Source: Ulota crispa (taxonomy: Eukaryota; Streptophyta; Bryopsida; Orthotrichales; Orthotrichaceae). Taken from it: a DNA stretch of 64,000 nucleotides. This document shows, in pieces, positions 1 through 64,000 of this stretch (position 1 is its first letter; the number at the start of each line of letters is the position of its first letter). The translations under genes and the position numbers were made by a program. Where the stretch lies: positions 16,410,358-16,474,357 of the forward strand of contig OY987244.1 of assembly GCA_963920765.1 (NCBI GenBank), written 5' to 3'. The notes under the pieces are model-generated. The model was not told the DNA's origin. It was given only the letters and a program-made list of their open reading frames with translations, and did no database searches.

Positions 1-1
1 G

Positions 2-109
2 CTCCAGTTCGGCAGGGCTCTTCTCTGTTGTTACAAGAAGAGCGACAAGTGCAAAGCGAGGCCCGAAGAAGACGACATGGAAACGGATAGGGCGTTCAAG
101 CTTCAATAG
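2..109 (+). CDS. C-terminal end of an unidentified gene (partial)
   Basis: An open frame enters from the left edge and runs 35 codons to TAG at 107-109. The peptide is hydrophilic, rich in Cys, Lys and acidic residues (it contains LLCCYKKSDKCK and PEEDDMETDRAFKLQ). The stretch 1-250 is clearly richer in G+C than the following AT-rich repeats, as the other exons of this window are. A GTAAGTG donor-like site lies just after the stop, at about 123-130. I do not recognise the family. It could be a chance frame; the support is composition and the lack of other stops over the short piece. Confidence 0.35.
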   Translation, partial: LQFGRALLCCYKKSDKCKARPEEDDMETDRAFKLQ

Positions 110-258
110 CGTGGTGACGAGCGGTAAGTGAAAAAAGCGCGGGGTGACACATCGTCGCACGCTCGCTGCTACAAATCTGTGGATCTCATCGCCATCTGAT
201 GGCACTCTCCAGAGATTGGCTCCTCGATGTTCGCTTTTCGTTGTTGTATTTACAGGCC

Positions 259-330
259 TACACTAAAATAGTGTATTTGGGTTGCCCCACACCAATTTCT
301 TGACATTCTACACTATATAAATATTTATTG
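259..330. mobile_element. degenerate end of a TIR MITE (family of 57544-57775)
   Basis: The sequence from TACACTAAAATAGTGTATTT onward resembles the left end of the complete element at 57544-57775 (TACACCAAATGGTGCATTTA, then a GTTGC-CCACAC block). The matching right end was not found, so this is a remnant. Confidence 0.35.
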
Positions 331-542
331 GTACTATAGTAATTTTCATGTAGAGGCTGTTTGTTTGGATGTTTGTCACATTGAGATTTCCCAGGGCTGT
401 GTGTCCCCCTATTGCATGCTTGGTATCATTGGAAAGTTCTCGGCAAGTACAGGTGCACGGGTTTGGTTTGGTGACATTTGAGCCTACGGTGAAAAAATTA
501 TTGAATTTCAAAGTTTTTATGGATTAAATATTAATAAAATTA

Positions 543-1500
543 TTAAATGGATAAAGACAAGTTTTGTTTAAAAATAGGGCAGAGTTTTGAGAAAAAAATC
601 TCAAAAACTGCCAACTTTTAGTGCATTGCCCAAAATTGAAATTAAAACCTTTTTTCTCAATTTCAACAATACAAAAGTGTGCAAAACAAACAAAATACTA
701 TGTGCAAAAAAATTCAGCCCATTTGACTATGTGGATAGTAAGATTATAATGTTTGAAGTGAGAAAAATAGCTATTTTTCATTCCTGCAAAACAAGGTTAA
801 CAAACTTTGACCCTTCCTAGAGTAAAATTTTTGCTCTACACAAATTTGAGCTTTTTGACTATTCACAAGTATATGATGTTAGGTTCACTCATGAAAATTT
901 TCAATGCAAAAATACAATCTAGCTTGTTCTAAATCATCTTCCAATGCAAAGAGGTTAAGCGAATTGGCAATACATTAGTCATTCTTTCATGATTTCTTGT
1001 GCAATGAGGAAGTCTTTTATTTGAAATCAAAATGGTTAAAAATTAGAGGCAAACATTTGAAACATATGAAAAAAAGTTTCTAGAGCTTTGGGTTTATAGA
1101 TTGAAAGATAACAGGGCCTAAAGTTAGAGGTTTTTTTTTTCTTGAAACTGCCCAAACATAGTTAACAAAGTTTGACTCCTTTCAAAATGTGATGTGAGAG
1201 CTCAATTTTTGTTTTTGAAAATTGTACAACATGTTTCTTAGTACTTGCCAAATTTCAAAAAGTTGATGAGAGTTCTAGCATAAGATTCTCCAAAGATGCC
1301 CAACTACCCAAGATGCCCAATTTCTTTTGGGCAACACAACTTTTGAACTGAGCATCCAATTGCTTACATTTCCACTTAGGGAATACATATCTGCACCTTG
1401 TGTAACAATTTTGAGAAAATAAAATAAAAATTGACTCCCTATGACCCTACCCAAGTTCTCAAGTGGGTGTCAAACATCCACTTGGTCCTTTAGGGGTTAA
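543..1500. mobile_element. piggyBac-like MITE, family A
   Basis: The right end is clear: CTTGGTCCTTTAGGGGTTAA closes at 1500. A decayed left end (TTAA, then ATGGATAAAGACAAG) at 543 gives 958 bp, close to the 0.93-kb family A copies at 8157-9097 and 31116-32042. No coding frame of note. The left boundary is inferred. Confidence 0.6.
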
Positions 1501-1829
1501 CTAAGTATAAATTGAATGATCACTTAAAAATAAAGTAGAGTACAAGTTTAACTGCAATAAAGTAAAAGTTCAACCACTGGTGGCATGAAAAGATGGCATG
1601 GGGGGCATGGGGGGTGAAAATTGGGCCAATGACACATGGTCACACTAGTAACTATTGTAATAAACAATTTTCAAAGGGCTTGGCAACAACAACAAAGTTG
1701 CAAGAAAACAAACTAGTAGTTTTCAGGTTGTAAACCATCTGAAATATTAATATCTCTAAAAAATTGCATGTGCCTCTACATTGCCAAGTGATGAATCATG
1801 AGGCAACCTTTCAAAGTTAGGCAATCTAA
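1501..1829. other. AT-rich spacer, nothing recognised
   Basis: No credible coding frame, RNA gene or clean repeat end was seen. A GGGGGGCATGGGGGG run sits near 1599-1614. Confidence 0.5.
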
Positions 1830-2200
1830 GGGGTAAATTACAAATAGGAGCACAAAAATGAAAAATATTGTAGATAAGGGCACAGTTTCAAGATAACTAC
1901 AAATAGTGGCACAATTTCAAAAACATAGTTTGTAGAATCTTGTAAAATCATGGTTTGAACATTGGTTGATTTCCATACTTTCCACTCAATGTTGGCTAAC
2001 TTCCAAAAAACTTAAAAGCCTCTCCAAATCAAGCCCCTAATGAAATTTTAATATAGGGGTCTTGAGCTCGTATTTGCAATTACTTTGAAATTGTGTCCCT
2101 ATATGTGATACTTTTTTGTTTTTGTGCCCCTATCTGTGATATTTTTTGTTTTTGTGTCCTTTATAATATTTTTTTTGTGCCTTTATTTGTAATTTCTCCC
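1830..2200. mobile_element. TIR MITE, hAT-like target duplication
   Basis: Long imperfect inverted ends: GGGGTAAATTACAAATAG on the left, and TTTATTTGTAATTTCTCCC on the right. The flanks repeat AATCTAA on both sides, a 7-8 bp duplication. The inner arms also mirror each other (GGCACAGTTTCA against TGAAATTGTGTCC). 371 bp, no coding capacity. Class assignment rests on the duplication length. Confidence 0.65.
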
Positions 2201-2772
2201 AATCTAATTCTTAAGGCAACCTTAATGCATTATTTCGTGTAGAGACACTTTTTGTTGTGTTAAACCTCTAAACAGCTCTATCCATTGATCCCAAATGCTA
2301 TTTTAAAAAGTAGCTCAGGGGCTCAATTTATTGCACATAATTATATATGGGATAAGGGTGGAAAATCTCAGCATTTTTTACAAATGAAATGAAAATAATA
2401 ATTTGTTTCATATTTTGGTAGTATTTAGTGGTATCCTCCATTAAATTCTAGACTAAAATAGGGGCTCTAAATTCAAGTGTGAATTCAAGATTGGCTAGTA
2501 AAGATCTAAAATCTTACATTTTTGTGGCAATTAAAAATCAGAACTTTTCCACCCTAGCCCCACATTAACGTATGTGCAGTGAACCAAGTCTTCCCATCAA
2601 AAGTCTCAAATGCTATTTTCATAAGTAGCTCAAGTGGCTTAAAAACATTGCTAAATGTATTTACTCAAGGAATCTTTGGTTTTTCATTGCAAAACATGAA
2701 ACAATCCACATATTTAGCATTTGCAGTGAAGTATGCTAAACATTGAACTCTTCAACAGCGTGATTCAGTGTC
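2201..2772. other. AT-rich spacer with a weak inverted repeat
   Basis: No gene seen. GATAAGGGTGGAAAA near 2351 is mirrored by TTTTCCACCCTAGCCCC near 2547-2563, which may mark a small worn TIR element. No target duplication was found. Confidence 0.4.
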
Positions 2773-3792
2773 TTAACCCATAACGTGTGACATGGTAAAT
2801 GCTATTTTCACACCATAGCAGTAACAACCAGGGTTTTTTTTGTTTTCTGACCAATGTTTGTGTGACATTTTTTGAAATGATTTGTAGCTTGTGGGCTCCA
2901 TTCCTATTTTGGTTGGAGTTGAAGGTGATCCCTATGCATGGATTTTTGTAATATGATGAGAATTTTTTGTAAGCTAAAAGTATTGAATAGTCTTTTTTTG
3001 AAAATATCCAAATAATCATTCGCATTATTTAATTATTCCATGGAATTGGATTAGACAACACCTCAAACAATTTTAAAATTGTGGCATCAATTTTCAATTT
3101 GATGATAATTTTATGAAAACCTAGGCTGCAATGCAATTTTCATTATTGCAATCTGGGATTTTTTGAATTTTTTCCCTCTCTTTTTTTTCTATAGGCTTGA
3201 AGCTCACGTTTTTCTTTTGAGGCAATTGGGCCTTAAATTGCCCAAAAAGAAAACATTGGTAACTACTACAAGCAAAGATGTGTTGAGTGTCTTTCAATAC
3301 TGTGAATTGGAACAATTTGTACTACACAATAATGTCTACGACAGTGGAATATCAACAACATTACCGTAAATGCAAATAGCATTAGAATGTTGTAGTTGAC
3401 TATTTTTCAAATTTTATTAATATAGTTTAAAGTACTTAATCAAAATCTAAGAAGCATCCAAGTAAAGAGAAAATGAAGAAAATCAATGTTTGCATTAACA
3501 AGGGCTTGAACTCTGTCAGATAAGACAAGTTGTGAAGTTCTCTTTTCACAAATGAAATTAAGCATATTTGAGCTGAAATTTCAATTTATATAAAAAAGAA
3601 AACCATATAACCTACACCTAATGAAGTACACCTAATGAAGTGGTACATAGTATATATGGGACCATTTTTTTTGCTGCATAGCTCCGCCAAAAAATACTCT
3701 TGCCATTAGTTAACTGAGATATGATGCATTAGAGTTGTAGGTTTTCCAAAACCCTAATTTTGGTAAAAATGGCTTGTATGCTTATGGGTTAA
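2773..3792. mobile_element. piggyBac-like MITE, family D
   Basis: Bounded by TTAA at 2773-2776 and 3789-3792. Terminal inverted repeats are TTAACCCATAACGTG on the left and TTAACCCATAAGCATAC on the right (read inward). About 1.02 kb without a convincing gene. The right part is homologous, in reverse, to 57969-58130. The middle (about 2850-3250) is homologous, in reverse, to 63540-63953. It shares its right TTAA with the next element. Confidence 0.7.
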
Positions 3793-4041
3793 CCCTAGAT
3801 CAATTAGGTTGATGTGCATTTATCCACAGCTTAACTACATTATAACTGATTTCTAAATTTTTTTAAATCTTTAAAAGCTAAATAAAAAAAATCTCTAAAA
3901 ATCCCTCAAAAGCTTAAAAAATGCCAATCTAGTGCAATTGGAATTGCAACCACTATTGCTTAACACTACCTTGAAACTGTCATCCAAAATAGCAAAATTG
4001 TTGTTATTTGTGCATTGAAAAGTATGAACATAAAAGGTTAA
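3789..4041. mobile_element. piggyBac-like MITE, family E
   Basis: 253 bp between TTAA at 3789-3792 and TTAA at 4038-4041. The left end is TTAACCCTAGATCAATTAGG; the right end read inward is TTAACCTTTTATGTTCATAC. A related copy lies at 54873-55163; both contain a TTTATCCACAGCTTA block. Its left TTAA is also the right TTAA of the preceding element. Confidence 0.7.
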
Positions 4042-4436
4042 CGCGTAATTCTAGAACTTGCAAACAACATGCACTTTGTCTCATGGATGCATGAAAGTCT
4101 AAAATCACCTCTTAAGAAATTGCAAAAGGAACAAAACAGTGTCAACTCACAATTGGTTATTAGTATACAAGAAAATATCTAAAACTCAAGTGCCCACAAC
4201 TCCTGTGTACTAGAAGTTGGTCCTTGTAAACTATGAGTTCCTAGTTTATAGAATCATGGGCTACTTAGGTTGGTATCTATCTATATATATATATAAATAA
4301 TTAATTGAATGTTGTTTGATTTTGTTTAATGATTTTATCTAAAGCTGTAATCCTCCACTTGAGTGGCTGAAGGTAAGTTCTTTGACTACATTTTTAAATT
4401 GGAGTCATAGTCAACTAAATTAACTGAATTTTGTTT
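4042..4436. other. AT-rich spacer
   Basis: No gene or bounded element seen. A short (TA)n run lies near 4278-4291. Confidence 0.5.
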
Positions 4437-4604
4437 GGATGGAAGATGGAGGTTTGGTTGGAGGATCGAGCTTGGCCGGGGGATGGAGGCTTAGGTGGGG
4501 GATTGGGACTTGGCCGAGGGCCATGGGGGTCATGGAGACCATGGTGGGTCATGGGGACCATGGAGGGTCATGGGGTTGTGGGGACCATGGGGGACATAAT
4601 CTTG
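4437..4604 (+). repeat. G-rich imperfect repeat (CATGGGGACCATGG-type units)
   Basis: A purine-biased plus-strand tract with many GGG and GGGG runs. Units based on GGTCATGGGGACCATGG recur between about 4520 and 4595. It stands out sharply from AT-rich surroundings and could form G-quadruplexes. The open frames across it are a by-product of the repeat. Confidence 0.7.
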
Positions 4605-4630
4605 TCAATACAACAGGCAATATAGACTTC

Positions 4631-4823
4631 TCTATATACATAAAAAAACACATTCAATGAAGTTGCTCATTTTGGTTGGCTAAGAGAGTGCCATGGTGCA
4701 ACTTACAATGACCTACTTGTCTACAAGGGAGACAAGGGAGAAAGTGATACATGTACGTGGTTTACATGCTTATTGCAGGAATATTCTTGTTGCCTCCGTT
4801 GGTACAACGGGTACCTCAACTCG
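4631..4823 (+). mobile_element. short non-autonomous Helitron-like element, copy 1
   Basis: Starts TCTATATACATAAAAAAAC and ends with a hairpin (CCGTTG, GTA, CAACGG at 4796-4810) followed by GTACCTCAACTCG and then T. The second copy at 52652-52904 shares the TC-TATATA start, the GTTGCTCAT block and the hairpin tail. Plant Helitrons normally end CTRR after such a hairpin; here the end reads CTCG, so the class is inferred. Confidence 0.5.
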
Positions 4824-5213
4824 TAGACACAGAAAAGAAAAGGCTCGTATCTCTAATGAAGGAATCACCTGTCATCTCCTAGACTTTCGTAAGAAACAAG
4901 AGCGGGGCGGAATAATAATAGCCCTTCCAACAAGTGCAGGTTCAGTTCCATATTTCAGTTTGCGCAATTACCAGAAAGTACGTAAGTCAAGCTCATTTTT
5001 TACACGTTGAAAATTTTAATCAAAGGTAAATAGGCACGGGCTAAAAAGGCCATTTTGAAAAACGTCCCACTGAAAATAAGCTCACAGGAAAAATAGGCAA
5101 AGAAATGCCACGATGAGAAATTGAGTAACTAGGAAGGAGAGGGAGCATAATGTGGGACAGCAGAGCACCAGTTGACAGATGAGAAAACATGCGAAACAAC
5201 ATAACCCATCACT
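4824..5213. other. spacer, nothing recognised
   Basis: A 105-codon plus-strand frame (4693-5010) spans the Helitron-like tail and this spacer but matches no family I know. No other structure seen. Confidence 0.4.
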
Positions 5214-5376
5214 TTAACCTCTCCATGCCCAAATGGTCAAACTTGGCTGCTCCCAAATCTATAGGAGTTGAAAATGGAATCATTTAGGAACCTCCAAAGA
5301 AGGTAACAGAATGTATCAGAATTTACCAGAATGTACCCATAGGAAGAGGAAACTGGCTTGGGCACTTCGGGGTTAA
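5214..5376. mobile_element. very short piggyBac-like MITE
   Basis: 163 bp between TTAA at 5214-5217 and TTAA at 5373-5376. The ends are TTAACCTCTCCATGCCCAA and, read inward from the right, TTAACCCCGAAGTGCCCAAG. It lies just 3' of the DHHC gene. Confidence 0.6.
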
Positions 5377-5908
5377 ATAAATTACAAATGCAGCGATTAG
5401 GAAGCTTTATAAATCACCGTTACAGAGCATAACCCTAAAAGACAATGCAAAGCCAGACAGAGGCAACACGTTTCGTCCTGGAATTCTAGCCAAGGAAACA
5501 AAAGTATGTCACTGGAAACTCTTACCAGCCAAGCCCAAACAAGAGGTCCGCACTACACCCTATGCATCATCCATAATCTGCACAAAATCCAAAGGAATCA
5601 CTATTGCGAGCGTTGGAACCAAGTTGGACTAGTAACATCCCCCTTCGACTGTAATCATTTGACTTATGAGGTGAGTATTATCATCATCATCAGCCCTGGG
5701 GGATGGAAAACCCAACACAGAAGTACATTATAATGAAGAGAAGAGAAATCTTGGCAAAACCATAGCTAATAAATATTCCACTGCAAATCCATATGACCTA
5801 ATTATTTCCTCTATCAACAGCAAGCAACGCAGTTGCAAATGTCACGAGGGTGTGAGGAAACCCTAATTGGTAGCTAGCTACTGAGTTAACAATTGCTGAA
5901 GTACTTAC
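5377..5908 (-). other. 3' intron, last exon and UTR region of the DHHC gene
   Basis: Downstream of the donor at 5908. Acceptor-like sites on the minus strand include TTTGCAG (about 5794), CCCCCAG (about 5695) and TTGTGCAG (about 5580). Each would give only a few more codons, so the true end of the protein cannot be chosen from sequence alone. Confidence 0.5.
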
Positions 5909-6989
5909 AGTTGAAACAGGAGGTGGGGCGGGCCATGTGGTCTAACTCGTCGGCGCTCGGGAGGACGTAGATGGGGAACTCGGAGCTGGGGGTGCAGCAA
6001 AAGGAATGGACGTTGGCGTCAAGGCCTTGGCTAAAAGGGTGCACTTTGTCCGGGAGAGTACGGAGGTACGTGATGCGGCGTCGCCGGGTCAATTCATACG
6101 TGGTTTGGTTGGTCATGGCCAAGAAGGAGTGGAAGAGGAAGAGCGTGATGAGGAAGCACTCGGTGGTGATGAGCGCCAGGATGACGAGCAACACCAGCGA
6201 TTCCTGCGGCACCGACGTGGTGCCGATGCTCCGCCCGAATGCGCCGATGTACCACACAATGGTCCACATCACGAGCGCCGTCTCGTAACAGATGTACCAC
6301 CAGAACTTGCGGTGGTTGCTCTGCCCCACGCACGTCCCCAGCCATACGCAGTGGTGGTCGAAGCGCAGCACGCATTTGTCGCAGTCGTGACAGTGCTTCG
6401 TCCGCAGTGGCTGCCAGTAGTGGCAGTAGGGGCACCGCCCCCCGGCGTTGCCCCCGCTTGACAACGATGAGCTGTTGGACGCGCGCACCAGGTGACGCCC
6501 ATCGCCGGTGTCGCGCTTCACGTTCTTCGAGTTCAATAGCAACGGACTCGCCTCGGAATGCCCACCGGCTGCTCCTGGCTTCCCGTTCAAAAGCCGTGAC
6601 GATGGCTGGCAGGCGGAGTGCCCGGATGCGACCTCTGCAAAGGAACCATAATAATAGGAGCTCCGACCTGCTTCAGCTGCTGCGGTGGACGATTGTGACG
6701 ACGCCCACGCCCGATTCCCACTTCCATCCAACGCTGACTTGGCCCGCGCTTCGTACCCGACGTCTTTGCGCAACACGTCTTCCAAGTACCCCGGGGTTGA
6801 TCCCGCCGTGCAGCAGTACTGAATCACCACCACCAGCAACAAGAGATAGTAGCACCCCGCCCACCACGAGTACGCCATCGTGCTCCTGTACAAATCCGAG
6901 TCCAGGAACAGCAACCCGCCCACGCCCACCACGTGCACCACCACCCACATCACTCTCACCCCCCATCCGAATTGCCACGCGCTCGGCAT
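5909..6989 (-). CDS. PAT10-like: DHHC-type protein S-acyltransferase, PAT10-like (large 5' exon)
   Basis: Encodes a polytopic enzyme that palmitoylates cysteines of membrane proteins. Translation from ATG at 6989 gives 360 residues. There are two membrane segments (about 10-30 and 40-60), a Ser/Gly/Ala-rich linker, then the zinc-binding cysteine-rich domain (from RCPYCHYW at 185) with the catalytic DHHC at 211-214. Two more membrane segments (about 228-250, 265-290) and a TTYE motif (296-299) follow. The RTKHCHDCDKCVLRFDHHCV stretch resembles Arabidopsis PAT10, which acts at Golgi and vacuole membranes. The frame is open upstream to 7040, but the first ATG of the membrane domain was preferred. 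After residue 360 the sequence reads AACT then GTAAGTAC, a strong donor, so the nearby stop is intron read-through. The short C-terminal exon lies below 5900 and is not resolved. No other intron is seen in this part. Confidence 0.88.
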
Positions 6990-7640
6990 TGCCAATTCGC
7001 TCCCTTGTATCCCACACCACAATTCCCCTTCCCTGCTCACTTGGCTACCTTCGAATCTTCATCTCTCAGCCCACCACTTGGGTCCCCTGAATTTCAAACT
7101 TAGGGTTTCAGGTCCTAATCTCTCGGGTGCTTGCCCAATCCAAATCCTCCTGTTTGAACCCCACCCGAGCCTGGAATCACACACACAAGCACGCTACCCT
7201 GGGTCATATTCCACAGCACGAGCTTGCAAACAAAGACGAAATAGGGCTGCGTGGCAAGCTCGATGGAGTTGAGGGAAGTGGGGTTCTATTCGGAACTACA
7301 GGAGGAGTGAGGGAATCATTATTGTTAGTTGTTAGCAACTGAATTGGGAGCTGTTCTGACACAAGAAGCGAAGAACTCCGCGTTGCAGATCTGATGACGA
7401 CTAAGCTACGACGACGACGACGACGGAGCGATCTACGCCACGAGGGAGGGAGCGAAGCAGGCAGGGCAGTGAAGGAGGGGGATGAGCCAGGGCCAGAGCG
7501 CACGCACTCCGCCTGCATCGCACTCCATCTGGGCTTCTCCCGCGGTTGGGCGGCCTTGGGTTCCTGGTCCTATCCCCGGGGATATCTCATCTTATGACCG
7601 TGATCCCGAGTTCCCGACCCACGCCAGAAGGTAACACAGC
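6990..7640 (-). promoter_or_regulatory. G+C-rich 5' region of the DHHC gene
   Basis: Sequence upstream of the start codon is markedly richer in G+C and CpG than the repeats beyond 7.65 kb and holds no transposon end. It probably includes the 5' UTR and core promoter. A (GAC)n-like run lies at 7409-7424. No TATA box or start site can be assigned with confidence. Confidence 0.5.
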
Positions 7641-7653
7641 CTATTCCCGTTCC

Positions 7654-8116
7654 TTTAACCCTTAACCGCTAATGGATTTGATCATTTTGAAATGGTCAAA
7701 CTTCATGTCTAAGCTAAATTTTGCTTATTAAGTGTGTTCAAATAACAATTTTAAATTTTTATTTGATGGAAATTTTGAATTATTGTGATTTTTAAAGCTA
7801 AATATGGAAATAAAATCATAGAAAATGTATTAAAAAAATTTGTGCTTTCCATCATAAATGAATGGTAGAATGAGAAACATAGTTTTGTAGTTTAAATTTA
7901 AAATACATTTAAAGAGTACAAAATACAAATGAAAAACACGCCCTGTTGTGTTATTTGAATTCTAACACTTGGAGCTTTTAATGGCAAGAACTCTTTCAAA
8001 TGTTGACGTATTTCAAAAAAATTAAACAAAATAGAAGGAAAACATGTCAAGCTTCATTTTCTTAATTTGAACCACATACCAAAAATTGATACTTTGAAAG
8101 TTACAATTAGGGTTGA
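7654..8116. mobile_element. degenerate piggyBac-like MITE
   Basis: The left end is TTAACCCTTAACCGCTAATGG-like at 7654 or 7662. The right end read inward is TCAACCCTAATTG, closing at 8116, where TTAA appears worn to TTGA. No coding capacity. Boundaries moderate. Confidence 0.4.
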
Positions 8117-8156
8117 CTAAGGCGCATCCACTTTTTGGATGCACAGACCTTAAAGA

Positions 8157-9097
8157 ATAAATCCCTAAAGGATTGAGCCCTTTTTCTGCCAAAATCACTA
8201 AAAATTGCCACTTCTAGGAGGTTTAGAAAAAAGGGATTTTATGTTTTGATTTTGGGAAATCCAGCCATAGGATCTTGCCCCAAACTAGAAGAGGTACTTG
8301 TGGGAAAAAAATCAGCTCATTCCAAATGGAGAGGAACAAGATATTTACATCTAAAATGAAAAAAAATAAAAAAAATCCATGCTACCCAAAAATTTCAAAA
8401 GCCTTTGGCCACTCTTGTAACAAAAAAAATTGCTCTATCCAAAGTTGCTCTTTATTTTTTCCATGTAGGAGATCAAGTTAGGTGTGTGTGGGAGAATTTT
8501 CAAATCAATTGGAATTATACAACACATGGGAAAAAATAATAAGTGAAAAGAAGTAGAGAATGAGTCAAACACTAAATTATTAAGAATTTAATTATGGAAA
8601 TGAAAAATGAAAATCCCAATGGTGATAATGTTGTGATAAACAATCTACTTCCTTTAGTTTAATTTTTTTTCCAAAATATTAAAAATCAAGTAAAATAAAG
8701 GACTTTCAAAATTTATTTTAGAGTAGAGATTTCACAATTGCCTGCAAACAAAAACTCCTCATAACTTTCATGTCATTGATTGAGATTGAATGATTCAAAG
8801 CTTTTCATGAATAAAATAATCTAAAGAACCAATTTCAAATTTGAGTTTTAAAAAAAAGTAATTTTTAAAGAAGTTTTTAGGCTGCCCGGATGGGCAATCT
8901 TCCCCAAATTTTCATAAATACATGCATAACTTCTTTGTCAAATGTTGGAATGAAGAAGAAATTAGATGCCCATGTAGATCTTTGAATTCCCCACCTTCAA
9001 TAAAAGTTTCAGAAAATTACACAAAGTAGTTTAGCCATAGGTACATACCTAAAGTCCAACCTGTCCCCCAAAGGGACAACAATCTTTTAGGGGTTAA
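8157..9097. mobile_element. piggyBac-like MITE, family A
   Basis: The right end, TTTTAGGGGTTAA, closes at 9097. The worn left end (ATAA, ATCCCTAAAGGATTGAG) lies at 8157. Long internal similarity to 31116-32042, for example the block with GAATTTTCAAATCAATTGGA and GTAGAGAATGAGTCAAA. About 0.94 kb, no gene. Confidence 0.75.
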
Positions 9098-9659
9098 AAA
9101 CTTGAGAGGACATTTTTCTTCCCCTAGATAACAAAAGAAATCTTCCGCAAGATTGAAAAAAGTTAATATTCATTTGATTTTTTTCAAAAGTGATCATAAA
9201 CACATGATTCATCATGGAAGGTAAAAAAAGTCCTCAAAAATGCACTCATAGTTTTAGGTATTTAAAATTGTAAGAGGACTTACAAACATGATGTTAGGTA
9301 TGTCCCATGTTGCCCATCTTGCAATTTTCATGAAGGCATCATGCATTGATGATTTTGAACATCTGTTATTAAAATTTATTGTCAAACATCAAATTGTTTC
9401 CTTTAAAAAAAATATTACTTCTTGGTTCACTAGTATTGTTTCATTAAAGTTTTGAATATTGAAACATAAAAGGTTTTTCATTATTGTTGTGGTAGCTTTT
9501 TAACTTTGAATAGTGATTTTAGGATCAAATCATGCATTTGAAAAGCAAATTGTATTACGTTGCAAACTTCCACTGTTTCATATATTTGAATCATTCATTC
9601 TTCTAACTTCCAAATCAATCTTGTGATAGTTTTTCACCTTTAAAATTGTATGTTCTAGA
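9098..9659. other. AT-rich spacer
   Basis: No gene, RNA or bounded element recognised between two piggyBac-type elements. Confidence 0.5.
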
Positions 9660-9663
9660 TTAA

Positions 9664-11183
9664 CCCCTAGATGACCAAAGGGCTCCATATGGAGGGGACC
9701 GTATATTAGCGCTACGGTTTGTTTTTGTAGTGAGGGTGCTGAAGGGGGAGGGGGTTTGTCAATTGCACCGCATGATGCGTGTGTTGCAAGCTTGCAATGC
9801 CATAGCAATTTGATTCATTGCAATCGCCCGTTGCGTTTGGAAATGGGCAGATGCATCGAACGCGCTACGGTTTCTTCGGGCAACCTGACAGCTAGCAGGT
9901 GAAACGTAAATCTACAGTGCGGTGTCAGTGCTACCTAGGTGGCTTCATCATGCAAAATGGCGGTTGTGTGTGGCCAGCGTGGAAGATGGGCAGTTACGGT
10001 GCTGATGTGGAAAGAGCGAGACTCAAAGTTTCAGTAGAATATTCTTTTGGCGCAAGGATCAACCTCTCATTCACCATAAATGACTGAATCTATTGCACCT
10101 CCGCAGCAAATCAGTGCAGCTAGGCCGCCGCTACGGTTAAGTCCTACCTTGAACACTTCCAATGTTGATGCACAGATGGAAACCGCCTCATTTTCAATGG
10201 AGGCACCGTCCCTCTTCAGGCGTACTATGCGTGTGGGATTGCATGGAAATGCTTATGAATAGAGGCTTGTGCTTGCAATGTTGTTTTATGAACATTCCAT
10301 CTCTACAACGCAAGGTGGTGTCTCTACATCGACAACGTTTAGATCAGTCTACGCATCCAAAACGAGTGTAACAGCTTGGGCATTGACGACACAGCTCACT
10401 ACGTGCGTATTGTTGACGTTGCGTGTGGTTCATGCAAGCATCGACGGGGCTTTTCAGTACCTGCACTTCTAGGAGCAATGCTTTGTCGACCCGCATTGAG
10501 AACTTTTCTCAGCACCAACAGCTTGTTTCCCGCGGTGGCCGTTGGGTCAAGGTGAGACTGTGGTTCTTTCAACGTCAACAACCGCTAAAGATACTTTGTG
10601 ATTTCCAGCGGAATGTGAACAACATTGGGCACATTGTATCCCTCTCATCAGTTCCAAATTCATGTCACTTTGTACGGTTACCTCGTCCCTAACGCGGTTC
10701 CGTTCATCAAAGTTGCAATGTGGACTTCAAGCCGGTTTGGTTGTAATCAAATCCCACATAATTCAACTCCAAGTTCCCCATAGCAACATAACAATTCACC
10801 AGCATCCAACAAAGCCAAGGCTTGTATATTAACAGCACGACAAGTATGGTAGGTTCAAAAGTTCATAACGGCTCACATACTGTCATAAAACAAGAGTGAA
10901 GGGCTTTTATAAAGTGAACAAATAAAGTTCATGTTCAATGGTCCATTCACGATCACGCCGACGCCTTTAAGGTTCCAAAAATGCCAGGCAGCTTACACAA
11001 GTCCTCAACATCCGCTACATAAAGAGAAACATCAATAACTACATGTTAGGCCTTATAACAATTACAAATCCAACCCTGGCAATTCTAAGCTAGGCCTCCA
11101 TCAAACAGCTATTTGGTCCTACGTATCGTCCAATGCTCTCTAAAACTTTGGCCGTATTGCAAAATCAACCTCAGCACCAACTC
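9664..11183. other. non-coding left arm of the piggyBac element
   Basis: 1.5 kb between the left terminus and the end of the transposase. It starts with a perfect CTCCATATGGAG palindrome near 9683. Several short frames on both strands, none convincing. Confidence 0.5.
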
Positions 11184-14100
11184 TCATGTCTTGTGCCAAA
11201 AGTCCATGCAAAAGCCTGGCTGCGTGTGAACGTGGACGTAGCACTTCCCTTTGCACATGAAGGCCTTTTCACAACCCCCATAGAAACGTCTGGTCCGTCT
11301 GGTGCAAACTATGCACACACGCCTCTGAGTGTCATCGCTTTTGATCATGTGAAAGCCAAGTTGACCGAATGAGTGATGCAGGCCTCTCACCACCCCAAGC
11401 TCCATATGCGGTCAGACAAGGGCCATCCCTAGCTCATAATGCCATTTGAGTCTAGGATCAACTAGTAGCCCAACCCTCTCAGCATCACCACAATACAAGA
11501 CATATGCGTTTACACAAGAAGAGTCTAATGCAAACATGAAGATGCAATGCCACCACTTCTGCAACTGTGTCTGCACAGTGTAGTTCCCCTGCTGCTGATT
11601 GACGACGTCGATTCCACGCATGTAGCTTTGATACTCAAGGAGAATGGAGTTAGTAGGGAAGTCAACTCTATCTTGCTTGATCCTCCTCCTTACGACTGTC
11701 CCCTCTTTGATTGGATTTGTAGCCGTGTTGAGCAACCAAATTGGCCTAGAATCTATCCAGCAGATCACTGAAACCGACCTGGAACGGAGCATCTTGGTTA
11801 TCAAAGTACCCATCAGCGGTAGATTTGCCTTGGGAAAACCAGCCAATGAAGTGGGAAAACCCTTAGAACCTTTCTTAACAGTCCCCGTCGCGTAGAAGCC
11901 TCTCTCAAGCAAGCGCATAAACAACTTCACGCCTGAAAAAAAGTTGTCTGTGACAATGGTGTGTCCTTTGTGTTCAAGCCCTCGAACTACTTGAAGCACC
12001 GTCCTCACCTACTAAAGTTCCAGCCTCCACTTCTGCTCTTGCCCCCAAATAAATTGACACATTCAAAACATATTTGCCACAACAAAGCAAATTCTAGTAA
12101 AAACAAAGCAGGACAGTACATGAAATTTGAATGAGAAAACTACAAGAGGGGAACATACAATGGGTTCAAAAATCCTTGGTAGACATTACTAGGCAGTAGT
12201 ACGGCCAATAATTACAAGCATGATCTTCATTTCCTATCAGACAATTTCTGATCAAAGCATAGTCACGAAGTTCCTACATCCATTTCAATGCCAGCAAGTC
12301 TACATCCGTGTTTTCTACCATTTTGTTGAATCAGTTCAAATACGAGGGGTCCAGTAAATGCACTTATTGATAGATCTCACGAGTTCTGAAAGTATTGTGC
12401 AAAGAACTTGAGATTGATCCCAGAATACATACATATACATATTAGAATTGAAATATTGATTATAGAACTCACCTTGACTGACTGGACGCTAAGGTCTAGA
12501 TCTTGATTCCAAACCAGATGGGCTTGCCTTTCATGTACTATCGAATGGCGCAAAATCTGCCTTTGTATGAAACCATAATTTTGTCAACAGTGCAAATGGG
12601 TTCATTGTTATAGAGTGATTGACTAATGCAAGTGAATCTCTCCACCACTCCTCAGACCTTGCTATCTTGTCGTACCTTGGTTCTGATTTCTTGGGCATTA
12701 GATCCTTGGTATTAACCAAATGTAGACACCGCACAATTGCCTCAAATCGGTAGCGAGTCATCACGACCGAAATAATTGGACAGCTGTAGAAATATCGGAT
12801 GTCCCAGTACAACTGTCTGTGAGGTACAACCTTCAAATCCATTAGAATTAGTACCCCAAACCAACAAAAAATCTCCTCTTCAGTTACATCGACCCAATTG
12901 TGGCGTCCATTTAGGAGATGCAGGTGCTTGTGCAAAGCTTGCTTTGCATACCTGCACAGAGGGGAGGATAGACGTGGTGAGTATGCAGTAAAGTACCGCA
13001 ATTTCAGGGTACAATGCAACAGTACTTGATGAGATACGATGTTGCTTACAAGTGTGTTTTCTAATTCTGACTATGGATTTCTAGATTATGAATTCAAGCC
13101 ATACTATCTCTTTGACTGTTGCAAACGATGGTAGGAATACTAACTTCCCCAGAAGAAGCAATACTCAAACACCAAGTCCAAGTTCTACACCTAGAAAGAC
13201 AAGGGGGACAACGCTACACTACTCTAGACAGGTTTTGAGTCCACGTGGAGTACTGCGGATCCAATTGAAGGCAGGCGACGACAACTTACAGCAACCTTGC
13301 ACTGGTTTACTAGGCCTCTCACAATATGTCCCAAAAGTGAGCATGCAAAAAGCTCTAGACGTTAGGATTTGGTAGTTGCTAGTTCTACCCAAGAAAAGGA
13401 AAGACTAGTAGCCTCCATGTTCCGAGGTCTTCCATGTTTCAGCTAAAGAAGCAATGGAGCCACAATAGAGAAAGTACATGTACTTACAACATGGGTGACT
13501 ACTATGTTTCGGAAGGGATGTTACAATTTTCAAAATAGAAGCGGCATTTTCAAGGAGAATTCCTACTTCAGCGACAAGAGATAGAGAAGTTTAGTTAGCA
13601 TTTAGAACATCAATCACACTTCAAGTTCATAGAATGTTGTTCCCATATGGAATGAAGGCTTTCAAGAAATGCTCACTCACTTATTGGTTTTGCAAACAAC
13701 TGGGGCTAGCATATCTCCAGGCCAGAACTGCTTGAAGTACTTAATTGGGGTTGTTGGAACCATCCGTAATCTCCCCTTGGCTCCTGATTCAGGTCCATGG
13801 AATTCTTGCTTGCCCAGAAGTGTCAAATTTGGCTCCTGCCATTGATCATCCGACCACTTCTCTTCAATCAACCAATTCGTCAAGTCCTCGATAGGGTCAT
13901 ACAACCCAAGCTCAGCCATGGGTAATTTGTGGAAAGAAGTCGCCGGCAACAAGGGCATGTCTACACTGCTGTTGTCCTCAAAATCGATGTTCTCTCCACG
14001 CCAGTCAACATTGCTAAGATTGGAGAGTGAGTCCGTAGTTCTAGCCGGAGAGGTCACATCCCCAAAAAGAGAATCATACGCCGGATCTGGTTGCGCTGAT

Positions 14101-14393
14101 GAATCCCCAAAGTTCAACGTTTGCTGGGTTGTCCGGATAGTGGAAGCAATGTTATCCATCTCCATGTCGATCACCGAGAGGTCACGTACTCTAGTTGACC
14201 CCCCAAAGTCCACCGTAAAGATTGGCATCTTTGTGATGGGATGGTAGAATTGCTCGAGAACCTCCCTTGCAAAGTGAGTCAAGCCCAGAGTCATCATGTA
14301 GTCAAGGCCCAGAGCCCTCAAGGGGACCACAATAGTTACATTTGTTGGCCATGCTGCTAGATCTATTCTCTGTTCTATTCTAGCAAAAATGGC
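11184..14393 (-). pseudogene. piggyBac-type transposase (DDE_Tnp_1_7), broken
   Basis: Exon A (13681-14393) holds an acidic N-terminal region ending in PIKYFKQFWPGDMLAPVVCKTN. A GT-AG intron (12952-13680) joins it in frame to KYAKQALHKHLHLL. The catalytic core follows: WVDVTEEEIFCWFGVLILM, MTRYRFEAIVRCLHLVN, first Asp in TVDKIMVSYKGR (12583-12585), YMKGKPIWFGIKI, a second intron starting at 12472, second Asp in TDNFFSG (11946-11948), third Asp in MRGIDVV (11607-11609), and the QKWWHCIFMFALDSSCVNAY helix. After one stop, the tail (11184-11405) carries a Cys/His-rich finger with CIVC, CEKAFMC and HVH. Damage seen: in-frame stops replacing the Gln before YMKGKP and the Trp after GIKI, a TGA before the finger, and frame changes before the first Asp and before RTVLQVV. 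The three catalytic Asp are kept. Not functional as read. Confidence 0.88.
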
Positions 14394-15779
14394 CTGTACT
14401 CACTGTCCTTTGCTAACAGCTTTCTGATTTGCCGTCTCTGCCTCGATGGTGAAGGGGCACATGTTGATCCCACAGCTGTGCAACCATGGCCAATACGGTC
14501 CTCAAGATTGTTGTGCCAAAGTGCTAGAGAATGGCAGCCCAGGTGTGAAGTCCTCCAAGGAAAATCAAAGGGGACATGGAGCATTCGGTGTTCGCTTGTA
14601 CGTGGAATCGGAGGAAATAGAAGCCTTGTACTTCTGCGGCCACATGGGTGTTACAAAAGAAGCCATCCCCATTACTGGAATGTCCAAACAAGTAATGTCA
14701 ATGATATCCTCAATGACCTTGTTCTCCTGCTGAGATTGTGTTGACAGAGCCTTGTCCCTGCAAAGGAAATTCTAGAATGAATACCGTTGTTCATGGGACC
14801 CTACACTTGCATTGTATCACGGGCACTGGTAGGAACTGAAGGTATTCTAAACCTCAACTTTATATGCACCTAGCTAATACGGTGTCCCCACTCAAACCTC
14901 ATGTAGATCACAGAAGCAATATTTTGAAATTAGACTGAAGTTGAATGTGCAGCTCAAAGCTGGGACTCCATGAAATGCCATGTCTGATACAAAGTTGGCA
15001 TTCGTTCCTAATCAAATGGTACAACACTAAGTAAAGCAAGTCCCCGCCCTTGTAAACTGCAGTAGACTAATCCATCCAATGAGCCATGTCACAAAGCAAA
15101 GTGCACCCTTTTTATGGCAACAAAGAGGAAGGAACACTTGCCTTGGGGTGAGTCAGCTTGTCTTCTTTGGCCGGAGAAGAATGGGACTTTGTTGGATTGG
15201 TGCAATTCCTAGAGGGGTCCACCATGGGGGAGCGCCACAAGTTTGCTGATTTGCCCCCCTGCCCGCGCCTTGAGTCTGAGTCATACTCTTTTGACCACCC
15301 ACAGCACTGCATCCTCCACGCTGCCCTTGCCCTCTTTAAATTTGGGGTGGGTTAGGATGTCCTGCCGATGAATTGCCATCTACAAATGCGGCAGAGCTTG
15401 CGACATCTAACTCTCGGCCCGGAGAGGAACACTTGCGTCGTAAACCTCGTCCCCCTATTGACCTTGATCCGCCCTCCCGCCGCGCCTGACGTCAATTCTC
15501 CCACGCGCCATTCCGCTTGTGCTTAGCGTGTCCACAAGGGCTAGGAGGGCATTCTCTACTCAAATTTGAAAGCGATCGCTAGGAGTCACATGCGGATTTG
15601 GCATCCTTGAAGGTAGCAGGTAAGACTCTTCTTGATCGCCTAGCCAAGGGGGAGTGCCCGCCATCGGCATGCAATGCTCTTGTGTCTCCTGCAACAACCT
15701 TGGCATTGGTGTCAGCATCTTTAGTGAATCTGGCACTACATTGCTGTGGTCAAAGGTTGCATTCCTCGGACTTGACCCA
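14394..15779. other. 5' middle of the piggyBac element, unresolved
   Basis: Overlapping short frames on both strands, for example minus-strand 15560-15964 and 14375-14584. The latter contains a basic RQRRQIRKLL stretch. They may be exons of the transposase 5' region, but no consistent splicing could be traced. Confidence 0.35.
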
Positions 15780-16269
15780 TTAGGCAGGGCAATGTGCAAT
15801 GCCATAGGAGTGTCTTCTCTCTCTATCTCCGATACCAATCTCCTCCGCACGAGCGGCTGGGAGCTCGGCGAGTGCAACGCTTTGCGGATTTGTGCTACCC
15901 TTTGTGCCTCCTCCCGCAAACAAACCATTGTCAGAAGTATGCAAATTTGGGAAGAACTTCTCACAAATCAAAAAATTAACTTTGGCATTGAACCCGCATG
16001 GGTCCCCCTCCTCAATTTGGTCCCTCCACCTCAAAACGTGTTGGATGTGCCTACAAAAAAGAAAACGGTGCCATTGGGGGTCTATTGTTCCTAGCGCCTA
16101 ATATGCACGAGGCAAGAGCAATTGCTTGCACATCCACTCATAGGAAATCAAAGCAACGATGAATGAGCTCTGAGAAACGGTTGCATCGTGATCCAAGGCC
16201 CACCGCTGCAAGAGAGCTGCCTCTGCTTCTAAACCCTTTAGTGGCGCCGCCAAATCCAAGGATGCCATG
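15780..16269 (-). CDS. gene-like sequence in the 5' part of the piggyBac element
   Basis: From ATG at 16269 a frame reads MASLDLAAPLKGLEAEAALL and continues to about 16100 (KQLLLPR). After a T-rich tract ending in GTAG (about 16039) a second open stretch reads HIQHVLRWRDQIEEGDPCG, then a long hydrophilic segment to about 15780. The pieces look like two exons of one protein, though the donor is not clean. They could be the N-terminal exons of the transposase or a second element gene. No family recognised; parts may be decayed. Confidence 0.35.
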
Positions 16270-16840
16270 ACAAGTTGATCATCAGCAACTAAAGTTCACA
16301 CAAAGGAAAACAATTGCGCGCACACAAATCTAGCCCATAATCAAAAGCCACCAAATTGCATAATAATGCAGTAGCAATTGAAGCCGCCAAAACCTAACTA
16401 CCTGCAGCAGGCCGTGCACTACAAAAATTATGTGCACACCCCTTTCAACGCTCACCCAATTTGTGAAGCGTATCCAATGTAACGAAGGACGCCTCCCTAC
16501 CAGCAGCGCAACGTTCAAATGCCATGCTTAGCCAAGCATCTTCCTGCCTAAAAAAAATGAGAATAGAATGCCACACAAGCAATGGGTGGCTACGTCAAAC
16601 TGACCCTCCTTAGGATAGACCCGGAATACCCAAGGTACATATGCCGTATAGCACAAAACGTATAAACGTCCATAGAATCTAGAGGAAGAATCTGCAAACC
16701 CGGCCAAATACTGCAAATTGACAAGGGAGGTGCCAATACAACTTCCACAAAACCACAAGGCAACCCTCCCACCCAAGTCCCTCCAAATACGTAAAAATAA
16801 GGCAAAACTAGCCAGAAAGGGACAGTAGGACGTCCAAGGG
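16270..16840. other. right arm and probable promoter side of the piggyBac element
   Basis: Upstream of the ATG at 16269 on the minus strand. A 112-codon minus frame runs across the element terminus itself, so it is not taken as a gene. Confidence 0.4.
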
Positions 16841-17140
16841 TTAAAAGAACAATTCCAACCTTTCATCCACTTAGGATGGTATTTTGATTTGCCATTTGAA
16901 GACTAAAATTGTTGAAAAATCCAATTAGAACAATCATTTAGAAAAGAGGATTGAGGTATCATAACCACCAATAGCATGATGTTAGGTATCAACAATTATT
17001 ATCCAAAAAACACAAGTTCAATTTTAATATTGAGCCAATGCAATGTCTCTTAGGTCAATTTGAAATTAAAAGAAAAACATTAAGATTTTTTTTTTTAATT
17101 GGAGGGTATTTATTTCAATAAATTGAAATTTCTTGATTTT

Positions 17141-17991
17141 TTAACCCCGAAAAGTCCATCATTGTCCCTACAAGGGACAAAATGGATTACAGGCAAGCTT
17201 GTTCTTTTGGGATTTTTGATCAATTTCTTTTAGTTTTTTGTTCCTAAAATAGAGTTTTGCAAGGGCTACACAAGAGTTCAATTGTTGTTGAAATCAAATT
17301 TACAGTGTAAGAGGTACAAGTGTTTTATATGTTTTTTTGTTCAAGGGACAAGCTGAACATACCATTTTTTGTTGACTTCTCTTTGTGGACTTCTCTCAAA
17401 GGCACCTAATGAAGACATGACCCTTCATTGGAATATATCCAAAGCAATAGCGTTTGAGATAAATAAATTATTGTGCTTTTTTTGTGGTAGTTGATAACAA
17501 CAAAATCTTCCAATCCACCAATTGAAATTTCTAATCTATTAAAAAAAACCATTGAAAAACTAATATGCAAAAGAAAACTAGTGTATTATTAATTTCTAGC
17601 ACATTTTTACAATGCAAGCCCATGAAAAGATTTTTTTGAATCTTTATTGGCCATGAAAACTTGTGGAGAAAAGCCTAATACAATTTAGAGCATGTTGGAC
17701 AAAATCTCTCATGTATCTATAATGAAACATATTTATGATACACAATCACAAGACCTAAAATTTTTGGGTAAAAGTCAAAAAACTTCTTACACCAACTTTA
17801 AATGCTCATATCTCTTAATCTGTATGGTCAAATCCCAAGGAACTTTCACCAAGGCTTTTTACATAAGTATAATGCAAGATCCAATGGTTCAATTAGTAGA
17901 AGTAAGGAAACTATTTTTAGAATCAAATGACTAAAATGACAAATTTTAATGTTTATTAAAATAAAAATGAGTTTGGCTGTTTAGGGGTTAC
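17141..17991. mobile_element. piggyBac-like MITE, divergent family A
   Basis: The left end is TTAACCCCGAAAAGTCCATC at 17141. The right end read inward is GTAACCCCTAAACAGCC, closing at 17991, with TTAA worn to TTAC. The interior shares a GTAAGAGGTAC-type block with family A. 851 bp. Confidence 0.6.
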
Positions 17992-18327
17992 CTCTTTCAA
18001 AATGCCATAAGAAAAAGTCCACAAGGCAAAAACAAAGGGATTTGGCCCCAAACTAGCCATAGACAATTTAGTTCAATTCAAAATTGATAAAATCCATGGT
18101 GGCACAAAGTTCAAATGATGATTTTATCCTCCCCAAAAAGAAACTCTTTCTTGAAAACTACTTTGAGTTCAAACCAGATCTTGAGGTCTTTAGCAAACAT
18201 GTGCATGGCATATTGCTTGACAAGCCTATAATTACAAAGTGCCATAGGAATGCAAATTTTTCTTTGAACCACAACATGTAAATAGATTAAATTGTGTTCA
18301 TACACTGATATTGCAATTATGAACATA
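17992..18327. other. AT-rich spacer
   Basis: Two overlapping short frames on opposite strands, no recognised element. Confidence 0.45.
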
Positions 18328-18850
18328 CAGTGAAACCTCTCTTATTGCATGTTCCCTATTTTAATAATTAATTATAGTTCTTACATTGCATACTCCTTAT
18401 ATGCATAAAATGTGTTGCTAGTGGTTCAAAATAGAAGGCAGTCATGATCACCAATTTTTTTAAATGAGCCACTTGTACATCACATGCATGAAATAAATGA
18501 CTTGAGGTGAATCACCTCATTACAAATATTTTCAGCCCTCAATAAGGCCTTTAAAAATTTTGTTAATTTTGTTCTCAATGCGGGGAACAAAAATAAAAAA
18601 GTCTTAGAAAAAAATTAGAAACATTTTTTGATTTTATTTGGTTTTATTTTATTTTAATTAAGAAAATGATGTGGCACCAATGGTGCCACGTCAAACTGTG
18701 CCATGTGCAAGGTTAAAGGGTATGGGCCCAAGGTTCCCATGCTCGGGAACTTGGGGCCTTATTGAGGGCCCAATATTTTTCTACGGCTTTGTATGCATAT
18801 CCCTTTAAATAACTCCCCACCATTCCCATGCAGTAAGAGAGGTTTCATTG
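18328..18850. mobile_element. Emigrant/pogo-like MITE
   Basis: Terminal inverted repeats CAGTGAAACCTCTCTTATTG (left) and, read inward from the right, CAATGAAACCTCTCTTACTG. They are flanked by TA on both sides (18326-18327 and 18851-18852). The ends match the CAGTAAAACCTCTATAAATT type known for Arabidopsis Emigrant and its pogo-like relatives. 523 bp without coding capacity. The middle contains GGGAACTTGGGGCC and other richer blocks. Confidence 0.8.
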
Positions 18851-18852
18851 TA

Positions 18853-20572
18853 TATTAGAAGATGTACAAGAATATCAAACTCCTCAGACTTGCTTAATTA
18901 AGTAACATCCTCATGTTCAACTTAGTAATTTCACTATTGTTAAGATTGAAATTTATGCAAGGATTTATGTAGATCATTATATTCAATGTATCACTACATA
19001 TAAGAAACACTGCACAGGCACAAAATATAACAAAAGCAAAGAAAATTACACCACATCTCAAAAAACATAGTCCTTTATAATTTACATATACATATTTACA
19101 CCTAAGTATTAATAATAGGCTCAAAAATTAGAGCACTTGTTTCTTCGGTCTTTTCCTATTATTTACAATATTGCTCCTTAAGCCAAGCATGGGCATGCAT
19201 GCTCGACTAACTCAAAAATTCTTGCAATAGTTACAAAATATTGAATCTTATCTATGCAAAATGTAGTATTTAATTCTAAAATTTGCAATAGTCTTCCTCT
19301 AATCTCTACGTACACAAATTTTACTAATTAAAAAAAAATGGAAGGCAATCATGGACAAAAACTCATAAAAATCAAAGTGTTACACAAATTACAAAAATTG
19401 GCAAGTTTGGGAAGTTTATATAAAATCGGATGAAGTCTCATCAGATATTTGGATTGCTTTGTTAAAGGCAAAACCCACCAAAACTGAACCATTTTTGTCA
19501 ATGAAATATCTATAAGATGTTGAGTTTTTAAGTAAGAGTATGTACAACTTAACAAAAACTTAGAGTTCTATGCAACATTAAAAGAAAATCCACACCAATC
19601 TTTAATTCCATGCAAAATAAAGTCAAAATGTACAAGACTTTGGAGACTGTAAACACCATAATTAGGAAAAGAACTCTCAAAAAACATCAAGATCCAAATT
19701 TTTGCAATTGAAAAAAATTTATATTGAGTAGTTTGTGATGTTTTCAATATTGTTGTGTTCTTCATGGGTGTTCAAATCTATAAAAGACTTCATGGAACCT
19801 TTTAGCAACACAACCAAAATTTATATTAGTACATTCAAAATTTGTGGAAATGTAAGCCAATTCAAGCTAAGATTTTATGCATTTATTACAGTAATCACGT
19901 GGAATTCTCATTTCTACTTACATCTCTAAGCTAGTTCATCTTTCCAACCTTGTTCTTGTGAAACTGATTCAACTATATTTCATGGAAATTTAATCTGCCG
20001 TGCCTTGATTTTTCATTCTTGTTTTTTGTAAAGATGTTCATTTTGTCGTGCATTAAGTATATCCATGAGAATATGTATTTTAATATTGGTCAAAGCTTTG
20101 GATCTCGAAACAAGCGTATTTTTATTTAGGTCTAAATATTTCCGATAGAGGCCAATCATAAAAGATTTTGAGGCTTTGAAAGGTCACACTCGTCATGACT
20201 AATTTACATAGTTTGCTAGACTTATGAGGATGAAAAATTCATGATCATGTTTGTTGCTCACAATTGGAATTTCATTTTGTTGCAAAAACAAACTTTCTTG
20301 AAACTAATCATCTAAGATTCTATTGAAAAGGTCTTGAATATATGCTTGAGATGGTACAAAATATGCATCTTAACAAAAGAATTCAAAAATTAGTAAACTC
20401 CCTGAAAGTCTATTATATAATTTATAATTGTAATTTTTTTCCAAAAGCATTGTGATTTATATGGTGCAAATGATGACACAATCATTTAATCTTAAAAAAA
20501 TACATGAGGTTAACTTTTGGTTTAATTATGCCGCAATGTGTTCTCCTTTATATTTGACATATTTTGCTTCCT
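18853..20572. other. AT-rich spacer, nothing recognised
   Basis: 1.7 kb with no credible gene, no clear inverted ends and no tandem array by eye. Confidence 0.5.
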
Positions 20573-21035
20573 CTTGCAAATCTTTCAATCTAATGCTTTT
20601 GACAATTCAAGCTATTATTGGTGTAATGCGATTTTTGACAATCATTTAAATTGAAGATTTGAATTCACACAAGCACAACTCTTTTCTTCTACAAGAGGAA
20701 AAAAATAGAGTTTCATTAATTCAACAAACAAGCTGCTAGCATGAAATGGAAATATAAGATGGCATGTAGTGGAGCTCTTGTGCCCGTCATCCAATTTGCA
20801 TTTTCCTTTTGCAAATCTTTCAACCCAATGCTTTTGACAATTCAAGTCACTGTTGTACTGCGATTTTTGACGATCATCTAAATTGAAGATTTGAATTCAC
20901 ATAAATAGAATTCCTTTCGAAATAATTAGTATTTCACTAAATCAACAAACAAATTGTTAAGTATGCAATGGAAACATAAGATGGCATGCAGTAGAACTAT
21001 TGTGCCCGTCATCTAATTTGCATTTACATGTGCAT
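20573..21035. repeat. two-copy tandem repeat, period about 235 bp
   Basis: The block starting TTGCAAATCTTTCAA at about 20574 recurs at about 20809. Both copies contain GCTTTTGACAATTCAAG, AAATTGAAGATTTGAATTCA, ATAAGATGGCATG and TTGTGCCCGTCATC. Copies differ at scattered positions. Confidence 0.7.
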
Positions 21036-23091
21036 GGATGGGCATAGCAGCATACATACGATGGGGATAGAAATGCACGCCCACGTGGGCCCGGAATGGA
21101 ACGGACCGAGTTTAACGGCCTGTGAACGATAACCGTCGGAGAGGCGTCACTCTGACGTGGACGCCAGACCACCGTCGATGTAGAAGGACGATCGAAGGTG
21201 CCTGGCAAGGGTACGGTGATTGGGCGAGACAGTCAGTTCGCAGAAGAGGCAATGGCTACCGCGAATTGCCAGAGCACAAGCGACCTCTGCTGCTTTTTGA
21301 GCACTGCCGGATTAAGCTTAGCTTCGCATTACAAGAACAAAACACAGCGTGCGGCACGCCGGGCCTCTTTCCCCTGTTCTCCAAGGCGCATTCCATTCTA
21401 CCTCCGCTCATGCGGAATGATCGATCTGCACATCTGCTTGCCTCCGTCGTCGTCGTCGTCGAATTTGGCAAACAAGAAATGGCCAAGTTACGGCCAAGTT
21501 ATGGCCAGGCTCGTGTTTCTTTAGTTTGTTTTCTCTTGGCCGATTGAGCCGGTTGCGAACGGTCTTGCAGTGGAAAACTACGCATGACACTCGGTCACAT
21601 TTCATTATTATATGCCGATGAGAAATCGTTATCAACGTTCCAGCTGTGCATCGGCGCTCTGGAGTCGCGACTCTGTTTTTGCATCGCTCTGCGCGTCGTA
21701 ACTTATTTGGCGTCTCGGCTCATTCAAGAAACGGCAAATAAAACAATCGCGAGTTAAGTGAACTATTGCGAGGCATGTAGGCCGCTCGAAATCTCTTTAT
21801 GTGAGCCGAGGTCGTTGCATAAATGACATGAGCGTGTTTGTTTCACGGAGTGATTGTGACGAAGGAGTGACTAAAAGCATGGAGATAGGTTTATGGAGCA
21901 GCAGTGCAGTGTCGATGTGAAGAAAGAACAATCATCAGTCGGCTATTAATATTGCAAAAGTGCGCCGGTTCACGAAGGGATACTGCATGCGCGCCCTCAG
22001 GCTGGTCGGTATGTGGAATATTTACTGCAACTCCTAGGGTCATGAACCATGCATCCGTGTGTGCGCCTGCTTTTTCTTTATCATATTTCATCCAGTGCTG
22101 TTGAATGCACATAACGGTTACATTGTGAAGACTGGATGTTATCGAGTGTGCACGAAAACAGTTTGCTCGCTGATTGATCAATTTTGTCAGCGCTTGGTTG
22201 CTTTAGTTCCTAAAACCATGGGATAAACATGGCTATCAAATCTTTTTCTGGCCTAGAGTCCGCCCTGGGGAAATTGGCAAGGGTTTAGGAGAAGCCGAAA
22301 GAAACCTGTTGTCCTATGTTTCATCGAACGGCCTATCTTTCTTAGATAGTCCTTACAGCAACCCTGGGAAGCTTTGATATCAACCTCGATATTGAACCGC
22401 GTAGATATATTTTTATCTCTTAATTGTGTTTTTGAGTCCTGGCTTATTATTGAGGCCAGATCGAGTATAAAGATTGTTGATATGTATGATCTTTTTGACA
22501 ACTTTCCTTTCTTAAGCATGGAATCAGACTGTCTTGATTAATACCTGGCTTGTTCTTGCGACTCAACTTTTCGAAACTGTTCGTCTCACCGCGGACAGTA
22601 TATACCACTAAATGATATTAGTGAGCACGCTTCAAGCTTCGCTTGTCACCGCTGGCACAGTATGTCCAAGAACGAGCCCCTGTGAACTTTGGTGCAAACT
22701 ATTATCTTCGCTCCTCTTTTTCATGCAGCAGCTTCTTGAAGTTCATTCTTGAGAGATGCCCGTTTTGACAAATCCTTCAGGTCAATTATGTCATCATATT
22801 CACATGTCAATGTCGTAACAAGTGTTCATTGAAATAGCGATTTTTGCATTTTTCACCGCTGAGCACTGGCATGGGTGCAGACCTTTGTTGCATATTGATT
22901 TAATTTCGGAGAAAATCACCGACCGTTTTGAGTGAAAAAACAATGTTGTTGCTTTACAGTTCTGTTTCACCAGTGACGAAAACACGATTTTGCTGCTGCT
23001 AAAGTACCTTGGCAAAGTGTGTTTTTTTAGTGATTTCGATTAAGCGATAGTCAGAGTTCTGTTCAAGAGAAAGTTCTGAAAATGCCTTGGA
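21036..23091 (+). promoter_or_regulatory. low-repeat upstream region of the F-box gene
   Basis: From about 21050 the sequence turns richer in G+C and CpG, peaking at 21080-21520, and stays free of recognisable transposon ends up to the first called exon. It likely holds promoter, 5' UTR and possibly missed 5' exons. The frames at 21122-21547 (plus) and 21256-21486 (minus) are low-complexity or overlapping, and neither was accepted. Confidence 0.45.
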
Positions 23092-24997
23092 ATGCATTGG
23101 CAGTTTCTCCTGCTACAAATCTTTGTGATGATCGAAAGCCTTGAATGGAGTAAATTAGCTGTGCCACCCGTGAAATTAAGTTTGAAGATGGTCCTGCCAA
23201 GATTAAGTGCCGGCACTTCAAAGTATTGGTTGAGAGCAAGGAGTGGCAGTAAGAGTGGTGGAAAAATCTTTGTCTCGGTCGATTCCCTCTACAACATCTT
23301 CAAAGAAAATCATGTGAGGTCAACGCCGACAAAGGAAGAGGCACCTGCTGGCGAAATTGTCAGCACCACTGCAAGTAGTAAGAGTGTGCAATTGTCTTCT
23401 CCCACAATGCCAACAACCCGGAAAAGTGCTCGTCTCTTCGAGAAACGTGCAGCATTATTGAATTGCGCACAAGGAGGTCCACAATATTGGCTTCGGACGA
23501 GGTCGAGAAGGAACAAGCGATCACTCCTGGTTTCGGTGAAGTCCCTCTATCCTTCAGGTGAATAATACTATTGCAGCTTGCACCTCTGTTTTCCAGGATT
23601 ATAGTCCAAATAATTATTGTGAATGGAACTGGTTCAAAATCCGGGAGTTAGATCAATTTAGCAGAGAGTTTGAGGGTAAAGTATAAGATCAGCCGATATA
23701 CGTAACGCATATTGAACCTCCTATTACCAGAACAAGAGGGAAACAGGGAAGATGACAAGGACACCAAGACGTGCAGTGGCTGCTGCCAACAAGCGCCTCC
23801 AAGAAGGAAAAGCGCTCGTTTGTTTGAAAAGCGAGCTGCTTCACTACTGAGTTGTCGAACAGGAAGACCTGCCAGAGTTCGGCGCAAAATGTCAAAATTC
23901 AAGAGGAAAAAAAAACACATATGCTGGTTATACAAAGGCACGCCGTGGCTGGGAGGATGCTATAACTCTAAAATGCTTGCTGATGAACGGATTAAAGGAC
24001 TAAGAATGGATTCTGATTCTGGAAGCAAAGGTATAAATGAGAGATAGCCTCAGATTATTAAGTAGTACAAATGTATTTCGTAACGCGAAGTGATTCTCCA
24101 CTGATGCCTTCATAATTTGGATTTATAACGAGAGCCTTTGTTTGAATGAAAATTTCCGTGGTTTGTTTGGAACAGATCTTGGAAGCGACGTCGCCAGTCC
24201 CTCGAGTAAACGATTCCACGATCCTGCATACCGCCCTGTCTTGCAGCGTCTCACTGAGCGTGGGGAAGAGGATTTGCTGCAGAGCATTCTTGAGAAGCTT
24301 CCACCTGCCAATCTTCTTCAAGCTGCACGAGTGCGCACTTCCTTTTTTTTCTGAATTTTCGTTCACATGAAAAACTTGGTAAAAATTCAAGCTGCAGTGC
24401 GGACATGGATTTGAATTGAACGCCAGTATGGTGCTCTTTTTGCAGGTATGTAGATCATGGTCAAAACTCTGCGAATCAGCTTTCAGAGAAGAATGTCACC
24501 GGAAAGGATGGTCCTTGCCTCGTCTTCCTCGAGGTGCCACTCCAGCTTTCCCGGTATGTAATCTTGACTCACACTTCCCGATTCTACTACACAATTTTCG
24601 AACCAAATTCTAAAACATAGAAAAGTCTTTAGCCCTTCTTGCTCGCACGATGAAACTTCATAACTCGAGAATCAATCACAAGCTTGCTAAGTAAGTTTTT
24701 CGGATGGTTCCACTTCCTCTACGCCATGTTCACATTGATCCTTATCACATAATTGTGAATTCTGGTTCTGTTGTGCAGTGGAGGTCTCTGTACTACAGAC
24801 ACGCATGCCGAGCATGCGGCAAGGTGGGAGAGTTCTTCGTGAGGAAGACTCTCAACGGCAATTTTCAGTTTCTTTTATGTGGTGGCTGCATTCGTCTCCC
24901 TGACGTCCGCAACAGGTTGGTGCAGTACTCCATCGACCTGTATGGCGTCACAGGCAAGCTCTTGGCACCCAACATTTCTTCAAGGGGAGCCAGCTAA
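23092..24997 (+). CDS. F-box protein with duplicated N-terminal modules and a C-terminal Cys4 finger
   Basis: Five exons join in frame with GT-AG introns: 23092-23557, 23731-24030, 24176-24330, 24446-24553 and 24779-24997 (415 aa). The F-box spans about 286-320 (EEDLLQSILEKLPPANLLQA, then ARVCRSWSKLCESA), so the protein is a likely substrate adaptor of an SCF ubiquitin ligase. The C-terminus starts PWRSLYYRHACRACG and carries CxxC pairs at 353/356 and 377/380, probably binding zinc. The basic N-terminus has two duplicated modules: YWLRARS...VSVDSLY (45-67) with YWLRTRS...VSVKSLY (132-153), and RKSARLFEKRAALL (110-123) with RKSARLFEKRAASLL (181-195). The F-box itself is split by an intron. The start is the first ATG of the frame; later Met codons at 13 and 33 or an upstream exon are possible. 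The target is unknown. Confidence 0.82.
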
Positions 24998-25845
24998 GTT
25001 AGTTCCATCACCGTTTTTCTCTTGCCACAACTGCGCCATGCACCCATTCCTCTAGTAGGAAGTTCCTTTCGGTTAATTTTCACATAACTTGGCACCAGCC
25101 TTTCCTTACATCTTCGTCAAGAATTTTCAATTCCACTCCATTCCTCAACCACAGTGCAGAAGTGGCCATTATGATTGAGAGGTGGTCCAAGGTTTCTGTA
25201 CACAAATGCCAGCAAGAGTAGTGCCGTTTCAAGATTGAATGCACAGCATCCTTGGGTCATCTTTCGTAACTTGATTGTGTGAGTGGGCAGTCTTGATTCA
25301 CCGATTGAATTTCCTTCGGTATTTCCTACTACAAATTGCTGACATTGTTTTTATCACCGCTACTTAGAGGTATCATTGCAGCACCGACTGAAACGATCAG
25401 ATACAGCCCAGACAGCGCACTTGAAGTACGTATAATAATCCGATCGCAGTCTATCACATTTAGTCAGAGATTTACAGAGAGGATTGTCAGATAATAAGGT
25501 TTCACTAGAGACACTTCTGAGTCTTAACCAGGTAAATTTACCACTGTGAAATCTTACTTGACGACAGAGTATCTTCTGATACTGTGGAAGATACAAGAAA
25601 GAAGAAAGAGAATGAAATAACTGAATGTTAGTCAATTAGTTGTAACTTACTTAGAGGCCTCTTACTAAATTGTTGGTGTGGTATGTAATTTTGTCAGAAA
25701 TTCATTGGCCCAATCCATGCTCGAATCTCATGTCCCCCTTTTCTTCATGTTTTTTTTTTATGTTTTGTATTTTGAAGTATGTTTTCATACCGCTTGACAA
25801 CATGTCAGTTTGATTATACTCATAGCATACTACATTCGTAGAAAT
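24998..25845 (+). other. 3' UTR and spacer after the F-box gene
   Basis: Moderate G+C continues to about 25350, suggesting the 3' UTR; beyond that AT-rich sequence with no recognised element. Confidence 0.4.
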
Positions 25846-26017
25846 TTCTTGTCATCCTTGAAGGATTAATAAATACTCAAAACTGAAAAAAGAAATAAGT
25901 ACTCCCTCTGTCCCAATATAAAGTTCCATAAATTTCTTGCCATCCTTAAAGGATTAATAAATACTCAAAACTGAAAAAAGAAATAAGTACTCCCTCTGTC
26001 CCAATATAAAGTTCCAT
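25846..26017. repeat. 86-bp tandem duplication spanning a Stowaway end
   Basis: Two adjacent 86-bp copies (25846-25931 and 25932-26017) differ at only a few bases. Each includes flanking DNA (GATTAATAAATACTCAAAAC) plus the Stowaway end CTCCCTCTGTCCCAATATAA. Confidence 0.85.
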
Positions 26018-26712
26018 ATTAGGCATAGTTCTTGTCCCACTAAAAAGCTCCCTTTTGCTAATTTCATGTCCAATGATCTCATGGGGGCAAGTTAAGCAAT
26101 TAAAGAGCATTCCTCCCCTAACAAGCTTGGCCTTGCCCATATGAGGTACCATTGTTGTTACTAATCTTTAAATCATCAATAATGAGGAGCTAGCAACATG
26201 TATAAATATGGTACTTTTTGCATGGAATTTGGGTGCCCAAACGTCAAGATCAAAGTTAGAAATTTTGTGCACATTTGGAAGATGATATATTGATTCTAGA
26301 ATGCATGTGTCATCATAATAAAGACTGAAATAATGAGGAGTCGGCAGTCTTCACAAACAATGCACAAATATGGTACTATTTACATGGAAACTAGGTGTCT
26401 AAACAGCAACATAAAAACTTGCAATTTTGCAGATATTTGGTAGGTGGTACATTGATTCTAGAATGCATGTGTCATCATAATAAAGACTAAAATAATGAGG
26501 AGTTGGTAGTCTTCACAAACAATGCATAAATATGGTACTATTTACATGGAAACTAGGTGTCTAAGCAGCAACATAAAAACTTGCAATTTTGCAAATATTT
26601 GGTAGGTGGTACATTGATTCTAGAGTGCATTTGTCACTAGCATAATGACTAAAAATATAGTTAATCCCTCATGGAAAAAAATTTTTGGAGCTTTATATTG
26701 GGACAGAGGGAG
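25990..26712. mobile_element. Stowaway-like (Tc1/mariner) element
   Basis: Inverted ends CTCCCTCTGTCCCAATATAA (25990) and TTATATTGGGACAGAGGGAG (ending 26712), flanked by TA on both sides. This is the Stowaway terminus. At 723 bp it is longer than most Stowaway MITEs because the interior is expanded: a unit starting TAATGAGGAG recurs at 26180, 26331 and 26493 (periods 151 and 162 bp). A second left end lies at 25902 through the flanking duplication. Confidence 0.88.
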
Positions 26713-26955
26713 TACTAATCTCACTTCCCGTTTCATACTCAGTATGAGAATCACCTCTTCAAAGCCTATTTAACCTGACATGCACTTTCAAACCTTTAAC
26801 GGCTAACCAAAAAAAGTTCCACCCTATTATAATGTTTTAAAATTGGACTGATTTCAGATTGAAATCCTTTTTCATAACATTGTAATTCTGTTGTAGATAT
26901 ACAAATATACGAATCGTTTCATGAATTTTCTAGTTGATAGAATATATTAGTGCAT

Positions 26956-28277
26956 TTAACCTCTTAAAGACCAAACATTGTTTTGTTTTGTTTTTTGTGG
27001 CAACATAGCAGGCTAGTACTTATAAAATAATAAATACATTTTCACAAAATATTTAGAGGATGTGAATTGAGGAGTAGCTTTCCACTGCAACAATTTTCAA
27101 ATCATTTTGATTTGAAAAAAAACGTTATAATGGAAAACGTAACCCTGCTTGCTCACTTGGTAAGATGGGCATAATTATTTACACTACAACTAAACTTTTG
27201 GGATCTTGCCCAAAGGTTGAGGGGTAGAGATATTTCTTTGTCAAGCCTTGATCCAACCTCATTCCATGAAGACAATAGGTTTGCTTATTATCCTCTCCTT
27301 TTCTTTGTATGAAGTGGCCTTATATTGATCAAGCTTGTCAAAGCCACAATTGTTGGCCAATTTCCTTCTTTTTTTTTCATCTAAGGCTAGCCAAAATCAA
27401 AAGCTCCACCTTCCACATTTTGAAAAGATCATTGTATGTGGAAGTTAAATTTTTTTGAAAAATCAGCTTAGTATGAGAAAGCTAGTTTTGTATTCTAAAT
27501 TTTTTGTATGTGTTGTGCAAATCAAAATGTTATGAATTTTTTTGAACATATGGCCATTATTGCAAGCATCAATTCAAAGGATTTCATGCAAAAGAGTGAA
27601 TATAGCTAGTGGAAAAGCCTCTCCAAATTAAAGTTGTCCACAATTTGAATATCACAAAAAAACTATTTCTCATTTTAAACCCTAGTCTCACAATATGTGC
27701 AATAAATATCTCTCACCTTTTTACCACATCATAATGAATAAATCTAGGGAATTACTACAACAACACTCTAAATTGCTAACGGGACACTCCTTGTGAGCAG
27801 GAACTGTGATAATTTGGTGATGTTTTTTATTTATTCAAGTGGTCCATCATTCACTCAATCACGGCAATACCACCTTCTTGAAGGGAAACAAGAAAAATAC
27901 AAGTTTTTACTGAAATATTATTGCACCAGTACTATTTTTTGATGGATTTATGCTTTAAGTAACTCATAAGTCCTATATTTTTAATTTCAAATTTAAGCAC
28001 ACCTTTTTTTATATAAATATAGCCTTACAATAATAAAGGTGAAATAAATGTTTTGATCCAAATAAAAATTAGCATTAAAAATCACATTTCATGCTCACAA
28101 GAGGTGTCCCGTTAGCAATTTAGGGTGTCCCAATAGTAGTTCCCTAGATCTATTACTAGATCCTACGGTGAATTTTATCATGATTTCATATCAATTTTTT
28201 TTATTTACGTTTCCTATTGAAACAACTATTTTTTTTAAAAATTTGCTGAAACATAGTAAAAGAACTTCAGGGGTAAA
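26956..28277 (+). mobile_element. piggyBac-like MITE, family B, interrupted
   Basis: The left end is TTAACCTCTTAAAGACCAAAC at 26956; the right end, CAGGGGTAAA, is worn, closing at 28277. It is homologous over its length, in reverse, to 46649-47564. Removing the hAT-like insertion at 27747-28144 leaves about 0.92 kb, the size of that copy. The paired copy confirms that both halves belong together. Confidence 0.75.
27747..28144. mobile_element. hAT-like MITE nested in a piggyBac-like MITE
   Basis: 398 bp with long inverted ends: GGGAATTACTACAACAAC and, read inward from the right, GGGAACTACTATTGGGAC. Both continue to CTAAATTGCTAACGGGACAC. It is flanked by TAAATCTA and TAGATCTA (7 of 8 bases). 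A second copy lies at 37891-38285. Confidence 0.8.
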
Positions 28278-28815
28278 GTCGTTTTTTGATAAAAACACAA
28301 CACGTATCACTTTTTTAATTTTTTTCTATGAAACAATAATGAAAAAAAAAACTCAATCGGGTATACCATGATTGATCATAACCATCACATAAAACTTTGC
28401 TAACAACTTTAACAGATTTTATGTAAGGTAGGAACACCCATAAGCGTGAGGTTTTGAACATGATGATTATAAATAAACATCTAGTAAATTATAGGATCCT
28501 ATTAGCAACAATAAAATAATGAGTTTGCGCTCTCAAATGTATTATTTGGATATTGTGAGAATAAGTTGTGAATTTTAAAAAGCAAACTGCCATTGCACCC
28601 ATAATTAACATCAAGGTTTCATGTTCACATGTTGTATATCCTTGTCATTACATCTATTTACTTCCACAGATTTTTCAAGATTTCAAAATTGATGGTTATG
28701 GGGACCCTCACGAGGATGGGTGTTCCTACCTTATAGATAAGATTTGTTACAACATCATTCAATATTTATAATTTTGTGAAACACACAATATTTCAAATGC
28801 TTTTGATGAAAGAAT
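28278..28815. other. AT-rich spacer
   Basis: GTAAGGTAGGAACACCCAT near 28423 is mirrored by ATGGGTGTTCCTACCTTAT near 28717-28735, which may be the ends of a further about 310-bp TIR element. No target duplication was established. Confidence 0.4.
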
Positions 28816-29015
28816 GTTCATTCTAACATGTTGGAATCTTGGAATCTTCATTTTCACACAAATTTTGAAATCTTGGAATTTACATTCTAACATGAGTTTT
28901 TGGGACCTTGGAATCTTCATTATTACACAAGTTTTTAGAATCTTTGGAATCTTTGTTCCAACACAAGTTTTTGAAATTTTGAAATTTTCATTCTAACATG
29001 AGTCTGTAGAAATTT
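28816..29015. repeat. minisatellite, about 34-37 bp units, six copies
   Basis: Imperfect units built around CATTCTAACATGAGTTTTTG and CTTGGAATCTTCATT, with an alternate ACACAAGTTTTTGAAAT form. It begins just after the possible TIR element described for the spacer before it. Confidence 0.75.
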
Positions 29016-30272
29016 GGACCCTAAATGAGAACAACACAGCTACTCATAATTAGATTAGGTACCTTAGAAGTTTTACCAAACTACAGTCTTTGGAGGGTTA
29101 ACTATACAATCACAACCAATGAGGTTTATCTTTGAATTCTGGGCAATACTTGGGACACAAACATGTTCACAACTTCTAATTTTATTTTATTGCATCCAAC
29201 ATCAATCTATGATGCTAAAGTGAATTTAGAAACAAACTAAGGAAATATTTGCAAATAACACATAAATGTATAATTGCCTTTTTCCAATATTAAAGATCTT
29301 TAAAAATTGCGAGTGTCCTAACTAAATTCTGAATTTTGTTTGAATTTTTTTCGTTTGCCAGTTCTTCTATTTGAAAAGAAACAGATATTATACCTTCACT
29401 CATATCCTACGTAGTTATTGCATGATTACATAAAATGGTAATTATGAATATTGAAAAGTGATGTCATTTAAACAAGGTACAACATGTCACTAATAAATCT
29501 TTAGGGTAAGAACCCTTTACAAATATCAAACACTTAAAGAAGTTCATCAAACAAAAAAGATTTGGAGAAAGTACGTTAGCATTATTGGGGCATATAACAA
29601 TTATTTCATACTAAGTATCTTTTGAGAAAGAGTGATACTTTTTGAATACGGTTTCTTTCTTAAATCTTTCCTCCATATTTTTCTCCATACTAGTAAACCA
29701 ATTGTCCTTCCAAGCATAACTCCATATATATTTTGAAAAAGGAATCACCACCTAACAAAAGGTTAGGCAATGAAAATGACCAAATAACCGCCTGGAATTA
29801 TAAAGCAAATAACTGAGAACCAACTAAGAAATTTGTTGAACTAGAAATCGACTAATAGGACTACATAAGTTGATTGGAGCCACTTAAGGAGTAATCCTTG
29901 TTTTGTTGAAGAATATTCCATGGAATCTTCATCCTATTAATTGAAATGTATTGAATCTATACAAATAAATTAGTATCATTGTTTATGTGAATAAAGAACT
30001 CAAATTTTACCGACAAAAAATGGCTTTTTAAAGTTATATGAAATTAAAGACTAATATTGAGCTCAAAAGTAATATTTTTAACTTTATATTTGTATGCTAA
30101 AATCATGAAATTAGAACCTTCTTTTATTATTGAAATGGATGAAACATTGGTAGAACAATGTGTGCGGAGATCCGGAAAATATTAGAATGTTAGTTAAGTG
30201 AAATTTCCAAGAAATTAATTAAAATCAAAGTTAATTGGATAAAACTCACAATTTTTTTGATATCTTCTATTT
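29016..30272. other. AT-rich spacer, nothing recognised
   Basis: 1.26 kb with no credible gene or bounded element. Confidence 0.5.
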
Positions 30273-30684
30273 AAGGTAGTACGCTCGAAAACCGTTCACT
30301 CATTTTGAACCATCCAGTAGCTTGTTGTGAAATGGTGCACTGGTGGTTCTTACATCAGTCTCTTACAACTCATTGAATGCATGGAAGAAAATTTGTTTTT
30401 AATTGCAAGAACCAATCATTCTCCTTGCTTCCTCAAATCTCTTCACAACTTACAAGTGAACGGTTCTTGGAAGGTTTAAAGTTATTAATAGGTACCTATG
30501 ACACATGCACTTTGAGAATTCATAAGTAACTCAAAAATGCTTCAAAAAATATGAAACAACTTGTGTTGCATTCAGCATCTATTTCTCTTTGTCTGAAAAA
30601 TGAACTAAAAATCCTTCCATCCACAGAAGACCATGAAAAAGAGGGATGAGCCCTTAGATGGGCGGTTTTCAAGCTTACTACCTT
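30273..30684. mobile_element. TIR MITE, AAGGTAGT family, copy 1
   Basis: Inverted ends AAGGTAGTACGCTCGAAAAC and, read inward from the right, AAGGTAGTAAGCTTGAAAAC. 412 bp. Related copies at 55604-56024 and 59569-60586 share ends and an internal CTTTGTCT block. No target duplication could be fixed, so the superfamily is open. Confidence 0.75.
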
Positions 30685-31115
30685 ACACTATTAGTATACA
30701 GGCAATATCAGGTGCATACACTAATTTCTTTTTGTTGGAAATGAGAAATGGTTTTTTTTTTTTTTTTTTTTTTTCTGCCAAAGAAGCTCAAAATCTCCTT
30801 GCACATTGGAATATAATGTGTCATTTGTGATAACTCAATATGAATTTAGGACAAATTTATAAGAAGTTAAAAACACAAATTAAATAGAAACTTCTATTAA
30901 AATCTTCATGTAGTACCAAATTAAGGACCTCAAGATGTTGCCAATGGTTCCTATTATATAATGTTCTTACTTTTAAAACAAATAAATTGGTGGATATTTC
31001 AGCCCCTAAAATTTCAAACATGGTAAATTTTTGTTAAGCATTTTTCAACAAAGTAAGATATTCACTGATTATTGTAATAAACTATTGACAAGTATTCAAA
31101 GAAAAAATATTAGGA
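30685..31115. other. AT-rich spacer with a long T tract
   Basis: An uninterrupted run of more than 20 T lies at about 30752-30773. Nothing else recognised. Confidence 0.5.
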
Positions 31116-32042
31116 TTAACCCCTAAAGGACCAAGTCATTTTTTTTATGAAAAACATAAAAAACTACCACTTTTGGGGAAGCAAGTACAATGGTAAGAAA
31201 AAAAGTTTTTACAAGAATTCAACTATAAGATCTTACAATAGACTATAAGAGGTACACATGGTAAAAAATTTAGCTCAATCTACGCAAAAATGAGTGAGAT
31301 ATTTACATCTGAATTGCGGAAATGAGTTTTTTTTGCTGCTGCCCAGAAATTTCAGAAGGCTTTGACCACTCTTAGATCAAAAAACTACTCTACACAAAGT
31401 TGAGGTTTATTTTTCCCATGTAGGAGACCAAGTTAGGTACACATGGGAGAATTTTCAAATCAATTGGAACTATACAACACATGGGAAAAAATAGTAAGTA
31501 AAAAGAAGTAGAGAATGAGTCAAAACACTAAATTGTTAAGAATTTAATTCTAAAAATGAAAAATGCAATTTCCAATGTTAATAGTGTTGTGATAAACAAT
31601 CTACATCCTTTGGTTTTGGTTCTTTTTCAAAACATTGAAAATTGAGTAAAATAAAGGACTTTCAAAGTTTATTTTAGAGTAGAGAATCTAAAACTGCCCG
31701 CAAACAAAAACTCCTCATAACTCTCATCTCATCAGTCAAAATTGAATGATTCAAAGCTCCCCACGCCTATATAAGTCTAAAGAACCTATTTTAGATTTTT
31801 ATTTGAAAAAAATGAAATTTTTAAAGAAGTTTTTGGCTGCCCCACGAACACCATTTTTCATAAATTCATGCATAACTTCTTCATCAAATGTCGGAATGAA
31901 AAAAAATTAGATGCCCATGTAGATCTTTGAATTCTGCACCTTTAATAAAAGTTTCAAAAAATCACAAAAATTAAATTAACCATAGGTACATGTCCAAAAT
32001 CCCATTTGTCCCCTAAGGGGACTTTGGTCCTTTAGGGGTTAA
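31116..32042. mobile_element. piggyBac-like MITE, family A, best-preserved copy
   Basis: 927 bp with near-perfect ends: TTAACCCCTAAAGGACCAAG on the left and, read inward from the right, TTAACCCCTAAAGGACCAAA. TTAA is intact on both sides. Just inside the right end is a second small palindrome, GTCCCCTAAGGGGAC. No coding capacity. Confidence 0.9.
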
Positions 32043-33857
32043 GTGACAATACATATCTTTGCCCTTGAAAATGTGGCACCACAAAACCCGGCTTGCTTTG
32101 CCTAGTTGCCCAAGCTTGTAGCTTTACAATACTTGCACAAAAGAACCGCATGGCATTTCTTTCAAGGTCATCCATCCTTGCCAATGCTAGCTTATCTCCT
32201 GTACATTAAGAGCAAAGATCTATGCCAAATTCAATTTTTGCTAAAAATACAACAAAAACCGATATTCTTGGTCCCAATCTTACAATTTGATGACATTAGA
32301 GGTTTATAATAATCAAGATTTTAAATATGAAAGTAATAAAGGGATATTAACATGATTTTGTACAAAATTTGACATCGATTTTAATGATGACAAAATCCTC
32401 TCTTCCTTTATAAGGGACAACCTTGGAACTACTTTTCTGACTTGGTTTCTTTGGTTGGAGATGTGCGGGAGACACACAAAGAAGAAACATCAAGATTTGA
32501 GCAAGGACTTTATGTAAAGCGTGGCTAGCAACCATTCAATCTAATATGGCCACGTGGCGCTTCATGCTCAATTTTTAACAGACCTTGCATATAGACATAA
32601 ATTAGAATATGCATTTGCAAAAAAATGGGCAACGCTTCCTTATCTTTTTGCACATCTCATGCAAGAGCTACATAAGCGAGAGCACCCGGCTTGGAACATG
32701 TGTATGAAGAAGTAAAATGTGCCTTTTGAGTATTGGGGGATAATCACTTTTATCACAATATTTTTTAGTTTGGAAAAAAAACTCCAAAATTTATTTTAGG
32801 ATATTTAATTTTGCATTTGTGAAAATATTTTGGTGATTTAAAGTAAGTTTTGTGATAATTCCTTCACGATATTTCATCATTAATGTAAGGTCTTGAAGAA
32901 ATCATCATCAAATGCATTCTAAACCACCAAAAAAGCTTTCAAAATGAAGAATTCAGAAGTCCCAAAATCGGGTTTTTTTCCCAAATTAATGGATATTACG
33001 GTTTTTGTTCTAAGCTCCATTTGTTGTTTTAATAAAGATAATATTTCCACCATTTACGGACAAAAGTTTGAAGACAAGAGTTTCTGAAAACTCAAAATCT
33101 CTAATTTCAATTGGAACATCTAACATGAGCTTAAAAAACCAAGGGGTCCGGTGATCTACTATTACACAAAGAAGAGTGCAGTTACTTTCTTTTCACAAGA
33201 CACTGTCTTGGAATAACACTCAGGGGTCAGTGTGTAAAAAATAAGGGGATATGTGCAATCATCAAGTATTTTTTAGGGGGTATTAGTTTTTTTTTTAATA
33301 TTTTAAAACACGCTATCATTATGTAATTTCCTACTTTGAGTTATTACAGAAGGGGCTTACATTACTTATAATTCTAGATTGATATGAATAAATGATATGG
33401 TAAATTAGATCAAACAAAAATTCTACTACAATTTTTGACAGACATTCAGTTCAAACTATTTTTTTTCCCAACTATTGACTACTTTCAAGTTTCAACTATA
33501 ACTTAGCAAAAAAGTGTACTCAAATACAACTATTGAATCTTCCATGAAAATTGTCAGTGACGCTCTTTTACTAGGAAGGTACCATAATATTGAATGTTAT
33601 AAATTGAACTTTAGGTTTAGGTCCTTTTTACATGATTAATAAGAATGATATACAGATTGCTTTTTTATATTAACTTTACTTTAACCTGCATTGTTTGATT
33701 CAATGTACATGTCTTCATAGTATGCAAAATAAGATGTGAGAAACAACTAGACAACAAACAAAGGGCTCGGAGCATGAACCACAAATTTCCAAAATTAAAT
33801 GACAGCCCTCTAAAACCAATCAACGTCTATTGTAGAAATTTAGTAAAGTTTATAAAA
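32043..33857. other. AT-rich spacer, nothing recognised
   Basis: 1.8 kb with no credible coding frame and no clear repeat ends. Confidence 0.5.
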
Positions 33858-33860
33858 TTA

Positions 33861-33990
33861 CACTACAAGGAAATCATGGTCAAATCTACAAAAAGTTAAC
33901 AAAGATTGTGACTTCATCTACAATATACTGTAGATTAGGTCAAAATCTTTGTCAACTTTTTGTAAATTTGACCATGGTTTCCTTGTAGTG
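33861..33990. mobile_element. foldback CACTA-type MITE
   Basis: 130 bp that folds on itself almost completely. The ends CACTACAAGGAAA and TTTCCTTGTAGTG are the typical CACTA (En/Spm) terminus, with a perfect 3-bp TTA duplication at 33858-33860 and 33991-33993. Confidence 0.88.
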
Positions 33991-33993
33991 TTA

Positions 33994-34520
33994 TTGAACA
34001 CTTTGAATATGCCATTCATAAGATAGCAATATTTAATACTTTTGGCCCAAAAAAAGAATGAAATGGAGGTATCCTAGGTTTGATTATTTTCTAATTGCAT
34101 TTATTTTTCTATACCCTATAGTAGTTTGAAAACATCTCATGATATTTTTGTACCCTATAGTATAAATAACCAAATTATAATTTTTATCTTAAATAATTTT
34201 TATATACCTTATCATTTGTTTGCACATAATTTTCCACTGCTACCTCTCACTACACCCTCAAGGAATAACATTTTACTTCGGTGCGGCCCAGCCATCACAG
34301 AAAAAAAAGGGAACAAAGACAATTTGTACGGCTAGTATATATGACTCATTTTCCCTTACAGATTTTGCAAGTCCAAAGGAAGTTCTCCTTTTTATGCCCA
34401 TATGAATTGTCCCATGGTTTTGAAGAAAAAAGAAAAAACAGAAGGATTAAAATTGGAGACAAAAAAAACCACCAATTATTGAAGAATACATTATACATTC
34501 TTGTGAGGAGCATATATTTA
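33994..34520. other. AT-rich spacer
   Basis: Short overlapping frames only; nothing supported. Confidence 0.45.
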
Positions 34521-35117
34521 GGGGCTGTTTGTACTAAGTTACATCTCACGTTTCATGTATGAAAGTCCCACCTCAACGTGGGATTCTAGCCTTTTGGGTT
34601 ATTAAGAGTAAAAATGAGTAAAGCTTACTAAAGAAAGTCATGAATATTTGTGTAAAAATATTGGTGGGACTTGAGTTGAAAGGTGAGTTTAGTAAAATGG
34701 GTGATTCAAACCTTGAGTGAAATCTCATCTTTTTTGGTGTTAAAATTTTCAAAAAGTATTAAAAGTAGGAGGTTCAAATTTGGAATATGTTCTAATTGCG
34801 TTCTTGAAATAGGAATCAGTGATATGTCCCTTCAAATATTTATTGTTGTTATTGATGGGTTAAGTGGGTTTACCAATTATTTAAACCCACCCAACTCATC
34901 AATAACAGTAATAAATATTGGAAAAAACGTCACTCATTCTTGGATAGGGAACGCAATTAGAACATGGTCCAAATTCAAACCTCCTAACTTACCATATATG
35001 CAAAATGTAATGAAACAAGACATGGGCCGAGTCCCAAGTCCTAATATTTGGCTAAGTCGTACATCAATCAGATTCTCATATTTTTGTGGGACGTGGGATG
35101 TAGGGTGAACTGCCCCC
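34521..35117. mobile_element. foldback Tourist-like MITE
   Basis: About 597 bp, nearly a single palindrome. The ends are GGGGCTGTTTGTACTAAG and, read inward from the right, GGGGGCAGTTCACCCTA. TTA stands at 34518-34520 and 35118-35120. The arms mirror through GTTCTAATTGCGTTC / GAACGCAATTAGAAC to a centre near 34880 (GGGTTTACCAATTATTTAAACCC). The terminus and TTA point to PIF/Harbinger (Tourist). The 141-codon frame across it is a by-product. Confidence 0.7.
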
Positions 35118-36133
35118 TTACTTACTTACCAGTGATCTTCCAGACCAGCCCCACACGTTGCTCCAACAAGACCATGCCACCGTGGCATAATAATGCTTAT
35201 GACCTTCCTTAATTTTGCCTTGATCTTCAATTTAAATAGGGTCATAACTTCAACAAACCCATTTTAGATCACCCCACAATGAAGATTGAAGACGGTTGGC
35301 AAACTTTGAAAGTAAGCTTCGGTAAGCTTAAATGTTTGCCAAGTGCTCCCAAGTCCTACCAAGTCATCACATTAATAAAATCTAACTAACTTGGCTAATT
35401 AATAACAAGTGAAATCCATGGGTAGAAGCGGCCTAGTGTAGTAATGCCCCCCCGTAACAGAGTTCCATTAATGCAAGCAAACCCCATTTTGAATTGGTTT
35501 TGAAATCTTAGTTATAGCAACTGAAGGTGGAGTTGAAACCCATTGCCTAGTTTAAACTATCAGGTAAACTGTTAATTTCTCATTAAGTATGCCCTGCGCC
35601 TCCTCATAAGTTCTTATTTTCTCCTTTTTTTCCCTCCTTCAAAAACTTCTGTTAAATGACAGTTTTTCGGTCTGAACAACTATTTGCTGAATAGGCACTG
35701 GGTACCAAACTTTGTTCATAGCTACAAAAAAATATGTGTACATGTATAAGTTTATGTTGACGTGTTTGACTAATTTTGAATCATTCATGTAATTTAGAGT
35801 ATATTTTTTGAGGTGTTAATGTCAATTTGAACTATGCAAAAAATTAAGAGATTTCTTCATGAATTGGCAAAACATGGGAAATTTTTGAAAGATATAGGCA
35901 AAATACTGAGAAATGTTTGAAGATATAGGCAAAGCATTAGGAGATCTTCATATGTTTTGCATGTATTTCTAAATTTTCTAAGGTTTTATTATGATTTTTG
36001 AGCTTTGATTAGTTTAGAGATAATTGTATTTAATGTTAAGTTTAAAGTTTGAGCACATTTTGCGAAGGTGATTAGCAACTTTAGCCAAGTATGTAGTAGA
36101 TTTTTATTGGGTTGCAAAGTAGTGAGTGGGTTA
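35118..36133. other. spacer with a short tandem duplication
   Basis: No gene. A GAAAGATATAGGCAAA-type unit of about 36 bp occurs twice between 35870 and 35945. Confidence 0.45.
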
Positions 36134-36506
36134 TTGATCAAAATTAGTTGCATACCATCTCCAATTGGAGAGTTCATGGAGGTTTTTAGGTTTTGTGATC
36201 CTAGGACAAAAGCAACTTGCAATATTCATTAAGGTTTATAAGAGATAATCATTGAGCTCATGTCCAATGAAATCATGTCATTTTGTGGGACACTTTGGGT
36301 GACCAATTACATAAAATATCAAATTTGCGATCATTGGTCACCCAAAGCACACCAAAAATTGGTGCAATTTGGTTGAACATGAGTTCAAGGGTTATGTCCC
36401 ATAATCCCCATGAATTTTGCAAGTTGCATATGTTCTTGGGATCAAAGACCCTAACACAAGTTCATTGGTGAGGATGAAATTGGAATGCTACCACCAATTT
36501 TGTCAA
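36134..36506. repeat. foldback inverted repeat, about 373 bp
   Basis: Imperfect arms meet at a short loop: CACTTTGGGTGACCAAT (about 36290) and ATTGGTCACCCAAAG (about 36341). Outer arms also match (CAACTTGCAATATTCAT against ATGAATTTTGCAAGTTGC). Likely a worn foldback transposon; ends and duplication not fixed. Confidence 0.65.
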
Positions 36507-37890
36507 ACAATCAACTTGCGGCTATGTGGCTCAACCCAATGTCTTGTACATTGTTAGCTTATTGTATAAACCGACATTCTAAATGGAGAGAAAAGAAATC
36601 ATGTTTTGTGATATAGTGTTTTCATTGAAGAAAATCAATAAACAAATTTTTGTGTAGTGTTTTGCTCAACTTGGCCACACTTGTAAACCCTTTTTATGAA
36701 GAATTCAAATGATCACTTGTACCCTTCAATTCTTCAAAGCGGTGTTTGGGGAGATTTTGAGCTTCCTCAATCAAAATTCAACATTTCTTGTTTTCAAATG
36801 ATTTTTTAATGTGTTGGATATTGCCAACATACTTATATTATAATTAACCGTTTTCCCAAAATTTATCCGGCTTGCATCCAGTTGATTTAAATCTCAACTT
36901 GGTTTTTTTAACACTGTAGTTGACTAATATTGTTTTTATGATTTCCTTGCTCATTGCCTCAAAGTGTTATAAACACAAATTTACGTCATGATCTTCACTG
37001 GTTTATTAGTAATCATTCAAAATTGAAGATGGCTTCGACAACCTCAGAGCCGTTTGCAATGGAAAATATGTTGGAAATAATCGAAGAACTACAGGTAGTT
37101 TATGCATGATTGGGAAACGTAAGGATGAGGCTAAGTCCCTACAAATCAATTACAAATGAAAATGTATTGTTCAATTCTTAAATTTCTCTATTATTAGAAC
37201 ACATTTAGAAATGTTAGTGCACAATCAATCCTCATACGGTTATCAAAAGAAATGTGCTTGATTGTAGGTGATCAAACCAAAGTGATAAAGAATTGATACA
37301 CAACTTATTGTACGTAGTATGAAATCTAGAATACAAAGTTGTTAAAGAATATGACAATAAACACAAAAAAAACATTATATTGCACAAACTTTTAGAATAG
37401 TAAAAAGAGCTTCAATTAACTCCTTCCCTTTTAAGAAGAAAACATAAACTTAAATATGTGACTTCTTTTATTTGGAAAAACATTTTGTGAGGTAATCTCA
37501 AAAAAACTCATATACTCAACCATCTTCAATCTATCTTTCTTTAAATTTGAAAGAGACACAATAGTGGTTAGCACACTACACTCGTCAATTTAACTAGTGC
37601 AAGACTTTGAATAATATGAGATCCATTTACATACTCATTCAGGTAAATATTTCATAATTAGTATGAAAAGGCAACAAATGTAACATACCTCTTAATCTTA
37701 TTCTCCAAGTAAGGTTTTGGCTACAACTTTTCACCACCCTTACAATAACAACTTGATGACAAAACCTCCATAATGCAACATTCTTCACACCCTATTTACT
37801 TAAGCTATGTGCTTGCAAAATCTCTTTGAATTTTGACCTTCAGATTCATAGTATTTGAGACAATATTTAAATACTATGGATCACAATATA
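36507..37890. other. AT-rich spacer, nothing recognised
   Basis: No supported gene or element. Confidence 0.5.
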
Positions 37891-38285
37891 GGGAATTGCT
37901 AAAGCCACACCCAAAATTGCTAACTCCACACCCCCAAGATGTGTTTTGAGCATGAAATGTGAGAAATTAATGCTATTTTTTTTATATTTGGATAAAAAAA
38001 TTTGTTGCATCTCTATCATTCTAAGGCTATATTCAAAAAAATTGAAGGTATTTGAATTTGAAACTAAGATTATAGGACTTTGAACTACTTAAAACAAAAA
38101 TACATTAGAAAAATAGCAATGGTACAATAAAAGTTCAATAAAGATTTGTATTAGTTCTTTTTTCTTTCAAGGAGGTGGTAATGCTGTGATTGAATGAATG
38201 GTGGACACTTGAATAAAAAAATTCTCAAATTACATGCTCACGGGGTGAGGCATTAGCAATTTTGGGTGTGACTTTAGCAATTCCC
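37891..38285. mobile_element. hAT-like MITE, second copy
   Basis: Same family as 27747-28144. Ends GGGAATTGCTAAAGCCACAC and, read inward from the right, GGGAATTGCTAAAGTCACAC, with a shared AAAATTGCTAA block next. About 395 bp. The flanks (ACAATATA and CACATTAT) match only with a one-base offset. Confidence 0.72.
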
Positions 38286-38420
38286 CACATTATCTTGAAT
38301 AAACTTAAACATGTGTGAACTACTAGTTCATTAATGTGTCTCACAAATTTACATATTTCTTAAATTGTAGTGCAATTTAACATTATTAGTGCGGGGTGTA
38401 GTAATTGAATAACTTCTTTA

Positions 38421-39300
38421 GCTAAGATGGAAGGCACCCATATGCGACAACTTAAGCAATTTTGCAAAAAAACTATAAAGACCTCAAAATAAAATGTTCC
38501 CATGAAGGAAGATAAGAAATATTGGGATTGCAAATTTTTCATAATTTTATTTGCAAAACTAAAATTAGTATGAATTTTGGAAGTCAAAAAGTATTTTGGA
38601 CCCATTGCCAATGTCTAAATGTATGCAGTTCCAATAATAGCCAAACTACTTTAAGCTTATTACTTTCTACCTCAATTTGGGACATGTGGGATGACTTCAG
38701 TGGCCCCAACCTTGGAAAGGATAGCAAAACGCATTCCAAAGCACCTATCCTTGATCACGGTGGAAATAGCACACCGTACTTGTTGGGTATGAAGCTTTTG
38801 TGGAAATGGATGCTTTTGCCTTACACTCCAAATTTTGTAAGAAAATTCTTGGCTGTGTCAAAATTGTCTTTCTAGCTATATCAAGATTGACTTCCTGTGG
38901 AAGCACCCATTGCCACCACCGCCCCATTTCCAATTAGTAGGGTGTGCTATCTCCACCATGAGCAAGGATAGGTGCTTTGGAATGCGTTATGCTGTCCTTT
39001 TCAAAATTGGGGCTACTTAAGTCATGCTACATGTCCCAAAGTGAGGTAGGAAGTAATGAGTTGAAAGTAGTTTGGCTAGTATTGGAATTGCATACATCTA
39101 GACATTGGCAATGGGTGCAGAACACTTTTTGACTCCTAGACTTCACAACAATTTCAATTTTGCAAATAAAATTATGAAAGATTTGCAATCCCAATATTTT
39201 TGATTTTCCTACATGAGAATAATATTTTTTGCCTCAAACTCTTTGTAGTTTACTACAAAATTGCTTAAGCTATTGTATATGGGTGGCTTCCACCTTATCA
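38421..39300. repeat. long inverted repeat, arms about 360 bp, loop about 160 bp
   Basis: The left arm (38421-38776) and right arm (38939-39300) are reverse complements with scattered differences. Matching pairs include GCACCTATCCTTGATCACGG / CATGAGCAAGGATAGGTGC and ATATTGGGATTGCAAAT / ATTTGCAATCCCAATAT. A block in the loop (CAAAATTGTCTTTCTAGCTA, about 38858) recurs as a direct repeat just outside the right arm (about 39299). No gene in it. Confidence 0.8.
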
Positions 39301-39869
39301 AAATTGTCTTCCAGGCCATATCGGGCTTGTCTAGACAAATGCCATGCAAGCTTAACTTAAGCCCGTAAAGGATATTGATGTTTTGTATATGGACTCTCAA
39401 GTTGTATATGGATGGGATGTTTGGATAGTATATGAACCCCATTGGAGTTGTAAGTTTCAAACCAAGTCATAGACGTACTACTTGTCAACTAGGATTCTTT
39501 GGGAAATTTTTGACATTTATCATAAAGTCATTTTTTTAAGTACTAAATGGTTCTCATACAAATACAAACAACAATTTTGGTAGGCAACATCCTTTACCCA
39601 TCTTCTTCATGCAACACCTTTCTGAAGAAGCTCTGCTTTGAATTGGTTGGCACCTTGGCATTTCAACTTACAGCAGCGTAAACTTACTTTGATTACGGCA
39701 TAATTCAGAGTTGCTGCAGAGGCAGCAGCTTTGAAGAGGAGGTAAGCTAAAAGTTAAAGAGCGCCAGAGGAGTACACTTTGAATGGAGAAATGAAGACTA
39801 GTATGGCAGAGGTCGAGTTCAGTTCCATTTTTCAAAGTCCATCATTAAATGATACCTGCAGTTTGCCAT
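39301..39869. other. spacer before the SOSEKI gene
   Basis: AT-rich at first, rising in G+C from about 39600. No element ends seen. Confidence 0.4.
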
Positions 39870-41120
39870 GATGGCGCATCTTTACTCACTTCCGGCGCTC
39901 CTGCTCGTGCCCCTGCGCCTTCTATTCCCATTTGTCACCGCCGTCCTCCACTCCTCCCTGCTCACTTCGTTGAGCTTACTTGTTTGGCGCTTTGCGGCTG
40001 GCTCTTGTTGCTAACTTAAGCCAGTTCTTCTCCTCTTTTCTTGTGTGCTTCACTGCTCCCGCTTCAACTAAGATCTTTCATTTTGAATTAGCATAGCTTA
40101 CTAGTTCTTGTCAGACTCTAAGCATATAGAGTAGTTGCATCACAAGAAGGATATAGAGTAACTTAGTTGCATTACTAGAACCGACGGGCCGTCGTTGTGC
40201 TTGCTTGATTTGAGATTTCGTGGAAATCGGTGGCATTGTCTGGTCGTTAGAGCGTATGGAAGGTGCAACAGAGGCGGGAAAATTGCGTAAGCTGACAATG
40301 GCGGGGGCGTCGAAACTGAGATTGCTGTGAGGATCGGTTGTGGTCAGGCTAGGAGGAGCCGCCGTTGTACTTGTTGGATGCGGCCTGCTGTGAGAGCTGT
40401 CGACCTTTTTACCGTAGCTCTGCCTGACGGAATCTTAGACTCTCACGCTTCCAGTTGTTGATACTGCGGTCCAGCGGCAGCACTGCACTGCATGCCAGCT
40501 TGTTGCCGGTGACCTGCAGGCAGTTTCTGCGTTTCAACTGTGGGATTTGCAATATCAGAACGTCTAGTGGCCTTTGCATGTACATGTACATGTTGTAAGC
40601 ATTGGCCTGGCTGCTGCGTCTGCCTTCGTGAGGAGGGTGAACAGTTTCCAGGGTTAAGTTAGGTGGCTGCTAATGAGCTGACCGTTTGCGAGTTCCGAGA
40701 TGCTCATTGAAGTCACAACATGTGTAGACGCTCTGGCTTATTCTAACCTGGTCGCACGAGTGGGAGCTGTAAACGGAGCTGCTGCTGCTTACGTCTCTCT
40801 ACAAGGAAACACTAGTCCGAATTCTCATAGAAATTTTGCGAGAGCTTATCTCAGAATTCTCCCACTGGACATACGTAGTGACCTAATCTCAAGTACACGA
40901 CAATTTGCTTGTTTCTGGTGTTTCTATCAGTTTCGAAATCTGGACACAATCCCTGCGAGCGCCCTAGCGAGTAAACTGTAACAAATTATTTCTTTAAGTC
41001 CAATCGATTGATTTCGGACCGCTTTTTGATGATGTTCTGAATTGAACGGATCATTGCAAACCTCTATGCATCAGAAGAAAGCTAGTTCCCGAACCAGTTG
41101 CCCTCCATAGATATTGCACC
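39870..41120 (+). promoter_or_regulatory. promoter and 5' UTR region of the SOSEKI gene
   Basis: G+C and CpG are raised across the 1.25 kb before the start codon and no transposon end is present. CT-rich pyrimidine stretches lie at about 39895-40060. A 93-codon frame at 40700-40981 is not followed by a matching exon and is read as leader. Start site not assignable. Confidence 0.5.
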
Positions 41121-44100
41121 ATGGAATCGCCGGCAGAGTTCTACCACAAAATTGAAGTAATGTACCTGCTTAGCCAGGGGACCGAGCAATCTGATCATCC
41201 GCACATGATCCAAGTGCAATATCCCTCGCACCAACAATCCCCTACGCTGAGAGGTATGCCTTGCCTGTCGTATCGCTTCTAACTTCGATCTTTCGCTAGT
41301 GGCCTTTCTGATTTTAGCTGCATCTACTGTCTTGACACTTCTCGTTTACATTGCATTCGCTAGACTAGACTTCGCCTCTAAGGTCAAATGCATTTGATAT
41401 TTTAAGGTTGAAGAATTGCATTTCATTATCCTGGACTGTGGCTTCATAAGATACTGGGTGTACTGTTGGAAAACTGTTTTCTTTTCTAATCGATTGTGTA
41501 CCTGGACAGATGTAAAATCCAGATTAACCGCGCTCAGGGGAAGAGGCATGCCGGATTCGTATGCTTGGTCTTACAAAAGGTGAATTCTCTCACAATTTTT
41601 TTAGCAGAGTAACTGTCGGTCTTCCATTCTGATTAAATTTCAGAAACAATGCGACCGGAGTGGCTTTTTGTCGAAGTTCGCACACGCTCCACAGTCACCA
41701 ACGCAGTTGACCGAAATATCTTACTGCATTGAAATTGCTCTTTGCTTCTTTGATTCTGGTGGCTGAGGCTTGTTTTCGATGTAAGTGGCTTTCAAAAAAT
41801 GTGTACTTCCAGATGATAATCGCAACATTCTTTAATCTTCGGGCTAAACCAGATGCCATTGATTAATATTGATATAGGAGCTACAAGGGAGCCTTTATCT
41901 GGTGTGACGTGTTCGACGATGACGTTATTCTTCCGCTCGGTGGAAGCGATGAATACGTTTTGAAGGCTCTGGAGGTTTTTGACGCCTCTCATGGTACGAA
42001 ACAAAAACCCAGAAACATTCGCAATAACATCTGAGTTTTTGCAGTGAAGTTTTGAGCAAAACACCATAGGCATGCGGTCTCATTACAGAAGATCTCATAG
42101 AGAATGAGTGAGTCAATTGATTCTCCAAACTGGTACGATTTTGTTGTTTTCTCAGATTGTTAAATTTGAAAAGTTATAACAACATCGTTTCATGTCACAC
42201 AGATGCTTCAGGGCGAGAATTAGACCTTCCGTGCAAAGAGGCGGTTCAGTCGACGACGACGACGACAAACCAACCATTACTACGTGTCTCTGGACCTACC
42301 GTTACAACATCTAAAGAGGTTATAACACAACCTGATAGAGTGCATGGTATTGGCAATGTCGGAAATACAGCTTCCCACAGCTGCTCTGAACCTAAAGTGA
42401 AGTCCATTGGCGGCTCTGTAAACACAATCTTCCCGACGAAGGCGTTGGTCAACGAGCACACCGATGCTTGCAGTACCGGTACGTCTGTCTCTGAAGATAG
42501 CACTGAGAATAAGAGATGCTTTGAAAGATTCAGAGGAGGTGATTCATCAACGAGCATGAGCGGCACAAACAGCAGTACAGGGACCCAGACCGAGCCCTGC
42601 GCTCTTTCTGACGATAATTCTGTAGTATCGTCCATCGAAGGGAAAGTGAAAGCGTTTCCGTCAGTCCCGTTTATGCAATCAATCGACAACGATGAAACCT
42701 CCACACGGGCATTTCCAACATCAGACCCTTTCAGAAAGGGCTCGGTAAAGAGCAGAACATGGGTAGTGAAGGAAGAAGATGTATCTGCTCCAGTTAATGT
42801 GGGAACCTCCAGAAGATGTAGTGATGATTTCTGTGAAAGGGGTTCGATGCTGGGTACCTCAAGAGATATCCCACCCAGTCCTTTGACGCAGCCTTGTTTC
42901 CCAGGGCATCCGTGGATGTTCATGCTCAAGAAAGCTGCCCGGTTTCATCGTTCGCAGCTGTGCAGAAGAGTAGAAGTTGTTGAAACATTCCGAAGTCTGC
43001 CTCTTGAAGAAACTACTTTTTCTCGATGCACGTCGAAAGGCAGACATGTAAAAGGGCCAAAAAAAATATCACAAAAGCCTCACTTCAGCAAAGTTGTAAC
43101 TCTTCAGGCGAAGCCTCAGAGGAGCAAAGTCAGGTCTGATGGACCAGAAAAGGAGTCTAGAAGTCTGTCTGAATTTTTGGAGACTGCCAAGAGCAGATCT
43201 TTCTCGGAGATAATTCTTAACGAGGGTGCTGGAGACATCGGTTCTGCTCGACATATTCGATCGGATAGCAGTGGAGCTGCTGGCACTACTCGGTGTAGAG
43301 AAGCAACGGCTGGTTCCAAAGGTGGTGTAATACCGGACCGTGTCGTAGGGGAAGATGAGAAATTCCTGTCTGATTTGAAAAGCCTGGTGAATCCAGAATT
43401 GAAGAGCTTCAAGATGGTTACCAAATCTGCGGTGAGGCAGGCCTCTAATTCTGGCGTTGAACCATCGTCCTCTCTATTCAACCCAGTGGTTGCACGAGGC
43501 CTTCAGCAACCAATAGTTTCCAGGTCCCGAGAGATCACCAAAGAAGAAAATCCCAAGCAGCACAGATCTCTCGTCGCAGGCTTCGCAGATCTTCTGACAA
43601 GGGACGGGAGCTCCAACGTTGGGTATTGTGCATCTTGCCTTCTGCCGTGTTCTCTTCATTTGACTTTGTGGTTCTTTTAGAGAAGTTTTGATTCACTTTA
43701 TTTGACCTCTTGATGCTGGTAGGAATGGGTCATTTATAGTATCTTTTTGGCATGTTTTGTGAATTGGTTCATTCATAACGATTATTGAAAATGGTTGATC
43801 TCTTTCGTTGTTATCAGAGAGAATGCTGCTTCTAAACCCCAAAACCTCAAAACGGTAAAAGTTCGGAGGCCGGACAGCACCTACTTCAGTCGCCCTTTGC
43901 TAGGTACAGAAAAGAAATTGTCAGATACAAGAGTATATCCCACGAGAGAAAGTTTTGTCTTTGGCTCTACTGCGTTGCACGTCGATAGCAAGCAAGAAGT
44001 GAAGACGGTGAACCCAAAACATGAGGTTCATGGGGCTCCTCCGACAAAAACAGGCTGCACTGAAAGTGGATCAATATTACCCAAGAATTCGCCACCAAAT

Positions 44101-44746
44101 CTCAGGGGGTTTAAGGCCACTAAAGACGAAAGGTACACAACCTCCCTTATTTGAAATATTCTGACATTTGATCCTACAGAACTAAAACGATCATGAGAGG
44201 TTTCAAAGTTCTGCACATTCAGTCGTAATTCCAGTTCTCAATTTCTCATTAGAAAGTCTTGACATACGTTCACCCCAATTTTGATACCTCATAAGTTAAT
44301 TATCTTCTCACAAACCCTTCTATGGCTGGCTGTGAAAACTCGATCTCAGAACTAACAATAACCATGTGCATTATTGTAGACCGCTCACATCAGGCCTAAT
44401 GGAGCTGCATTGGGAGAGTTTGCAACAAGAGGCACTTGTCCCCAGTCATCCTCCTGAGGATTTGGTTCTACATGAATGCGTGTAAGAAGCTCAAACTCTA
44501 AACAATCTGACGAGTGCAATGATCGTCGACGAATACCTCTGAATTCCGTATCAATATCTAAGAAATTTTTCATGATTGTCTAATTTTTCCTAGATCGTTA
44601 GGGGGGCTCTTAACTGTGGCAACTGTCGATGCAGTCGATGCGGGAGGACATTCAAACCAGACTCGTTGAAGGTGCACTTGCGTGGCTGTCACGTAAAAAA
44701 CAAATCCAAGCAGTTGGCTCTGTCGAGAAGGAGAGTATCCCTCTGA
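41121..44746 (+). CDS. SOK: SOSEKI-family (DUF966) polarity protein with C-terminal C2HC finger
   Basis: Seven exons with GT-AG introns join in frame: 41121-41253, 41510-41579, 41878-41993, 42203-43622, 43818-44132, 44380-44479, 44594-44746 (768 aa). Residues about 10-103 match the DIX-like SOSEKI domain: KIEVMYLLSQ, HPHMIQV, LRDVKSRLTALRGRGM, YAWSYKRSYKGAFIWCDV and DEYVLKALEVF. In Arabidopsis and Marchantia this domain polymerises and places SOSEKI proteins at cell edges or poles. A long Ser/Thr-rich, probably disordered region follows (exon 4), with FSEIILNEG at about 350. The last exon encodes a C2HC finger, CSRCGRTF...HLRGC (Cys731, Cys734, His746, Cys750), then a basic tail. For exon 6, the donor GTGTAAG after TGC was chosen because it alone keeps the finger in frame. 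The start ATG lies nine codons before the domain. Confidence 0.93.
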
Positions 44747-46648
44747 AGAACACCGCAAGGTTCTGAAGTCAGCATAACTATTATTTAGACCTGGTGCAGT
44801 TTTCTGGAGAAATAGCGCGAATGAAAACAGGAGACCAACTTGCGCCATCAAACGTTTGGGTTTGCCAACCCGTGAGTACGACTGAACGAGTAAATTCACG
44901 GGTGTAGTTATGCATGACCTTTTTTAAATAGATCTATGCACGGCCGACTGCTATATTACCGAATGTTTTCTCTCTGACTTGTCCTTGATTTAATTTTGAG
45001 TTCACAGAAAATATAACAAGCAGCTAACCAGTTCATCAAACTATCTGTTTGCTAAGACTTGAATTTTGTCAACTTTAGTGACAACTTTCCATTTGTTAAC
45101 CCGCAACTAATTCTGTCTGTTTCGTGACAACACTCTGGATGCGGTGAAGATGTTAGAATCCTGAACCAGAAGAAATATATTCACTGCAACAATTGTGCCT
45201 GAACCTCGACGGCAAGTTTGGCACTCATTGATCACTTCCGTTCGTTGAGTTCAGCTTTGGTCATGGTATCTGCATCATTGGGAGTTCAGTTCTAAGGTTC
45301 TAGAGTCCCACATTATCAATCTATTGTTGCGGCAAGACTTTGGGCAGCATTTTGAGAAGATTTTTCGTTTTTTCTTCCACAATATTGTTTATGTACATTC
45401 GATGGGGTTTATGTTTTTGAGAACATTCTATGTAAAAATTAAAAAGTTGCAACACTTGAACTGTTTATACAGAGAAATTAATACGTGTCTCAAATGTTTG
45501 CATTGCTTACAACATACCTGTGTAGCCGCTTATGAGAAAGGCTCCTACTCAAATTTTCTCATTGTAGCTTCAGATGCAGAATCTCTTCTCCTGCAGTCCA
45601 AACCCAGCAAAAATATTGCTCTTTTCAATATAATTTTTACTTACGTAAAAAATAGATCGTTGTGGATATCGAAGACTTTTTATTTGGTATAGCCATGGTA
45701 TCACTCACAGTATCAATCAGGTGTTACGTACGGTAGTTATCAGTGCATAGGCCTATGACATAATGTTTTATATTGAGGTCTCTGACTCTGCTTATTATAG
45801 TATCAATCTTTACTTTTGTGATTTTATTTTCGTGGTCTGCTATAAAAGAATTATATGCAGGTCTAATGTCTAAGATGACGGCTAGACAGGTAGGGAATAT
45901 CCAAATAATATGACCACAATCAAAAAGTGTTTTTATTTTGTACACCACGGATTCCTATAACAACATACCCATTCTACATGGAGAACGTATTGGTGGATAC
46001 TCTAGCACTTGTTTAATCATTGTTGTATCTAGAGTTTCAACCCTAAACTCAAAATTGCGAAAGTCCAAAATTGTGAAAAGTTCAAAGTAAAAAGCAAAAA
46101 TCCAATTTTGTTGTTTGGACATTAAAAGTTCTATATGCCATTTACTGAATGATGATGGGAACAATAAAGAGAATGCAAAAACAAGTAGATATTTGAATAG
46201 TTAGGAGAAAATGAAGAGGTAGCAGCCAAAAAAAGGTAGTGTTATTTGACAAAGACATTATTTGTGTACAAAAAGATTCTCCTTGTGATTGATCCATTAT
46301 CAAAAACATTTAGTGCATGTAGATGGGATTTTGACTCTTGAAGCTTGAATCCTTAATTTTTAAATAGAAATCATATTAAAATAAACTCTTAATGCAAGTG
46401 TATTATTTTTTTCCAAATCTTATCAAATTGATTTTGAAAACCAGGTTTTGTAATGAATTTAAATACTTTGTCAAATGAAAGTCTTAAGATTAGAGACAAT
46501 TTTTTTCTCCTCGTAACAATAATATTACAAAATTTCTTAAAGGAATAGTTTGGCTTGAGTCATTTATTTCAGAGAAGGTGGAATTTGAAAGGTGCTCTCT
46601 AATCTTCAGCCAATGTTACTAACTTTTTTTGGGAGAATGCGCATCCAT
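44747..46648 (+). other. 3' UTR of the SOSEKI gene, then spacer
   Basis: About 44747-45320 keeps genic composition and is probably 3' UTR. From 45.3 kb it is AT-rich without a supported gene or element. Confidence 0.4.
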
Positions 46649-47564
46649 TCAACCCCTAAATGTTTTTGACTATGTTTCACCTAAAAACATTTGGAATGAA
46701 TTGTTTTCATAGCAAAGGCAAAACAAAAATGGCAAATAAAATTTTGGTGCTATTTACCATAAAATTTAACACTGGACTATTTTTTAATGCTATAGTAAAA
46801 TGGCAAGAAATTTTTGGCACACTGATTGTGATATCTTAGGATTTAAAGTGAGATGTAGTGTTCTTTGGGGGCATTCAAAACTAGTGTAGTTCTAATTTGG
46901 GGAAGCTTTTGCATAAGATAATTTCACCCTTTTCCTTAAATTCTTTTAGATTAACTACTATATTAGAGATTTCCATGTGCCAAAAACATTTTGAACATTT
47001 TGAAATGAGGAAAATATACTAAAAGATTAGAATAGGAAACTAGCTTCAAGAAAATTCTTATACAAAGCTGTTTTTCCAACAATTTTTGGCTTTCACATAC
47101 AAGAATGTTTTCAAAATGTGAACAATGTAGTTTTAGATTTTAGCTAGATTTAGAGGAATGGAAAAAATAAAAAATGAAATTGGTCAAAAATTGTGACTTT
47201 GACAAGCTTGATTAACATAGGGACACATTTGCCTAAGGTGAAGTAAAGGGCAATATCCAAAAACAATTGCCTTAATGGAATGAGGTTGGGTCAAGGTGTG
47301 ACAAGGAAATAGCTTTGCCCCTCAACCTTTGGGCAAGATCTCTTGAAATTCCAATAGTACTTTAAGTAGTTGTGCCTATTAAATATTCTGTCATAACTTT
47401 TTTTTACAAACTCAAATGGTTTGAATATCTTTGCCTTGGGAAAATACTCCTCAAACACATATCTTCTAATTTTTTTGTGAAAATTTAGTTGTTTTTCTAT
47501 AAGTACTAGTCTGCTCAAAATTGCTATGTTGCTAATAAAAAATGTTTGGTCTATTAGAGGAAAA
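46649..47564 (-). mobile_element. piggyBac-like MITE, family B, second copy
   Basis: The end TCAACCCCTAAATG at 46649 (TTAA worn to TCAA) and the end TTTGGTCTATTAGAGG plus AAAA closing at 47564. Reverse-oriented homologue of 26956-28277 without the hAT-like insertion. 916 bp. Confidence 0.72.
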
Positions 47565-48423
47565 ATGAGCTCAAGAGAAGGCCCCTACACCTTGACAAAC
47601 CACTCTATTTATTGAGGTAAGAGAAGCATAGGTAAGGTACCTACACAAGAGTCTTTACCTTGTGTGAAGTACTCAAATGTACCATGGTACATAACAAAAG
47701 GATTGATGATGAAAAACAATATTATAACATGACAATGACAAATGCAAGGACCTTTAGTGGGACACAAGAATAAACTAGGACTAGAATTCTCAATCAAACA
47801 AAGACACTCATCAAACAAAGAGCATATGATATTGTCAAAAAAAAATTACTCTCATGAAGTACTTGTAAGCGGATATAGGATATTAGTCTCTTTTTATTTG
47901 AAAAAAGACATTACATTTAAATGCTTTTGACCCCTCCAATCACTTCCCATATGGACCTTCTCTTGAGCTCATTTTCCTCTAATGACTTTACGGATTAACA
48001 ATTTCATCTCATGTTTACCTTCATGTGTTTGAATATGAGAATAGAATTTAGAGTTGGGTGGTAATGAGTATAATTACCTTGCTTTAGTATTTGGCACTAT
48101 CAATGCTTTGACGGTCTCAAGGAATGTTGAAATTGAAGTTGTCTATTTCACATGAGGTAATGTTTAGAGGGGATTTGAAACCCTACATAATGGATTTAAT
48201 GTAATGTTTAACTAAATTTGAGATACACATGCAATTTTGGACCGTATCTGCAAAACATCAAAAATCCTCCAATGTTGAGGAAAGTGAATCTTTCAGGGTC
48301 TTACATATATTTCCAAATTCTTCTCGCCGGATTATTATTTTTGGACCTATAATATTTCAAAATATACTATGCATGTCATTCTATTCAAAAGGATTATGTT
48401 TATAGGGTGATATTATGGAGATT
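47565..48423. other. AT-rich spacer
   Basis: Nothing supported. Confidence 0.45.
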
Positions 48424-49724
48424 TTAACCCCTAAATGCCCAAGGCCTTTTTTGAACTTCTTGGCATTTTCAGGAAAGTGAACAATCAACCAACCTTTTCT
48501 TAAATCTCATCAAGTTTTTTTAAACTATAACCGTAAAAATTTAAGCTTGATATGTTAGAGATTACATGGCAAAAGAAAACACAACAATATCACTTATAAT
48601 TTGAAAGATTATAATGTTTGAACATGAGGGTGTTAAAACTGCAAAAGTGACGTGAAGTTTTCTAATCCTCATTTCACGTGTCAAATCTAAAAAGTTGGTC
48701 ATCAAAAAAATATGAGGTTTAACCCCTCAATGTCCAAGGTGCGGTTTTGATGCCCCTTTGAATTTTGTTCAGGGATGCCGAAGTTTTTTTCAAGATTTTT
48801 TTAAAGTTTATTATTATATCTAAATTGTTGTTGAAGTCTAGTTTTAGCATCAGAAGTCTGATCTTGAAAATGAATTAACATGATTTGTCTATTCAAGATT
48901 TTGTGCAAGGGTGTCCATTGCAAATTTTCACTTTCTAGTGTTGAAGGCTCTTGGAAATGAGCCTCTAGTACACTAGAACTTGGAGAAAAAATTGCATTAT
49001 AAATTCATTTAAAAAAATTGTAGAATAGATTTTGAGAAGCTGTAAATTGATTGGGGTTATGCATGTTGTACTTTACATACTCATATTTTTTTGGTACCCT
49101 CAATTTTAGGTTTGAGATGTAAAAAGAGGATTGAGAGACTTCAAATCACTTTCACAATTTTCACACCCTCATGATCAAACATTATAATCTTTCAATCCAT
49201 AAGTGAAATAGTTGTGATTTCTTTTTGTATGCAATCTATAACATGTCTACTTTGAATTTGTACGGTTGCACTTTAGAGAAATTTGATAAGATTGATCAAA
49301 ATGTTAGATTTTGTTCACTTTCAAGCATATTCTGAGATACTCCAAAATTCCAGGGGCGTTGAGGGGTTAAGGTTATTACATGTTTAACTTTAGTCAATTT
49401 ACAGCTTCCAAAATCTACTCATGTATTTTTGTAAATGGATTGGTAATGTGGATTTTTCTCCAAGCTCTACTATATTTGAGGCTCATTTTCAAGATCTTCC
49501 AACACTAGAAAACTCAAGATTGCAATGGACACTCTTGTACAAAATCTTGAGTACAAAAATCATCAATATTCATTTTTTAAATCAGATTTTTGGTGTTGAA
49601 AATAGACTTCAAAACAAACTTGTGTTCAAAAGAAAATACCAAAAATAGTGATTTGATAAGGTTTTATTTGTCTTCAAAGTTTTGCAAACACCCAAATTGG
49701 GTGCCTTGGGCATTTAGGGGTTAA
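48424..49724. mobile_element. piggyBac-like MITE, family F, interrupted
   Basis: The ends are TTAACCCCTAAATGCCCAAG and, read inward from the right, TTAACCCCTAAATGCCCAAG, identical over 20 bases. The element is split by another piggyBac-like MITE at 48719-49370. Without it the host element is about 650 bp, the size of the related copy at 51622-52278. Confidence 0.9.
48719..49370. mobile_element. piggyBac-like MITE, family G, nested in family F
   Basis: 652 bp between TTAA sites. Ends TTAACCCCTCAATGTCCAAG and, read inward from the right, TTAACCCCTCAACGCCCC. Nearly identical to 59600-60251 over the whole length, so probably moved relatively recently. No coding capacity. Confidence 0.9.
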
Positions 49725-51621
49725 ATTAGATTCCCTAAATGGTACGCACTTACTAGTTGTCATGTTTTGTTTGATAATGTTTTGAGTTTACTATTGTTCA
49801 TTTCCAACACAACATTCAGTAGCAGTAAGCACGCTTGCCCTCCCTCCAACTAAAGAGTGTGGAATATTCCACACCCATCAGTATCTAAGAGGACACATGT
49901 TAATATTTGTTAAAGAGTTTATGAAAGAGAGTTTTAGTTTAGTGCACATATGTCGATGTGGGGGCTAGCCATGTCAAAAGAATTTAAAAAAAGAAAAAAA
50001 ATTGTTTTTATTTTTTGTGTCAGTATGGAGTTCGTGGATGATACCTGAAGAGAGGGAAAGGCAGCCCCTCTTAGGCTACTGAATGTTATGAAATAAAATA
50101 TTTGTTTTTTTGTGAATATACAAACCAGAAAGCAATATAGTGAATGGAGGAACCAAATAATTCAAGAGATGCTACAAGATACACCTGAGCCCATTCAATG
50201 TTGCAATTGAAGTACTAAAATGTACATTCTTATGCGGCATTTGGGGTGTTTTGATAACATTGTGACCTAGACAAATAAGCTATATTGGTAATTGTCTCAA
50301 AAATTTGACTATTATGAGTGTGAATGATCACAATAAGAAAGAATTGATCATAATGATTATAAAGCATGAAGCGATACATAACCTTGAGAAATTTGAAACT
50401 AAATTTTCATTAGAATGTCAGGGTACAGATAGTTGATTACGTATACACACTCTCAACTTTTGAGGTGAGGTATACAAAGTACTCAAAATTTTGTCTACTT
50501 GCCACTAGCAGCCATAACTTTTGCAATTTGGCATATAATTATACAATGTATCGTCATATTCGTTAAATTGGGCCAAAACTGTCATTTTGGGACTTTTGAA
50601 AGTCCCAAACCAAGCTCCAACGTTTTTTTGGTACACACCTCACCTGAGAGGAGGAATTTGTGAGGGAAAAAGTTTTAGTAGCTCAAATTGAATCTGATAC
50701 TTTTGAATTTGGTTTGAGGTAGGTATTTTTGATTGAGGTGGAGTACAAAATGGTACCACTATTTTTCCCAATTTTACAAATTGTAGTGATAGCACACTTG
50801 TTTTCCTCCACACAATCCTTGACTGCAGAAGATTAATTAAAGAAGTTGAATAGGAGTTTATACAATACTGGAGAGTTGTTTGCAAACATTTAGTAGGTGG
50901 ACAGCTAAAAATTCATCTAGTCACTCTAAAATGGTGAATGCTTGTTCCAAAAAATCATTTTGAAATGTCTTCTTACACATATGAGCATTAGCATGTTGAA
51001 AAATGGATGTGTCAAGATTGAAGTAACTTAATTTATGGCCCTCCAAATAGTGACTAAATGCAATGCATGTTATATCTCCAAATCAAAACAAATTTCCTAA
51101 CAATCTTGTCTTGGCAATTCTAAGCTGTCACAGCGTTTCTTCTATATTCTATTTCTTGCAAATTGTGAGAAATAAAAAAGAACTGCAACAACTTTTGTGG
51201 TCTGTCATTTTGTAAAATCAACTGAAAAATCTACATCTTTCTCCTTCACATTGGCTTCATAATGGCAATTCTATTTCAAAAATCTCACCAAGCATCCTAT
51301 AAGAACAGAGAGTAGAGAATCTACCAAAAATCAATCAAGAAACACAAAATTGCGATACCATATTGCTCATCAATGGTTGCTGGGACCATGCCTCAACAAA
51401 TGAGTGTGAGTGCACCCATTTCTTCAACCCTAATTGAAAATCTAGATATAGTTTGTGAAAATTTCATAAGTGGTGTGAATCTCTACTTCGTTTGCACTTG
51501 TGTGGATTTGGGTTTAGCAATTAGTTGATATTCATCTACATCTGCCTCCCTAAAATTGAAACATTCACTTATAATCTCATTTGTTGAGGAGGTCATAGTA
51601 GCATTACGTGCAACAATGACA
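49725..51621. other. AT-rich spacer
   Basis: 1.9 kb with no supported gene or element. GAGGTGAGGTATACAAAG near 50461 and TTGGTACACACCTCACC near 50629-50645 face each other and could be ends of a small TIR element (about 185 bp), without a confirmed duplication. Confidence 0.4.
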
Positions 51622-52278
51622 TTAACCCCTAAATGCCCAAGGCACCAAATTTGGGTGTTTAGTAAACTTTGAGGCAAAAAGTTGACTATTTTAATTATTT
51701 TTTTGGAGTAGTTGCAAGCTAAAGTTAAGAGAATCTAAATGTGTTTTTGCACTAGTTTCACTTGGAGTGTTTTTGTTGTACAAATTAGAATTCATTCAAT
51801 GTTGAATTCTCTTTTGTTCATAATGTTTTTTTTTATCAATAATTGGAGCTAAGAAATTTCTTTGGTTTATGTGGTAACTCTTTGACAATTGCATTGCAAG
51901 CTTGTTTGTGAAATTGTGGTCATGGATTTGGAAGGGGGGTTATTAATTTAGAAATAACAACAAACATTGAATCATTATAAGTAGTTGTTTCTTGATTTTG
52001 TACACAAAAGTTGCCATTTTTTCATTAGAAGTTTTAAACAACTCCAAAGAAACTAGAAAATTCCATACTCATCCACACCCAATCACAACTATTTAAAAAT
52101 CTACAAGGTTTTTTTGGAGTTTTTTTAGAGGCACCATCTAAAAGCTTTGAAGTTCAAGATCCTACATTTACAATTTTGTTTTGATGTTTAATAATGACCT
52201 TACAACACAATTCAAAAACTTCAAAAATATCTTCCAAAAAACAAACAAAAAAAGTACCCTTGAGCATTTAGGGGTTAA
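51622..52278. mobile_element. piggyBac-like MITE, family F, intact copy
   Basis: 657 bp. Ends TTAACCCCTAAATGCCCAAG and, read inward from the right, TTAACCCCTAAATGCTCAAG, with TTAA on both sides. Subterminal CACCAAATTTGGGTG just inside the left end is palindromic. Confidence 0.88.
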
Positions 52279-52651
52279 AAAAGCACTTCAAATTGTAGGA
52301 ATTACAAAATGGTCTACAACCCTTTCATACTTTCCAAACTCTTTATCATCCCATTTATATGCAACTTCTTGAAATAAAAAGTGATCATGAATGTGCACAT
52401 ACCTTTAGAAAAACGTGTCCCAAGTAATTATAAATGTTCACAATGACTATAATTGAATCAATTAATAGTCATTATTGACATTTGCAATCATTGTGGACAA
52501 GTTGATTATGCACGTTTTACTTATACCAATATAGTCCAGAATACTGAAGAAGAGGGTTCCAAGGTTGTCTTTGTCTTTCAACCTCTTATAAAAATGGATA
52601 AACAAATAAAGGACCTATTGCAATTCTCAATATGAACCTTATGAGATTTGA
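52279..52651. other. AT-rich spacer
   Basis: Nothing supported. Confidence 0.45.
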
Positions 52652-52904
52652 TCTATATATATAAAAGAATGCGTACAACTTAGGGTTTTGGTGAAGTTGC
52701 TCATTCTAAAGAAATATTGTTGTGGTGTAACTTCTAATAACCAATGACAAGGAGAAAAGGTACATGCATAAAGTGGTTTACACCGAGTCTTTTTAGTGAA
52801 GGACCAACATGAAAGAGAAGGATACATGTGTAAAGTGGTTTACATTGAGACTTTGATTTGATTCAAATTGTTGCCTTTGTTGGTACAACGGGTACCAAAA
52901 CTCG
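52652..52904 (+). mobile_element. short non-autonomous Helitron-like element, copy 2
   Basis: Preceded by A, starts TCTATATATATAAAAGAATG, and ends GTTGGTACAACGGGTACC then AAAACTCG before T. An A-T target fits Helitron insertion. Homologous blocks with 4631-4823. The final four bases are CTCG, not the canonical CTRR. 253 bp. Confidence 0.5.
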
Positions 52905-53277
52905 TTGTACATAAAAGATGATTGAAATCTCCTAAAACCTGCTGCTACGCTTAAGAATGCTCTCATGATAGAAATACACAATATAGCAAAAAGATCGTGG
53001 GAGTAAGAAAATGCTGCCAGCTCTTGTGAGAACTTCGGCAAGTGGCTGCACACTCTAGGGTCGAAACCATCCACATGGAAATCCTGTTTATAATCTACAC
53101 GTAGCTCTTCACCAGAATGTGCGATTCTGGAATACTAAACCTGCTAACGTTACAAGTGAAAGCTGCTTGCTTGCTTGCTTAGCATACTCTCTGAAAAGGA
53201 AAGTTAAGAAAAGCAAAAGAAAAAAAAGAAGAGAAAACGAAGTAAATGCGTCAGCTCCATAACAGAAACACAAAAGC
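52905..53277 (-). other. probable 3' UTR of the GNAT gene
   Basis: Follows the stop codon of the GNAT gene on the minus strand. GCTTGCTTGCTTGCTTAGC at about 53164-53182 is a small tandem run. No further coding exon seen. Confidence 0.4.
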
Positions 53278-56200
53278 TCAAATTAACTTGTGCAACAACG
53301 AGCGGCGTGGTCGAGCTTGTCGCCTTGCGTCTGAAGCACTCTCCTCCTTCTCGAGTTGAAAACCACCCTTGTTGTAAAGCTTGACAGCAGCCTCGTTTGT
53401 AGCCACGACATGGACGTACAAATTGGTTATTCCTAAAACATCCACCCAAAAAGACGATTAAAAACACCTTGGTTAGACCAAACAAGGGAGCACATGCAGT
53501 GCAAAGATAATAATTTAGAGAATAATATTTCACTTGTAGTCTGTCCTAGAGTTAGACTCAGAATCCAAATGGAATCAGGCAAAAAATAGGTATCTACTTT
53601 TAGTAGGCCAAGTTTAATAGGATTGATCATACCCCAAAGCTGAGCAACCTTTTGGGACTGCTGAAGGAGAGCCACACCAATGCCACGTTGGCGCATCAGA
53701 GGCGCCACGCATACATTTGAGAGGTAGCCTCTTTCACGATCTGCATTAGGACCCTGCCATGATGATTGCACACATTGTTTATAAGAAGCCTAATCTCTAC
53801 AGCAGGTTGAGAGTTTGGGTTCCTAAGTCCGTGTTCTGTATTTCCTTTTCCAACACTACATTTACATCGTAGAAGAAAGAAAAGTATCGCAAAACTAACT
53901 GAACAATTCGGGACAGGAGCAGTATAGAAGACCCTAGTTTATTCATAAGAGTAAGGGAAAATTTGATAGATACCCCTAAAGTTTTCAATATTTGTATAGA
54001 TACCCCTGGTCTTTTAGAAGTTGCACAAATATTCTTGGACCATAATTGGCATTTGTTTTGCACACCACTTCCTGCCCAATGTTGAAGCAATGAGTGCAAC
54101 AAAGTAGAAAAGAAGTAGCGTGTGCACAAAAGGAGAAGGCAGTGGCATGCACAACAACAAAACAAACACCTGAAAATATGGCCCAATGGTATTCGTGCAA
54201 TTTCTGAGAAACCAGGGGCATCTATACAAGTACCGCAAACTTCAGGGGTATCCATCAAATTTTCCCCAAAATCAATGGTCAATGAGGTTAACTTGGATAA
54301 AACTCGTTTCTGTTTAGATCCTAAGACTAGGTAACATTTCCTGAGGACCATTGGAGCAGGGTTTATTTTGGTAATGTAGATGAACAATAAGAACTTGTGT
54401 GCCCTCCCAAGGTTGGAGAGGTTTTTTAAGGGAAGCATGTGCATTGGCCAAAATCAAATAAGGCAACTTCAAATCTGGCCCCGTAAGGCCCAAAAAAAAC
54501 CCTGATTGGAGCAGAAACGTTCCTCGGTAACAAACTCTTACATTCTGCAAATCAGGGGGTCAACAAAATCGGAGCTCACCTCGGGTTTACTCCCAACGAT
54601 CTCTCCAGGCAGAATTTTGCCTTGATTCAAATCTAGTGATCCCACAAGCACGTGCTCCTTGCCGTTTGCAAACGTCACCTGCTCAGATTGCCACAAGACT
54701 TTTTAGCCCACCCAGCGAGCACATGAAACCTAAGGTAGAAAAAATTTCCTTTCCTTCACTTCGAGCGGTTTTAACAATTCTGTAGGAGTATACTTTTAAT
54801 GAAAAATCACTCAATACAGCTCACTGGAGGGATCATTTTTGGGTAAAACAACAATCAAGAGCTAAATTCATCTTAACCCTATAATACTTCACACACCACG
54901 TTTGGGTCCATGTACGTTTATCCACAGCTTATTAGTAGGGAAGTCAACTCGGCAAATCTAAAAAAGTCTCTAAAAGTGGACGGTAAATTTGATGCCCAAA
55001 AATAGCCCCAATCCAATGAATAGCCAATCCAATGTATATATCGGTACGGTTGGAATTACAAACAGTATTCTAGAATTTGCTTCACACAGCCTTGAAATTG
55101 AAAGTTGTCCACCCAGAAATGCTGCCATTTGTACATCCAAGAGTACAAACATTAAAGGGTTAAGATTAACTTGTTTTCTCACACAAGAATAGGGGTAGTC
55201 ACAGCTTCTCCAAGAATGAAACTTCCGTGAAGAATGAGAAGTTTGGGAGTGGATATAGGAGCCAATGGGAGCACTCCTTCATGGAAGGTGTGATTCCTCT
55301 TTTTGTGGGCGATGGAGAATGAAGAATCAGTTTACCTAAAAAGTGGTGATGCAATAAGAAAGCAAGTTACATTCACACACTCAACCAAGGTCCCCAATTA
55401 CAAGGAGGGTGAAAGCAAGACAAGCACACACAAAAGATAAAAACTTCAAGTGCTAAATTTTCTTCATGCCCATCCTTCTCCTCCAGAGGTGAAGAGAAAA
55501 ACTTCTCAATCTTGAAAGAATCGGGCCTCTGCAAGCAAACCAAGGAGAGTGCGCCACGACCTCATTCTTCGAGGATTGAGAATGGGGTGAAGAAGGTGTG
55601 CCTAAGGTAGTCTGCTAGAATTGCGACCCTCACACCTAAACCGTCCCTATAATTAGCTTAGGAATGGATGTTCAATGGTCCTTAAATGGACCCTCTTTAA
55701 CCATTGAGTGGATAGAGAAAAAGAGAAAAAGGCATATTCTTCTCTAAGAGCCAATCAAACTCCTTGGTTTCACCTTATCTCTTTACAAGTTGCAAGGGGA
55801 TGGATTTTGGGAGACCTATAGTCACAAATAGGTGTCTACTACAGAAAAAACTTTGAAAATTCATCAACAATTCAATAATGTTTCAAAAAGTATGAAAAAA
55901 ATTGTGTTAGATTTAGTGTCCATTTCGCTTTGTCTAAAAATTAGACAAAGAGTCTTCCTGTTTTGAAAAGCCCATAAAAAACCAGACGGACCCTTGAAGT
56001 GACTGTTTTAGAGCATACTACCTTACCCCTAATCTATGATGAACGGGCATAGATAGATATTCAGCCAAGTCAATTGCTTGCTAGTTTGAAGGCCAACCAA
56101 ATGTTAATTGCAAGAGATGAGTTGAGCAATTCAAAAACAGTATTCTCAAGGGAGAATATTAGGGTTAGGGTTACGAATCCATGGAGGGGATTCAGAGCGG

Positions 56201-56926
56201 GGAGACTAATTTCCTGACCTTCAAGGCGGGGTGGAGATCCACGACAGATCGATCATCGAGGCAGCAGAGCGGATACAGCGCCAAAATGCACACGATGCGC
56301 TTGTACCCTTGCTCCAGGCCAGCCACTTTGCACGTGAGCGCCGTGAACTCGTCATCAGTCTTCATCTTGCGATGCAACTACGCAGAAATTCCACAGAGCC
56401 ACACCAACCATTTCAGAGCCCAAGTGCCAAACCCTAACAATGGAACTATGCACAATTCCACGAGTCCACACACCAACGATTTCAGGAGCCGATGTGCCAA
56501 ACCCTAAAAATTGCAACCAGAGTTCGCAACAACAACAACAACAACAGTTCCATTACATTACATTACCATTACCTTGAGAGCTTCTTCGGTGCGGCCTTCG
56601 GGGTACGTGTAGAAGGAGAGCGCGCGCAAATACGCCACGGCTCGAATGAGCTCTGGCGACCGCCCTTCGTGGAACACCAATCCTTCCTTCACGCATTGCA
56701 ACACGCTGCTGGTCTCAAACCCCCTCACTCCCACTCCCACTCCCTTAAACCCTGCCACCTCGCAAGGCGCCACGCACGCTCTGATCGTCACGCCCACTCG
56801 ATATGAGGGCACTCTGACATTATAAGCAAGGGGCTTCTTCCACGCTAGTTTGCTCGTCTGAGCGGAGGCGGAGACTATGCCAAGCCCACGCGTGGGAGGT
56901 GTTGATAATAAGCTTGACATCGCCAT
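53278..56926 (-). CDS. plastid-type GNAT N-acetyltransferase
   Basis: Five exons join in frame with GT-AG introns on the minus strand: 56573-56926, 56219-56377, 54580-54678, 53633-53753 and 53278-53432 (888 bp, 295 aa). The first about 50 residues are rich in Ser, Ala and basic residues with few acids, as in a chloroplast transit peptide. The GNAT fold follows: LRALSFYTYP and HRKMKTDDEF, then VLVGSLDLNQG, then acetyl-CoA-binding motif A with YLSNVCVAP and RQRGIG (225-230). WGITNLYVHVVATNEAAVKL and YNKGGF form motif B. The layout matches the plant plastid GNAT group that acetylates protein N-termini and lysines. The first ATG (56926) was used; a GTG further upstream is not a start. Introns 2 and 3 are swollen by MITEs. 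Which GNAT paralogue it is cannot be told. Confidence 0.9.
53955..54266. mobile_element. TIR MITE (GGGAAAATTTGATAG family) in GNAT intron 3
   Basis: 312 bp with about 90-bp inverted ends: GGGAAAATTTGATAGATACC on the left and, read inward from the right, GGGAAAATTTGATGGATACC. Related to 61458-62008. No clear target duplication, so the superfamily is open. It lies wholly inside the intron 53754-54579. Confidence 0.8.
54873..55163. mobile_element. piggyBac-like MITE, family E, in GNAT intron 2
   Basis: 291 bp between TTAA at 54873-54876 and 55160-55163. Ends TTAACCCTATAATACTTC and, read inward from the right, TTAACCCTTTAATGTTTG. Relative of 3789-4041. Confidence 0.8.
55604..56024. mobile_element. 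TIR MITE, AAGGTAGT family, in GNAT intron 2
   Basis: 421 bp. Ends AAGGTAGTCTGCTAGAATTG and, read inward from the right, AAGGTAGTATGCTCTAAAAC. The interior matches 30273-30684 and, in reverse, 59569-60586. Confidence 0.78.
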
Positions 56927-57273
56927 TGCTGCCACACTACGAACGTCAAACGCTTAAGGAAAGCAGCAACCCTCACCTCAGCTCACCATCGCTAACATTC
57001 CAGGCGCCATCGATCTTTTACTTACTGAAACCCTATTGTGCGAAAATCAATCAATGTGGCAACCACAATTTGGACCTAATCACACGCAAATCAATGCTGT
57101 CTGGCTCATTCTAATATCACTCCGCAACACTTAAGCTTACTCCGCACTCAGTCACGCCAATTGGCGCTGCACCATTACAAGAGCGGGAAGTCAGCTTAGA
57201 ACAGAGCAGCCTGCATTCGGAATCGGAAGTCGAGTGTGCACTGCAGGAGAAGATCAATGACACAATAATTGTT
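56927..57273 (-). promoter_or_regulatory. upstream region of the GNAT gene
   Basis: Moderate G+C sequence before the start codon, free of transposon ends up to the 12-bp repeat at 57274. Likely 5' UTR and promoter; no element can be named. Confidence 0.4.
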
Positions 57274-57321
57274 GGATTGTTCGATGGATTGTTCGATGGA
57301 TTGTTCGATGGATTGTTCGAT
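57274..57321. repeat. four perfect 12-bp tandem repeats
   Basis: GGATTGTTCGAT occurs four times in a row, then decays into a TTGA run. Confidence 0.9.
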
Positions 57322-57543
57322 TGATTGATTGACGGGTATGAGTGGTGTAGTTGGTGATGGTAGAGCGTTCCTCCGTCGTATAAGTTACGGTTGAGTGGTG
57401 GACTGGCTGCTGTGGTTTCTTATCCACAAAAGGTGTCTGACACTGCCACCACCGATTCCTGGGCCGACCCAGTGGCGGTGACGAACGCAAGCTGCTTCCG
57501 TCCTGCAAGCGTGGAGGTCGCATCAGATGCGAGTAAGGTACAG

Positions 57544-57775
57544 TACACCAAATGGTGCATTTAGGTTGCTCCACACTAATTCTCATATCTTGCTTTTCTT
57601 CTACTGCTGTAAAATCATTTCCATTAATAATTACTGCATTTTTTATCATAAAGGGCCTTGCAATTACTACAAAGCTGCTAAAAATTCAATTAACAACGTT
57701 CTAGTTGTAGACCATGTGAAATCCAAGCATGGTCAACATATAGTTTAGGGTAGTCTAAATGCACTATTTGGTGTA
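57544..57775. mobile_element. TIR MITE, TACACCAAAT ends
   Basis: 232 bp. Ends TACACCAAATGGTGCATTTA and, read inward from the right, TACACCAAATAGTGCATTTA. TA at both outer edges could be the target duplication, which would suggest Tc1/mariner kin. A degraded relative lies at 259-330. Confidence 0.7.
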
Positions 57776-57782
57776 GAGCAAA

Positions 57783-57910
57783 TGTGCACAAGGTGTCCAT
57801 TTGAATTCTAAAATCTAAGCTCATCATAGATGTCTTATTTTCTGTGCACAAAAAATAAGACATCTATGAAGTGATTAGATTTGAGATTTCAAATGTATGC
57901 CTTGTGCACA
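57783..57910. mobile_element. near-perfect foldback element
   Basis: 128-bp palindrome with TGTGCACAAGG and CCTTGTGCACA outer ends and AGATGTCTTATTTT / AAATAAGACATCT at the centre. It begins eight bases after the preceding MITE. It could form a long hairpin RNA. Confidence 0.75.
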
Positions 57911-57968
57911 CTTGAGCGGCATTAGGTTCAATGGTCGGGAATGGGTATGTCTATCTTAGCGCATGTCC

Positions 57969-58130
57969 TTAACTCCCTAAGTGCCCAAGCCATTTTCACC
58001 AAAATTAGGATTTTGGGAGACATACAACTTTGATGCATCATATCTCAATTGGATAATCCACAAAAAGTGACCATTGAAACATTGGAACACCTACTTAGAA
58101 AACAGCTCGCAAATTTTGGGAATAGTTGAT
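57969..58130 (+). mobile_element. left end of a family D piggyBac-like element
   Basis: TTAACTCCCTAAGTGCCCAAG at 57969 and the following about 100 bases match the reversed right part of 2773-3792 (CCAAAATTAGG, TGATGCATCATATCTCA). The far end was not found. Confidence 0.6.
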
Positions 58131-58624
58131 TGTGGGAGATAGGAGATTGTAACATTTGATCAAACAACATGTGATGGCATAAACTCATTTTTTGGCATGT
58201 TATTTATTGATTTCTACAAAATTCTATAAGCCCCCTATCCATCTCAAATTTGGTGAGTAACAAGATAGATTTGAATGCACATACTTGCAAATGATTGAAG
58301 ATTGTGCCTTCTTTGTATGTTAGATTTTAGGGCTTCAAAATGTTATTGCACAAAAGATGATGACCGGCACAATTGGTGAGGGTTGCCACAACAAGGGTTT
58401 AGAACATGCTTGAACCCTTACTAACAAATTTCTTGCTACCACAAAGTACACGCAAGGAAGCTTGCAAGGGATATTGACTAGTTGCAACATGTAAGCCATT
58501 GCTTGCCACCTCGCCTCATATGGTGTTCCACCCAATTAAGGCTCTAAAGACACTTGTACAACATTTGGCTTGCCATTGCAAGGCATTTTTTTTTGGCAAA
58601 AGAAAGCAAAACTAATGATAGATC
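58131..58624. other. spacer, possibly interior of the family D element
   Basis: No gene seen. It may belong to the element starting at 57969. Confidence 0.35.
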
Positions 58625-59042
58625 TAGTAAGGTAGACACACCCATTCTTGACCCCTCCCCAATCCCGCACCCTAGATTTGAGGCTTTCATTGCACATTAC
58701 TAAACCCATAGTGGAGCAGTGAATGTCACTTGCACAAGCAAATTTTGCCGCATCTAAGTTGCTGAGTTGCTATGAGACGGTTGGGATTAGGACCATCTAG
58801 TGCCACTATGGGAACATATCCAAGCAATTTCAAGGTTAATTTAGAGTTGCTAATAGGGGCCCTATGAGCTCCAACTTTGCCCATTAATATAAAATAATCT
58901 ACAATACATTTTTTCACAAAAATTACGATCTAGAATACCTTGTTGAAAGGCTAACCTTGCAGATTTTTTTTCCAAAATTTTCCAAAACCTTGAGGTACCC
59001 CAAACCCTTAAACAATCCAGTATGGGTGTGTCTACCCTACCA
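58625..59042. mobile_element. TIR element, GGTAGACACACCCAT ends
   Basis: 418 bp. Ends TAGTAAGGTAGACACACCCA and, read inward from the right, TGGTAGGGTAGACACACCCA. No confirmed target duplication; superfamily open. Confidence 0.65.
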
Positions 59043-59568
59043 TAGGATAAATCTGGGCAAGTCCCTCCATTTATTATCTAGACGTGCCTGGACATGTGTG
59101 AACTGGCAAAAATTGTCAAGCTAAAACAAATGCCATGCTTACCATAAAACACACACATGTTTGTAAGGCCAAGGTGGAAAAGCTAAGCCTTCTTTCACAA
59201 ACAAGGGTTAAAGTAAGGAATTCCCACTATTCTATAGTTGGTCAATCTTTTATCTCCTTCAAATCATCCAACAGGTCACTAAATCCAAAAAAAAAAAACC
59301 CCAAATTTCTAAATTCTATCTGTTGGTAAGTTTCTAATATTCTGGCAATTTCTGCTAATCGAAAAAGCTGAGCTGTTTCACCTAGGCCTCCTCACACACA
59401 CGTATGTGCACTAAACTTATACCAAGCCCTGAAACATCACCTGACATTGAGCTGCTAACTGACTGACGATTCTTTTGTTTGTAACTTACAAGATAAAGGC
59501 AAGTACACAAAAATAATAATTACATAACACGTATTCAAAGGAGAAAAAAAGTAGTATGCGTGTTGTAC
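59043..59568. other. spacer
   Basis: Nothing supported; an A tract lies near 59288-59298. Confidence 0.45.
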
Positions 59569-60586
59569 AGGTAAGATAGTGTGCTCTGAAAGTGACACTT
59601 TAACTCCTCATCGTCCAAGGGGTCCAAATCGGGCTTTTTTGAATTTTATTCAAGGATGCTCAACCTTTCTACAAGATTTTTTTAGTGCTTATTATTATTT
59701 TTAAATTCTTATTGAAGTCTGGTTTCAGCATTAGGAGTTTGATCTTGAAAATGAATTAACATGATTTGTCTATTCAAGATTTTGTGCAAGGGTGTCCATT
59801 GCAAATCTTCACTTTCTAGTGTTGAAGGCTCTTGGAAATGAGCCTCTAGTACACTAGAACTTGGAGAAAGAAATGCATTAAAAATTCATTTAGAAAAATT
59901 GTAGAATAGATTTTGAGAAGTTGTAAATTGATTGGAGTTATGCATGTTGTACTTTACATACTCATATTTTTTTGGTACCCTCAATCTTAGGTTAAGATGT
60001 AAAAAGAGGATTGAAAGACTTCAAATTACTTTCACAATTTTAATACCCTCATGATCAAACATTACAATCTTTCAATCCATAAGTGAAAGAGTTGTGATTT
60101 CTTTTTGTATGCAATCTATAACATGTCTACTTTGAATTTGTACGGTTGCACTTTAGAGAAATTTGATGAGATTGATCAAAATGCTAGCATTTTGTTCACT
60201 TTCAAGCAAATTCTAAGATACTCTAAACTACCATGGGCGGTGAGGGGTTAAGGGCTAATTTGCCTTTTCATGGGTTTTTTGAGACAATTAGTTTTTTGTC
60301 TAATTTTCAAATAAAAAGAAATGAATGCCTAAAGTAGCTCAAATTTTTTCATATTTTTTGGAGTATTATTGATTTGTTGATGAATTTTCAATTTTTTTAG
60401 TGGGCACCTATTAGTGACTACAAGTCTCCCATAAATCATTCCCTTATGAGTATGACTGACTTTTGCAATAGAATACACCTTTTCTTTTTATGAAGAGGTT
60501 CATCCAAAGATCACTTCATATCCATTCTTGAGCTTCATATGAGACGCTTTACATGAGAGGGTCGCAATTCAAGCACACTGCTTTAC
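59569..60586 (-). mobile_element. TIR MITE, AAGGTAGT family, interrupted by a piggyBac-like MITE
   Basis: The left fragment (AGGTAAGATAGTGTGCTCTG, 59569-59599) and right fragment (60252-60586, ending TTGAATTGC-type end) together match 55604-56024 in reverse. The insertion at a TTAA is the family G element 59600-60251. Confidence 0.75.
59600..60251. mobile_element. piggyBac-like MITE, family G, second copy
   Basis: 652 bp between TTAA at 59600-59603 and 60248-60251. Ends TTAACTCCTCATCGTCCAAG and, read inward from the right, TTAACCCCTCACCGCCC. Nearly identical to 48719-49370. Confidence 0.88.
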
Positions 60587-61158
60587 ATAGCTCACTAAGC
60601 ATTGTTTCTAAGCCAATTGCGCTAATTATGACAATCACATTTGGGGATCACTGCTGCAGTAGTGAACTGATCTAGAAACAAGGAAATGAAGGCTGGATAA
60701 ACCCAAAAGCAAGTGAGTCTCCATACAAATTTAGATGCTAATTACGGAATCATGCTCCACATTCTTTGCATAATGTAAAACTCGACATGGTTTTATGGTA
60801 TGTGATAATTGCTTTTCATCTCTTACAAATAATGCAAACAAGTTTCATATGTAATCGATAAACTCTCACGGAGTATTAAGTTTTTTTAAAATTGTCTACA
60901 AAGGTCTAAAAATTTACACACATTAATTTTGAAGGGACACTGAACTAACCAAGTCAGTAGAGACTAGAAGTGTAACCTAGACAAAAGTCCAAAATCCACA
61001 TGATGAATACCAAGAAAAGATATTCGTTGCATCAAAACATCACTTGGAAAAAGGGAAAAGATAAATTGTTTTGATGATAATCAATGGGTTCATTTGTGTT
61101 ATTGCATGTGGAGGTGGTTCTTTCATAAGACATGGTGTTTGGTGTTATTTCTTTCAAT
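60587..61158. other. spacer
   Basis: No supported gene or element. Confidence 0.45.
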
Positions 61159-61407
61159 TTAACCCCTGAGCACCCAAAGTTGAAAGGAAAGAAGCTTAAC
61201 TTGTGTGCAATAAAAGTGCCCCTGTGGACTGAATAATACAATCCACAAGATCCGACCATATGAATTGTTAGTGGAAAGAGTTTTCATCATGCTGGGCTTG
61301 ATTGGAAGTCATTTCACCGGATGTGCAATGAGATTATAATGGTCAAAATTGAGTTGACCCAGCTTTTTGAGCGATAGTATACTGTCACCTGGGCGCTTAG
61401 GGGTTAA
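61159..61407. mobile_element. short piggyBac-like MITE
   Basis: 249 bp. Ends TTAACCCCTGAGCACCCAAAG and, read inward from the right, TTAACCCCTAAGCGCCCAGG, with TTAA intact on both sides. Confidence 0.85.
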
Positions 61408-61457
61408 GTTTGTTGACACCCTTCTATATCTCCTCACCATCTTGGATATTATGAGTT

Positions 61458-62008
61458 GGTAAAATTTTGATGGAATACCCCTAAAATTTGCAATATTTGT
61501 AGAGTTATCTTTGATTTTTCAGAAAATGCATAAATATCCTTGACATAGTTATTTTTCTTTTTCTAAATCATTATTTCTAAATCTTGCAACAAATGTCTTA
61601 ATGTTTAAAGCATAAGAACACATAAAGATGGAACAAATGAGTTGAAAAAAATGCTTACAAAACTACTTTAAGATGCTCTTTTGAGATGTCAAGGATATTT
61701 GTGCAATTTCTGAAAAATCAGGGGTGTCTATATATATATATATCGCAAATTTCTAGGGTACTTACACAAATGTCACAGATATTTATACAAATACTGCAAA
61801 TTTTCAAGAGTATCTATACAAATATCGCAAATTTCAGGGGTATCTATACAAGTATCGCAAATTTCAGGGGTATCTATACAAGTATCGCAAATTTCAGGGG
61901 TATCTATACAAATATCGCAAATTTCAAGGGCATCTATACAAACATAGCAAATGTCAGGGGTATCTATACAAATATAGCAAACTTCAGGGGTATCCATCAA
62001 AATTTCCC
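61458..62008. mobile_element. TIR MITE (GGGAAAATTTGATAG family) with internal tandem expansion
   Basis: The outer ends GGTAAAATTTTGATGGAATA and, read inward from the right, GGGAAATTTTGATGGATACC match the element at 53955-54266. The right arm is expanded by the 30-bp array at 61741-62000. No clear target duplication. Confidence 0.75.
61741..62000. repeat. 30-bp tandem array, about eight units
   Basis: Units of the form TATCGCAAATTTCAGGGG plus TATCTATACAAG. The sequence is part of the MITE end itself, so the array grew from the terminal repeat. The 30-bp period keeps frames open on both strands, which explains the 123-codon and 75-codon open frames here; they are not genes. Confidence 0.9.
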
Positions 62009-62232
62009 TTACGAATATTGTGTTGATTCAAATTCTCATTCAGTAAGTAGGGGTTAACATTTCATCCGGCTCAATATTGCATACATACTCCCTTGAGTTT
62101 CACAATAGGGCATCATTTCAAAATTGGCAGGTACTGACTGACACCTAAACACGGAAGACCTGCTTTGCTGGTTTTCTCTCTCAAAGTTGTATCCTAGGCA
62201 TTTTCTTTGAGCCTCAACATCTACCAACATAC

Positions 62233-63991
62233 CTCATCTCTTTTGCAAGAGATTTAACCGGTAACTTGCACTCCCCCAAAGGTTCTTTAAAAAAAAACAC
62301 AAAATCAGTCCAATGCACAATTGGACGATGTATCCACGTTGTCATCTCCAGAAGCTCATCGCCAGGGCTAGGAAAACTAGAGACAACAGCACCTGTGGTG
62401 ACGAGAACCCCGGCGTCAACAAAGTACCGCCGTTTGTCGCAGCTCTTGCCGAAGTACTGCAAAACATGGATATGATGTCACAAATTATGAGATTGACAGC
62501 AACTTGCATGCAAACATCGCAGTCTACCCATAAGCTTCTTTTGCTTAGAAGAATTGCATTTAAAGTAGCTTACACTCCAGAAGTATCCTACTCTCTACTA
62601 AAAAAGCCACTTACATGGGGACAATGCTATTTATTTTGTGAGCGTAAAATGGTGAGCCATGAGCAGTGAGTCAACAGACCCAATTTTAAGCTCAAAATCA
62701 ATGGAAAAACTTACAAGAATAGCAACTTTTTCAAGAGATGAAAGTTTAAAATGCACAATTGTAGAGCCCTATGTACAAAGTCATAGGTGATATTTAATAT
62801 TTTGACAAAAAAATTAGGCTCACGGATACTTATCTCACGGTATAGCATTCCCCACTTAGATGGCAAACAAATCATGTAGCACTCGCAAGACTACTAGCCA
62901 CCGCTATATACACGGGCGTAGGTATACAGGTAGTGAAGTGTACTATGGTAGAATCGTACCTGGCTGGATATATACAAGAACCGTAGCCTGCACATGAAAA
63001 GCCCAGAAAGCGAAGTCAGATCAAGCCAGCGAAAGAGCAGCAATCTTTAAACTGGCTAAATTTCGCAGAGTTGCTACCAAAAAAATTATGCAGCTAAAAA
63101 ACTTGTGAAGAGCTCTACGGTGTTAAATTTGAAAGTTTTAGCTTTTTAGCAATATTTTTAGTCACTCGAGCTAAAAGCCAAAAATCATATAATTCGGGAT
63201 CACTGGTTCCGAAAGGATGAGCAAAGGCAGTGATTGAGCCCAGATTTCACGTGAATTCCCCCCCAGTCGAGGTGAAAGACTTCTTCCGAAAAGTTGCAAG
63301 TTTGAGTTTGAAGGTTTGCAACTGTCCAGTTCATTCGAGTAATATGACACAAAAGAGTAGGACATCCATCCCCCTAGAGCTATTATTCCAGAAAACCTAG
63401 CTATGATGCAACTGACAGAGGGTCGTTGTTTATTCGAGAAACTGTGAGGTTAATTAGTAATGCAATTGGTAGCTCGAGTTTCGAGAATTGGGTTGACTTT
63501 CGAAGAGTGTGAAAGGAAGTTGTAACAACGCTATAAGCAGGGTTCTTTTTTTGGGCAATCAAAGGCCCAATGGCCTCGGAAAAAAAAGGTGCGCTTCAAG
63601 CCTATAGAATGAAAACATCAAAAAAAAGGGGGAAAAAAATTCAAATAAAAAAGGCCAGATTGCAATAATGAAAATTGCATTGCGGCCTAGTCTCTCATAA
63701 AACTCTAATCAAATTGAGAATTGATGTCATCATTTTATGATGAAACAGATCCAAAAGCACCGTCAAAAAAGTTGATTGTGCCAACTTCTCCTTAACTACA
63801 TTAGTAATAGCCATGATGCTGTAAAAATTTATGCACATGGGCCACCTTCAACTCGAATCAAAAGTAGGGATGTAGCCCGCAAGCTACAAACCATTTTCAA
63901 AGAATGCCACACAGCCATTAGTCAGAAAACCACAAAAAAATACCTGCCATTTTAAGTGTAAGATTGGAAAGGCGCGCTTACTTGGGTCCAT
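62233..63991 (-). CDS. unidentified gene, 5' part (exons 62233-62456, 62960-62987 and start at 63991)
   Basis: Three exon-like pieces on the minus strand. ATGGACCCAA, in a good start context (GTCACC before ATG), begins at 63991 and is followed by a GTAAGC donor. A 28-bp micro-exon (62960-62987) lies between TGCAG and GTACG. Exon 62233-62456 starts after TTTTGCAG and ends at a GTATGT donor. The last two join in frame as LRFLYISSQ plus YFGKSCDKRRYFVDAGVLVT, continuing TGAVVSSFPSPGDELLEM and TTWIHRPIVHWTDFVFFF. The reading phase shows that at least one exon between 62987 and 63982 is missing from my model. Later exons should lie below 62233 but were not found. I do not recognise the family. The first intron holds a piggyBac-like fragment. 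Confidence 0.45.
62988..63539 (-). other. intronic or unresolved part of the right-edge gene
   Basis: G+C and CpG are somewhat raised; a 64-codon minus frame at 63171-63365 (LQLFGRSLSPRLGGNSREIW) has no proven splice sites. It could hold the exon that is missing between the start codon and the micro-exon. Confidence 0.35.
63540..63953 (-). mobile_element. fragment related to the family D piggyBac-like element
   Basis: Read in reverse, it matches 2850-3250 across about 400 bp (CAATGCAATTTTCATTATTG, TATAGGCTTGAAG, TTTGTAGCTTG). A TTAA lies at the outer edge (63953-63956) but the CCC start of the end is not preserved. It sits inside the presumed first intron of the gene starting at 63991. Confidence 0.6.
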
Positions 63992-64000
63992 GGTGACGAC

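Follow-up and report, generated by a model that had tools for sequence, protein, structure and literature searches.

An inactivated copy of an intron-bearing, multicopy piggyBac-superfamily transposon in a moss chromosome

The element and its ends

The window analysed here, a stretch of 64,000 nucleotides from the moss Ulota crispa, contains a full-length transposable element whose gene is read from the minus strand (Table 1). A sequence-only reading had proposed a piggyBac-superfamily transposon in a plant genome, bounded by two TTAA sites and CCC-type ends. Copies at other sites of the genome bear out the boundaries and ends; the plant host is borne out too, a residue of LEAFY pointing to a moss. 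Similarity between the window copy and another full-length copy, L035, ends at both TTAA sites, and the termini of the five full-length copies compared (the window copy, L035, L051, L052 and L053) place the ends there as well; the flanks of the five differ (in the 12 bp displayed). Both TTAA sites are intact in four of the five, namely the window copy and three of the four others; the 3' TTAA of L053 is altered.

Four of the five 5' ends fit TTAACCCYTGNACGTCC, the exception being the diverged L051 (TTAACCCTTAAAGGACC); three begin with CCCT, the window copy among them, and two with CCCCT. The 3' ends, given as reverse complements, are TTAACCCCTAGATGACC in the window copy, TTAACCCTTGCATGACC in L035, TTAACCCGTAAACGACC in L051, TTAATCCTTGGATGACC in L052 and TTTATCCCTTGGATGACC in L053. 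These are similar, every one with some base differences, and start with CCCT in L035 and L053 and with CCCC, CCCG or TCCT elsewhere. The 13-bp repeats of the two ends, which agree at 9 of 13 positions in the window copy and 11 of 13 in L035 (counted by eye), follow the superfamily rule of terminal inverted repeats of 12-19 bp starting with CCYT, as given in PMC10175614. A 26-base 5'-end pattern, with up to three mismatches allowed, has 14 matches genome-wide, against none for a reversed-pattern control. The 9-mer ACCGTAGCG occurs within the last 400 bp of four of the five copies.

At 7.2 kb the element had been remarked on as long for the superfamily, piggyBac itself being about 2.5 kb (PMC10813416). 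Its length is real, since the four others of full length span 7.2-7.7 kb, and a nested insertion as the cause of the large size is rejected on the same ground.

Table 1. Features of the window element, in the order in which its gene is read
Feature	Positions in window	Strand	Basis or remarks
Whole element, TTAA to TTAA	9660..16844 (7,185 bp)	minus (gene; 5' end at 16844)	breakpoints against L035; termini of five full-length copies
TTAA target-site duplication, 5' side	16841..16844		seen in sequence and copy termini
5' terminal inverted repeat CCCTTGGACGTCC	16828..16840	minus	copy termini; family pattern 14 against 0 in control
Conserved N-terminal domain A, ~120 aa	15900..16274	minus	one in-frame TAG in window copy
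Coding stretch after domain A	15563..15898	minus	frame common to L035, 40% aa identity
Arg/Gly-rich stretch, end near PPxWxPLGIAxxQxSPI	15177..15452	minus	followed by AGGCAAGT, possible GC-type donor
Exon(s) N-terminal to DDE domain (LEDFTPGLPF... and DWRGE...QWQEP...)	13681..14726	minus	exact start predicted
Intron 1	12952..13680	minus	GT...AG intact
Transposase exon with first catalytic Asp (TVDKIM)	12473..12951	minus	DDE_Tnp_1_7, E 1.8e-15
Intron 2	12074..12472 (about)	minus	donor kept; acceptor now AA in place of AG
Transposase exon with TDNFF and GIDVV	11412..12073	minus	DDE_Tnp_1_7, E 2.4e-23
C-terminal Cys/His-rich domain	11187..11411	minus	after in-frame TGA; zf_PCFS4, E 0.0023, sub-threshold
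3' subterminal motif GCGCTACGGTTTGTT	9709..9723; second occurrence 9862-9876	plus
3' terminal inverted repeat CCCCTAGATGACC	9664..9676	plus	copy termini
TTAA target-site duplication, 3' side	9660..9663		seen in sequence and copy termini

A transposase domain interrupted by introns

The Pfam model DDE_Tnp_1_7 matches two exons of the window copy, as the proposed superfamily assignment predicts, and matches L035 more strongly (E 5.6e-32 and 1.2e-25); a phmmer comparison relates the protein to piggyBat (E 4.5e-10). TVDKIM, TDNFF and GIDVV are all found in the window translation, and the three aspartates that we take to be catalytic are present in nine, ten and eight, respectively, of ten family copies read. 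The Cys/His-rich C-terminus is likewise where it had been described and recurs among family copies, in another frame in L035; Pfam matches to it stay below the cut-off, and it may be a zinc-binding domain of the piggyBac type. Searches of PHROGs with the DDE exons returned nothing of weight, and a scan of bacterial and archaeal genomes found no relative.

Splice signals, reading frame and conservation together indicate that at least two introns interrupt the transposase domain. The one recognized in the sequence-only reading has exact junctions (AATAA/GTGAGT...GTGCAG/GTATGC), and its removal restores TNKYAKQ in frame; that reading had allowed for further introns, and a second was found. Both occupy identical positions in all ten copies compared. 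The donor GT is kept in 10/10 copies for intron 1 and 9/10 for intron 2, the acceptor AG in 7/10 and 6/10. In five of the seven cases of a lost acceptor an AG lies one base further on, so that a shifted acceptor is possible there.

Decay of the copies and selection on the family

The window element is a full-length but dead copy, a pseudogene of an old family. That it is broken had been missed in the sequence-only reading. Eight in-frame stops interrupt the blocks compared, the frame shifts twice (near 12660 and near 12000), and intron 2 has lost its acceptor. Three of the stops lie in the exon with TVDKIM and three in the first part of the exons N-terminal to the DDE domain. The window copy also has Asn (DVVNQ) where all nine other copies carry a fourth Asp. 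Stops occur in each of the ten copies read, with no intact family member among these ten.

Before this decay the exons were under purifying selection: mean pN/pS in four blocks is 0.45, 0.45, 0.26 and 0.23 (45 pairs each, with synonymous sites saturated), one value of 0.45 belonging to the second part of the exons N-terminal to the DDE domain. Among 84 stops, 52 are of the types W to TAG (18), Q to TAG (17) and R to TGA (17). Such C-to-T type changes are what cytosine methylation would cause, and methylation may account for much of the decay. Because the CpG observed/expected ratio is alike in the element (0.58) and its flanks (0.58 and 0.54), composition lends this no separate support.

The upstream coding part

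A long coding part lies upstream of the transposase exons; the sequence-only reading did not mention it. A conserved portion of it, designated domain A, matches nothing in Pfam or PDB (best PDB E 0.11), and Pfam searches of the upstream stretches gave nothing of weight. Of 69 related transposases, 62 have domain A upstream and on their own strand (39 of 42 loci in one set and 23 of 27 in another), against 1 of 42 and 0 of 27 loci in the control. By comparison of the copies, domain A is under purifying selection. The coding stretch that follows has partial matches in L052, L053 and L057.

The upstream part might be a separate gene for an accessory protein carried within the element, and the Arg/Gly-rich stretch is indeed separated from the conserved exon that follows by several hundred base pairs that hold no conserved frame. 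Upstream part and transposase, however, share a strand; AGGCAAGT follows the Arg/Gly-rich stretch in four of five copies (L035 has AGGCAAGC), and a sequence ending in CAG precedes the next conserved exon in four of six (L053 has CAA, L051 none that is clear). Conservation of this candidate donor and acceptor has made us somewhat more doubtful of a separate gene, which we regard as a possibility of the lesser sort. More likely, the upstream part is the N-terminus of the transposase, and we infer a single fused protein of ~1000 aa.

Nature of the element

We are highly confident that the element in this moss chromosome is a copy, now inactivated, of an autonomous DNA transposon of the piggyBac superfamily. 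DDE_Tnp_1_7, the TTAA duplication, terminal repeats, three aspartates and a Cys-rich tail are all present, as they are in T. ni piggyBac and bat piggyBat, whose repeats are also short and start with CCC. The moss family departs from those two in that introns interrupt its transposase domain and a long coding part, which holds an unnamed domain, lies upstream. Mobile piggyBacs usually encode the transposase domain in one uninterrupted frame, a usual and not a defining trait according to PMC3902484.

The same source describes introns in the transposase domain of the domesticated PGBD5 and ciliate piggyMac, a likeness in the presence of introns, and purifying selection on the exons would also suit a piggyBac-derived gene serving its host. 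Such a gene would be expected to have few copies, no transposon ends and an intact reading frame. Here, instead, five full-length copies with different flanks have TTAA ends and terminal repeats, the window element has 42 close relatives, and every copy read has stops; domestication is accordingly rejected as very improbable. Recent arrival from another organism, or contamination of the assembly, is less credible still: the land-plant piggyBacs on record are few (PMC2528002, PMC12732532) and the GC content of the element (46%) exceeds that of its flanks (37-39%), but the element sits in a 34-Mb contig, its superfamily is spread genome-wide over chromosome-scale contigs, and synonymous differences between copies are saturated. 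An ancient transfer of the family into the host is possible.

By analogy with the superfamily, an intact gene would yield, after splicing and translation, a DDD transposase whose Cys-rich tail helps it to recognize the subterminal motifs and the short repeats at the termini. Cutting at TTAA, with hairpins formed on the ends of the transposon (a route described in PMC8151067), the enzyme would excise the element and reinsert it at another TTAA; footprint-free excision is likewise putative. Several long-diverged lineages of the family persisted, under purifying selection, until the copies read were broken.

piggyBacs in land plants

The sequence-only reading called such elements seldom described from land plants, which is fair, although the superfamily is not new there. 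An account of 2008 leaves piggyBac out of the five cut-and-paste superfamilies to which it limits plants (PMC2528002). In a 2015 survey, every group studied, land plants among them, has PiggyBac listed (PMC4438587), a fern repeat table includes it (PMC6890710), and general statements name plants among its hosts (PMC3902484, PMC8086355, PMC10813416). Among the listed matches of the open-access full-text literature none describes a moss piggyBac family; a paper on the moss Niphotrichum was set aside, the matching word being "piggybacking". The window family is thus a variant and not a new kind. What is notable about it is domain A and the occurrence of introns within the transposase domain of a piggyBac that is mobile and multicopy. 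The family indicates that introns in the catalytic domain need not keep a piggyBac from being mobile, and that such an element brings along a domain that has yet to be named. The superfamily supplies a workhorse of genome engineering, yet little has been written about its natural history in land plants.

Two genome searches, merged, found at least 199 distinct piggyBac transposase loci, the 42 close relatives included, spread over C1-C11 and in several deep lineages, which indicates that the superfamily flourished in a land plant. On balance we lean towards a wider proposal, that mosses hold a large and very old piggyBac radiation with its own architecture: a spliced transposase of roughly 1000 aa with an Arg/Gly-rich linker, a Cys-rich tail and, at the N-terminus, the ~120-aa domain, which is conserved among lineages with introns and can be detected upstream in some that lack these introns. 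One clade would have gained catalytic-domain introns and kept transposing. Other lineages in the same genome (for example L003, L005 and L060) share the transposase domain but, unlike the window family, have it uninterrupted and matched as a single stretch; they are mostly 33-45% identical in amino acids to the last exon of L035 and form separate tree branches. Ten loci of these other lineages have a weak match to domain A (E 2.4e-6 to 5.7e-4) no more than 5 kb upstream, against none in the control.

An inactivated piggyBac element with introns

The element in the window (C3:16410358-16474357 of an assembly of 274.8 Mb in 157 contigs, with C1 to C10 spanning 41.4 down to 15.8 Mb) is a genuine, full-length yet dead copy from an intron-bearing moss piggyBac family. 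The sequence-only reading had assigned it to this superfamily, and the DDE_Tnp_1_7 search that it proposed was positive in both transposase exons. By phmmer against PDB, the transposase matches that of piggyBat (4.5e-10) and, second, 6x67 (0.0012), which we take to be T. ni piggyBac. With reservations on some of them, the testable defining features of the superfamily were found; the element differs from the superfamily in its size, its DDE-domain introns and its upstream domain. Two adjacent LEAFY-C matches in the genome, taken as a single gene, carry KMRDYVHCYALHC; Asp at the LEAFY position in question (Arabidopsis 312) is the moss type, and we read the host as a moss. A host gene exon lies about 2.6 kb from the element.

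Features of the window (the gene of the element is on the minus strand)
Feature	Position	Strand	Evidence
piggyBac element, 7,185 bp	9660-16844	minus	TTAA sites at 9660 and 16841
Domain A	15900-16274	minus	conserved, about 120 aa
Arg/Gly-rich stretch	15177-15452		
Intron 1	13680-12952	minus	comparison of copies
DDE_Tnp_1_7 match	12531-12950	minus	Pfam, E 1.8e-15
Intron 2	about 12472-12074	minus	comparison of copies
DDE_Tnp_1_7 match	11412-12008	minus	Pfam, E 2.4e-23
Host gene exon, DHHC palmitoyltransferase domain	5886-7058	minus	E 4.9e-31
30-bp tandem repeat	61780-62001		7.4 copies, 89% matches; inside a plus-strand open frame

Published statements on piggyBac in plants differ: PMC2528002 credits plants with just five superfamilies and leaves piggyBac out, whereas a survey table enters PiggyBac for land plants (PMC4438587), a fern repeat table includes it (PMC6890710), and plants are among the hosts named in PMC3902484, PMC8086355 and PMC10813416.

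Ends and full-length copies

The proposal that the element ends at the two TTAA sites held: a related copy on C1, L035, is alignable along the element, with similarity ending at TTAA on both sides, and neither it nor three further full-length copies (L051, L052 and L053) place the ends elsewhere. The five copies measure 7185 (window), 7495, 7222, 7652 and about 7547 bp. The 5' ends of four of the five fit TTAACCCYTGNACGTCC, the exception being the diverged L051; the 3' ends are similar, every one with some base differences, and the 3' TTAA of L053 is altered. The 5' end is also visible in loci L055 and L056; L054, L057 and L058, whose two ends were not both delimited, are outside this full-length set. 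Allowing up to three mismatches, the 26-base 5' pattern has 14 matches in the genome, against none for the reversed pattern.

A variant 5' end, TTAACCCCTAAACGTCCTAGCGTGCC, occurs in three identical copies (G000:C3:2162207, C3:6585152 and C3:10447302) with no transposase match nearby among the matches listed in both genome searches; these are possibly a younger or non-autonomous subfamily. Family 5'-end matches at G000:C6:16158546 and C10:11821359, likewise with no nearby transposase among the matches listed, may be deleted copies.

Introns, lineages and decay

Introns were compared in ten copies, the window copy and nine other good matches from the search with the L035 exon, which are not a random draw. 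Intron 1 agrees exactly with the intron first proposed from the sequence, and both introns occupy identical codon positions in all ten. The donor GT is retained in ten copies for intron 1 and nine for intron 2, the acceptor AG in seven and six, respectively. All seven lost acceptors read AA; five have an AG one base beyond, to which the acceptor may have shifted. Introns inside the DDE domain of a piggyBac element are unusual, although we do not claim uniqueness.

The DDE_Tnp_1_7 family search gave 120 matches (best 116 of 528 candidates scored) and none in 14 control genomes; the search with the L035 last exon gave 136 (best 134 of 387). Merged within 2.5 kb, these form at least 199 distinct loci, a lower bound, yet one that takes an element whose parts lie more than 2.5 kb apart as two loci. 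By last-exon identity, at least 42 loci fall at 59% or more, at least 27 at 45-58% and at least 60 at 33-44%; at least 70 were found only through the family search. A tree of 43 loci and a piggyBat fragment, built from a single exon of decayed sequences, has several deep lineages, with the ten intron-bearing copies clustering at support 0.75, or 1.0 with locus L025 included. At three places in the family search, two piggyBac matches that score the same or nearly so lie on opposite strands, 15-109 kb apart (G000:C7:18203169 and 18223004; C2:36765124 and 36779670; C10:676128 and 785346); these are possibly inverted segmental duplications.

Mean pN/pS (45 pairs per block) is 0.45 for domain A, 0.45 for the pre-DDE stretch, and 0.26 and 0.23 for the DDE exons, with most change at third positions. 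Synonymous differences are saturated (0.74-0.87). The copies thus come from lineages long apart and kept under selection, and are not the product of a single recent burst.

Every one of the ten copies has stops. Within the compared blocks the window copy has eight: one in domain A, three pre-DDE, three in the first DDE exon and one ahead of the Cys-rich tail. Its reading frame also shifts near 12660 and near 12000, and one splice acceptor is lost. The 84 stops in the four blocks comprise 48 TAG, 29 TGA and 7 TAA; three changes account for 52 of them, W to TAG (18), Q to TAG and R to TGA (17 each), a spectrum that fits decay of the C-to-T type. Methylation may be the cause, which we infer rather than observe because CpG depletion is the same in the element as in its flanks.

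The upstream coding part

Domain A was detected by tblastn in all ten copies, with 15 invariant alignment columns; no member had a Pfam match over cut-off, and PDB gave no match below 0.1. In the genome, where it has 120 matches, it lies within 13 kb upstream on the same strand at 39 of the 42 loci with at least 59% last-exon identity and 23 of the 27 with 45-58%, against 1 of 42 and 0 of 27 in the control (wrong strand or downstream). Among the 51 remaining matches, ten, which are weak, have a DDE_Tnp_1_7 match of the same strand no more than 5 kb downstream of them (control, 0).

After the Arg/Gly-rich stretch, AGGCAAGT is retained in four of the five copies displayed, and in four of six a CAG stands ahead of the conserved exon that follows. 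Together they suggest a candidate intron connecting the upstream part to the transposase exons; that the upstream part is instead a separate second gene we consider less likely than not, and these signals lower its odds slightly.

A decayed domain-A fragment also occurs inside a repeat of about 1.07 kb (G000:C8:21157899-21158973; 3900-4974 of locus L062) that adjoins the right-terminal TTTAGGG array of C8. With the best 40 of 177 candidates scored, this repeat has at least 20 places; identity in the other 19 is 74-89%, and two of these are partial. The terminal 500-kb stretches of C1-C10, 3.8% of C1-C10 sequence, contain 17 of the 20, and the repeat looks like a piggyBac remnant scattered by subtelomeric duplication.
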